30,616 nucleotides of DNA, taken from positions 1 to 30,616 of the IMG/VR virus record IMGVR_UViG_3300008952_000207; one strand, written 5' to 3'. This DNA comes from a virus. The translations under genes and the position numbers were made by a program. Within the stretch, counting starts at the first letter, position 1. Each line of letters starts with the position of its first letter. Positions 1 to 30,616 of the stretch are shown piece by piece. A model generated the notes under the pieces. The model was given only the letters and a program-made list of their open reading frames with translations, searched no databases and was not told the origin of the DNA.

Positions 1-191
1 GCGACGTTGATCGCGAGCCGGATGTTAGAGAGCACGAGCGCCTGACGTGCATCGGCGTCACCGGCCTGAGCCAATGCGGCGAGACCGGTCTGCTTTGCGC
101 GGGGGAGCGGAGCGTTGTCTTTTGCTAGCTTGAAGAAGTCCAATGTCTGATCCTTTGTTGGGGTTGCTTTCCTCGACTGCTTATAGATCAT
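1..191 (-). CDS. Sigma-70-like factor, N-terminal part (runs off window)
   Basis: The first 63 residues are visible; the C-terminus lies beyond base 1. Residues about 40-63 read AQAGDADARQALVLSNIRLA, which matches the region 1.2/2.1 signature of sigma-70 factors (AGD-x-x-AR-x-x-L-x-x-x-N-x-RL). The expected role is to direct RNA polymerase to phage promoters, by family knowledge. The start is the ATG at 189-191. No good Shine-Dalgarno is seen (only TTTGGA further upstream), so the start is less certain than the family. The upstream gap of about 200 bases has no promoter of the type common elsewhere in the window. A separate protein at 28593-28829 carries only a region 4-like helix-turn-helix. 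Confidence 0.7.
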   Translation of the reverse strand, partial: MIYKQSRKATPTKDQTLDFFKLAKDNAPLPRAKQTGLAALAQAGDADARQALVLSNIRLAINV

Positions 192-394
192 AGCACAGCT
201 AGATCCAAATAGGGAGAAAATCGACACTCGTAAGTCTTTGATATCATTAATGAAGTGAAAATAGATTTAACTAATTTCTCTTTGATTATCGCGGACTTAC
301 GGGCCTCCTTTGTAAGTTATTGAAATCATTAGACCCCAAATCACCCCGATCTGGCCTGTCTCAGCAGGCTATGATCGTAAGTGATATCAAGGGG
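192..394. other. Intergenic region with inverted repeats, no gene seen
   Basis: About 200 bases without a convincing gene. On the plus strand a hairpin GATC-TG-GCCTG-TCTCAG-CAGGC-TAT-GATC lies at about 349-377. On the minus strand CTTAC-AAAGGAGGCCC-GTAAG forms a short inverted repeat around 298-318; its AAAGGAGG looks like a ribosome-binding site but no start codon follows at a useful distance. This could be a structured leader or the remains of a deleted gene. Function is unknown. Confidence 0.4.
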
Positions 395-475
395 TTAGCG
401 AAGGCGACCGGAAGGGCCGATCAGGAAGCTCTGAGCCACAAGCGCCGCGAGCGAAAGGTAACCGAACAGAATCAT
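395..475 (-). CDS. 26-residue hydrophobic mini-protein
   Basis: A 26-codon frame starts at ATG 473-475 behind a strong AGGAGATAGTTCA ribosome-binding site and ends in TAA at 395-397. The peptide MILFGYLSLAALVAQSFLIG... has a hydrophobic stretch over about residues 2-20, enough for one membrane helix, and a basic tail (SGRLR). Support comes from the ribosome-binding site and the coherent membrane profile. It is too short for family assignment. Confidence 0.5.
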   Translation of the reverse strand: MILFGYLSLAALVAQSFLIGPSGRLR

Positions 476-503
476 TGAACTATCTCCTAGAGAAAAGTGA
501 ACT

Positions 504-531
504 AAGTAAGCGAAATCATTGAAGATTTCAA
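504..531 (-). promoter_or_regulatory. Weak variant of the extended -10 promoter
   Basis: On the minus strand TTGAAA (526-531), 16 bases, then CGC-TTACTT (504-509). It resembles the recurring promoter but has CGC instead of GTGC before the -10. It would drive the 26-residue frame at 395-475. Confidence 0.4.
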
Positions 532-547
532 AAGGGGGTTTTTGTGA

Positions 548-853
548 CTAGAACCGGACAAAGGGCAGGGGGTGCACCTTGCGACCGGCGAAGGCTGACA
601 CCGCGTCATACGCGCGGCGCTGACCATCCTGACCACCGTAAATGTCCGGGCTGGACTGTAGCGGCTTCTCGTTGCGGTCGAACCGAGCGAGCAGATACAC
701 GCCGTTAACGTGTGCGATGGCGAGGGTCTCGCCGTTGGGGAGATGCACGCGGCGCTCGATGGTCACGTCCTCCGGTGCCTTGTTGAGTTTCTGGGTGAAT
801 CGCTCGCGAGTGTGTTGCGTGCGTCGCTTGTTGGTCTTGCACTTGCCTGCCAT
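548..853 (-). CDS. Hypothetical 101-residue basic protein
   Basis: The ATG at 853 is preceded by AGGAG eight bases upstream and by a promoter at 901-927. The N-terminal 25 residues are strongly basic (AGKCKTNKRRTQHTRERF), suggesting nucleic-acid contact. The rest looks like a small alpha/beta domain with ERRVHLPNGETLAIAHVNGVYLLARFDRN in its middle. No family is recognised. Confidence 0.7.
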   Translation of the reverse strand: MAGKCKTNKRRTQHTRERFTQKLNKAPEDVTIERRVHLPNGETLAIAHVNGVYLLARFDRNEKPLQSSPDIYGGQDGQRRAYDAVSAFAGRKVHPLPFVRF

Positions 854-1105
854 GGTGTTGGCTCCTGTGTGTGTGTCTTGGTTGCCTGCCTACATGGTAA
901 CAGTAAGCACGCGGGTGAATGAATTAAGGGTTGACAGTGAGAAAGTGAAGGGCCTAAGTCAGTCGCCTATTCGCCGGTATCAGTTCCGCATGTTTTGTAT
1001 GCGCCACGCTAGCCACGTAACTACGTTTTGACTAGTCTCCCCTATCCCACTGTGTTCTATACCGGCGTGTAGGTATCTCTTTATAATATTCTACTACTGA
1101 GAATA
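854..1105. other. Promoter-bearing intergenic region
   Basis: About 250 bases. It holds the promoter at 901-927 and short inverted repeats: CGCAT-ACAAAAC-ATGCG near 986-1003, and AATATTCT-loop-AGAATATT at 1085-1107, which overlaps the stop of the next small gene and may act as a weak terminator or RNA-stability hairpin. No convincing frame with a ribosome-binding site was found on the minus strand. Confidence 0.4.
901..927 (-). promoter_or_regulatory. Promoter, TTAA/extended -10 type
   Basis: -35 TTAATT (922-927), 15-base spacer ending in GTGC, -10 TTACTG (901-906). It drives the gene at 548-853, which has its own ribosome-binding site. Confidence 0.75.
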
Positions 1106-1198
1106 TTATTTATTACCCTCGTTCTTTTTATTCTGCTTAGGGAGCACCGAGTCAAAAATATAAATGGTGCAGGCGATCATAATAAGGGCCTTAAACAT
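1106..1198 (-). CDS. 30-residue single-helix membrane protein
   Basis: ATG 1196-1198 follows a good GAGAGGAGAG site. The peptide MFKALIMIACTIYIFDSVLP then turns polar (KQNKKNEGNK). Residues 3-18 form one hydrophobic helix, so a small inner-membrane peptide is likely; the single Cys at residue 9 sits in the hydrophobic stretch. It follows the gene at 1226-1465 by 27 bases and probably shares its transcript. Confidence 0.5.
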   Translation of the reverse strand: MFKALIMIACTIYIFDSVLPKQNKKNEGNK

Positions 1199-1225
1199 TT
1201 TATATTCTCTCCTCTCGTAAAATTA

Positions 1226-1465
1226 TCACGAACCCATATCTTCGACAATGGCAGAAAAAAGAGCGGCGAGGTCTTTGGCCTCGTTCACGTCAAGAGCGAG
1301 CGAAACGCCACGCTTGCGACCGGGAACGTTCAGGGTGAGAGAAACCAGCGGAGCGGTATCGTTGACCTTACGGACCAGGGCAGAAGCAAGTTGTGCCTCG
1401 TTGGCTCCGGTGACGGTGAAAGTGTTCTCTACGACGACGGTTTGAGTGGTGCTCTTGTTCAGCAT
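1226..1465 (-). CDS. Hypothetical 79-residue protein
   Basis: The ATG at 1465 lies behind GGAGGACGCACTAAA, downstream of the promoter at 1512-1538. The sequence predicts beta strands (TVVVENTFTVTG, PLVSLTLNV, RGVSLALDV) followed by a C-terminal helix (NEAKDLAALFSAIVEDMG). No catalytic motif or family is recognised. The compact beta-rich fold could suit a binding or adaptor protein. Confidence 0.7.
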   Translation of the reverse strand: MLNKSTTQTVVVENTFTVTGANEAQLASALVRKVNDTAPLVSLTLNVPGRKRGVSLALDVNEAKDLAALFSAIVEDMGS

Positions 1466-1511
1466 TTTAGTGCGTCCTCCATGGATGCGGTGTGTTTCTG
1501 CTACAAGGTAA

Positions 1512-1538
1512 CTATAAGCACGGATCGTGCCTAGTTAA
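1512..1538 (-). promoter_or_regulatory. Promoter, TTAA/extended -10 type
   Basis: -35 TTAACT (1533-1538), 15-base spacer ending in GTGC, -10 TTATAG (1512-1517). One of the best matches to the shared consensus. Drives 1226-1465. Confidence 0.8.
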
Positions 1539-1556
1539 CCCCTTGATGATCTTTTT

Positions 1557-1796
1557 TTAGCTCTCGCAGCAATCGGGGTGTGACCAGTTGTCATACTGCC
1601 AATCACTGATCTTTTTGTCTTCGCGGAGAGAATCGGTCCAATTGTTCCAAGTCTCTGAGCGGTGTATCTCGTCAACTTCCCGCCACGTTCCGCCCTGCCA
1701 TTCGGTTTCTTCAATTATGAGCAGCGGAAGGATATCGCGCTCGAACTCTTCAATCGCTTCGTCGCGGGTCTTGACTGTGTATAGGTCTCTGGCCAT
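1557..1796 (-). CDS. Conserved phage protein with W-Q-Y-x-N-W motif
   Basis: 79 residues, ATG at 1796 after AGAGGAGATTCCAAG. The C-terminal half NWTDSLREDKKISDWQYDNW recalls a widespread small phage family with the pattern N-x-T-D-x-L-x-x-D-x-x-I-S-x-W-Q-Y-x-N-W (recognised from memory; function unknown). The N-terminal half is acidic and helical. It follows the promoter at 1830-1856. Confidence 0.75.
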   Translation of the reverse strand: MARDLYTVKTRDEAIEEFERDILPLLIIEETEWQGGTWREVDEIHRSETWNNWTDSLREDKKISDWQYDNWSHPDCCES

Positions 1797-1829
1797 CTTG
1801 GAATCTCCTCTGTCCCTCTGACACTTATA

Positions 1830-1856
1830 TGGTAAGCACCGGAGGGACAGAATTAA
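1830..1856 (-). promoter_or_regulatory. Promoter, TTAA/extended -10 type
   Basis: -35 TTAATT (1851-1856), 15-base spacer ending in GTGC, -10 TTACCA (1830-1835). Drives 1557-1796. Confidence 0.7.
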
Positions 1857-1873
1857 GTACGTGAAGGGAATAG

Positions 1874-1924
1874 TTAGCGGGTTTCTTGTGCGGCGTATCC
1901 CACGAGCCGCTAGCGCGAACGCAT
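1874..1924 (-). other. Mini-frame MRSR-stop behind an ideal ribosome-binding site
   Basis: AAAGAGGT (1931-1938), six bases, then ATG CGT TCG CGC TAG (1910-1924). The frame stays open after the amber codon to TAA at 1874-1876 (RLVGYAAQETR), 17 codons in all if the TAG were read through. A hairpin GCGGC-11 bases-GCCGC (1890-1910) follows the TAG directly. A dedicated promoter at 1956-1982 serves this stretch and no other gene fits. It could be a leader peptide, a small RNA or a decayed gene. Confidence 0.35.
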
Positions 1925-1955
1925 TAAATTACCTCTTTGTGTGTTTACGTGCTAA

Positions 1956-1982
1956 CTGTAAGCACGGAAGGCTGAGAGTTAA
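1956..1982 (-). promoter_or_regulatory. Promoter, TTAA/extended -10 type
   Basis: -35 TTAACT (1977-1982), 15-base spacer ending in GTGC, -10 TTACAG (1956-1961). Immediately downstream is only the four-codon frame at 1910-1924. Confidence 0.75.
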
Positions 1983-1997
1983 GGCTTGGGCCAAAAA

Positions 1998-2192
1998 TTA
2001 TCGCTCGCGGGCAGCTTTTGAGGCGCGCCGTGCGCAACCCTTGCAAACGTGCAACACGGGCACCAGAAATCCCATGCCATCGCGATCAAAGTATACGTTG
2101 ACCTTCCGATCTTGGCCGGGAGTTACACAATACTCATCACTATCACACGTCCCGATGGTAACGCGATCGGATGGGTGAATATCATAAACCAC
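1998..2192 (-). CDS. Hypothetical 64-residue protein with a Cys pair
   Basis: The start is the GTG at 2190-2192, six bases after AGAGGAGAAAACT; an upstream in-frame start would fall inside the promoter. The product begins VVYDIHPSDRVTIG and carries C-x-x-C (VCKGCARR) in a basic C-terminal tail, plus two earlier cysteines (CDSDEYC). A small zinc-binding protein is possible. No family is recognised. Confidence 0.6.
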   Translation of the reverse strand: MVYDIHPSDRVTIGTCDSDEYCVTPGQDRKVNVYFDRDGMGFLVPVLHVCKGCARRASKAARER

Positions 2193-2222
2193 AGTTTTCT
2201 CCTCTCTCCTCTGGCTCTTATA

Positions 2223-2249
2223 CAATAAGCACGGGAGACCGAGAGTTAA
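2223..2249 (-). promoter_or_regulatory. Promoter, TTAA/extended -10 type
   Basis: -35 TTAACT (2244-2249), 15-base spacer ending in GTGC, -10 TTATTG (2223-2228). The -35 contains the TAA stop of the gene at 2246-2404. Drives 1998-2192. Confidence 0.75.
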
Positions 2250-2404
2250 GCGTCTTCGTCATCTTTTTTATTGAGTGAGTGACCGACCAAGATCCCCAGC
2301 AGAAACACCGCTAACGATATCGCAACGAAGTCAACAAAGAGTGACGCGGGCGAACAGCAAAGGGCCGCGTAAAAATCAAGTGGTTCTGTAAATGTTGGAG
2401 TCAT
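2246..2404 (-). CDS. 52-residue membrane protein
   Basis: ATG 2402-2404 after GAGAGGAAAAAG; stop TAA at 2246-2248 inside the next promoter's -35 box. The sequence MTPTFTEPLDFYAALCCSPA is followed by a long hydrophobic segment (about residues 21-44, SLFVDFVAISLAVFLLGILV) and a polar, acidic tail (NKKDDEDA). One transmembrane helix is likely. Function unknown. Confidence 0.6.
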   Translation of the reverse strand: MTPTFTEPLDFYAALCCSPASLFVDFVAISLAVFLLGILVGHSLNKKDDEDA

Positions 2405-2425
2405 CTTTTTCCTCTCACACTTATA

Positions 2426-2452
2426 CAGTAAGCACGGAGAGCAGGGAATTAA
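2426..2452 (-). promoter_or_regulatory. Promoter, TTAA/extended -10 type
   Basis: -35 TTAATT (2447-2452), 15-base spacer ending in GTGC, -10 TTACTG (2426-2431). Drives the membrane protein gene at 2246-2404. Confidence 0.75.
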
Positions 2453-2453
2453 C

Positions 2454-2639
2454 CTAGAAGGGAATAGAATCTTCCCAAAGTACTGTTTTCATTACGATTA
2501 TCGCGATCTTCCCTTCGCCTAGTATACGATTCCTTCTGATTTGAGCAGCACTCATATTATGGCACTGTATCTCATTAATGATCTCGCAGTCATTAGATAA
2601 AACCTGCACAAAAGGTAACTGGATCGTATCCAAATCCAA
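2454..2639 (-). CDS. Hypothetical about 61-residue protein
   Basis: Overlaps the end of the upstream gene. A GTG at 2646-2648 would overlap the AAGGAG ribosome-binding site itself, so the TTG at 2637-2639 (seven bases after AAGGAG) is the better start. The product (DLDTIQLPFVQVLSNDCEIINEI...) is beta-rich and contains two cysteines. No family is recognised. Confidence 0.55.
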   Translation of the reverse strand: MDLDTIQLPFVQVLSNDCEIINEIQCHNMSAAQIRRNRILGEGKIAIIVMKTVLWEDSIPF

Positions 2640-2644
2640 TTTGA

Positions 2645-2827
2645 TCACTCCTTGGCTCTGTTAAATCCGATTGCAACCTTTTGTGCCTTGTTGCTTACAA
2701 GATCTTGGATCTGACTATCGCTCATCTTCGCGATAGCTTGCTGATCTGCCCTGATCTGTGAAAAGGTAACGAGGGCCTGAGATACTGCAACAGATGCAGC
2801 ATATGCTAGAGAAATAACCGTATCCAT
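2645..2827 (-). CDS. Hypothetical 60-residue helical protein
   Basis: ATG at 2827 after GGAGGTCGGAATAAA, one base past the stop of the gene upstream. The N-terminus MDTVISLAYAASVAVSQAL is mildly hydrophobic and helical; the rest is a polar helix rich in Gln, Lys and Asp. It might be an exported or membrane-edge peptide, but no signal cleavage site is clear. Confidence 0.6.
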   Translation of the reverse strand: MDTVISLAYAASVAVSQALVTFSQIRADQQAIAKMSDSQIQDLVSNKAQKVAIGFNRAKE

Positions 2828-2828
2828 T

Positions 2829-2984
2829 TTATTCCGACCTCCATCGGTTAGCCTTCGAGCACTGACGCTTGGGCTTACGACAACGACCTTTGCAGACGTT
2901 CAAAGTCCGAGCATTGTGCGCGCCAGACTTGCCAGCGTGCATAACGCGCGGGTCAATCGTTTCTTTTTGTGCCTTCTTCTTCAT
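2829..2984 (-). CDS. Very basic 51-residue protein, leaderless start
   Basis: The peptide MKKKAQKETIDPRVMHAGKS... runs to TAA at 2829-2831. It is strongly basic (KGRCRKPKRQCSKANRWRSE tail) with three cysteines, suggesting nucleic-acid binding or a small zinc site. There is no ribosome-binding site. The ATG (2982-2984) lies exactly seven bases past the -10 box of the promoter at 2992-3018, so the transcript should begin at or next to the start codon. Confidence 0.65.
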   Translation of the reverse strand: MKKKAQKETIDPRVMHAGKSGAHNARTLNVCKGRCRKPKRQCSKANRWRSE

Positions 2985-2991
2985 GGTATAA

Positions 2992-3018
2992 CCATAAGCA
3001 CGGATCGGGTGAAGTTAA
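2992..3018 (-). promoter_or_regulatory. Promoter giving a predicted leaderless mRNA
   Basis: -35 TTAACT (3013-3018), 15-base spacer ending in GTGC, -10 TTATGG (2992-2997). The next ATG is at 2984, seven bases on. The -35 shares the TAA stop of the gene at 3015-3167. Confidence 0.75.
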
Positions 3019-3167
3019 AGCTGGATCACAATAATGTGAGTATTATTTTCTTCATCCTCGATCACATTCTGATCAGGGTTGGGAGGCGTCGCGGCCTCAA
3101 TATTTTCACGCTCGTTGGCAGTGGGCCAAGGGCCGGGAGCAGGGAGCTGAAGATATTGATATTCCAT
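3015..3167 (-). CDS. Hypothetical 50-residue Pro/Asn/Glu-rich protein
   Basis: ATG 3165-3167, weak GCGAGA site upstream, stop TAA at 3015-3017. The sequence is Pro-rich early (QLPAPGPWPTANE), acidic in the middle (NVIEDEENNTH) and ends in a hydrophobic strand IIVIQL. No family recognised; possibly disordered. Confidence 0.5.
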   Translation of the reverse strand: MEYQYLQLPAPGPWPTANERENIEAATPPNPDQNVIEDEENNTHIIVIQL

Positions 3168-3182
3168 AGTAATTCTCGCTAG

Positions 3183-3341
3183 TTACAGGGCCATGGGCAG
3201 CCATAGAAAAACAAAGAAAGTCGCGAACATCGCGATGCACACCAATGCTTCAGCTAGCTTTTGCCTGCGATCAAACTCTTCTTTGATCTCTCTCCTGCAA
3301 TTAAGGCGCAATGAAATTTTCCTTTGAAGAAGAAAAGTCAT
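3183..3341 (-). CDS. Small membrane-anchored protein (start uncertain)
   Basis: The C-terminal part is clear: a charged helix (REIKEEFDRRQKLAEALV) followed by a hydrophobic segment (CIAMFATFFVFLWLPMAL), a tail-anchored pattern. Candidate starts are ATG 3339-3341, which overlaps the upstream gene by 41 bases behind GAGG, and TTG 3309-3311 behind AAGGA. Length is 42-52 residues. Function unknown. Confidence 0.45.
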   Translation of the reverse strand: MTFLLQRKISLRLNCRREIKEEFDRRQKLAEALVCIAMFATFFVFLWLPMAL

Positions 3342-3522
3342 CCTGTGCGCCCTCTTCATCGTTCGGCTCTGTCTTGCAAGCAGACAGAAAACGAACAGTG
3401 TCGAAACGATCATTTTGTTTGTGCAGTTCAGTCGCAAAGTTGAGCGCGACCGTGTTGCGGGTGCGAATGTCGTCAATCGTCGCGACGACTTTGGCGACTA
3501 GTTGAAAGTCCTTACGGGTCAT
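3301..3522 (-). CDS. Hypothetical 73-residue protein
   Basis: ATG at 3522 after GGAG, downstream of the promoter at 3555-3581. The N-terminal 50 residues are helical (VAKVVATIDDIRTRNTVALNFATELHKQ...); the C-terminus is acidic and polar (EPNDEEGAQDDFSSSKENF). No family recognised. Confidence 0.6.
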   Translation of the reverse strand: MTRKDFQLVAKVVATIDDIRTRNTVALNFATELHKQNDRFDTVRFLSACKTEPNDEEGAQDDFSSSKENFIAP

Positions 3523-3554
3523 TGGCGTGTACTCCTCGTGTGCCTACATATAAA

Positions 3555-3581
3555 TAGTAAGCACGCGGGTCAAAGGGTTAA
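3555..3581 (-). promoter_or_regulatory. Promoter, TTAA/extended -10 type
   Basis: -35 TTAACC (3576-3581), 15-base spacer ending in GTGC, -10 TTACTA (3555-3560). Drives 3301-3522. It lies one base past the stop of 3583-4233. Confidence 0.75.
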
Positions 3582-3582
3582 G

Positions 3583-4233
3583 TCAGCGAAGTTTTTTGGG
3601 CAACTTTTTGAGCCATCGTTCTTCGGTCTCCACGGGTACAGATTCACCAACCGGTAGAACAATCACGCGGCGCGCTCCATTGGCAGAATTGTGCACGCCC
3701 TCTGGATGTTCAATAACAACAATGGTCTTTCCTCGGATCCGGTGCGGAGTTTGGCGTGAGTCTCGCGCGACGGCCATCGTGCCAGCAGGAAAAAGAGGAT
3801 CCCCGTTGTGGATATCCATCACCTTGCGAGAATACTTGTTCTCGCACATCGCGTTATATGCGCGCTCGGTTGGGATATAATCGGGATCGCTCAGGATCCT
3901 ATTAGCAAGATCCCCGAAATAAGGAGGGTTCGCCTTGTAGTAGCGCGCCATCACTTGAAGACGATTCTTCTTTTCATCGTCGAAACTACCGATCCAGTTC
4001 TCGCGCGCCTTAACGTTATCCGGGTTATAGCGATCCGCCAGCTTTTGAATCATGGTGTGTTGCTTTTCAGTCACAGACCCATACTTCTGCCAGCCTTCCT
4101 TGATCGAATTGATAAAGCTGCGTTCCCACGCGGTGAGATTCTGAATCTTGTCAATCGTCTCGATTGTATTCTTCACTTTCTCGGTCCCGATAGTTTCGGG
4201 CCTTGGCCTAGGCGCTCGTCGGTAGTAACTCAT
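3583..4233 (-). CDS. Hypothetical 216-residue protein
   Basis: ATG at 4233 after GGAGGTTAGAAG. The basic N-terminus (SYYRRAPRPRPET) leads to a helical domain (residues about 25-100), with the pattern LTAWERSFINSIKEGWQKYGS and TEKQHTMIQKLADRY seen in phage proteins of unknown role. The C-terminal 80 residues look beta-rich with an RGKTIVVIEHPEG strand region. No catalytic signature is evident. It has its own promoter at 4255-4281. Confidence 0.75.
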   Translation of the reverse strand: MSYYRRAPRPRPETIGTEKVKNTIETIDKIQNLTAWERSFINSIKEGWQKYGSVTEKQHTMIQKLADRYNPDNVKARENWIGSFDDEKKNRLQVMARYYKANPPYFGDLANRILSDPDYIPTERAYNAMCENKYSRKVMDIHNGDPLFPAGTMAVARDSRQTPHRIRGKTIVVIEHPEGVHNSANGARRVIVLPVGESVPVETEERWLKKLPKKLR

Positions 4234-4254
4234 CTTCTAACCTCCACGTACTAA

Positions 4255-4281
4255 TAGTAAGCACGCGCCAGAGATAATTAA
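4255..4281 (-). promoter_or_regulatory. Promoter, TTAA/extended -10 type
   Basis: -35 TTAATT (4276-4281), 15-base spacer ending in GTGC, -10 TTACTA (4255-4260). The -35 overlaps the TAA stop of 4278-4412. Drives 3583-4233. Confidence 0.75.
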
Positions 4282-4412
4282 TAGGCGAACTGAAGAGTAT
4301 CGGCAACATCAGGGTGCCAGATCTCCGAGAGATCCGTGGGATCATAATCTTCATCAAGATCCATCTCAGTCTCTTCAGTCATATACTCGTCTTCAAAATC
4401 AAAATCATCCAT
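4278..4412 (-). CDS. 44-residue highly acidic protein
   Basis: ATG 4410-4412 after GGAGTTGAAATC, 12 bases downstream of the VWA gene, so very likely co-transcribed with it. The peptide MDDFDFEDEYMTEETEMDLD... has about 16 Asp/Glu and only aromatic and aliphatic residues otherwise. It could act as a DNA mimic or an acidic partner of the ATPase/VWA pair (inference from composition and position only). Confidence 0.6.
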   Translation of the reverse strand: MDDFDFEDEYMTEETEMDLDEDYDPTDLSEIWHPDVADTLQFAY

Positions 4413-4424
4413 GATTTCAACTCC

Positions 4425-5651
4425 TTATACGTCAATAGCGATCACTCGCTCGTTAGTCTTAAAGTAGGGATGCTCCGCATAGTATCGCGTCGTCATCCAC
4501 ATACGCTGGCAATTGCTAGCCCTGGGTTTGGGCGCGCAAAGATCAGTCAAGATAATGTGACCGTCAAAATTGCCCTTGTTCACATAGTCAGTCGGAGCAT
4601 TAAAACACGTTCCTCCGCACAAGACACGTTCCCAATTTTTAGTTTCGCCCTTCTTCCAAACATAAACCTTCTCCTCGAAAACTCGATCATCGAACGGAAT
4701 CACGGTAAATGTTGCGATGTTGGACAGCTTGTTAAGCTCCGAATAGAACGCGGCGAGCATAGCATCATCGACAGAACCAGATTGATCAATACTAATGGCG
4801 ATGCTCGCGTTGCGCTTGACGCGCTTTCCTGGGTGAATGTGCGGGAATCGTTTATTCAGTCGCTTAGGCGTAGACTTGCGCTCAGATCGCTGAGAAGTTT
4901 TTACGAAGTATCGCATGACCTTGCGCCAATCCACTTTAGGAGTAATGCGTTCCATAATTTGCTTACGCATTTCTGAGCTAACAGATCCCCAACCGGATCC
5001 ACTAGAAGAAGCCTCTCCAGCAGCCTTTTTAACTGCATCCTTCAGTCGCTCTTTAGCCTGTGCGCTAGCGGTGGGGTCGCTCTGTCCCCAACCCTCGTGA
5101 TCATCGAATTGGCCAGCTTCGTTGGGATCGATCTCGCCCTCACCCTGGCCACCTTGACCGTTCTGCTCTTGTTCTTCGATCTTTTGTTTGAGGAGATCGA
5201 AATAAAACTCGGCGGTCTGGCCTTCAGGGAAATCCTCGAACATGCCCTCGCCGGGAAAGCAGCACATATCGGGAAGATTAGAACGACCGATCAAATAATT
5301 GATAGAGAGATCAGCAGCAATATTCCACATCTTAAAGAGTTGTGCTTCTTTCTGTGTGGGGTTGTTCGACTTCATAACGCCAGCCAACTCATCGGGCAGG
5401 CGACCAGTAACGTGCTCAAACACAAGATGATAGAACTCATGGATGATCACGCCAGTACGATGCGCGTCAGGCAGCGGTTCAAAGAAGTCTGGATTGTATC
5501 GAAGCTCGAAGTATCCAGTTTCAGGGTTGACTCGGACGCCAGCGGTCGGGATGCTCTTGTCTGCCATCTTATCGATGCGTCGAGAGAGAGCAGCGAAGAA
5601 GGGCTCGCGAACCATCAGGCGATGCGTATGTTCATTCAGGTTGAAACTCAT
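4425..5651 (-). CDS. Metallopeptidase-like/VWA-domain protein, MoxR partner
   Basis: 408 residues in two parts. The N-terminal domain has a zinc-protease signature HEFYH at residues 71-75 (H-E-x-x-H) and resembles the predicted metallopeptidase domain found ahead of VWA domains (DUF2201-like, from memory). Residues about 155-225 are a low-complexity Gln/Gly/Glu/Ser linker. The C-terminal VWA domain has a complete metal-binding MIDAS: D-Q-S-G-S at 289-293, a Thr near 348 in GGT, and Asp370 in ILTD. The next gene upstream is a MoxR-type AAA+ ATPase. Such pairs (RavA-ViaA, NorQ-NorD, CoxD-CoxE) remodel or load metals into protein complexes. Start ATG 5651 behind AGGAGACAAAC; own promoter at 5672-5698. 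Confidence 0.88.
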   Translation of the reverse strand: MSFNLNEHTHRLMVREPFFAALSRRIDKMADKSIPTAGVRVNPETGYFELRYNPDFFEPLPDAHRTGVIIHEFYHLVFEHVTGRLPDELAGVMKSNNPTQKEAQLFKMWNIAADLSINYLIGRSNLPDMCCFPGEGMFEDFPEGQTAEFYFDLLKQKIEEQEQNGQGGQGEGEIDPNEAGQFDDHEGWGQSDPTASAQAKERLKDAVKKAAGEASSSGSGWGSVSSEMRKQIMERITPKVDWRKVMRYFVKTSQRSERKSTPKRLNKRFPHIHPGKRVKRNASIAISIDQSGSVDDAMLAAFYSELNKLSNIATFTVIPFDDRVFEEKVYVWKKGETKNWERVLCGGTCFNAPTDYVNKGNFDGHIILTDLCAPKPRASNCQRMWMTTRYYAEHPYFKTNERVIAIDV

Positions 5652-5728
5652 GTTTGTCTCCTACACAATAAGTATAAGCACAGCGAAAGCATTGTTAAGT
5701 CGGGGATGGGATTTCTCACGTTGCCCAT
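5648..5728 (-). CDS. Possible 26-residue coupled frame
   Basis: A frame starting at ATG 5726-5728 runs through the promoter at 5672-5698 and ends with a four-base ATGA overlap on the VWA gene start. The product MGNVRNPIPDLTMLSLCLYL... has a hydrophobic end. The neat overlaps on both sides argue for it; the weak ribosome-binding site and embedded promoter argue against. Confidence 0.2.
   Translation of the reverse strand: MGNVRNPIPDLTMLSLCLYLLCRRQT
5672..5698 (-). promoter_or_regulatory. Promoter, TTAA/extended -10 type
   Basis: -35 TTAACA (5693-5698), 15-base spacer ending in GTGC, -10 TTATAC (5672-5677). Best-scoring copy by eye. Drives the VWA gene separately from the ATPase. Confidence 0.8.
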
Positions 5729-5817
5729 CACGTTATCTCGTCGTTGATTTTCCCCTCGTTACGAGCATTGAGGGTTTCGAGCGGTGATAATAGCCGCCCA
5801 TTTTTACATATAATCAT
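5728..5817 (-). CDS. Possible 29-residue protein
   Basis: ATG 5815-5817 behind a poor GGGAATCA site; TGA at 5728-5730. The peptide MIICKNGRLLSPLETLNARNEGKINDEIT is soluble-looking. It fills part of the gap between the ATPase and the VWA gene, but coding status is doubtful. Confidence 0.35.
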   Translation of the reverse strand: MIICKNGRLLSPLETLNARNEGKINDEIT

Positions 5818-5851
5818 TGATTCCCGACCCTATATTAACAATGCAGCACCT

Positions 5852-5866
5852 TTAAGGCCAATTCAT
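5852..5866 (-). other. Mini-frame MNWP-stop behind a strong ribosome-binding site
   Basis: Just after the ATPase stop, GAGGAGGTTACGCA is followed by ATG AAT TGG CCT TAA (5852-5866). The site is among the strongest in the window yet serves only four codons, like the frame at 1910-1924. It may be a leader peptide or the relic of a truncated gene. Confidence 0.35.
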
Positions 5867-5887
5867 TGCGTAACCTCCTCTTTTTCA

Positions 5888-6958
5888 TTAGTTGGAATCA
5901 GAAGCGAACATCTTGACCATCATCGAGGCGACGGTTCGACCATCAGCGGTCTCGCCCTTATGCAGAGCAACCACATTCTCCTGTGGACCCTCGCCCAGAA
6001 CACCCCACAGCTTCATCGCAACCTCGGACGGAAGCGTAACGAAGTAGTTAACAACGTTCTGCATCTTCTCGTCTTCGATCTTCTCCTTGAAGATGCCCGA
6101 AGCCTGGAACTTCTCGATAAGAGCACAGTGGTCGTTGATACCAAAATCATCCGTCTTGGAGATCTCGCCACGGTCAACAATGTCTTCGATAGTGACCTGT
6201 GACTCGTACTTGGCGCAGAAGTCATTGAACGATACAGCAGCCTCGAATCCAATGAAGCCGGAAGCAAGGTGGAACACCACGGGTCCAGCAGAAGCCTTGG
6301 GATCCTCGGTCAGACCAGCGTTAACAAGGCAATCGTTGAAACGCTTCCACGAACGACGGGAAGGGTAAACCTTGTTAGGCTCGAACTCTCCATCATGCTC
6401 AAGGTGTGAGCGATTCTGGTTAACAAAGTCCCAAATAGGTCCAGAAACATTGTCCTTTGCCCAATCGAGCCAGTCTTCAGCAGTCGGCTCCAGATCGAAC
6501 ACGGTATAGCGATCAAGCTCGGCGGGATCCATCTCGCCAACCTGATACTGCGCGCCATGCTCGCCACCGTTGACGGCAGCAATGATCAGAGTCTCCGGGT
6601 GAAGAACCTGACCAGCGATCTTGCGCGAGTCACAAAGCTCGAAGAGTCCCTGTCGAACCTCAGTCACGGCTCGGTCAACCTCATCGAGAAAGAGAACCAC
6701 GGCTCGACTACATGCAGCCGCCAGGAACTCAGGCGGGCACCAAGAGGTAACGTCGCCATCGGTGGAGGGAAGACCAAGCAGATCGCCCTCAGTCATCTGC
6801 GAAGCGCGGCGTTCCACAACGGGAAGGCCAAGATTGGCAGCAATCTGATAAACAATCTCACTCTTGCCAATACCATGGCGGCCTCGAATGAGAACCGGCT
6901 TGCGTACAGCAAGAACGTGGGGAGCAATTTCATTGAATGTCTTGAAGTCGATAGCCAT
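5888..6958 (-). CDS. MoxR-type AAA+ ATPase
   Basis: 356 residues. Walker A is GRHGIGKS (26-33), Walker B VVLFLDE (87-93) and the sensor-1 Asn is in AAVNGG (about 130). The fold order and the GLPSTDGDVTSWCPPEFL insert before Walker B fit MoxR-family ATPases rather than replication clamp loaders. The predicted role is ATP-driven remodelling together with the downstream VWA/metallopeptidase protein, about 240 bases on. ATG 6958 has AGGAGGCC upstream; the promoter at 6988-7014 drives it. Its phage substrate is unknown. Confidence 0.9.
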   Translation of the reverse strand: MAIDFKTFNEIAPHVLAVRKPVLIRGRHGIGKSEIVYQIAANLGLPVVERRASQMTEGDLLGLPSTDGDVTSWCPPEFLAAACSRAVVLFLDEVDRAVTEVRQGLFELCDSRKIAGQVLHPETLIIAAVNGGEHGAQYQVGEMDPAELDRYTVFDLEPTAEDWLDWAKDNVSGPIWDFVNQNRSHLEHDGEFEPNKVYPSRRSWKRFNDCLVNAGLTEDPKASAGPVVFHLASGFIGFEAAVSFNDFCAKYESQVTIEDIVDRGEISKTDDFGINDHCALIEKFQASGIFKEKIEDEKMQNVVNYFVTLPSEVAMKLWGVLGEGPQENVVALHKGETADGRTVASMMVKMFASDSN

Positions 6959-6987
6959 GATGGCCTCCTGTGTGTCTTACAAGTATA

Positions 6988-7014
6988 TAGTAAGCACAAA
7001 CAAGTATGAATTAA
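6988..7014 (-). promoter_or_regulatory. Promoter, TTAA/extended -10 type
   Basis: -35 TTAATT (7009-7014), 15-base spacer ending in GTGC, -10 TTACTA (6988-6993). The -35 includes the TAA stop of 7011-7211. Drives the MoxR gene. Confidence 0.75.
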
Positions 7015-7211
7015 CGATTAGTTTCAGAAAAACCGTTGAAAACGATATTCTTGAATGATCCTGGGATGATAGCGATAAGGTTTAGTTCCCCGTAACGCTC
7101 GCTGGCAATTGCCCACGCCTTCTCTTTATCATGCGGTAGACTGGTCTCTCGTATGTGACTGTAGCCACTGCCATACGTCTCGCCGGATACAATTACTGTC
7201 CAAGGTTTCAT
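7011..7211 (-). CDS. Hypothetical 66-residue protein
   Basis: ATG at 7211 after AGGAGAGAGAT. The sequence (MKPWTVIVSGETYGSGYSHI..., then HDKEKAWAIASERYGELNLIAIIPG) suggests a beta-alpha-beta fold resembling small phage proteins of the type W-x-V-x-V...A-W-x-x-A. No active-site motif. Confidence 0.65.
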   Translation of the reverse strand: MKPWTVIVSGETYGSGYSHIRETSLPHDKEKAWAIASERYGELNLIAIIPGSFKNIVFNGFSETNR

Positions 7212-7231
7212 ATCTCTCTCCTATGTCCCAA

Positions 7232-7258
7232 TAGTAAGCACACTAAGGTGCCGATTAA
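7232..7258 (-). promoter_or_regulatory. Promoter, TTAA/extended -10 type
   Basis: -35 TTAATC (7253-7258), 15-base spacer ending in GTGC, -10 TTACTA (7232-7237). The -35 contains the TAA stop of 7255-7650. Drives 7011-7211. Confidence 0.75.
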
Positions 7259-7650
7259 GTGTTTGATCCAATATGGATCGAGGCTTGTGGCCAGATTGGC
7301 CATGGCCCATGGCCTTCTTGGCGAACGTCATCACATTCCTCGCCAACTCGCACGAAAATGAAGTGTTCAGACCAGTCAACTGAACTAGGCTCCAGTTCTC
7401 CATATTCAAGCAGATTATCTGAATTCATCGCATCAACAAAATCATTGATTACATCAACTTCTGGATATCCTTCGTACCACTTGATACTGCTCCAGTGAAC
7501 TAACCAGCCGCCTTCTTCATCGAAGTCGGGTGTGAACTTATGTGCGGTTTCACACATTCGTTTGGTATCTGGATTCTTGGCTAACATCGCCATGAAGTAT
7601 GGCGCAGCTTCTTTTGATACAGCCAAGACTACTTCTGATCGATATCCCAC
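7255..7650 (-). CDS. Conserved phage protein beginning MGYRSEV
   Basis: 131 residues. The GTG start at 7648-7650 sits behind AGGAGAACCA, only 15 bases after the tRNA-Lys 3' end. The N-terminus MGYRSEVVLAVSKEAAPYFMAML and the internal IKWYEGYPEVDVINDF match a small protein family common in phages (recognised from memory; role unknown). It is alpha/beta with two strand-helix units. It should be co-transcribed with the tRNA from the promoter at 7759-7785. Confidence 0.78.
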   Translation of the reverse strand: MGYRSEVVLAVSKEAAPYFMAMLAKNPDTKRMCETAHKFTPDFDEEGGWLVHWSSIKWYEGYPEVDVINDFVDAMNSDNLLEYGELEPSSVDWSEHFIFVRVGEECDDVRQEGHGPWPIWPQASIHIGSNT

Positions 7651-7665
7651 TGGTTCTCCTGCGTG

Positions 7666-7741
7666 TGGTGCCCCCTGTCCGGCTCGAACGGACGACCTAC
7701 GGGTTAAAAGCCCGGTGCTCTACCAACTGAGCTAAAGAGGC
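7666..7741 (-). tRNA. tRNA-Lys (anticodon UUU)
   Basis: 76 bases with encoded CCA. Acceptor GCCTCTT pairs with AGGGGGC (two G-T wobbles), D arm is GCTC-AGTTGGTA-GAGC, anticodon loop CTTTTAA reads UUU, T arm GTCCG-TTCGAGC-CGGAC. One mismatch (C-U) sits at the base of the anticodon stem. It decodes AAA/AAG. The promoter at 7759-7785 lies just upstream. Confidence 0.95.
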
Positions 7742-7758
7742 GTACTCTGATATTTAAA

Positions 7759-7785
7759 GTATAAGCACGAAAGTTTGTTAGTTAA
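7759..7785 (-). promoter_or_regulatory. Promoter for tRNA-Lys and downstream gene
   Basis: -35 TTAACT (7780-7785), 15-base spacer ending in GTGC, -10 TTATAC (7759-7764). The -35 shares the TAA stop of 7782-8126. The tRNA 5' end lies 17 bases downstream of the -10. Confidence 0.8.
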
Positions 7786-8126
7786 GTTGTCGGTCTAACA
7801 AAATCGGCGCAGATCTGACTGGGTACTCCGGTATTGTCTCCCGAAACGTAAACAATATCGTAGAGCCCACCCCACGAATGATAGTGCTCGACGGGTCCGC
7901 TAGTAATCATCGCTAGCGTGCCTTCCGGCTCTGTCCCCCATCCTCGTGGGTGTTCATCTTTATATCGAGGTGGAGCGAGCGAAGTGATCACTAGATCCCC
8001 TGGCTTGAAAAATTGAGGAAAGATTGCAGCATCGAAAATCTTTTCGTGCTCCTTTCTTTTCCCGCAAGATCGCCTAGTGTGCCCTCGCTTGGCACAATAC
8101 CCGCACATAGCTTGTTTGTGTTTCAT
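7782..8126 (-). CDS. Zinc-knuckle plus K-x-G-D-L-V domain protein, leaderless
   Basis: 114 residues. A CCHC zinc knuckle C-x2-C-x4-H-x4-C occupies residues 8-21 (CGYCAKRGHTRRSC), a fold that binds single-stranded nucleic acid. It is followed by the module shared by the array, FKPGDLVITS, then G-x-L-A-M-I and YDIVYVSGD strands. The start is ATG 8124-8126, exactly seven bases past the -10 of the promoter at 8134-8160 and without a ribosome-binding site; the longer frame would begin inside the promoter. It suggests that the GDLV module works with RNA or DNA (inference). Confidence 0.75.
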   Translation of the reverse strand: MKHKQAMCGYCAKRGHTRRSCGKRKEHEKIFDAAIFPQFFKPGDLVITSLAPPRYKDEHPRGWGTEPEGTLAMITSGPVEHYHSWGGLYDIVYVSGDNTGVPSQICADFVRPTT

Positions 8127-8133
8127 ACAATAA

Positions 8134-8160
8134 TAGTAAGCACCGCCCAAAGAATATTAA
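8134..8160 (-). promoter_or_regulatory. Promoter giving a predicted leaderless mRNA
   Basis: -35 TTAATA (8155-8160), 15-base spacer ending in GTGC, -10 TTACTA (8134-8139). ATG at 8126 is seven bases on. The -35 carries the stop of 8157-8417. Confidence 0.75.
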
Positions 8161-8417
8161 TAGGGCGCGCCGGTTTCGGGGTCATATAGTCCAGCCTCAT
8201 AATCACCTCCAACAATATAGTACAAGGGTGCTGGAGAGAGGTAAGTATACTGTGTACGATCTGTAACCTCCCACAAACCTAAAGTCATCTCATGTGTGTT
8301 AAATGCACAACGATCTCCGATAACTTTAGTAACCATATAAAGTTTCTCTCGCCTGCTATAGCCTTCACGGCGTACTAGATCACCAACTTTAACAGTGTGT
8401 ATATTATTCATCGGCAT
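8157..8417 (-). CDS. K-x-G-D-L-V array protein
   Basis: 86 residues from ATG 8415-8417, nine to ten bases after GGAGG inside the upstream gene (overlap 14 bases). A second ATG follows two codons later. The N-terminus MPMNNIHTVKVGDLVRREGYS carries the module a few residues in, followed by KLYMVTKVIGDRCAF and a strand-rich middle. The tail DYEAGLYDPETGAPY is unlike the other members. Predicted small SH3-like barrel; role unknown. Confidence 0.65.
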   Translation of the reverse strand: MPMNNIHTVKVGDLVRREGYSRREKLYMVTKVIGDRCAFNTHEMTLGLWEVTDRTQYTYLSPAPLYYIVGGDYEAGLYDPETGAPY

Positions 8418-8577
8418 GGTTGATAACCTCCAAATCGCGCGCCAATTGATCAAGCTCCCAACCAAAGGAGCCAAAAACTTTAACAATTCCGCTGGGTTGT
8501 AGGCGTTTGGTGCTAATAACGACAGCCACCTGATCTTTATCCCAATAAGACGCTTTTACTAAATCACCGACTTTCAT
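8404..8577 (-). CDS. K-x-G-D-L-V array protein, 57 residues
   Basis: MKVGDLVKASYWDKDQVAVV runs into strands ending WELDQLARDLEVINHADE. ATG 8575-8577 overlaps the upstream gene by 14 bases, the recurrent junction of this array. The C-terminal codons for LEVIN double as the ribosome-binding site (GGAGG) of the next gene. The pattern K-x-G-D-L-V...V-A-V-V-I...V-K-V-F-G...W suggests a five-strand SH3-like barrel. Confidence 0.7.
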   Translation of the reverse strand: MKVGDLVKASYWDKDQVAVVISTKRLQPSGIVKVFGSFGWELDQLARDLEVINHADE

Positions 8578-8812
8578 TGATCACTTCGAGTTCTGTTAAA
8601 CACATTGGGTGGAAGCCAGACGAGCGCTCGTTTCCCCATGGGGTAGCGCGGCCTTGATTCTCTGCACCTGCGAAATGCACGAGCGCGCTGTTGGGAGGCA
8701 ATACGCCGTTCTTTTTGATACCGTGTGTGCTATACAGTCTACATACAACGCCAATTCGGCCTCTATAGAACTTAGCAACGCCAACAAACTTAACGAGATC
8801 ACCTGCTTTCAA
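8564..8812 (-). CDS. K-x-G-D-L-V array protein, TTG start
   Basis: 82 residues. The start codon is TTG (8810-8812) behind GGAGGCTCCAG and overlaps the preceding gene by 14 bases. The module reads KAGDLVKFVGVAKFYRGRIGVV, then SALVHFAG and a tail ending TELEVINESR, the last four residues of which are simply the next gene's start read in another frame. Confidence 0.7.
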   Translation of the reverse strand: MKAGDLVKFVGVAKFYRGRIGVVCRLYSTHGIKKNGVLPPNSALVHFAGAENQGRATPWGNERSSGFHPMCLTELEVINESR

Positions 8813-9011
8813 CTGGAGCCTCCGCGTAAACCACTGCGCGTCGCTTAAGCATATCTATGCTCATGTTAGTTGGGTTTGGGCCGGTATAATCACCGTATAT
8901 AGCCAACGTAACATTGGTGCACCCGTATTCGGTTGCAACTTTCACAATAGTAGCAAAGTAACCACTATCAGGAAACTTTACTAGCGCGCCGGTCTTAAAT
9001 GCCTTATCCAT
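8799..9011 (-). CDS. K-x-G-A-L-V array protein, leaderless
   Basis: 70 residues, MDKAFKTGALVKFPDSGYFATIV then VTLAIYGDYTGPNPTN. The ATG (9009-9011) lies seven bases past the -10 of the promoter at 9019-9046 with no ribosome-binding site. The C-terminus (APVESR) overlaps the next gene's start by 14 bases. It is the first gene of the 8157-9011 group. Confidence 0.65.
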   Translation of the reverse strand: MDKAFKTGALVKFPDSGYFATIVKVATEYGCTNVTLAIYGDYTGPNPTNMSIDMLKRRAVVYAEAPVESR

Positions 9012-9018
9012 ACACTAA

Positions 9019-9046
9019 CTATAAGCACCTGGGGGGAGGATATTAA
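9019..9046 (-). promoter_or_regulatory. Promoter giving a predicted leaderless mRNA
   Basis: -35 TTAATA (9041-9046), spacer of 16 rather than 15 bases ending in GTGC, -10 TTATAG (9019-9024). Seven bases to ATG 9011. The stop of 9043-9264 lies in the -35. Confidence 0.7.
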
Positions 9047-9264
9047 GAAGAAAAGATTATAAGATCTTCAGGTAACATCAAGTCCCAATCGGGCTGACCA
9101 AACCAGTGTATCCAAAATAATTGGTGTGCATCTGGAATCGTCATATCCTTTCCGCTCGGACGTTCGCAAACGAGACCGATAGTATCGTGAGTTACACCCC
9201 TGTCTGATAGCCAACTATCAATTTCAATCTTAGGAGAATGTTTAACTAGAATTCCTGCTTTCAT
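9043..9264 (-). CDS. K-x-G-I-L-V array protein
   Basis: 73 residues: MKAGILVKHSPKIEIDSWLS, then DTIGLVCERPSGKD, HQLFWIHWFG and a tail LMLPEDLIIFSS. Here GGT-GAT of the usual start is replaced by GGA-ATT, removing the alternate-frame stop, and the overlap with the upstream gene is 23 instead of 14 bases. The G-L-V...F-W-I-H-W spacing matches other members. Confidence 0.7.
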   Translation of the reverse strand: MKAGILVKHSPKIEIDSWLSDRGVTHDTIGLVCERPSGKDMTIPDAHQLFWIHWFGQPDWDLMLPEDLIIFSS

Positions 9265-9451
9265 TTATAACCTCTAACCAGTTTGGAAACGCGACTGTAA
9301 CTTGCTCTTGGCCCGACCACAACACATGTACGCTCTCTTCAAGATACCCTTCCGCTGGGAAGTGTTCCACTATTACGCCGATTAGATGCTCACCGGGTCG
9401 ATAGACCGATCTATGCTTTTCTACTATGACCACTAGATCACCAACTTTCAT
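9242..9451 (-). CDS. K-x-G-D-L-V array protein
   Basis: 69 residues: MKVGDLVVIVEKHRSVYRPG, then HLIGVIVEHFPAEGY, SVHVLWSGQEQVTV and WLEVINESRNSS. ATG 9451 overlaps the upstream stop by four bases (ATGA). The tail is extended by NSS because the following gene lacks the in-frame TGA. This is one of the clearest full-length examples of the family layout. Confidence 0.72.
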   Translation of the reverse strand: MKVGDLVVIVEKHRSVYRPGEHLIGVIVEHFPAEGYLEESVHVLWSGQEQVTVAFPNWLEVINESRNSS

Positions 9452-9630
9452 TTAACGATCTCCAAATCTTTTTCAAGCCTCTGTATACAACGCTCTGATC
9501 CTATGAGAGTTAGTTCGTATATATTAAACTCATCAAAGTTTGATCTGGCAACTGATGAAATCAAAGCGAGAGCCCCGAAAGGTACGCCAATTCCCGGTCT
9601 TATTACTCTTACGAGACTGCCCGCCTTCAT
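9448..9630 (-). CDS. K-x-G-S-L-V array protein
   Basis: 60 residues: MKAGSLVRVIRPGIGVPFGA, then LALISSVARSNFDEFNIYEL and RLEKDLEIVK. ATG 9630 overlaps the stop of the zinc-knuckle gene by four bases. Shortest complete members like this one show the minimal unit: start motif, G-x-L-x-x-I strand, two further strands, D-L-E-I-V end. Confidence 0.68.
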   Translation of the reverse strand: MKAGSLVRVIRPGIGVPFGALALISSVARSNFDEFNIYELTLIGSERCIQRLEKDLEIVK

Positions 9631-10346
9631 TCTGCATCCAGCAGTTCTCTAACCTGCCACGAATAGTGCCTAAGATCTTTCGCATTGTTGCGGATTAGGC
9701 GTTCCATTTTCTTCTTGTTATGAAACACTTCTGGTGGTGAACAGTTTTCGACTGGGCTCACAACAATTGGGGCACAATCCCATCGGGATGAGGACATCAT
9801 CTCTTCTCTGTTGTTTTGCAAGGCTTTTGCAACAACATCAAAAGGCATACTAAGATGTCGCTTCACTGGAACATAAGAGCCGTCATCACACATCTCAATG
9901 CTTTCAACCGTAATAAATTGAGAAGTAGAATCATAGCTATTACTATCAATCATCTCCCATCTAATATTGCAAACGACGCCGGTATTTTGAATGGTCACAT
10001 ACTCTGATTTTGAATAATCATAGTCCCTCACTTTAAAAGAAACGAGCGCGCCAAGGCCCAAGCCAATATCACTAATCTTTCCAGCGATGTCGTGGCGCGC
10101 GTCCAGATCCAGGGTGGATCGCTTGTCAACGTAAGCGCCTAGCTGCTCGCACTTTCTTCGATCGTGTCCACGGGTGCCACAGAACGAACAAGTGCGCTGG
10201 CTCTTGTCTTTGCCTTTACCTCGTCGCTCCAACTCTTCTTTGTAATATTCGCTACCGCTCTCGGCCAACCGCTGAATCCTTGCTGTATAGTCGGGGCAAG
10301 TGCGGCGGTTGTGTCCATCTACATAACAATATGAGCAACGTGCCAT
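9627..10346 (-). CDS. Double zinc-knuckle protein with array-like core
   Basis: 239 residues. Two CCHC knuckles lie at residues 4-17 (CSYCYVDGHNRRTC) and 53-66 (CSFCGTRGHDRRKC), both C-x2-C-x4-H-x4-C, separated by a charged helix. The following LGLGALVSFKVRDYDY and NTGVVCNI segments resemble the K-x-G-D-L-V module. The C-terminal 90 residues are helical (NREEMMSSS, NKKKMERLIRNNAKDLRHY). Such knuckles bind RNA or single-stranded DNA in known families. ATG 10346 follows AGGAGAAAACAAA; promoter at 10378-10404. Confidence 0.8.
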   Translation of the reverse strand: MARCSYCYVDGHNRRTCPDYTARIQRLAESGSEYYKEELERRGKGKDKSQRTCSFCGTRGHDRRKCEQLGAYVDKRSTLDLDARHDIAGKISDIGLGLGALVSFKVRDYDYSKSEYVTIQNTGVVCNIRWEMIDSNSYDSTSQFITVESIEMCDDGSYVPVKRHLSMPFDVVAKALQNNREEMMSSSRWDCAPIVVSPVENCSPPEVFHNKKKMERLIRNNAKDLRHYSWQVRELLDAE

Positions 10347-10377
10347 TTTGTTTTCTCCTGTTCGGGTTACGCTATAA

Positions 10378-10404
10378 CTGTAAGCACAGTTTAGGCGGAA
10401 TTAA
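10378..10404 (-). promoter_or_regulatory. Promoter, TTAA/extended -10 type
   Basis: -35 TTAATT (10399-10404), 15-base spacer ending in GTGC, -10 TTACAG (10378-10383). The stop of 10391-10609 lies in the spacer. Drives the zinc-knuckle gene and the genes to 9043. Confidence 0.75.
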
Positions 10405-10609
10405 GTAAAAAAAGCATACCATCGCCAGGCCCGTGCCAGCCGGATGCTTCGGGATCGTCTCGCCAATTAATATAATAGGGCTCGCGATCTTCATCTCGTT
10501 TATGGTAGGTATCTCTTTCATCGAGATCAATCTTGGTTACAATGCCAATGTCTCCATCGGGAGCCCATGTAACTAAGTCACCTACTTTAAGTAGCTCTAG
10601 GTTCTTCAT
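10391..10609 (-). CDS. K-x-G-D-L-V array protein, leaderless
   Basis: 72 residues: MKNLELLKVGDLVTWAPDGD, then IGIVTKIDLDERDTY, PYYINWRDD and GPGDGMLFLLNSA. The ATG 10607-10609 is seven bases past the -10 of the promoter at 10617-10643; a TTG six bases further upstream is less likely because it would precede the transcript start. No ribosome-binding site. Confidence 0.68.
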   Translation of the reverse strand: MKNLELLKVGDLVTWAPDGDIGIVTKIDLDERDTYHKRDEDREPYYINWRDDPEASGWHGPGDGMLFLLNSA

Positions 10610-10616
10610 AAGCAAA

Positions 10617-10643
10617 TTATAAGCACAGATTGTGCTAGATTAA
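10617..10643 (-). promoter_or_regulatory. Promoter giving a predicted leaderless mRNA
   Basis: -35 TTAATC (10638-10643), 15-base spacer ending in GTGC, -10 TTATAA (10617-10622). Seven bases to ATG 10609. The -35 includes the TAA stop of 10640-11200. Confidence 0.78.
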
Positions 10644-11200
10644 GAGTGATCAAGTGCCATGTTCAAAATATATTTAGCTAAAGGAATAGACTTTGTTTGG
10701 ATGCTTCCGGCATCATCTTTATCAGATATCCAAACACTATCCTCATAAAAAGACATAATGCGAGAGGAGCTAGCGGTCAAGCAAGTAACTACTTCGGCAA
10801 GCTCTCTTTCAAAAAAACTATAGAACTTTGGATTGTTACTATCCCATCCCGAAACTCTCTCGTCCTCTTGTGCATCTTCATATGACATCCACTCATGAAT
10901 CTTGGGATCGTCGAAGAAGCCCTCTTCATCGAGGGCAATGAACATGGAGTTTGTCAAATCACATGCGCGCACAGGCTCGTCACTGTGGCAAAGCTCGGTG
11001 GCGTTCGACATATCAGAGGCTCCGCTGTAAGGATCTGCCTCGCCGTAGAATCTAATATATCCTTCTGGGAGGTCGCGAGTATCAAATCCCCAATAAAGCC
11101 CAGCGTCGTTCCAACCAAGCCACTGCTCGCAAAAGCTTTTTAATACTGTCTTTGCGATCTCTTTCTGCTTAGGCTTGAATATGAAATTACAGAATCTCAT
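10640..11200 (-). CDS. Hypothetical 186-residue acidic protein
   Basis: ATG 11198-11200 after AAGGAGATGTG. Segments YWGFDTRDLPEGYIRFYGEAD and SRIMSFYEDSVWISDKDDAGS suggest an alpha/beta protein rich in Asp, Trp and Tyr. No motif or family recognised. It stands out as much longer than its neighbours and does not carry the array's start motif. Confidence 0.7.
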   Translation of the reverse strand: MRFCNFIFKPKQKEIAKTVLKSFCEQWLGWNDAGLYWGFDTRDLPEGYIRFYGEADPYSGASDMSNATELCHSDEPVRACDLTNSMFIALDEEGFFDDPKIHEWMSYEDAQEDERVSGWDSNNPKFYSFFERELAEVVTCLTASSSRIMSFYEDSVWISDKDDAGSIQTKSIPLAKYILNMALDHS

Positions 11201-11427
11201 CACATCTCCTTGGGTCTTCCAAGAAAATCATAAGCACGCATCGGCTCAAGTTTAGCACTTTCTCCAATATGAAGAACGACCGCTGGGCCGATGTCTATTT
11301 TTCTCTTTGGTTCTGAGGACTTATGCTTGATAAAATCATTTTTATTAGTGCTCTCACCAGATTTCGCTCCAGCATTAATTTGTCCGTAGCCTCTAATATT
11401 GGCACTAAGATATTCCATCGGAATCAT
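11200..11427 (-). CDS. Hypothetical 75-residue protein containing a promoter
   Basis: ATG 11427 overlaps the upstream stop by four bases (ATGA). The sequence (MIPMEYLSANIRGYGQINAG, then RKIDIGPAVVLHIGESAKLEP) is Lys/Ser-rich with one strand-forming stretch. The promoter-like element at 11228-11254 lies within its 3' coding region, which may explain the altered -35 there. Confidence 0.6.
   Translation of the reverse strand: MIPMEYLSANIRGYGQINAGAKSGESTNKNDFIKHKSSEPKRKIDIGPAVVLHIGESAKLEPMRAYDFLGRPKEM
11228..11254 (-). promoter_or_regulatory. Degenerate copy of the TTAA promoter inside a gene
   Basis: -35 TAAACT (11249-11254), 15-base spacer ending in GTGC, -10 TTATGA (11228-11233). The -35 departs from TTAA, perhaps constrained by the coding sequence. 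Would drive 10640-11200. Confidence 0.5.
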
Positions 11428-11690
11428 TTTGCGTGGCTCACTAGCATCAGACCATAACTTGAAATCTTTGAGACCATCTCGTGTACTACACCATAACTAG
11501 GGCGAGGTTTGAACCAGGCGACAGTTACGATGTATCTACTATCTTTCTTTTGACAAAGCTGGGGTTCTACTTTCGTGCCAGTCTCGTATTTCTTGTCAAG
11601 TACAATCCCGTGTACTGCACCAGAGCTTGTTGACCAACTTTCTCTAACGATCGCTCCAGCTTTTAATTTATGTGCTTCTTTAATATTCAT
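11424..11690 (-). CDS. K-x-G-A-I-V array protein
   Basis: 88 residues: MNIKEAHKLKAGAIVRESWS places the module about eight residues in; then VHGIVLDKKYETGTK and RYIVTVAWFKPRPSY strands. Both ends overlap neighbours by four bases. The last segment, EMVSKISSYGLMLVSHAK, replaces the usual L-E-V-I tail. Confidence 0.66.
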   Translation of the reverse strand: MNIKEAHKLKAGAIVRESWSTSSGAVHGIVLDKKYETGTKVEPQLCQKKDSRYIVTVAWFKPRPSYGVVHEMVSKISSYGLMLVSHAK

Positions 11691-11890
11691 TTTGCATACT
11701 TTAGATCTGCTCTAATCTGGTACGTCTTCTGATTCTGTACACCAGCCCATAAAACATTAATAGAGGTACACCGATGTAAAGGTAGGCGACCGTCAACGGA
11801 AACTACCACTCCCACGGAGTCGGTAAACTCACTATTGCATCTCAACCTACGTCCATAAGCAGACAGTATTACTAAGTCACCGACTTTCAT
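11687..11890 (-). CDS. K-x-G-D-L-V array protein
   Basis: 67 residues from ATG 11888-11890 (MKVGDLVILSAYGRRLRCNS), ribosome-binding site GGGAGAGTAGGA inside the upstream gene and a 14-base overlap with it. Then SVGVVVSVDGRLPLHRCTSI and NVLWAGVQNQ strands and a DLKYAK end. It is close to the 15502-15696 protein: LSAYG-x-R-L, G-V/L-V-V and DL/I-K...AK are shared, so these two are recent paralogues. Confidence 0.72.
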   Translation of the reverse strand: MKVGDLVILSAYGRRLRCNSEFTDSVGVVVSVDGRLPLHRCTSINVLWAGVQNQKTYQIRADLKYAK

Positions 11891-12158
11891 TCCTACTCTC
11901 CCACAAAGACCAGCCGCCTTCTGTGACAAAAGAATGGGCGCCTGTCTTTTGAAAGCGAGGTTTCTTGTGTGACATATAGACTTGTTCTCCAGAGGCTAGT
12001 CGTATAAGGTACTGTGAGCCTCTGATATGTTCCATAACTAGAGCGCCTTCAAATCCCTTCTGTGAAATAATCGAGCCAACCAACTTCTGTCGCGAACGCG
12101 CGAACTCTGCGCGCTGTTCCCCTGTCAGTCTCTTTCGTGTTCCATTTCTTCGTCCCAT
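11877..12158 (-). CDS. Basic 93-residue protein, possible array member
   Basis: ATG 12156-12158 after AAGGAGGTAGTC; a longer frame would begin in the promoter. The N-terminus is very basic (MGRRNGTRKRLTGEQRAEFA). The segment KLVGSIISQKGFEGALVMEH and QYLIRLASGEQVYM resemble the strands of the array proteins. The C-terminal WESRNESR overlaps the next start by 14 bases. Confidence 0.66.
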   Translation of the reverse strand: MGRRNGTRKRLTGEQRAEFARSRQKLVGSIISQKGFEGALVMEHIRGSQYLIRLASGEQVYMSHKKPRFQKTGAHSFVTEGGWSLWESRNESR

Positions 12159-12179
12159 GACTACCTCCTTGTGTAATAA

Positions 12180-12206
12180 GTATAAGCACACGGCACACGC
12201 AATTAA
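12180..12206 (-). promoter_or_regulatory. Promoter, TTAA/extended -10 type
   Basis: -35 TTAATT (12201-12206), 15-base spacer ending in GTGC, -10 TTATAC (12180-12185). Shares the stop codon of 12203-12364. Drives the group 12158 down to 11200. Confidence 0.78.
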
Positions 12207-12364
12207 GCGCCGCTGACAATTTCTAAGTCTTTTTTGTGATGGAGAAGGTTCTTTGACTTTCCCTCAAGCCTGACCCAATCGCCGTCAATCTCCAAAATCA
12301 GGTAACACTTATCGAGATCTCTAGTAGAGGGTTTCGTAAATTTTGCTAGCTCACCGGGTTTCAC
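12203..12364 (-). CDS. K-x-G-E-L-A array protein, GTG start
   Basis: 53 residues: VKPGELAKFTKPSTRDLDKC, then YLILEIDGDWVRLEGKSKNL and a HHKKDLEIVSGA end. GTG 12362-12364 overlaps the upstream gene by 14 bases. The TAA stop lies in the -35 box of the promoter at 12180-12206. It is a compact, divergent version of the family. Confidence 0.65.
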   Translation of the reverse strand: MKPGELAKFTKPSTRDLDKCYLILEIDGDWVRLEGKSKNLLHHKKDLEIVSGA

Positions 12365-12527
12365 TGATCACCTTACACGCTTCTGCGTCCCAATAATCTT
12401 CGCCGTAAGAAGCGAGGCACACCACACTTCGTGAGACTGTTCCGTCTCTCAGCGTATATTCGCTTACGCTTATGACGAGGGCTGGCCCTCTGCCTTGCGG
12501 CATTTCTATGAGATCACCTGCTTTCAT
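12351..12527 (-). CDS. K-x-G-D-L-I array protein, leaderless
   Basis: 58 residues: MKAGDLIEMPQGRGPALVIS, then VSRSVVCLASYGEDYWDAEA and CKVISETR. ATG 12525-12527 is seven bases past the -10 of the promoter at 12535-12561, without a ribosome-binding site. The end overlaps the next GTG start by 14 bases; KVISETR encodes the GGTGATC upstream of that start. Confidence 0.7.
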   Translation of the reverse strand: MKAGDLIEMPQGRGPALVISVSEYTLRDGTVSRSVVCLASYGEDYWDAEACKVISETR

Positions 12528-12534
12528 GCCTATA

Positions 12535-12561
12535 TTGTAAGCACGATTAGAAGTATGTTAA
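12535..12561 (-). promoter_or_regulatory. Promoter giving a predicted leaderless mRNA
   Basis: -35 TTAACA (12556-12561), 15-base spacer ending in GTGC, -10 TTACAA (12535-12540). ATG 12527 is seven bases on. The whole element lies in the 3' end of the gene at 12547-12672 or just past it. Confidence 0.78.
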
Positions 12562-12672
12562 GGCCATTGGACCCATAAAAGCGACGATGGCAGCTACCAT
12601 GGCCCAAAAGAATCCATAGATGCTCAGGCTTCCGTCCGAAGTTTGTAATGGTTGTTTAAGTAATTTCTTCAC
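12547..12672 (-). CDS. 41-residue membrane protein, GTG start
   Basis: GTG 12670-12672 after AGAGAGGAAATAA, starting immediately after the previous stop. The N-terminus is polar (KKLLKQPLQTSDGSLS), then a hydrophobic segment IYGFFWAMVAAIVAFMGPMA forms one membrane helix. The last codons overlap the promoter at 12535-12561. Confidence 0.55.
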   Translation of the reverse strand: MKKLLKQPLQTSDGSLSIYGFFWAMVAAIVAFMGPMALTYF

Positions 12673-12885
12673 TTATTTCCTCTCTAGTTTTTTTCTACAC
12701 CAATGAAGAGTTTTGGTCATTGTAGAGTCATCTCTTTGAAGCACAGCAATTTGCTTGTCTTCATCTACTGATATAATATCATAAACGAGATAAGTCCGAT
12801 CCTTAACAAAGTAAGAACCGGGCTCAATATTGATATGTTTATATTTCTCGTACTCTTCGAGATATTTTCTTTGACTTTCTTTCAT
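12673..12885 (-). CDS. Hypothetical 70-residue protein right after a tRNA-like gene
   Basis: MKESQRKYLEEYEKYKHINI is a charged helix, followed by IEPGSYFVKDRTYLVYDIIS and QIAVLQRDDSTMTKTLHW strands that echo the array proteins. The ATG (12883-12885) follows the CCA end of the tRNA-like gene by six bases and has no ribosome-binding site. Removal of the tRNA by 3' processing would leave a nearly leaderless message (inference). Confidence 0.6.
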   Translation of the reverse strand: MKESQRKYLEEYEKYKHINIEPGSYFVKDRTYLVYDIISVDEDKQIAVLQRDDSTMTKTLHWCRKKLERK

Positions 12886-12891
12886 AGTGTT

Positions 12892-12971
12892 TGGTCGGGG
12901 AGGAGGGACTTGAACCCTCGTGTAACCAACTACTCTTTCTACTGTTTATAAGACAGAGGAGATACACCCCG
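12892..12971 (-). tRNA. tRNA-Ile (UAU)-like gene without a normal D arm
   Basis: 80 bases with encoded CCA. Acceptor CGGGGTG pairs with CTCCCCG (one T-T mismatch). The T arm is perfect: GAGGG-TTCAAGT-CCCTC. An anticodon hairpin CTGT-CTTATAA-ACAG gives UAU (AUA codons). But only seven bases (TATCTCC) separate the acceptor strand from the anticodon stem, where a D arm of about 17 bases should be. Between anticodon and T arms there are 21 bases, including AGTTGGTTA, a typical D-loop string. It is either a degenerate tRNA or a rearranged one. It sits eight bases after the stop of 12980-13168. Confidence 0.55.
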
Positions 12972-12979
12972 GTAATAAT

Positions 12980-13168
12980 TTAAAGTATTTTTATGTCTTT
13001 TCTATATTCTGACTCTATGCAAATTGCGGATCCGGCGAGGAACCACTGAATAACAGGATCATTATCCTCGTCGAAAGAAACGATGATTCCTAGGAGCCGG
13101 TCGCGCTGCGACTGCGCTCGGCGCTCGTCGCGCGCTGGAGACAATTTAACTAAATTACCTATTTTCAC
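12980..13168 (-). CDS. K-x-G-N-L-V array protein, GTG start
   Basis: 62 residues: MKIGNLVKLSPARDERRAQS, then LGIIVSFDEDNDPVIQWFLA and YRKDIKIL. GTG 13166-13168 behind GAGGTAATCA; 14-base overlap with the upstream gene. The region ARDERRAQSQRDR is unusually basic for the family. The gene ends eight bases before the tRNA-like gene. Confidence 0.7.
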   Translation of the reverse strand: MKIGNLVKLSPARDERRAQSQRDRLLGIIVSFDEDNDPVIQWFLAGSAICIESEYRKDIKIL

Positions 13169-13313
13169 TGATTACCTCTATATTGTGCTCAGAATACATG
13201 TTTAGATCTTCGACAATGCTATCATCGCACCACCAAACAAGTGTTGCCCACTCGTCACATTGCACGATTAGGCCGATACTATTGTAGCACTTTATTAAAT
13301 CACCGGCTTTCAT
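13155..13313 (-). CDS. K-x-G-D-L-I array protein, 52 residues
   Basis: MKAGDLIKCYNSIGLIVQCD, then EWATLVWWCDDSIVEDLNMY and NIEVISENR. ATG 13311-13313 overlaps the upstream stop by four bases with GAAGAGGT as ribosome-binding site; the end overlaps the next GTG by 14 bases. Three cysteines, probably not a zinc site given spacing. Confidence 0.7.
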   Translation of the reverse strand: MKAGDLIKCYNSIGLIVQCDEWATLVWWCDDSIVEDLNMYSEHNIEVISENR

Positions 13314-13534
13314 ACCTCTTCGATGTCTCCGTTAACGAAATCACTAACGTCATACCACATGCCTTCATATCCAACAATCTCCTGGAGATCGATATGCCAC
13401 ATAATTTTATATTTCCAGCCCACTATTTGATTATAATGTCTTGCAACAATAAATCCTAGGCCACCATGATCCCAGGTTTTATGGCGTGACCATCTGACCA
13501 AGCCACCGACTTTATATTGTGGTTCTACTCTCAT
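13310..13534 (-). CDS. K-V-G-G-L-V array protein
   Basis: 74 residues from ATG 13532-13534 (MRVEPQYKVGGLVRWSRHKT), overlapping the upstream stop by four bases. Then GGLGFIVARHYNQIVGWKYK and IMWHIDLQEIVGYEGMW strands and an acidic end DVSDFVNGDIEEV. A longer frame to 13660 exists but overlaps the neighbour heavily and is not preferred. Confidence 0.68.
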   Translation of the reverse strand: MRVEPQYKVGGLVRWSRHKTWDHGGLGFIVARHYNQIVGWKYKIMWHIDLQEIVGYEGMWYDVSDFVNGDIEEV

Positions 13535-13740
13535 GCTAGCACCTTTAGAACTCTGCGTTCCGGGCGAGTCACCTTGCCATCCGGCCAATATACGTGACAC
13601 CGGATACCGACACACTTGGTGATAATTCCGGGCGCAGAAAATCGGCTTTTGTCGGTCCAAAGCCGCTCATCCATGGATATCTCTTCCCAATTGAGAACAA
13701 CAAGATTTCCAACAACAGGCTTCTTAGGTTTCGTTTCCAT
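13531..13740 (-). CDS. V-V-G-N-L-V array protein, leaderless
   Basis: 69 residues: METKPKKPVVGNLVVLNWEE, then APGIITKCVGIRCHVYWPDG and a basic end VTRPERRVLKVLA. ATG 13738-13740 lies seven bases past the -10 of the promoter at 13748-13774; no ribosome-binding site. The module is shifted about eight residues by an N-terminal KPKKP extension. Confidence 0.68.
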   Translation of the reverse strand: METKPKKPVVGNLVVLNWEEISMDERLWTDKSRFSAPGIITKCVGIRCHVYWPDGKVTRPERRVLKVLA

Positions 13741-13747
13741 ATTTATA

Positions 13748-13774
13748 TTATAAGCACGGATTAGAGATGATTAA
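13748..13774 (-). promoter_or_regulatory. Promoter giving a predicted leaderless mRNA
   Basis: -35 TTAATC (13769-13774), 15-base spacer ending in GTGC, -10 TTATAA (13748-13753). Seven bases to ATG 13740. It lies inside the 3' end of 13761-13907. Confidence 0.78.
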
Positions 13775-13907
13775 GCTGCTCCATCAACTGTTCTGCGATG
13801 GCTCGCTTAAGTTCATCGGCAATATATCTTGCCAAGTCTTCCTTTGTGCTGAAGTTTTCAAGCTGATCTTCTGCTCGCTCTAGCGAGTTAAGAATAATCT
13901 GTTCCAT
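13761..13907 (-). CDS. 48-residue helical protein after tRNA-Leu
   Basis: ATG 13905-13907 behind AAGGAGAAATGAA, 22 bases after the tRNA-Leu end. The whole peptide (MEQIILNSLERAEDQLENFS, then KEDLARYIADELKRAIAEQL) looks alpha-helical and amphipathic. Likely co-transcribed with tRNA-Leu. Stop TAA lies in the spacer of the next promoter. Confidence 0.6.
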   Translation of the reverse strand: MEQIILNSLERAEDQLENFSTKEDLARYIADELKRAIAEQLMEQLNHL

Positions 13908-13929
13908 TTCATTTCTCCTTTTGAATGAC

Positions 13930-14016
13930 TGGTAGCCAAGGTGGGACTCGAACCCACAAGCCCATGAGGGCGACAGATTTTAAGTCTGCTGCGTATGCCA
14001 ATTCCGCCACTCGGCC
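13930..14016 (-). tRNA. tRNA-Leu (anticodon UAA)
   Basis: 87 bases with encoded CCA. Acceptor GGCCGAG/CTTGGCT (two wobbles), anticodon loop CTTAAAA reads UAA, long class II variable arm CGCCCTCATGGGC, T arm GTGGG-TTCGAGT-CCCAC. It decodes UUA/UUG. Promoter at 14028-14054. Confidence 0.95.
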
Positions 14017-14027
14017 ATGTATTTATA

Positions 14028-14054
14028 TTGTAAGCACGCATTGTGCTGAATTAA
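14028..14054 (-). promoter_or_regulatory. Promoter for tRNA-Leu
   Basis: -35 TTAATT (14049-14054), 15-base spacer ending in GTGC, -10 TTACAA (14028-14033). The tRNA 5' end lies 12 bases downstream of the -10. The left copy of the 19-base repeat (14056-14074) starts one base past the -35. Confidence 0.78.
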
Positions 14055-14055
14055 G

Positions 14056-14074
14056 TGGCACGCCCGACAGGATT
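14056..14074 (-). repeat. 19-base copy of the tRNA-Arg 3' end (left copy)
   Basis: TGGCACGCCCGACAGGATT on the plus strand, identical to 14563-14581, the last 19 bases of tRNA-Arg including CCA. The flanking bases differ. The stop codon of the intervening gene overlaps it by two bases. Confidence 0.9.
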
Positions 14075-14549
14075 AGATAAGCTCAGCAATCTCTGTTTTC
14101 CAGATAGACGTATCATCTACTGCAATTCTTTGTATTTTCTTTAAACAGTCTGGGTAGTTGTTATCTCTCGCGAGATTCTTAGCAAGAGCAAAGCGAAAAT
14201 CATCTTGCTTTTTTGTGTGCTCACTAATGTCAACTGATATTATATCAAACTGTTCAATAAGGTAATATCTATTCTTCTTAGAAGAACCAGAGTCTCGTGA
14301 CTTCTGAAGCTCTACTTTCAAATCTCCATTTGCATACTTGGTATTCCTAGCTCTTTTGTGCTCTACCAAATATTCTTTCTGCATGTATTTGATTTTAAAA
14401 TCGGCATCTCCATTATCGGGAGAACACTCTACGTGTGCCACTTTATCACTTAAAAAATTAAACATGCTATATTCACTTAAATTGCCTTTAAGCGCAGTGA
14501 TAAATCTAGGTGAATTTTTTTCACAATAAGATATAAATTGTCTATTCAT
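14073..14549 (-). CDS. PD-(D/E)xK nuclease-like protein between tRNA repeats
   Basis: 158 residues. The core GDADFKIKYMQKEYLVEHKR has Asp50 (in D-A-D), then Glu63-His-Lys65, fitting the PD-(D/E)xK pattern D-x(n)-E-x-K with a hydrophobic strand before E-x-K. A basic loop follows (RARNTKYANGDLKVELQKSR). This is the layout of restriction-like and some homing nucleases; cleavage activity is inferred. ATG 14549 has only a weak ACGAG site and lies 13 bases after tRNA-Arg. The gene and its flanks sit exactly between two copies of the tRNA-Arg 3' end, so it looks like an inserted element. It lacks the array's start motif. Confidence 0.65.
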   Translation of the reverse strand: MNRQFISYCEKNSPRFITALKGNLSEYSMFNFLSDKVAHVECSPDNGDADFKIKYMQKEYLVEHKRARNTKYANGDLKVELQKSRDSGSSKKNRYYLIEQFDIISVDISEHTKKQDDFRFALAKNLARDNNYPDCLKKIQRIAVDDTSIWKTEIAELI

Positions 14550-14562
14550 AATAAATCTCGTT

Positions 14563-14639
14563 TGGCACGCCCGACAGGATTCGAACCTGTGACCTACGGC
14601 TTAGAAGGCCGTTGCTCTATCCAACTGAGCTACGGGCGC
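14563..14639 (-). tRNA. tRNA-Arg (anticodon UCU)
   Basis: 77 bases with encoded CCA and discriminator G. Acceptor GCGCCCG/CGGGCGT (one G-T), D arm GCTC-AGTTGGATA-GAGC, anticodon stem ACGGC/GCCGT with loop CTTCTAA (UCU), T arm ACAGG-TTCGAAT-CCTGT. Decodes AGA/AGG. No dedicated promoter is seen; it follows 14664-14894 by 24 bases. Confidence 0.96.
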
Positions 14640-14663
14640 AAAAATATTCATAACACCATCATA

Positions 14664-14894
14664 CTAAATTTGGTTTATTAAGTCAAGAGCGGAGTCAGAT
14701 AAAGTATGCTCATAGTTAAACTTTGGAAATAGTACCACGTTATAACTGCCTGTGCAGTACTGTTCCTTCTTCCTAACAATTATTCCGTATTCCCCTTCAA
14801 TTGTGTATTGCATCGGGATGCAGCATTGTGTTTCTTTATCGATCCTCGATACCGAGGGTTGCCAATTACATTTTACTAGATCACCGACTTTCAT
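14664..14894 (-). CDS. K-x-G-D-L-V array protein
   Basis: 76 residues: MKVGDLVKCNWQPSVSRIDK, then GEYGIIVRKKEQYCTGSYNV and ALDLINQI at the end. It overlaps the upstream gene by the recurrent 14 bases. It is the last array gene before tRNA-Arg, and its D-L-I-N end retains part of the junction sequence although a tRNA rather than a gene follows. Confidence 0.72.
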   Translation of the reverse strand: MKVGDLVKCNWQPSVSRIDKETQCCIPMQYTIEGEYGIIVRKKEQYCTGSYNVVLFPKFNYEHTLSDSALDLINQI

Positions 14895-15111
14895 TTACTA
14901 GGCCCATGTAATTATAATCTGGTGAATCTCCGAGAATGCTGTCTATATTTTCGTATGTTGGTAGGCCGTCATCCATCCATACTACTGATACTGCTTCGCC
15001 CTTAGCTTCTCTTTTCCAGCCTACGAGCTTTACAACCAATCCATATACTATTTCTTGGTCTATGTTGCAGAACCAAATCAGATCGCCTACTTTTAAACTA
15101 TTTTCATGCAC
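14881..15111 (-). CDS. K-x-G-D-L-I array protein, GTG start
   Basis: 76 residues. The start is probably GTG 15109-15111, some eight bases after AGGGG, overlapping the deaminase gene by 19 bases; a TTG two codons earlier is possible. VHENSLKVGDLIWFCNIDQE, then VYGLVVKLVGWKREAKGEAV, VVWMDDGLPTYENID and the NESR tail from the 14-base overlap. Confidence 0.65.
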   Translation of the reverse strand: MHENSLKVGDLIWFCNIDQEIVYGLVVKLVGWKREAKGEAVSVVWMDDGLPTYENIDSILGDSPDYNYMGLVNESR

Positions 15112-15449
15112 TCCCAATCCCCTTCCAAGTTGGTATACTTAATTTCTTTGATGCCAGCTTCTCGTATGTACTTCATACAATGCGCGCAAGGCTTCGCCAT
15201 GGCACGCCCACCGGTCTTTAGAAAGCGCATGACCTCTAGGGTATCACCGGGCCTAGCAAAGCGTAGCACGTTCATTTCTGCGTGCATATGACTGCCGTGC
15301 GTACCATCTGGATATCTTCTCTTGAATCTGGGATGTGTCTTAAAGGTATTCTCGCCAACCTTGACGACCTTTTTGCCTCGCTTAAGAATTGCAGCGAGGT
15401 GATAGACTCTTCCATTGTTCAACGCTCTTTCACGAGCTTCGTAATACAC
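15093..15449 (-). CDS. CMP/dCMP deaminase-family protein
   Basis: About 118 residues from GTG 15447-15449, with AAGGAG somewhat far upstream (about 15 bases). H-A-E at residues 56-58 and P-C-A-H-C at 87-91 form the zinc and proton-shuttle site of the cytidine/deoxycytidylate deaminase fold. The middle (GENTFKTHPRFKRRYPDGTHGSHMHAEMN) is longer than in minimal enzymes. In phages this family usually feeds dUMP/dTMP synthesis; a nucleic-acid editing role cannot be excluded. The frame upstream of the GTG overlaps the promoter at 15482-15508. Confidence 0.8.
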   Translation of the reverse strand: MYYEARERALNNGRVYHLAAILKRGKKVVKVGENTFKTHPRFKRRYPDGTHGSHMHAEMNVLRFARPGDTLEVMRFLKTGGRAMAKPCAHCMKYIREAGIKEIKYTNLEGDWECMKIV

Positions 15450-15481
15450 CGGACATAATGTCCACTCCTTTTCTTCATAAA

Positions 15482-15508
15482 CAATAAGCACGAAATTGTA
15501 CTTATTTA
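15482..15508 (-). promoter_or_regulatory. Degenerate copy of the TTAA promoter
   Basis: -35 TAAATA (15503-15508), 15-base spacer ending in GTGC, -10 TTATTG (15482-15487). The -35 is degraded but overlaps the TAA stop of 15502-15696 as elsewhere. Would drive the deaminase gene. Confidence 0.5.
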
Positions 15509-15696
15509 GCTTTTTTTATGTCTTTTCTTTCCATGAGGCACGTTTTTGTATGGCCTTGCCAGCGTACTTCGTAGCTCCCCTGTTCGTACAACGTTCGATC
15601 GGTCTTGACAACCAACCCAACTTTATTATGGAGTTGTACAAACATCAGTAGCCTCTGTCCGTAAGCGGACAAAGTTACCAAATCACCGGGCTTCAT
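15502..15696 (-). CDS. K-x-G-D-L-V array protein
   Basis: 64 residues: MKPGDLVTLSAYGQRLLMFV, then KVGLVVKTDRTLYEQGSYEV, RWQGHTKTCLMER and KDIKKAK. ATG 15696 overlaps the upstream gene by 14 bases. Nearest relative in the window is 11687-11890 (shared LSAYG-x-R-L, G-L/V-V-V and terminal A-K). Confidence 0.72.
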   Translation of the reverse strand: MKPGDLVTLSAYGQRLLMFVQLHNKVGLVVKTDRTLYEQGSYEVRWQGHTKTCLMERKDIKKAK

Positions 15697-15877
15697 TTAT
15701 AATTTCCAGCCAGCCTGGAACCTCAAGCTCGATTTCGCCGTCGTTCCAGCGAACTACGACGGCTTCGCGATAACCTTTTTTGCTTGGAAGATATTCGAGA
15801 ATAATTCCATGGGCTCGACCGTCTAGACCGCGGCATCCGTGGTTTTCTCCTGGCTCTACTAAATCACCGGCGCGCAT
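15683..15877 (-). CDS. R-A-G-D-L-V array protein
   Basis: 64 residues: MRAGDLVEPGENHGCRGLDG, then AHGIILEYLPSKKGYREAVV, VRWNDGEIELEVPGWLEIIN ending EAR. ATG 15877 behind GGAG; 14-base overlaps at both ends. Resembles 9242-9451 in its E-Y/H-x-P...G-Y and W-L-E-I/V-I-N segments. Confidence 0.72.
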   Translation of the reverse strand: MRAGDLVEPGENHGCRGLDGRAHGIILEYLPSKKGYREAVVVRWNDGEIELEVPGWLEIINEAR

Positions 15878-16016
15878 TTTTTAACTCCGTCGTAAATTGA
15901 GAGAAAGTATGGATTTCTCCATTATCATCCTTCACAATTAAATCTCTTGTCTTTGGCTGAAATCGTATGATTTTGCCTTCTTTGCCTTCGCAGACAACAT
16001 GATCGCCAATCTTCAT
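15864..16016 (-). CDS. K-x-G-D-H-V array protein, 50 residues
   Basis: MKIGDHVVCEGKEGKIIRFQ, then TRDLIVKDDNGEIHTFSQFT ending LKNARR. ATG 16014-16016 after AGGAGGTGCCTA; promoter at 16039-16065 with a leader. The pattern G-K-I-I-R-F...L-I-V-K-D-D-N-G is the clearest KOW/SH3-like signature in the array. Its end overlaps the next gene by 14 bases. Confidence 0.7.
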   Translation of the reverse strand: MKIGDHVVCEGKEGKIIRFQPKTRDLIVKDDNGEIHTFSQFTTELKNARR

Positions 16017-16038
16017 TAGGCACCTCCTAGTCAATAAG

Positions 16039-16065
16039 TTATAAGCACCGATGCAATAAAATTAA
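16039..16065 (-). promoter_or_regulatory. Promoter, TTAA/extended -10 type
   Basis: -35 TTAATT (16060-16065), 15-base spacer ending in GTGC, -10 TTATAA (16039-16044). Contains the stop of 16062-16307. Drives the group 16016 down to 15502. Confidence 0.78.
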
Positions 16066-16307
16066 CAAGAAATAATCTTTTTTATTTTATTCCTGTTCAT
16101 TAGATTTATTTCGCTCTCGCCGTACTGAATATTGTAATTATAAGGTGGCGAGTTTGGAAATTCGATACGCCAGCACCAGCATGGTGTATAATTTCTGCTA
16201 GCAATTTTGCCCCTGGTGTACAGATCAAAACGCTCGATTAATATACCGATCGAGCCATCTTTCCATATCACCATATCGCCAGCCTTTGGCGGGGTTCTTC
16301 TACTCAC
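16062..16307 (-). CDS. K-A-G-D-M-V array protein, GTG start
   Basis: 81 residues: MSRRTPPKAGDMVIWKDGSI, then GILIERFDLYTRGKIASRNY, CWCWRIEFPNSPPYNYNIQY and a basic end NRNKIKKIISC. GTG 16305-16307 overlaps the upstream gene by eight bases. The module is preceded by a basic SRRTPP. Confidence 0.68.
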   Translation of the reverse strand: MSRRTPPKAGDMVIWKDGSIGILIERFDLYTRGKIASRNYTPCWCWRIEFPNSPPYNYNIQYGESEINLMNRNKIKKIISC

Positions 16308-16500
16308 TCAATATCCTTAAGTCTGTCTCGTCGTGCCAGAAGGATTCTTCTGATTCCATCCAGTATACGCAGATGTTTGTGCCCTGATAATGCTCTCCCA
16401 TCTCTATTATTATTCCGTAAGCTGGCTCCCTGGTTCTATCCTCGGGAAATATCCCAGGGATCCAGGGGCCAATATACGAAACTAGGGAGCCTACTTTCAC
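16300..16500 (-). CDS. K-x-G-S-L-V array protein, GTG start
   Basis: 66 residues: MKVGSLVSYIGPWIPGIFPE, then AYGIIIEMGEHYQGTNICVY, WMESEESFWHDETDLRILSE. GTG 16498-16500 overlaps the upstream stop by four bases. The I-C-V-Y-W strand followed by an acidic loop and D-L-R-I-L fits the family plan. Confidence 0.7.
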   Translation of the reverse strand: MKVGSLVSYIGPWIPGIFPEDRTREPAYGIIIEMGEHYQGTNICVYWMESEESFWHDETDLRILSE

Positions 16501-16850
16501 CTAGCATACATCACCCCATGTGGAGTAAGTACGCTAGCCGCCCATTCATCAGTTACATAACCTCTTACGGCGCTTTTACCCTTAGTATAGGGCGCCTTCC
16601 AAGACGCTGGTTTAAAAATTGCGCCATCTCTCTTTCTGACAAAAGCGTATACAGTTCTTGAAGTTGCGCCATGGCGATCCGAGTCTCTGACTCGGGATAG
16701 TTTCCAGTATACGTGCCCGTTATCATTCACTTCGATATGCTCTTTGGGCAATGTTGGAAAGTGTGTGTCCATATATTCTGACACTATTCTTTGCGCTTCT
16801 GTAGCAAAATGCTCAAACGCTAGTTCTATTTCTTCTTCTGAATAATTCAT
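16497..16850 (-). CDS. Conserved phage protein with A-S-W-K-A-P motif
   Basis: 117 residues, ATG 16848-16850 after GGAGGCTTG. N-terminal helix (SEEEIELAFEHFATEAQRIV), then YWKLSRVRDSDRHGATSRTV and VRKRDGAIFKPASWKAPYTK. The G-x-I-x-K-x-A-S-W-K-A-P...A-R-G segment is typical of a small phage family found with tRNA and early genes (from memory; function unknown). Confidence 0.75.
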   Translation of the reverse strand: MNYSEEEIELAFEHFATEAQRIVSEYMDTHFPTLPKEHIEVNDNGHVYWKLSRVRDSDRHGATSRTVYAFVRKRDGAIFKPASWKAPYTKGKSAVRGYVTDEWAASVLTPHGVMYAR

Positions 16851-17086
16851 CAAGCCTCCGCTATGGGAAATTTTGCAGCAATATCCAACATTGTATCCGC
16901 GCTAGCAATGTATATATCATACTTGCGTATCAATCTTGTATATTCTGCGTATTTTCCCGCGTGTTTTGAAGCTATAGCTTCTTTGTATATTTCTCTTGCC
17001 TCTACACGTAACTTATTCCAGTCCTCTAAGAAGATATTCTTAAATATTTCTGGTTTTATTTCGTGTGAGGGCGGTGCCATTTCCAT
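16850..17086 (-). CDS. Hypothetical 78-residue helical protein
   Basis: ATG 17086 after AAGGAGGCTAC; ends in a TGATG overlap with the next gene. Long helices (LEDWNKLRVEAREIYKEAIA, YAEYTRLIRKYDIYIASADT) suggest a helical hairpin. No family recognised. First gene after the promoter at 17107-17133. Confidence 0.68.
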   Translation of the reverse strand: MEMAPPSHEIKPEIFKNIFLEDWNKLRVEAREIYKEAIASKHAGKYAEYTRLIRKYDIYIASADTMLDIAAKFPIAEA

Positions 17087-17106
17087 GTAGCCTCCTTATA
17101 TAATAA

Positions 17107-17133
17107 CTATAAGCACAAATCAAAATTATTTAA
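17107..17133 (-). promoter_or_regulatory. Promoter, TTAA/extended -10 type (last copy)
   Basis: -35 TTAAAT (17128-17133), 15-base spacer ending in GTGC, -10 TTATAG (17107-17112). The rightmost copy I find; none is seen from here to the window end. Confidence 0.72.
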
Positions 17134-17446
17134 GTAGTTTTTTTGGAGCCTCGGATATAATTTTAAAGTGCTTAAGCTTATACCATGCTTTGTTTTCGTA
17201 ATCTATTGGCCAGTATCGTAAGTCGGAAGAGGTTGAATGATTATAGCCGTCGTCATTCCAAGAACTCGCGGGCCAAATTTGAGATGGCATCTTATCATCT
17301 TTCCTAACCCACTCTATTGCTACGATAATGTCCCCGAACTGCATAGTCCGGCTACCTCCGGCGACGCGTTCGTATCTAAAATAATCTACGACTAGTCCTA
17401 GAGCTTGCGAGCCGGCGTTATTATACCAAAGTAATGTGCCTGTCAT
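17126..17446 (-). CDS. Hypothetical 106-residue protein, possible array relative
   Basis: MTGTLLWYNNAGSQALGLVV, then MQFGDIIVAIEWVRKDDKMP and KAWYKLKHFKIISEAPKKLL. The G-L-V-V and I-V-A-I-E-W strands and a late K-I-I-S-E recall the array proteins, but the start motif is missing. ATG 17446 overlaps the upstream stop by four bases. Confidence 0.65.
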   Translation of the reverse strand: MTGTLLWYNNAGSQALGLVVDYFRYERVAGGSRTMQFGDIIVAIEWVRKDDKMPSQIWPASSWNDDGYNHSTSSDLRYWPIDYENKAWYKLKHFKIISEAPKKLLK

Positions 17447-17646
17447 TTTAGAGATCTAAAAAGAGCCTCTTTAGCGTCAAATATAGCGCGCTCACATCTG
17501 GTCACGCCGTCCTCGGCTAGTCGAAGTACAAACGCCTCCTCTTTGCCTCGAAGCTGCCTAAGCTCCTCTTTTTTATCAGGCAAGGACGCCTCTGCTGCCT
17601 CTAGTAAGACAGTAAGCGCGTCCTCGGAAATGTTAACAGTTGACAT
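17443..17646 (-). CDS. Hypothetical 67-residue helical protein
   Basis: ATG 17646 behind AAGGATTGAC. Nearly all helix: DALTVLLEAAEASLPDKKEE, LRQLRGKEEAFVLRLAEDGV. Likely a coiled coil or helical hairpin. Overlaps the next gene by four bases. Confidence 0.62.
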   Translation of the reverse strand: MSTVNISEDALTVLLEAAEASLPDKKEELRQLRGKEEAFVLRLAEDGVTRCERAIFDAKEALFRSLK

Positions 17647-17647
17647 G

Positions 17648-17821
17648 TCAATCCTTATGGAAATTTTCTTTTATTTCGATCAGTATCGATCGAATGTTGT
17701 TAATTTTAGTTTCAATTTTCTCTGAAGCCTCTGTCTCTAACGCATGCTTTAAAAGATATAGCTGCGTTATAGCCTCGTCTAATTTAGTTTCATTTTTGTC
17801 CGGTTCGTATACTCTTCTCAA
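17648..17821 (-). CDS. 57-residue helical protein, TTG start
   Basis: TTG 17819-17821 behind AAAGGAAACAATATT. RRVYEPDKNETKLDEAITQL, then LKHALETEASEKIETKINNI and ILIEIKENFHKD; predicted amphipathic helices. It ends one base before the next ATG, consistent with an operon with 17443-17646. No family. Confidence 0.55.
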   Translation of the reverse strand: MRRVYEPDKNETKLDEAITQLYLLKHALETEASEKIETKINNIRSILIEIKENFHKD

Positions 17822-17844
17822 AATATTGTTTCCTTTATGCGTAA

Positions 17845-17886
17845 TTAAATTCGAACAGAGGTTTGGTAAAATATTATATACTCCAT
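17845..17886 (-). CDS. Possible 13-residue peptide
   Basis: ATG 17884-17886 behind AGGGGGCAATTG; MEYIIFYQTSVRI then TAA. It fills part of a 120-base gap that also holds the hairpin GGCCG-CCG-CGGCC near 17919-17931. Coding status is uncertain. Confidence 0.25.
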   Translation of the reverse strand: MEYIIFYQTSVRI

Positions 17887-17945
17887 CAATTGCCCCCTAT
17901 AGTAAATAGAGGACATTGGCCGCGGCGGCCGTTTGGAATATTATT

Positions 17946-18125
17946 TTATCTGAGTACGACGTGGCCTAAGTCAATTAGGTTATTAGCAGACGCATAATAG
18001 TCGTTTTTCATGTTAATTATTTTTCCAGAATCAACTAAATGCTGGAACAAGTATACTGTGTTTTCGAAAGAAAGGAGGCCAGATTCATACTGCTCTATCT
18101 TTTCCAAAAAGGAGGGGTCTTCCAT
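17946..18125 (-). CDS. 59-residue conserved phage-type protein
   Basis: ATG 18123-18125 after GGAGTACTTATA. MEDPSFLEKIEQYESGLLSF, then VYLFQHLVDSGKIINMKNDY and ASANNLIDLGHVVLR. The F-Q-x-L-x-D-[ST]-G...Y-x-x-x-A-x-x-L-I-x-x-G pattern matches a small family common in phages (from memory; unknown function). Confidence 0.72.
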   Translation of the reverse strand: MEDPSFLEKIEQYESGLLSFENTVYLFQHLVDSGKIINMKNDYYASANNLIDLGHVVLR

Positions 18126-18164
18126 TATAAGTACTCCATGGATTAAGCATAAATAGTATACTAG

Positions 18165-18269
18165 TTACATTAATTGCTGTTTTTCTAGATACGACATACA
18201 AATAGCATAATTATCTATTAGTATTTGTATCAAGCATATAAGCTCGTGCTCCACGGATCCGTATGACAT
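18165..18269 (-). CDS. 34-residue helical peptide, coupled start
   Basis: The ATG overlaps the upstream stop as TAATG (18267-18271), so translation would be coupled. MSYGSVEHELICLIQILIDN then YAICMSYLEKQQLM is a single amphipathic helix with three Cys/Met-rich turns. The ribosome-binding site is weak. Confidence 0.4.
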   Translation of the reverse strand: MSYGSVEHELICLIQILIDNYAICMSYLEKQQLM

Positions 18270-18496
18270 TATTTTATCTTTTTTTCTAGTTTTCTTATGT
18301 AGAGCTGGTTGTACTCTAGAATTTTTTTATATTTATTGTTTTCGTGAGCTAAAATTCGAATTTCTAATATCATTTCTTTTAGTATACGCGCACACTCAAA
18401 GTCTGCCTTAAACACATAATCATTATTGATGATGCTTATCCTGCTTTCCGCCCTCTCAAGAAGTTCATGTCGCCTTTCTTTTCTATTTTTTTTCAT
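18269..18496 (-). CDS. Basic coiled-coil protein, 75 residues
   Basis: ATG 18496 after AAGGAGAGTCGCGA. Basic N-terminus (MKKNRKERRHELLERAESRI) then heptad-like helix (ARILKEMILEIRILAHENNK, YNQLYIRKLEKKIK). Likely a coiled-coil adaptor or nucleic-acid-associated protein. It follows the purA-like gene by 41 bases and probably shares its transcript. Confidence 0.62.
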   Translation of the reverse strand: MKKNRKERRHELLERAESRISIINNDYVFKADFECARILKEMILEIRILAHENNKYKKILEYNQLYIRKLEKKIK

Positions 18497-18537
18497 TCGC
18501 GACTCTCCTTGAAAATGGGGTTTAAGTCAGTTTTATA

Positions 18538-19527
18538 TCATAATGTATGTGGATTCCCAGAAAAATGAACTTCTAAATTATTTCCTAACTTGTTTTGTAG
18601 CCACTTTTCCATATCTGTACCGGAAGAAAAATCTACCGTTTCACTGTTATTAATTAGTTTCCAAACTTTTACTTCTTCTAGAATATCAACCTTATTGAAC
18701 ACAAGCTTGTTAACTCCGTTAATCTTGGCGGCGCGCTCTAGTAAATTAAAGTCCATCCAGTTACATTGGCGCGCGCGACCTGTGGTTGCTCCGTACTCTT
18801 CACCAGCATCCCGAATTTTTTGAAATATTTTTTCCTTTGGCTCGAAGTCTTTGTATCCAGAGTAGGTTTCATATAGCTTGGCCACGCCCCATACATCTCT
18901 AATCCAAGATGGCGGGATAGCGTTGAGCAACGCTCCTGCGCTCGTACAATGGCTAGACGTCACGTATGGGTAGTCGCCATGGTCTATGTCCAACCCAAAG
19001 CCTTGTGCGCCCTCACACAGTATCCTCACGGCCTCTCCAGACTCATGGAACTCTTCGTATAAGTTAATCAAATATGGCTCAAGTTCGGGAACATCCTTTG
19101 CGCGCACTCCCACGCGCGCGTACTTGTCTCTGTATGCGGGCCCATTGCCTTGCTTAGTTGTGCCTAACTTGCTATCCTTACCGTCCTCTTCAAGATGCTT
19201 TGTAGTGATTACATGCGTGTTATCAGCTATGTATAGCAGGCCTTGTGTATTAATACCGCCAGCCTCTAGCTCTTCAATTTCCTTAAAGAATTGAGCGGGG
19301 TTGACTACGCAGCCTGAACCTATTATCGACTTAACACCGTGGAATACTCCGCTAGGTATATGATGGGTAACGAACTTTTTACCTTCGTGATAAATCGTAT
19401 GGCCTGCGTTGCAGCCTCCGTTATATCTCAGTACGTGCGTGTACTTCTTATATTTACAAAGATAGTGCGTAACCTTTCCCTTACCACAGTCACCATATTG
19501 CAGATCGACAATTATATCAGCTAACAT
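18538..19527 (-). CDS. Adenylosuccinate synthetase family (PurA/PurZ-like)
   Basis: 329 residues, about 100 shorter than bacterial PurA (about 430). Conserved parts: phosphate loop GDCGKGK (12-18), N-A-G-H-T (40-44), I-P-S-G, G-T-T-K-Q-G-N-G-P-A-Y, CEGAQG, DIDHGDYPYVTSS, ATTGRARQ-x-x-W-x-D and N-K-V-D for guanine recognition. Family members join aspartate to IMP (PurA) or dGMP (PurZ, the first step to 2-aminoadenine). As I recall, phage PurZ replaces the catalytic Asp of G-D-x-G-K-G by Ser; here Asp13 is kept, favouring PurA or an intermediate type, while length and the divergent C-terminus (FSGNPHTL instead of S-T-G-P-D-R) favour a PurZ-like lineage. ATG 19527 behind AAGGAGCAGTAA; strong promoter at 19560-19588. 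Confidence 0.88.
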   Translation of the reverse strand: MLADIIVDLQYGDCGKGKVTHYLCKYKKYTHVLRYNGGCNAGHTIYHEGKKFVTHHIPSGVFHGVKSIIGSGCVVNPAQFFKEIEELEAGGINTQGLLYIADNTHVITTKHLEEDGKDSKLGTTKQGNGPAYRDKYARVGVRAKDVPELEPYLINLYEEFHESGEAVRILCEGAQGFGLDIDHGDYPYVTSSHCTSAGALLNAIPPSWIRDVWGVAKLYETYSGYKDFEPKEKIFQKIRDAGEEYGATTGRARQCNWMDFNLLERAAKINGVNKLVFNKVDILEEVKVWKLINNSETVDFSSGTDMEKWLQNKLGNNLEVHFSGNPHTL

Positions 19528-19559
19528 TTACTGCTCCTTAAGCTAAAAACTATACAACT

Positions 19560-19588
19560 AGTATACTTTAGTTTATCTAATTTGTCAA
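19560..19588 (-). promoter_or_regulatory. Consensus sigma-70 promoter for the purA/purZ-like gene
   Basis: TTGACA (19583-19588), 17 bases, TATACT (19560-19565). Perfect -35 and one mismatch in the -10. Different from the TTAA-type element. It lies just after, and touches, the 3' end of 19577-19771. Confidence 0.85.
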
Positions 19589-19771
19589 GCACAACCCGCT
19601 AAGGGGAAAAATTTTTTCGGATAAATTTTGCGCGGTCGGGCGCGTTTGCAAATACTCATCCGGAGTGGCCGGCTCCATCGCCAGAAGGAGCGCGATGCAT
19701 AAAAATAAACTCTGAACCAGAAGTGTCATCAATAATATTATTATTATGCGTTGCTCTGTAGTTTCTTTCAT
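19577..19771 (-). CDS. 64-residue membrane protein
   Basis: ATG 19771 overlaps the PAP2 gene stop by four bases. MKETTEQR is followed by a long hydrophobic helix (IIIILLMTLLVQSLFLCIAL), then a soluble tail with TPDEYLQTRPTAQNLSEK. One transmembrane segment. Coupled to the PAP2 gene, so a membrane partner is possible (inference). Confidence 0.6.
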   Translation of the reverse strand: MKETTEQRIIIILLMTLLVQSLFLCIALLLAMEPATPDEYLQTRPTAQNLSEKIFPLSGLCLTN

Positions 19772-20409
19772 ACTTCTTGCAATATTTCTTCATTCTTATA
19801 CAGGCCATAATATTCAATGACTGAATCTACCAAAAAATAACATGTGAGCGCCAAGGAGATGCCTGAAAAAACATCTATAATGTAGTGTTGCTTCAATACT
19901 AAAGTGGATAAAGATATTCCTATGGCCCAAAGCAAGTATAAAGATTTTGTTCCAAGCAAGTTTTTAGCTAACTTTGTTTGTCGTACTCCCATGAAAAGAG
20001 TCCACGCGAAAGCTACATGACCACTCGGAAATGTATTGTTGGCGCCGTCTATCTGTCTTGTTAAGTCTAGCAACATTTCAGAAATTGTATTGACTTCGAA
20101 AGGAACCCTAGGGTAGTGTGATGGCAAGAGAACATATGAAATATTTAAAACGGCTGCGACGGCGACACAAGACCAGAAAGTTGTAAAGAAGGTTTTTTTA
20201 GTTTTTACAAGCAAAACCATGGTAACAAATATAACAGGTATTATACTGTGATATATCCATATGTGTTCTGGCATGAGAGGGATCGCTTCATCGAGACCTG
20301 TCATGAAATCGAATCTATGCTCGCTAGCGTAGGATTGAATTAGAAAGTAAAAAGCGAAGTTTATAATACTAAAAATTAGCATATGTTTCGCTTTACTTCC
20401 TATAGACAC
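19768..20409 (-). CDS. PAP2-family membrane phosphatase
   Basis: 213 residues with several hydrophobic segments (about 10-28, 53-70, 80-96, 133-146, 157-173, 180-200). Motif P-S-G-H at 128-131 and H175...D179 (KQHYIIDVFSG) are the second and third phosphatase motifs of the type 2 phosphatidic acid phosphatase superfamily. It probably hydrolyses a lipid phosphate or pyrophosphate (phosphatidate, undecaprenyl-PP) in the host membrane. The first K-x6-R-P motif is not obvious. GTG 20407-20409 behind GAGGGAATTCT. Confidence 0.85.
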   Translation of the reverse strand: MSIGSKAKHMLIFSIINFAFYFLIQSYASEHRFDFMTGLDEAIPLMPEHIWIYHSIIPVIFVTMVLLVKTKKTFFTTFWSCVAVAAVLNISYVLLPSHYPRVPFEVNTISEMLLDLTRQIDGANNTFPSGHVAFAWTLFMGVRQTKLAKNLLGTKSLYLLWAIGISLSTLVLKQHYIIDVFSGISLALTCYFLVDSVIEYYGLYKNEEILQEV

Positions 20410-20551
20410 AGAATTCCCTCGCCAAAGCCAGTGGACAATGATATATTGGTCAAGATGTGAAAAGATTTACACACTTAGCCTATACATAAATATATAGAAA
20501 AAACAAAAGGTTCGCGGCTCTGTGTCTTTTTTATTATTTTATTTAAAAGCT
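20410..20551 (-). promoter_or_regulatory. Leader of the PAP2 gene with long-range inverted repeat
   Basis: AGACACAGA (20404-20412, overlapping the PAP2 start) is the exact complement of TCTGTGTCT (20519-20527). Pairing would place the GTG start in a stem. A possible promoter is TTGTTT, 16 bases, TATAGG on the minus strand near 20480-20510. No terminator with a clear U-run stem was found. Confidence 0.35.
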
Positions 20552-20917
20552 CTAGTGAATAGCTGTGGAGATGCCAGAAGTTTTTACTAAGTCCAGGCCA
20601 ATATAGTGACGTGCCATCATAGCTGTTTGTAGTACCAACATATCTGTACCATTTATTAAAATTTCTTCTTTGTCTGGTTCCCCAAAACGCTCATTTTCTT
20701 CTAGGAGTCGGCTGGAGATGCTCGCAACTTTATAACTTGTTTGGTAGCTCTCGCACAACAAAGAGAACGTGTTTTTATTAATAGGTACCAGATCCGGCTC
20801 CTCTCTTATTAGATCTTCTAATATGTCCAACTGTGTACTACATTCTTTATTGATCTCTTTCGCATCTAAGACTGTAATAGAGAAAGTATCGGAAGAATTA
20901 GGTGGGTTTTCAGACAC
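20552..20917 (-). CDS. Hypothetical 121-residue protein
   Basis: GTG 20915-20917 behind TTGGAGGACAGTT, overlapping the glutaredoxin gene by eight bases. Mostly helical (STQLDILEDLIREEP, YQTSYKVASISSRLLEENER, DMLVLQTAMMARHYIGLDLV). Acidic N-terminus. No family recognised. Confidence 0.68.
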   Translation of the reverse strand: MSENPPNSSDTFSITVLDAKEINKECSTQLDILEDLIREEPDLVPINKNTFSLLCESYQTSYKVASISSRLLEENERFGEPDKEEILINGTDMLVLQTAMMARHYIGLDLVKTSGISTAIH

Positions 20918-21170
20918 AACTGTCCTCCAATAACTTTTTCAAATCGTCGAATCCACCAATTAGCTGATATGATCTTTCATCGACACGACCAAATATCACT
21001 GGTACGGTGGACCAGCCATAAGCTTCTTTAACAGAATCAAAGAGTTGTTCTGACGCGTCCAAGGAAATTAAACTATAATTTAGTTCTTTCTCTTGAAGTA
21101 GATCGACTGCAAAGTGACAATAGGGGCATGAATTTTTTACATATAATACATAATTGTTAATCTCTATCAT
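20910..21170 (-). CDS. Glutaredoxin
   Basis: 86 residues with the active site C-P-Y-C (15-18), the cis-Pro motif T-V-P (55-57) and G-G-F-D-D-L for glutathione contact, all in standard positions. It reduces disulphides using glutathione; phage glutaredoxins usually serve ribonucleotide reductase, which is not in this window. ATG 21170 overlaps the upstream stop by four bases. Confidence 0.93.
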   Translation of the reverse strand: MIEINNYVLYVKNSCPYCHFAVDLLQEKELNYSLISLDASEQLFDSVKEAYGWSTVPVIFGRVDERSYQLIGGFDDLKKLLEDSCV

Positions 21171-21523
21171 GTTGCTTCGAGTATTTTGGAAGTTATAAGC
21201 TCAAAACTACCGAGCACTATCATATTTGCCATAGAAGAAACGGAGTTAGAGCCACAGTTCATTTGTATTTTAGTAAACCCCTGCTCCTCGTTTAGCTCTT
21301 CTGCCCAAGAACAATCGTCTCCCAACCTCTCGATGAAATTAGAATAATCCTTTGCCGATGTAATATGATTCACATTAACAAGCACCTTTCTCAAAGAGAA
21401 TCCTCTATCGTTGGAAGAAGAGAAAATCTTTCTTTGGGTGTCGTTCCCGCCAGGATCAGGCGAATATTTAAAGAAGCCGCTGTTTTCGTATACTTCAGTT
21501 AGAATAATAAATTTACTAGTCAT
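21167..21523 (-). CDS. Hypothetical 118-residue protein
   Basis: The ATG start overlaps the preceding gene by eight bases. Predicted beta-rich: SKFIILTEVYENSGFFKYSP, GFSLRKVLVNVNHITSAKDY, FTKIQMNCGSNSVSSMANMI. The end (VLGSFELITSKILEAT) is hydrophobic. Could be a virion or DNA-binding single-domain protein; no motif supports a choice. Confidence 0.65.
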   Translation of the reverse strand: MTSKFIILTEVYENSGFFKYSPDPGGNDTQRKIFSSSNDRGFSLRKVLVNVNHITSAKDYSNFIERLGDDCSWAEELNEEQGFTKIQMNCGSNSVSSMANMIVLGSFELITSKILEAT

Positions 21524-21755
21524 TTTTTAGCCCTTCTTCTACAGGTGTGACTTCTTTTTCTTTCACATACCATGTTTCGTTTTCAAAGAAAACGCCGACT
21601 TGATCATTTATGCTTTTCGTATCTGAAACTAAAAAAGTCTTTGGCTCCTCGAATCTTTTCCAATCTGAAACGGCGCTGGAGCCGTCTTTGGACACTTCGT
21701 ACTTTTGTAAAATAACTTGCGATGGTACGAAAACTAACTTTCCTTCTCTAATCAT
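21516..21755 (-). CDS. Hypothetical 79-residue protein
   Basis: ATG 21755 overlaps the upstream gene by eight bases. MIREGKLVFVPSQVILQKYE, then DWKRFEEPKTFLVSDTKSIN and VGVFFENETWYVKEKEVTPV: a small beta-sheet protein. No family. Confidence 0.62.
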   Translation of the reverse strand: MIREGKLVFVPSQVILQKYEVSKDGSSAVSDWKRFEEPKTFLVSDTKSINDQVGVFFENETWYVKEKEVTPVEEGLKND

Positions 21756-22113
21756 TCGATAGCTCCTCTGTATCTTTGATTTGATTTACTAAATCTTTCA
21801 TATCTTGAATAGTATTATATGTTTGTTCGTCTATCTCTTGAAGACCTTCACTTTCGGACAAGAGTATTCTCTGGTATCCTATTAGAATATTTTTCATATC
21901 TTCCAGTTGTTTCGAAACGCTATAAATTATATCTTGGGCAGAATCTAGATCTTTTATACATTTTATAGGATCGTTTTCTATTCCCAAAAGAGACGACGAA
22001 TTTGCGACAAGCTCACACGAATTTTTTAAATCTTCGTGGGACTCCGCTATAAGGGAGGAAACTTTCACTGGCACGTCTTCTAAGTCTATACTATAAGTAA
22101 CTTTAACTCTCAC
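21748..22113 (-). CDS. Hypothetical 121-residue protein
   Basis: Starts most likely at GTG 22111-22113 behind AAGAAGGTATAT (VRVKVTYSIDLEDVPVKVSS), not at the longer frame end near 22173, which would overlap the neighbour. An N-terminal strand-type segment is followed by three helices (SSLIAESHEDLKNSCELVAN, DIIYSVSKQLEDMKNILIGY, YNTIQDMKDLVNQIKDTEEL). The V-x-Y-S-I-D-L-x-D-V-P opening recalls small phage proteins encoded near baseplate or early genes (weak recollection). Confidence 0.65.
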   Translation of the reverse strand: MRVKVTYSIDLEDVPVKVSSLIAESHEDLKNSCELVANSSSLLGIENDPIKCIKDLDSAQDIIYSVSKQLEDMKNILIGYQRILLSESEGLQEIDEQTYNTIQDMKDLVNQIKDTEELSND

Positions 22114-22123
22114 ATATACCTTC

Positions 22124-22408
22124 TTAGTTGGCTCCGATAATATAATTAATCCACACTGCTGAACAAATACCAATTAGACTACTGACTGTAATCCACATGA
22201 GCTTGGTGTGTATTTTCTTCCAAGACTCTAACTCTCTCAATCTCGCGTATATTCCCTGATCCGGATCGTATACAGCTTTCTTAATCTGGGAGATGTGCAC
22301 AGCTACTTCTTCCTGCTTCTCTTTGACAGTTTGAATTGCGTCCATTAAACGTTGCAATTTGCCATCTATCTCAACTAAATCAATCTGAATATCTGTTTCG
22401 CTAGCCAT
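22124..22408 (-). CDS. Coiled-coil protein with C-terminal membrane anchor, leaderless
   Basis: 94 residues. Coiled coil DLVEIDGKLQRLMDAIQTVK...VAVHISQIKKAV (10-45), then DPDQGIYARLRELESWKKIH and a C-terminal transmembrane helix (MWITVSSLIGICSAVWINYI). Topology resembles phage membrane adaptors. ATG 22408 is five bases past a perfect TATAAT with no usable ribosome-binding site, so another leaderless start is likely. Confidence 0.7.
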   Translation of the reverse strand: MASETDIQIDLVEIDGKLQRLMDAIQTVKEKQEEVAVHISQIKKAVYDPDQGIYARLRELESWKKIHTKLMWITVSSLIGICSAVWINYIIGAN

Positions 22409-22413
22409 AATAT

Positions 22414-22442
22414 ATTATACCTCGAAAGATAACTAGTGTTAA
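22414..22442 (-). promoter_or_regulatory. Strong sigma-70 promoter after groEL
   Basis: TTAACA (22437-22442), 17 bases, TATAAT (22414-22419). The -10 is perfect. It directs the operon 22408 down to about 20552. The -35 lies just before the groEL stop (22445-22447). Confidence 0.82.
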
Positions 22443-22444
22443 TG

Positions 22445-24028
22445 CTATAATTCCACTACCGCATGCCCAGATGTAATTAGTGAAGTAGCCACAGAAGCAG
22501 CATTTTGCAAGGCTGTTCTTGTAACCTTAACAGGATCTATTACACCAGCAGACATCATGTCTACAATCTCGCGGCTTACAAAATTATAACCATGGCTATT
22601 CTCGGCTGACTCGATCATAGAGATTATGATATCCGGAGATTCCGAAGCATTCAGAGACATTTGTCTTGCGGGCTCTTTGGCCGCATCAAGTACAATACTT
22701 GCTCCTAATTCTTGATCGTGGTTGTCAAGCTCTAGCCTTCTAATATCTTCTCTTACAATCTTCGCCACCCTCAGAAGGGCGGTACCGCCACCGGGTACCA
22801 TACCTTCCTCCTGAGCTGATTTGACGGCCTCTAGGGCGTCTTCAATGCGATGTTTCTTTTCAATCATCTCGACTTCTGTTGCGGCGCCAACTTTGATAAT
22901 CGCGATGCCGCTAGCTAGTCGAGTTATCCTCTCCTGAATTCTCTCGCATTGCTTGAGATCGCTGGTCTGAGAAAGCTCGGTCTTTAGATTATCAATTGTC
23001 CTCTCAATATCTTCGATATCAGCTTCGCCACCAACGATCGTTGTAAAGTTCTTTACCACCTCTATGTTCCTACATATACCAAGATGCTTAAGCTCGACCT
23101 GATCCAATCCAACTCCTGCCTCTCTGGATATAAACGTCGCTCCAGTTGACACGCACAGATCCTTGAGAATATTTCTGCGCTCTTCTCCATACCTTGGAGC
23201 TTTTACTGCTGCAACTCTCAGTGTACCTCTGGTCTGATTCATAATTAAGGATGCCAAAGCTTGACCATCTACTTGTTCTGCTATAATAACCAAAGGTCTT
23301 CCATCTCTTGAAATAATCTCTAGAGTCGGCATGATCTCTTCTACTGTACTGAGCTTGTAATCAGTAATCATCAGGAAGCAGTTATCATATTTGACTGCTC
23401 CCTTTCTTTCATCGTTGATAAAAGCGTTTGCAAAGTATCCAGAGTCGAACCTGAAGCCCTCAATAACATCTAAACTCGTATCTAGAGACTTTGCTTCCTC
23501 TACTGTAATCGCGCCATCCTTGCCAGCTTGGTCTGCTGCCATAGATATCAACTCTCCGATAGCCTTGTCATTGTTAGCAGAGATGGTTGCGATATGCTTA
23601 ATGTCTTCCTGGCTGGAGACAGGGCGCGCGAGACTCTTTAGTTCTGTAACCATAGCTTCGGTTGCCTTGTCGATGCCCCTCTTTAGATCAATAGGGACAG
23701 CGCCGGCCGCTAAGTATCTTTGGGAGTTGGTAAGGATTGCGCGCGACAAGATCGTAGCCGTAGTCGTACCATCGCCTGCTTTCGCATTGGTTTGAAATGC
23801 GGCTTGCTTAACAATCTGCGCTCCAACATTCTCCATAGGATCTTCTAGATCAATGAAGGATGCGACAGTTACACCATCTTTAGTTACTATAGGATTCTTA
23901 TCCTTCTGGTGTAAGATAACGTTTCTACCTCTCGGCCCAAGAGTAGAGCCTACGTTATCCGCTAGGGTATTCACACCCTTCAAAAGCTTTTCATTCAAAG
24001 CTTGGTTAGATGCATATTGCTTAGACAT
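22445..24028 (-). CDS. groEL: GroEL-type chaperonin
   Basis: 527 residues, aligning along the full length of bacterial GroEL (548). It keeps the ATP site G-D-G-T-T (85-89), the equatorial Asp in R-I-E-D-A-L-E-A and the EEGMVPGGG loop, and ends in GHAVVEL without the GGM repeats. It should form a folding ring for phage proteins, perhaps the capsid protein. No groES gene is visible in the window, so the host or a distant phage co-chaperonin would be needed. ATG 24028 after AGGGAGAGAT; own strong promoter at 24055-24083. The apical part (RYGEERRNILKDLCVSTGA) is conserved enough to suggest function. Confidence 0.97.
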   Translation of the reverse strand: MSKQYASNQALNEKLLKGVNTLADNVGSTLGPRGRNVILHQKDKNPIVTKDGVTVASFIDLEDPMENVGAQIVKQAAFQTNAKAGDGTTTATILSRAILTNSQRYLAAGAVPIDLKRGIDKATEAMVTELKSLARPVSSQEDIKHIATISANNDKAIGELISMAADQAGKDGAITVEEAKSLDTSLDVIEGFRFDSGYFANAFINDERKGAVKYDNCFLMITDYKLSTVEEIMPTLEIISRDGRPLVIIAEQVDGQALASLIMNQTRGTLRVAAVKAPRYGEERRNILKDLCVSTGATFISREAGVGLDQVELKHLGICRNIEVVKNFTTIVGGEADIEDIERTIDNLKTELSQTSDLKQCERIQERITRLASGIAIIKVGAATEVEMIEKKHRIEDALEAVKSAQEEGMVPGGGTALLRVAKIVREDIRRLELDNHDQELGASIVLDAAKEPARQMSLNASESPDIIISMIESAENSHGYNFVSREIVDMMSAGVIDPVKVTRTALQNAASVATSLITSGHAVVEL

Positions 24029-24054
24029 ATCTCTCCCTTTATTAACTATAGTCT

Positions 24055-24083
24055 ATAATAACAACAAACGATTGTAAAGTCAA
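24055..24083 (-). promoter_or_regulatory. Strong sigma-70 promoter for groEL
   Basis: TTGACT (24078-24083), 17 bases, TATTAT (24055-24060). One mismatch to consensus in each box. Placed between the 24096-25793 stop and the groEL ribosome-binding site. Confidence 0.85.
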
Positions 24084-24095
24084 GAGGTTAATTAA

Positions 24096-25793
24096 TTATT
24101 TTGAAGATTGTACCGAGCTTACAACTGCAGCTTCTAAATCTTCAGCATCTCGCATCGCTTCAACGCCGGCTAGATGCCTATCTGCTGCATCCTCATCCGT
24201 ACAAGCATCGCCGCCACAATCTACCAAAAAGAATCTTCCAATGTTATCAGTTAAAGATGCTAGCGCGTTAAACATTACAATTAGATCATCATTCATTTGT
24301 GACGCAGCAAGTGCAAAAAAGTCTTCCACTGTTTTTGTGGTTATCTTAAGTGTGCCTAACTTGCCGGCATCACCGCCAGCATTTCCTGCCATTCCCATAT
24401 AATGAGAGGGGCTAATGTGAAACTGTGTTTCGCCCTTGGCACCGGTCACTCCTGGGGCTGGCTCAAGAACTGTGCCATCGGGCAAAGTAACGCCGCTTTG
24501 TATTGCCTGGAATAACTTTTGACTATCCCAGCCTTCGTCTCTAAGCTTGGCCCATTGGCCTAGTTGCTCTACGCTTCCCCATAGTTTATTCGTAGCTGAT
24601 GTAGCGGCGCCGAAGAGTTCATCTGTAGCGCCCTTTTTCTTGACATATTGCTTTCTGACTGATGCACCGCCAACTCCGCCGCGCGCGTAAAGTGCTAAGT
24701 CTGCTGTTAATATAGTTTTTTCAGGATCAATCAGGCCTTCCGGAGATATTCCTTGAAGGTTCATAAGTTCAGCAGTCCTCCCGCCCTCGGCGTCCACCTG
24801 AACCATTCCTGTTTTGGTAATCTTTCCTAGACGTAACCATTTTGTTTGTTGCCTGCCCCACTGATCTTTGCTGGAGTGTCGAATAAAGATATAGGACCCT
24901 GGGCCGGTGGCTTTAGCGTTGAGGCCCTTCTTTAACTTGACCTTTTTCCCGGGATTGTTCAAAGTAAATGTTTTCGTTTCAGTTTCGGCCACTTCTTCAT
25001 ACTCAACTGCTCCAATCCAATCAAAAAAGCTTTGGGCAGTTATATCGAATTCATAAAAAGTTACTGCTGAAATTTCTTTCTCTACTGCTGATTGATCTTT
25101 TACAACAATCACGTATCGCATAGAGTCACCGCCGCCAGCGAAATGGTTCACGAGATCCCTGAAACTCCCTTTTACGTATCCCTCCTCATTTAGAATCTTT
25201 AAACTGATTGATTCGCCAGTCTTCGATCCGCCGGGATAAATCTTAATATCAGCGATGTCTCCCTTGCTTGTTGGAACCTGTTCAGACTTTCCTCCAAACA
25301 AAGATGCCAAGAAAGGCTCCCACAGGAAGCCAGCAACAGAAGCGTTGAACTCTTTTACCATCCACACGAACTGATTCATAAACATGAGATATGAAAGTGT
25401 TTGTGGAAGAGTGGCATTGGGTAAATTATCTGAAGGGCTGTTAAAGAAATTAGTGATGGCAGTTAATTTAGCTGCTACTGCACTAGAATCTGAACCGCCT
25501 TCGTGCATACCAAGATTGCGCATCCATAATTCAAACTGGGCCCTGTCTTTGCTAGACGGTTTTTGACCTACTGAAATCTCTGTGGGTATCACATTGGGAA
25601 GCCTTAAGACGCGCGAGCGCTCCTTCGCTCCTGTTGGCACTCGGGTCGGGCCCTTCTTTTCTCCTTCGCGGAGATGTTGTGTTTCCATCTGCTCACTAAT
25701 CAAGGAGATTAGAGACTCAAAGGAAAGATCGGGAAATGGCTTTTTACTTTCGGAAAGAAAATCCGCGACAATATCTTTATTATCCATAGTCAT
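24096..25793 (-). CDS. Large phage protein with possible PD-(D/E)xK-like core
   Basis: 565 residues. Helical N-terminal region (SFESLISLISEQMET), then FNASVAGFLWEPFLASLFGG, TSKGDIADIKIYPGGSKTGE and SISLKILNEEGYVKGSFRDL. The order hydrophobic helix, G-x-x-A-D-I, strand, S-L-K is seen in nuclease-like phage proteins where K closes a PD-(D/E)xK motif, though the E-x-K acid is replaced by Ser here. Later parts are Gly-rich and beta-like, compatible with a virion component. The product could be structural, an inactive nuclease fold, or both. ATG 25793 (a second Met two codons on) after ATAGGT. Confidence 0.55.
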   Translation of the reverse strand: MTMDNKDIVADFLSESKKPFPDLSFESLISLISEQMETQHLREGEKKGPTRVPTGAKERSRVLRLPNVIPTEISVGQKPSSKDRAQFELWMRNLGMHEGGSDSSAVAAKLTAITNFFNSPSDNLPNATLPQTLSYLMFMNQFVWMVKEFNASVAGFLWEPFLASLFGGKSEQVPTSKGDIADIKIYPGGSKTGESISLKILNEEGYVKGSFRDLVNHFAGGGDSMRYVIVVKDQSAVEKEISAVTFYEFDITAQSFFDWIGAVEYEEVAETETKTFTLNNPGKKVKLKKGLNAKATGPGSYIFIRHSSKDQWGRQQTKWLRLGKITKTGMVQVDAEGGRTAELMNLQGISPEGLIDPEKTILTADLALYARGGVGGASVRKQYVKKKGATDELFGAATSATNKLWGSVEQLGQWAKLRDEGWDSQKLFQAIQSGVTLPDGTVLEPAPGVTGAKGETQFHISPSHYMGMAGNAGGDAGKLGTLKITTKTVEDFFALAASQMNDDLIVMFNALASLTDNIGRFFLVDCGGDACTDEDAADRHLAGVEAMRDAEDLEAAVVSSVQSSK

Positions 25794-25801
25794 ACCTATA
25801 A

Positions 25802-26677
25802 TTAGTTATCTAAATCGCTAGATGGCTTGTTTAATTTATTAATAATCTCATCAAGTTTTAAGCCAGCGGTATCAATCTTTCTCTTTGTCAAGTGGTAGTG
25901 ACATACAACACCATGATAATTGCCATCTGCAGCCGGCTGGTGTACGCTAGTTATGAGTTCGCCCTTCTTCGTTGGGCATGCCAATGGTATATCATAATGC
26001 TCGTTCAGAAATTCGAGTAAGGCCTCATAAGCCCAAATCTGTTGCGGATAATAGCCAAGGTGCGGCTTTAGAGTTCTGCCGTGTACAACACTGTCAGTTA
26101 ATATTGGCCTCTCTCCGTGACCTCTCTTGACGTAAGTGTTCTGGTACTTTGTGTAATAAGCATTACTGAAGTCGATACCTATAGAGTTGCTATTGACCTT
26201 TCTTATTCCAGCATGCCAGCCAATGTCATTGCAGTCCAGAAGCTGGACGATTGTCCCATCGTTATCAATAACGAAGTGAGTGGATATGTTTCTCTTCTCC
26301 AATACTCTCTTGCAAGAGTTAGCAGACAAGCATACATCCCAATGTGTTACTGCCATGTGAGGGGCGCGGCGGCCATTGTACTTCTTGTGTGTCCCGTCCT
26401 TCAAGAGGTCAATCTTAACCTTTGGCCAATCAATCGCGATCATCTGACCGTTACACAAGATACGGCTAGCTGATTTTGAAAAGGCTTCTCTGTTAGTGTT
26501 GGCTCTTCGGTAAGTTACTTCTCCCACCAGGCCATCAGCTTTCAAGTCGTGGGCTCTCTGGAATTCCGTTATCATATCCACTAGATAATCATCAAACTTG
26601 GTTGCTCCGAACCAGTTTGGGGTCCAGCCATATTTCTTTGCTGTTCTTTTGTTGTAGAGAATTTTATATAATTTCAT
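25802..26677 (-). CDS. N-acetylmuramoyl-L-alanine amidase (endolysin)
   Basis: 291 residues from ATG 26675-26677, which overlaps clpP by 14 bases; a longer frame to 26722 is unlikely. Residues about 28-60 form a peptidoglycan-binding domain (ITEFQRAHDLKADGLVGEVT). The amidase_2/PGRP domain covers about 105-270: zinc His112 (AVTHWD), FVIDNDGTIVQLLD, GWHAG, NSIGIDFSNAY, and the late C-H-Y-H...K-I-D (259-269) with the second His and Asp. It cleaves the sugar-peptide bond of the host wall. No signal peptide, so export would need a holin. The domain order (binding domain first) differs from T7 lysozyme, which lacks one. Confidence 0.9.
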   Translation of the reverse strand: MKLYKILYNKRTAKKYGWTPNWFGATKFDDYLVDMITEFQRAHDLKADGLVGEVTYRRANTNREAFSKSASRILCNGQMIAIDWPKVKIDLLKDGTHKKYNGRRAPHMAVTHWDVCLSANSCKRVLEKRNISTHFVIDNDGTIVQLLDCNDIGWHAGIRKVNSNSIGIDFSNAYYTKYQNTYVKRGHGERPILTDSVVHGRTLKPHLGYYPQQIWAYEALLEFLNEHYDIPLACPTKKGELITSVHQPAADGNYHGVVCHYHLTKRKIDTAGLKLDEIINKLNKPSSDLDN

Positions 26678-27335
26678 CTGCAATGCCCAGCTCAACAACT
26701 TCTTTAGCGTCAAGGTATACATTCATTTTCCTATCAATAAGCTTTTTAATATATCTTTTAGACATATCTGTCTCTTCTACGAGTGCGTCGATATATCTAT
26801 CCTGTGTCCATTTGGCTTCTTCAATCTCGTTTACTAAGCTGTGGAGATTGCCATGATGGCCTGCGATTACTCCATGGATCATTACGCGGCAGTTCTTACC
26901 AACTTTTCTCTTGCCCTTTGTTCCTGCTGCCAAAAGTATAACGCCGGCGGACATTACTTTCCCAAGACCATGGGTGTGTATCTCTCTGTCTGTTCTTACT
27001 AATCTCATAGTATCGTATATGCCAAACATATCTGCCGCGGATCCGCCCCAGCTAGATAAATAGAAGTTAACAGGCTTGCAATCTTCTACTGGTTCGCTAA
27101 TTTTACTTTTTAACAAAGAAGTGATGGCGTCTGCAGAGTTTTCTTCATCTATATCTCCATACAGAATTAAGCTAGACTCTTCTTGGCCGGGTAGGGTCTC
27201 ATTCCCCAAGTTAGGAAAATTGATCATCAGTGGCAATGAAGGCTCTACTTCATTTCCACCAGTTGCTTCTATTTCCCCAATCTCCTCTGAATCCGGCGTG
27301 TCCTCTGAATCCATTTTTTCTTTTGATAATTTCAT
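26664..27335 (-). CDS. ClpP-like serine protease
   Basis: 223 residues. N-terminal 45 residues are acidic and variable. Then LYGDIDEENSADAITSLLKS, SSWGGSAADMFGIYDTM, catalytic Ser129 in GKVMSAGVILLAAG, His154 in VMIHG and an Asp in IDRKMN (201). These are the ClpP/SppA-fold signatures. In phages such proteins often serve as prohead protease, or act on host or phage factors. Encoded next to the endolysin, not to a portal or capsid gene, so the role is unclear. ATG 27335 behind GGAG. Confidence 0.88.
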   Translation of the reverse strand: MKLSKEKMDSEDTPDSEEIGEIEATGGNEVEPSLPLMINFPNLGNETLPGQEESSLILYGDIDEENSADAITSLLKSKISEPVEDCKPVNFYLSSWGGSAADMFGIYDTMRLVRTDREIHTHGLGKVMSAGVILLAAGTKGKRKVGKNCRVMIHGVIAGHHGNLHSLVNEIEEAKWTQDRYIDALVEETDMSKRYIKKLIDRKMNVYLDAKEVVELGIADEII

Positions 27336-27385
27336 ATAGCAAAAACTCCAACAATATAATTAGATTTTCAAAATATTTTCTCTAA

Positions 27386-27787
27386 CTACATGCCTTTTCT
27401 TTTGTATTCCTTCTCTACATACCTCATGGCCTGTAGCCAATTGGAAAACTTCAATGTCCCTCTTAAATTTTCCGGAGTATTCAGTACTATAAACTTGATA
27501 GCGCTAGCCCTCCACTCTTTTACAAAAACCTCATCATAAGCAACTAACTTCTCTATATCGTCTTGGGATATATCGTTATCTTCTTCTTTGAAAGCCTTAT
27601 ATTTAATATCTCTGGCAACTTCCATGTGAGTGTCCGCAACTTTAAGAAGTCCAAGGCTATACAACAACATCTCGCGAAATAAGTAATTTAATTTAGATAC
27701 TCTCAATACCGCGCTCATGAGCTTGTAGCAGAAGGCTCCACAGAAAAACCATATTGCGCTGTTAAGAAGTGGGTCTTCTGATATCAT
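27386..27787 (-). CDS. Membrane protein MISEDP family, leaderless
   Basis: 133 residues from ATG 27785-27787 (MISEDPLLNSAIWFFCGAFC). An N-terminal membrane helix (about 10-30) and a helical, charged C-terminal region (SQDDIEKLVAYDEVFVKEWR, TLKFSNWLQAMRYVEKEYKR). The opening I-S-E-D-P-L-L-x-S-x-I-W-F is one I recall from T4-like marine phages, with no known function. The ATG lies six bases past TATTAT of the promoter at 27794-27822, without a ribosome-binding site. Confidence 0.7.
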   Translation of the reverse strand: MISEDPLLNSAIWFFCGAFCYKLMSAVLRVSKLNYLFREMLLYSLGLLKVADTHMEVARDIKYKAFKEEDNDISQDDIEKLVAYDEVFVKEWRASAIKFIVLNTPENLRGTLKFSNWLQAMRYVEKEYKRKGM

Positions 27788-27793
27788 GTCTAT

Positions 27794-27822
27794 ATAATAA
27801 CACAAAATAAAAAGCCCGTCAA
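27794..27822 (-). promoter_or_regulatory. Sigma-70 promoter embedded in a terminator
   Basis: TTGACG (27817-27822), 17 bases, TATTAT (27794-27799). The -35 lies in the loop and stem of the hairpin at 27811-27833, so termination and re-initiation share sequence. ATG follows six bases after the -10. Confidence 0.75.
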
Positions 27823-27833
27823 GGACGGGCTTT
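27811..27833 (-). terminator. Rho-independent terminator
   Basis: Stem AAAGCCCGTC / GACGGGCTTT with the loop CTT, followed on the minus strand by TTTTATTTTG. It ends the transcript of the acidic protein gene (27857-28516). Confidence 0.9.
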
Positions 27834-27856
27834 CTAAAAAATCAAATTAAAGCGTT

Positions 27857-28516
27857 TTATTTATTGTTCTTAGTCTTCTCTAGGAGGCGACGTGCAACTC
27901 TACGAGTAACCTCATTTAGATATTCCTCGTCTAGTTCCTCTTCCACGCTGATCCCTGCAGAATCAAAATCCTCTAAAACGGGATCCTCCTCTTCTTCTCC
28001 GGCCGGCTCCTCGGGAGGTAACTCCTCGCCGCCTTCGTCACCAAGTGGCTCCTCGGGAGGTAACTCCTCGCCGCCTTCGCCGCCCTCTACGTCGATGTCG
28101 ACGGGATGGCCCTGGGAGTCAAGCTCTTGTGCGAGCGCGTCGGTTACAGCTTGAACGATTGCTGTGACATCCAAGTCGCCGCCAGCATCGCCGCCTAGAT
28201 CATCAACAGGCTCGTCCTCAAGGGGCGGAGCATCGTCAACAGGCTCGTCCATGGGAACTTCCTCGGGCGGAAGCTCCTCTTCGGGATCCTGCTCGGAAAG
28301 AAAGCCCTCTTCAGTTATTTCAGCATCCTCAGATACCTCTTCCTCTTCCTTGAGCCAACGGCCAGTGGCCTTGTTCGCCCCAGGCTTGACTTCCTTGCCC
28401 GGGCCATGGCCGGAGCATGCTTCCTCTACTTTCTCTAGAAAGTTCTCGGTGTGTGGCTTTAGGTTAGCCAGCTTCATAAACTTCCTAGTTGTGTCTTCAT
28501 TCAATAAACGCTTCAT
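27857..28516 (-). CDS. Acidic low-complexity protein, scaffold-like
   Basis: 219 residues. A helical N-terminus (MKRLLNEDTTRKFMKLANLK) and C-terminus (EYLNEVTRRVARRLLEKTKN) flank about 120 residues of Glu/Asp/Pro/Gly sequence, including two copies of GGEELPPEEP. The composition and layout resemble prohead core or scaffold-type proteins of T4-like phages, but this is inference. ATG 28516 behind AAGGAGAAAGCAA. It is followed by a strong terminator. Confidence 0.75.
   Translation of the reverse strand: MKRLLNEDTTRKFMKLANLKPHTENFLEKVEEACSGHGPGKEVKPGANKATGRWLKEEEEVSEDAEITEEGFLSEQDPEEELPPEEVPMDEPVDDAPPLEDEPVDDLGGDAGGDLDVTAIVQAVTDALAQELDSQGHPVDIDVEGGEGGEELPPEEPLGDEGGEELPPEEPAGEEEEDPVLEDFDSAGISVEEELDEEYLNEVTRRVARRLLEKTKNNK
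28005..28079 (-). repeat. Two perfect 33-base tandem-type repeats in the acidic gene
   Basis: Bases 28005-28037 and 28047-28079 are identical; the period of 42 bases (14 codons) keeps the frame. They encode the GGEELPPEEP units. Confidence 0.92.
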
Positions 28517-28592
28517 TTGCTTTCTCCTTGTGCTTTATAAAGACTAGAACACTATCCAATATATAAATAGTCGTTATTTTCTTTAAAAGGTA

Positions 28593-28829
28593 TTAAAATT
28601 CTAACTTATTTGCAAAATCTGTTAATTTTTTCAAAGCCTTATCTTCTATCTGTTTCACTCTAACGAAACTTATATTTAATCTTTTAGCGACTTCTCTTAA
28701 AGTTAATGCTCCATTGTTTGTCACTGTCTCGCTTACGCAATTCAAGTCTGGACCGAAATCTACCCACAATCTGCAGTCCTTATTTCGGCATGGAGTTTTT
28801 GTTTTTCTGCACTTCTCTAAACAGTTCAT
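28593..28829 (-). CDS. Sigma region 4-like protein with Cys cluster
   Basis: 78 residues. Five cysteines in the first 31 residues (C3, C7, C14, C19, C31) may bind zinc. Residues 42-68 (LTLREVAKRLNISFVRVKQI...KALKKL) match sigma-70 region 4.2, the helix-turn-helix that reads -35 boxes. A stand-alone region 4 protein could redirect host RNA polymerase or act as anti-/co-sigma. Related small proteins occur in T4-like marine phages (from memory). ATG 28829 overlaps the upstream stop by four bases. Confidence 0.82.
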   Translation of the reverse strand: MNCLEKCRKTKTPCRNKDCRLWVDFGPDLNCVSETVTNNGALTLREVAKRLNISFVRVKQIEDKALKKLTDFANKLEF

Positions 28830-29167
28830 AGGTCGGGATGTTCCTCCGCTAAAACGTCGAAAATCTCCTCTAGATCTCTACTATCAAGTCTATATTGTTT
28901 TCCAACTTTCTTGCCTTCTTCTATAAGTTTTTTATTTTTAGCCCTCTTGTTCTTGCCCTGCAATTCATATTGTTCTTTAAAATCATCAATATATTTCAAG
29001 ATTAGATCGTCCTTCTCTAAGTAACCTGTAATCATAGCTCTAAAGAACTGTGATTGGTTCATACCATCATATTTAAGTCTGGTTCTTAGGTCTGCTTGTC
29101 TCTTGTGAGAATCATAGAACATAAACTTTTTTCTTTCTCTTGGATTTGGTACCGGTGGTTTTTTCAT
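28826..29167 (-). CDS. Conserved basic phage protein
   Basis: 113 residues, ATG 29165-29167 after AGAGGAAGAAA, overlapping the IMPDH-like gene by four bases. MKKPPVPNPRERKKFMFYDS, then RQADLRTRLKYDGMNQSQFF and RAMITGYLEKDDLILKYIDD. The K-R-x-A-D-x-R-x-R-x-K-Y-D-G-x-x-Q-S-Q-F-F pattern looks like a ribbon-helix-helix type DNA-binding segment and is one I associate with marine T4-like phages. Possible transcription regulator (inference), next to the sigma-like gene. Confidence 0.75.
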   Translation of the reverse strand: MKKPPVPNPRERKKFMFYDSHKRQADLRTRLKYDGMNQSQFFRAMITGYLEKDDLILKYIDDFKEQYELQGKNKRAKNKKLIEEGKKVGKQYRLDSRDLEEIFDVLAEEHPDL

Positions 29168-30210
29168 TTTCTTCCTCTCATAATATGCGTAGAACTTTCT
29201 ATTTGTCCAGCATTTGTTTGCTGCGCGAATTCGCATTTATTCTGAAATTCGACAATATCTCTTGCGCCGGAATATGAAAATCCACTCTTTATACCGCCGC
29301 GAAGATCTTCTAATATATTTTGAACTTTTCCCTTGTAAGGTACAGTGGTAGAAACTCCTTCCGGAGTGGAAGTTTTAGATCTCCAATCTTTTTGAGCGGC
29401 GCTTGAAGCCATGCCCCGGTAAACTTTATATTTCTTACCGTTAGCATTGCTAAATATTTCGCCAGGAGTTTCTTTCGTGCCGGCTAACAAAGAGCCCACC
29501 ATCACGAAATCGGCACCAGCGCCGAGAGCTTTTACAATATCTCCGGATGTTTTTATGCCTCCATCAGCTATGATCTTTGTATCAAAGCTAGTCTTGGAGC
29601 AATCCAATATACTTTGTAGGGTCGGAATTCCATGGCCAGATACTATCCTAGTCGAACATATACTCCCGCCGCCGATCCCAACCCTTATGCTGTCCGCGCC
29701 CCAAGAGGCCAAAGCGCTGAAAGCCTCTAAAGTAGCTACGTTGCCAGCCATGATATGCACATCACCTTCGAACCGGTCCTTTAATGTTTTAATACATCTT
29801 TCCATCATAATATGGTGCCCATGAGCAACGTCTATACACAGCATGTCAACATCGCATGTATTATATAAATAGGTGGCGCGCTGAATATAATCCCCTGTCA
29901 TTCCAATTGCTGCCGCGCGGTAGCCTTCGACTTCCGACAAAATAATAGCCTGCTCCTCGACTGAATTGTATCGATGTACAATCCCGAAGCCTCCGGCATG
30001 TACCATCGCGTTTGCCATATTGGCGCCAGTTATTGTATCCATCGGGCTGGATATAATGGGCAACTCAAAATTCCTAGTTTCGTCTAGTGAGCTTGAGGTA
30101 TCCACTTCTTTTCTACTTTCTATATCACTATACTTAGGTACCAGTAAAACGTCCTCGAAAGAAAGCGTTTGGCGCGGTGCCGGAGGATTATAAACTAAAG
30201 ATTCTGTCAT
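29164..30210 (-). CDS. IMP dehydrogenase/GMP reductase-family enzyme
   Basis: 348 residues, a TIM barrel without CBS domains. LSFEDVLLVP near the start, PIISSPMDT, GNVAT, catalytic Cys185 in G-G-G-S-I-C-S-T-R, IADGGI-x-x-SGD and YRGMASSAA are all present. PEGV...VPYKG and GGIKSGFSYSGA lean to IMPDH, but some GMP reductases share the short form, so the direction of the reaction (IMP to XMP, or GMP to IMP) is not settled. ATG 30208-30210 behind ACAGGAGAAACGCAA; four-base overlap with the DUF3310 gene. Confidence 0.88.
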   Translation of the reverse strand: MTESLVYNPPAPRQTLSFEDVLLVPKYSDIESRKEVDTSSSLDETRNFELPIISSPMDTITGANMANAMVHAGGFGIVHRYNSVEEQAIILSEVEGYRAAAIGMTGDYIQRATYLYNTCDVDMLCIDVAHGHHIMMERCIKTLKDRFEGDVHIMAGNVATLEAFSALASWGADSIRVGIGGGSICSTRIVSGHGIPTLQSILDCSKTSFDTKIIADGGIKTSGDIVKALGAGADFVMVGSLLAGTKETPGEIFSNANGKKYKVYRGMASSAAQKDWRSKTSTPEGVSTTVPYKGKVQNILEDLRGGIKSGFSYSGARDIVEFQNKCEFAQQTNAGQIESSTHIMRGRK

Positions 30211-30539
30211 TTGCGTTTCTCCTGTAATTTTTGAATCAGTCTCTCTACATACCACTTGGCCTTTTTTAAGTCTTCAAGCGGACTTCCCTTGTACTTGTGC
30301 CTGGAAAGATACTTAATCGCATTACCTGTGTTGAAATCCATATCCCAAGATTCTATGAAATCTATCACTTCTATACCCTTATTGTAGTGATCGGGATGAT
30401 CAACTAATTCCTTTTTCTCTTTCACACATTCCTCACAAGTTTCAATAGCTATCGTATTATAAGCTTTAGGGTTCTCTCCCCCAACGGTATCATACTTCTT
30501 CAAGTGTCGCTTACATAAAGGAAAGAGTACTTTTGCCAT
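30207..30539 (-). CDS. DUF3310 protein with Cys/His N-terminus
   Basis: 110 residues from ATG 30537-30539. Residues 9-38 hold C-x2-H and C-x2-C (LCKRHLKKY, TCEECVKEK), a possible zinc ribbon. Residues 48-103 are the DUF3310 signature: DHPDHYNKGIEVIDFIE, FNTGNAIKYLSRHKYKGSPL, DLKKAKWYVERLI. T7 gp1.7, a nucleotide kinase acting on dGMP and dTMP, belongs to this family as I recall. Starts two bases after the upstream stop with no clear ribosome-binding site, so coupled translation is likely. Confidence 0.85.
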   Translation of the reverse strand: MAKVLFPLCKRHLKKYDTVGGENPKAYNTIAIETCEECVKEKKELVDHPDHYNKGIEVIDFIESWDMDFNTGNAIKYLSRHKYKGSPLEDLKKAKWYVERLIQKLQEKRK

Positions 30540-30541
30540 AC

Positions 30542-30616
30542 TTAGAAGCCATTTGGGCGCCAACCCTCTGCAACGAGTTTGCCAATATTACGGTCTCTCA
30601 TGTGTAAGTCGGCAGT
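30542..30616 (-). CDS. C-terminal end of a gene entering from the right
   Basis: An open frame from the window edge to TAA 30542-30544 encodes TADLHMRDRNIGKLVAEGWR then PNGF. A Met lies five residues in, so it might also be a 19-residue peptide. No family can be assigned from this fragment. Confidence 0.5.
   Translation of the reverse strand, partial: TADLHMRDRNIGKLVAEGWRPNGF

Follow-up and report, generated by a model that had tools for sequence, protein, structure and literature searches.

The window analysed here, a stretch of 30,616 nucleotides of viral DNA, carries behind its tRNA-Arg gene a 507-bp unit that is best explained as an insertion of one gene, acquired recently, between phage tRNA genes. 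The anatomy of this insertion is real, precise and unusual. The unit (14056..14562, minus strand, or just as well 14075-14581 if the other copy of the repeat is counted as part of it) is absent from two related viruses, L006 and L007, and is foreign in composition, with a GC content of 34% inside it against 44% across the source window. The most likely reading, which we hold with little better than even confidence, is that a solitary restriction-type nuclease acts as a free-standing, intronless homing gene that enters the tRNA-Arg end.

Anatomy of the unit and its empty sites

The unit is bounded by two copies of the last 19 bases of tRNA-Arg. This 19-mer (TGGCACGCCCGACAGGATT) occurs exactly twice in the window, at 14056-14074 and 14563-14581; no third copy with up to three mismatches was found elsewhere in the window, and only 0.01 matches are expected in shuffled sequence even with 3 mismatches allowed. 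The first copy (14563..14581, minus strand) runs from the T-loop to the CCA and is part of the working tRNA-Arg(TCT) gene (14563..14639, minus strand), which is complete according to ARAGORN and Rfam (tRNA, 74.6 bits). The second copy (14056..14074, minus strand) is a displaced tRNA-Arg 3' end, which the empty relatives lack. With the two copies aligned in register, the repeat extends to 22 bp with one mismatch, its copies lying 507 bp apart (TCGAATCC versus TCTAATCC, minus strand), and this single mismatch creates the TAA stop codon of a 158-codon open reading frame (ORF), the sole gene between the copies (14073..14549, minus strand). The displaced copy starts at the second base of that stop codon (14073-14075), giving an overlap of two bases. 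A sequence-only reading of the window had described the perfect 19-base recurrence, the complete tRNA, the single intervening gene with the repeat beginning within its stop codon and the lack of an integrase in the unit, and in all of these it was correct.

Downstream of the unit, in the occupied as in the empty state, lies tRNA-Leu(TAA) (13930..14016, minus strand; called by ARAGORN, with an L006 counterpart at 6951-7034). It is preceded by a predicted promoter-like element of repeat family D1 containing TATAAATA (14020..14042, minus strand), which has a near-copy at 13740-13762 and is common to L006, L007 and L008. Upstream of tRNA-Arg there is a predicted sigma-70-like promoter, TTGACT-17-TATGAT (14658..14686, minus strand; 10/12 consensus match), and the same motif is present in L006. 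This promoter could drive the nuclease gene and is the likely source of its transcripts. No intron was detected at the locus, where the two tRNAs are the only Rfam matches above the gathering score.

Relatives were gathered by means of two genes nearby, which encode a deaminase and an adenylosuccinate synthetase. The window's own synthetase (18538-19527, minus strand) is a 329-aa protein with '2-aminooxy adenylosuccinate synthetase' (PurZ-type) as its best PHROG, and the Asp of its GDCGKGK motif is kept. L006, whose synthetase is 98% identical, has 39 bp between the tRNA-Arg end and tRNA-Leu(TAA), and L007 has 41 bp between the tRNA-Arg end and tRNA-Leu(CAA). Both are natural empty sites of the kind that the sequence-only reading had proposed to look for, in which tRNA-Arg is followed directly by the tRNA-Leu promoter and the extra 19-base copy is missing. 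When the 507-bp unit was deleted from the window by script, the product aligned to L006 and L007 without gaps across the junction. The nuclease gene is therefore optional: two relatives have the conserved site in its empty form, as is looked for in a homing gene. The 19-bp copies are identical while the spacer next to the displaced copy and that of L006 disagree at ~8 of 37 positions (about 20%, a hand count from the alignment), which argues that the insertion, or a later conversion, was recent. Morganella phage MP1 was considered as a further empty site and rejected, its tRNA-Leu and tRNA-Arg being adjacent in the reversed order.

The content of the tRNA-Arg/tRNA-Leu interval differs between L008 and L009, and the interval is therefore variable. 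L009 has a tRNA-Pro and another ORF there, and L008 has an unrelated 102-aa ORF on the opposite strand, without a tRNA-end repeat. The L008 ORF (7810-8155) is membrane-like, and the interval appears as an insertion hot spot. Elsewhere in L008, a tRNA-like sequence downstream of tRNA-Met (8370-8446), uncalled by ARAGORN, may be a degenerate tRNA.

The nuclease and its restriction-type relatives

Searched alone, the 158-aa protein gave no match in Pfam above the cut-off, PHROGs, PADLOC, NCBIfam, PDB sequences or the phage collection. Entry to its family came through a plasmid protein, Methanothrix pH6Ac WP_014271926.1 (29% over 146 aa, E 2e-9), and homologue matches reached E 3e-20. A DNA pattern derived from the shared residues was scanned over 84,980 genomes and returned 70 loci, about 57 of them encoding relatives; one candidate, L118, was rejected as a chance match to the pattern. 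The scan motif contained A[AV]C, which the window protein lacks, so closer cellular relatives may be missed.

Across 50 aligned relatives, K65, Q82, R85, R94, Y96, F101, D102 and W150 are invariant and E26, D50 and E63 nearly invariant. The catalytic codons among these lie on the minus strand at 14472-14474 (E26), 14400-14402 (D50), 14361-14363 (E63) and 14355-14357 (K65). With the 50-sequence family alignment, AlphaFold gave a model with a pLDDT of 92 and a pTM of 0.86, including strands at 51-55 and 58-71; prediction from the single sequence, without the alignment, gave a pLDDT of 37. The best Foldseek matches of the model in the PDB are chains of 2OST, the homing endonuclease I-Ssp6803I (E 1.1e-3, TM 0.55, a moderate match), followed by archaeal Hjc resolvases, and the leading matches are PD-(D/E)xK nucleases. 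A profile search of PDB sequences returned 2OST as its sole match, a weak one (E 0.2), and 19 of the 50 relatives match Pfam PDDEXK_5 (PF11645) at E<=0.1 (best 1.2e-5), with no match for the window protein itself. Conservation and the modelled fold together confirm the window protein as a PD-(D/E)xK nuclease, an assignment that had been suggested from its core residues; the modelling returned no non-nuclease fold.

The restriction-modification kinship of the nuclease was unforeseen in that earlier reading. Approximately 16 of the ~57 relatives directly adjoin an M.PvuII-like methyltransferase gene, and these occur in archaea, several bacterial phyla and a Dolichospermum phage; on viral contig L193 a relative is also found next to a methyltransferase. 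For the Methanothrix methyltransferase, matches were obtained to M.PvuII (E 1e-100) and to Pfam N6_N4_Mtase. In an actinobacterial branch of ~390 aa the nuclease is fused to an N-terminal MTaX1, a methylase-associated domain, and such 390-aa fusions were seen in L174, L188, L125 and other genome-contig loci. Judged by gene context, the cellular relatives are putative restriction-type genes. The PD-(D/E)xK genes beside M.PvuII-like methyltransferases (L116 1220-1831, L117 2650-3321, L178, L182, L193 and others, from archaea, bacteria and phages) are labelled hypothetical proteins in both annotated records examined, and probably represent uncharacterised type II restriction systems.

The M.PvuII-linked nucleases (the Methanothrix plasmid protein, Dolichospermum phage XAI95176.1, L178, L182 and others) and the MTaX1-fused branch are true homologues, having the same E/D/ExK and Q-R-R-Y-FD-W residues as the phage copy. 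However, an M.PvuII-like methyltransferase or an MTaX1 domain accompanies these relatives, whereas the phage copy has neither and sits on a very long tree branch (5.7 changes per column), which makes its exact place in the family unsure. The adjacent methyltransferase of a type II restriction-modification system is missing: a search of the 30.6-kb window gave no M.PvuII-like match, and the window proteins scanned gave no methyltransferase match. Among the cellular relatives there is no consistent linkage to tRNA genes.

CAGCTG is the M.PvuII site, and the window contains none (3.9 expected). Its avoidance was rejected as a sign of this enzyme because several nuclease-free relatives also lack CAGCTG, and GAGCTC and CTCGAG are equally absent. 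The window also lacks CGTACG and CACGTG. None of the relatives checked (L037-L064) contains GAGCTC or CTCGAG either, which suggests that phages of this group avoid sites of host restriction.

Homing and the alternatives to it

Intronless homing is taken as most likely because of the mORF-like order of the unit, the precedent of T4 SegB and the promoter before tRNA-Arg. The unit would encode an I-Ssp6803I-like PD-(D/E)xK endonuclease of restriction-type kin, co-transcribed with tRNA-Arg. The enzyme would cut the tRNA-Arg/downstream region in related phages without the unit, and repair templated by the occupied genome would copy the gene across. The unit would bring its own version of the last 19-22 bases of the tRNA, leaving the tRNA whole and the old 3' end downstream. 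What the analysis shows is the insertion with its duplication, the nuclease fold with its conserved active-site residues, the kinship and the foreign composition; from these we infer the expression of the nuclease, its cleavage of DNA, its target and its homing.

It is well established that free-standing endonucleases of phages can spread by cleaving relatives that lack them. Homing endonucleases of the PD-(D/E)xK type are likewise an accepted family (PMC6083498). I-Ssp6803I, the best match by both profile and fold, is of similar size (150 aa versus 158 here) and is also associated with a tRNA gene (PMC1995217). However, it resides in a group I intron of the Synechocystis tRNA-fMet and is specific for the anticodon region, whereas the window gene is intron-free and free-standing behind a tRNA 3' end that is duplicated. 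The T4 segB gene fills the gap between tRNA-Ile and tRNA-Arg and is preferentially inherited, and homing by SegB has been shown (PMC2988022). Like the window gene, it encodes a free-standing endonuclease and lies next to tRNA-Arg in a gap between phage tRNA genes, but it belongs to the unrelated GIY-YIG family and lies 5' of tRNA-Arg; neither segB nor the seg gene in the Aeromonas Aes508 tRNA cluster is accompanied by a tRNA-end repeat. In layout the unit is like fungal mitochondrial mORFs (Allomyces, Glomus), in which an endonuclease brings a substitute 3' end and the native end is left downstream, in the same order of host gene, substitute 3' end, endonuclease ORF and displaced native 3' end (PMC3630166). 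The mORFs differ in that the enzymes in Glomus are LAGLIDADG or GIY-YIG, the hosts are protein-coding genes and the substitute ends are longer and diverged from the native ones; in the window the host is a tRNA, the end is 19 bp and the copies are identical. In view of these precedents, the suggestion of a new type of homing nuclease was too strong. The nuclease superfamily is already known, and the mode of life would be too if homing were confirmed. A more far-reaching proposal, which we make only tentatively, is that the gene descends from a type II restriction nuclease that lost its methyltransferase and now spreads by itself, without an intron, into the 3' end of a phage tRNA, for which it is specific and of which it brings a substitute copy. 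If true, this would to our knowledge be the first known homing element that rebuilds a 3' end at a phage tRNA.

Several observations count against homing, among them the moderate fold match and the singleton distribution. The sole carrier of this nuclease copy is one virus in 2.9 million viral contigs (two further viral_contigs records are identical), and a search that included a degenerate motif matching the window protein and most family members found the unit at no other site and no other tRNA in those contigs, where the earlier reading had looked to the same gene recurring at other tRNAs. The required target also counts against it. All sequences of up to 20 bp across the empty-site junction also occur in the occupied window, the shortest one that does not having 21 bp (GAATCCTGTCGGGCGTGCCAC), and the T-arm of tRNA-Arg is intact in the occupied allele. 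Since shorter junction sequences persist in the occupied window, a homing enzyme would have to recognise 21 bp or more of sequence spanning the junction, or else depend on sequence differences between phages. In addition, no pseudo-palindromic target stood out in the junction-spanning windows. Of the original idea of an element that targets and rebuilds a tRNA 3' end, the precise insertion and the rebuilt end stand, but the targeting and homing found no backing in a second occurrence or a pseudo-palindrome.

The serious rival, although we consider it rather unlikely, is passive capture: a single illegitimate or microhomology-driven insertion of a solitary restriction-type nuclease gene, with the 19-bp duplication as a by-product of repair and no homing. 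If the gene is retained at all, it would then be for an attack on the DNA of competing phages or of the host. The restriction-type relatives and the singleton distribution fit such an event, as does the L008 interval, which takes cargo anyway and without a tRNA-end repeat. However, a 19-22 bp duplication that ends exactly at the tRNA 3' end, with an ORF spanning from repeat to repeat, is tidier than typical illegitimate events. A free 3'-end copy (15-mer or longer) within 2 kb downstream was found for 0 of 420 tRNAs in 106 related viral loci, and the window has no M.PvuII-like methyltransferase to tame a short-site enzyme.

A lesser and distinctly improbable rival is that a tyrosine integrase supplied in trans placed a small element, or the remnant of a satellite, at the tRNA-Arg 3' end, with the repeats as its attL and attR. 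Repeats that run from T-loop to CCA form the classical attachment core of integrases, and the restored tRNA agrees with this, but no integrase was found among the window proteins scanned, the unit is one ORF only, with its stop inside the repeat, and no larger version of the element turned up in the viral contigs searched. Least probable is that the unit is ancestral and was deleted in L006 and L007 by recombination between the 19-bp repeats: such a deletion would yield exactly the observed empty sequence, but the site is empty in both of two relatives whose tRNA-Leu types differ, all other viral records searched lack the nuclease, the GC content is foreign and the unconstrained repeat copy shows no drift.

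Even with no homing, the locus would still be a clean case of one inserted gene for which empty sites exist in nature. If the nuclease does home, it would make a compact system for testing how restriction enzymes become selfish homing genes, since its cellular relatives include some that have a methyltransferase and some that do not. Homing would also mean that invasion of a phage tRNA 3' end needs neither an integrase nor an intron and can proceed by copying 19 bases. Should the proposed passage from restriction to homing be true, it would represent a direct transition within one traceable family.
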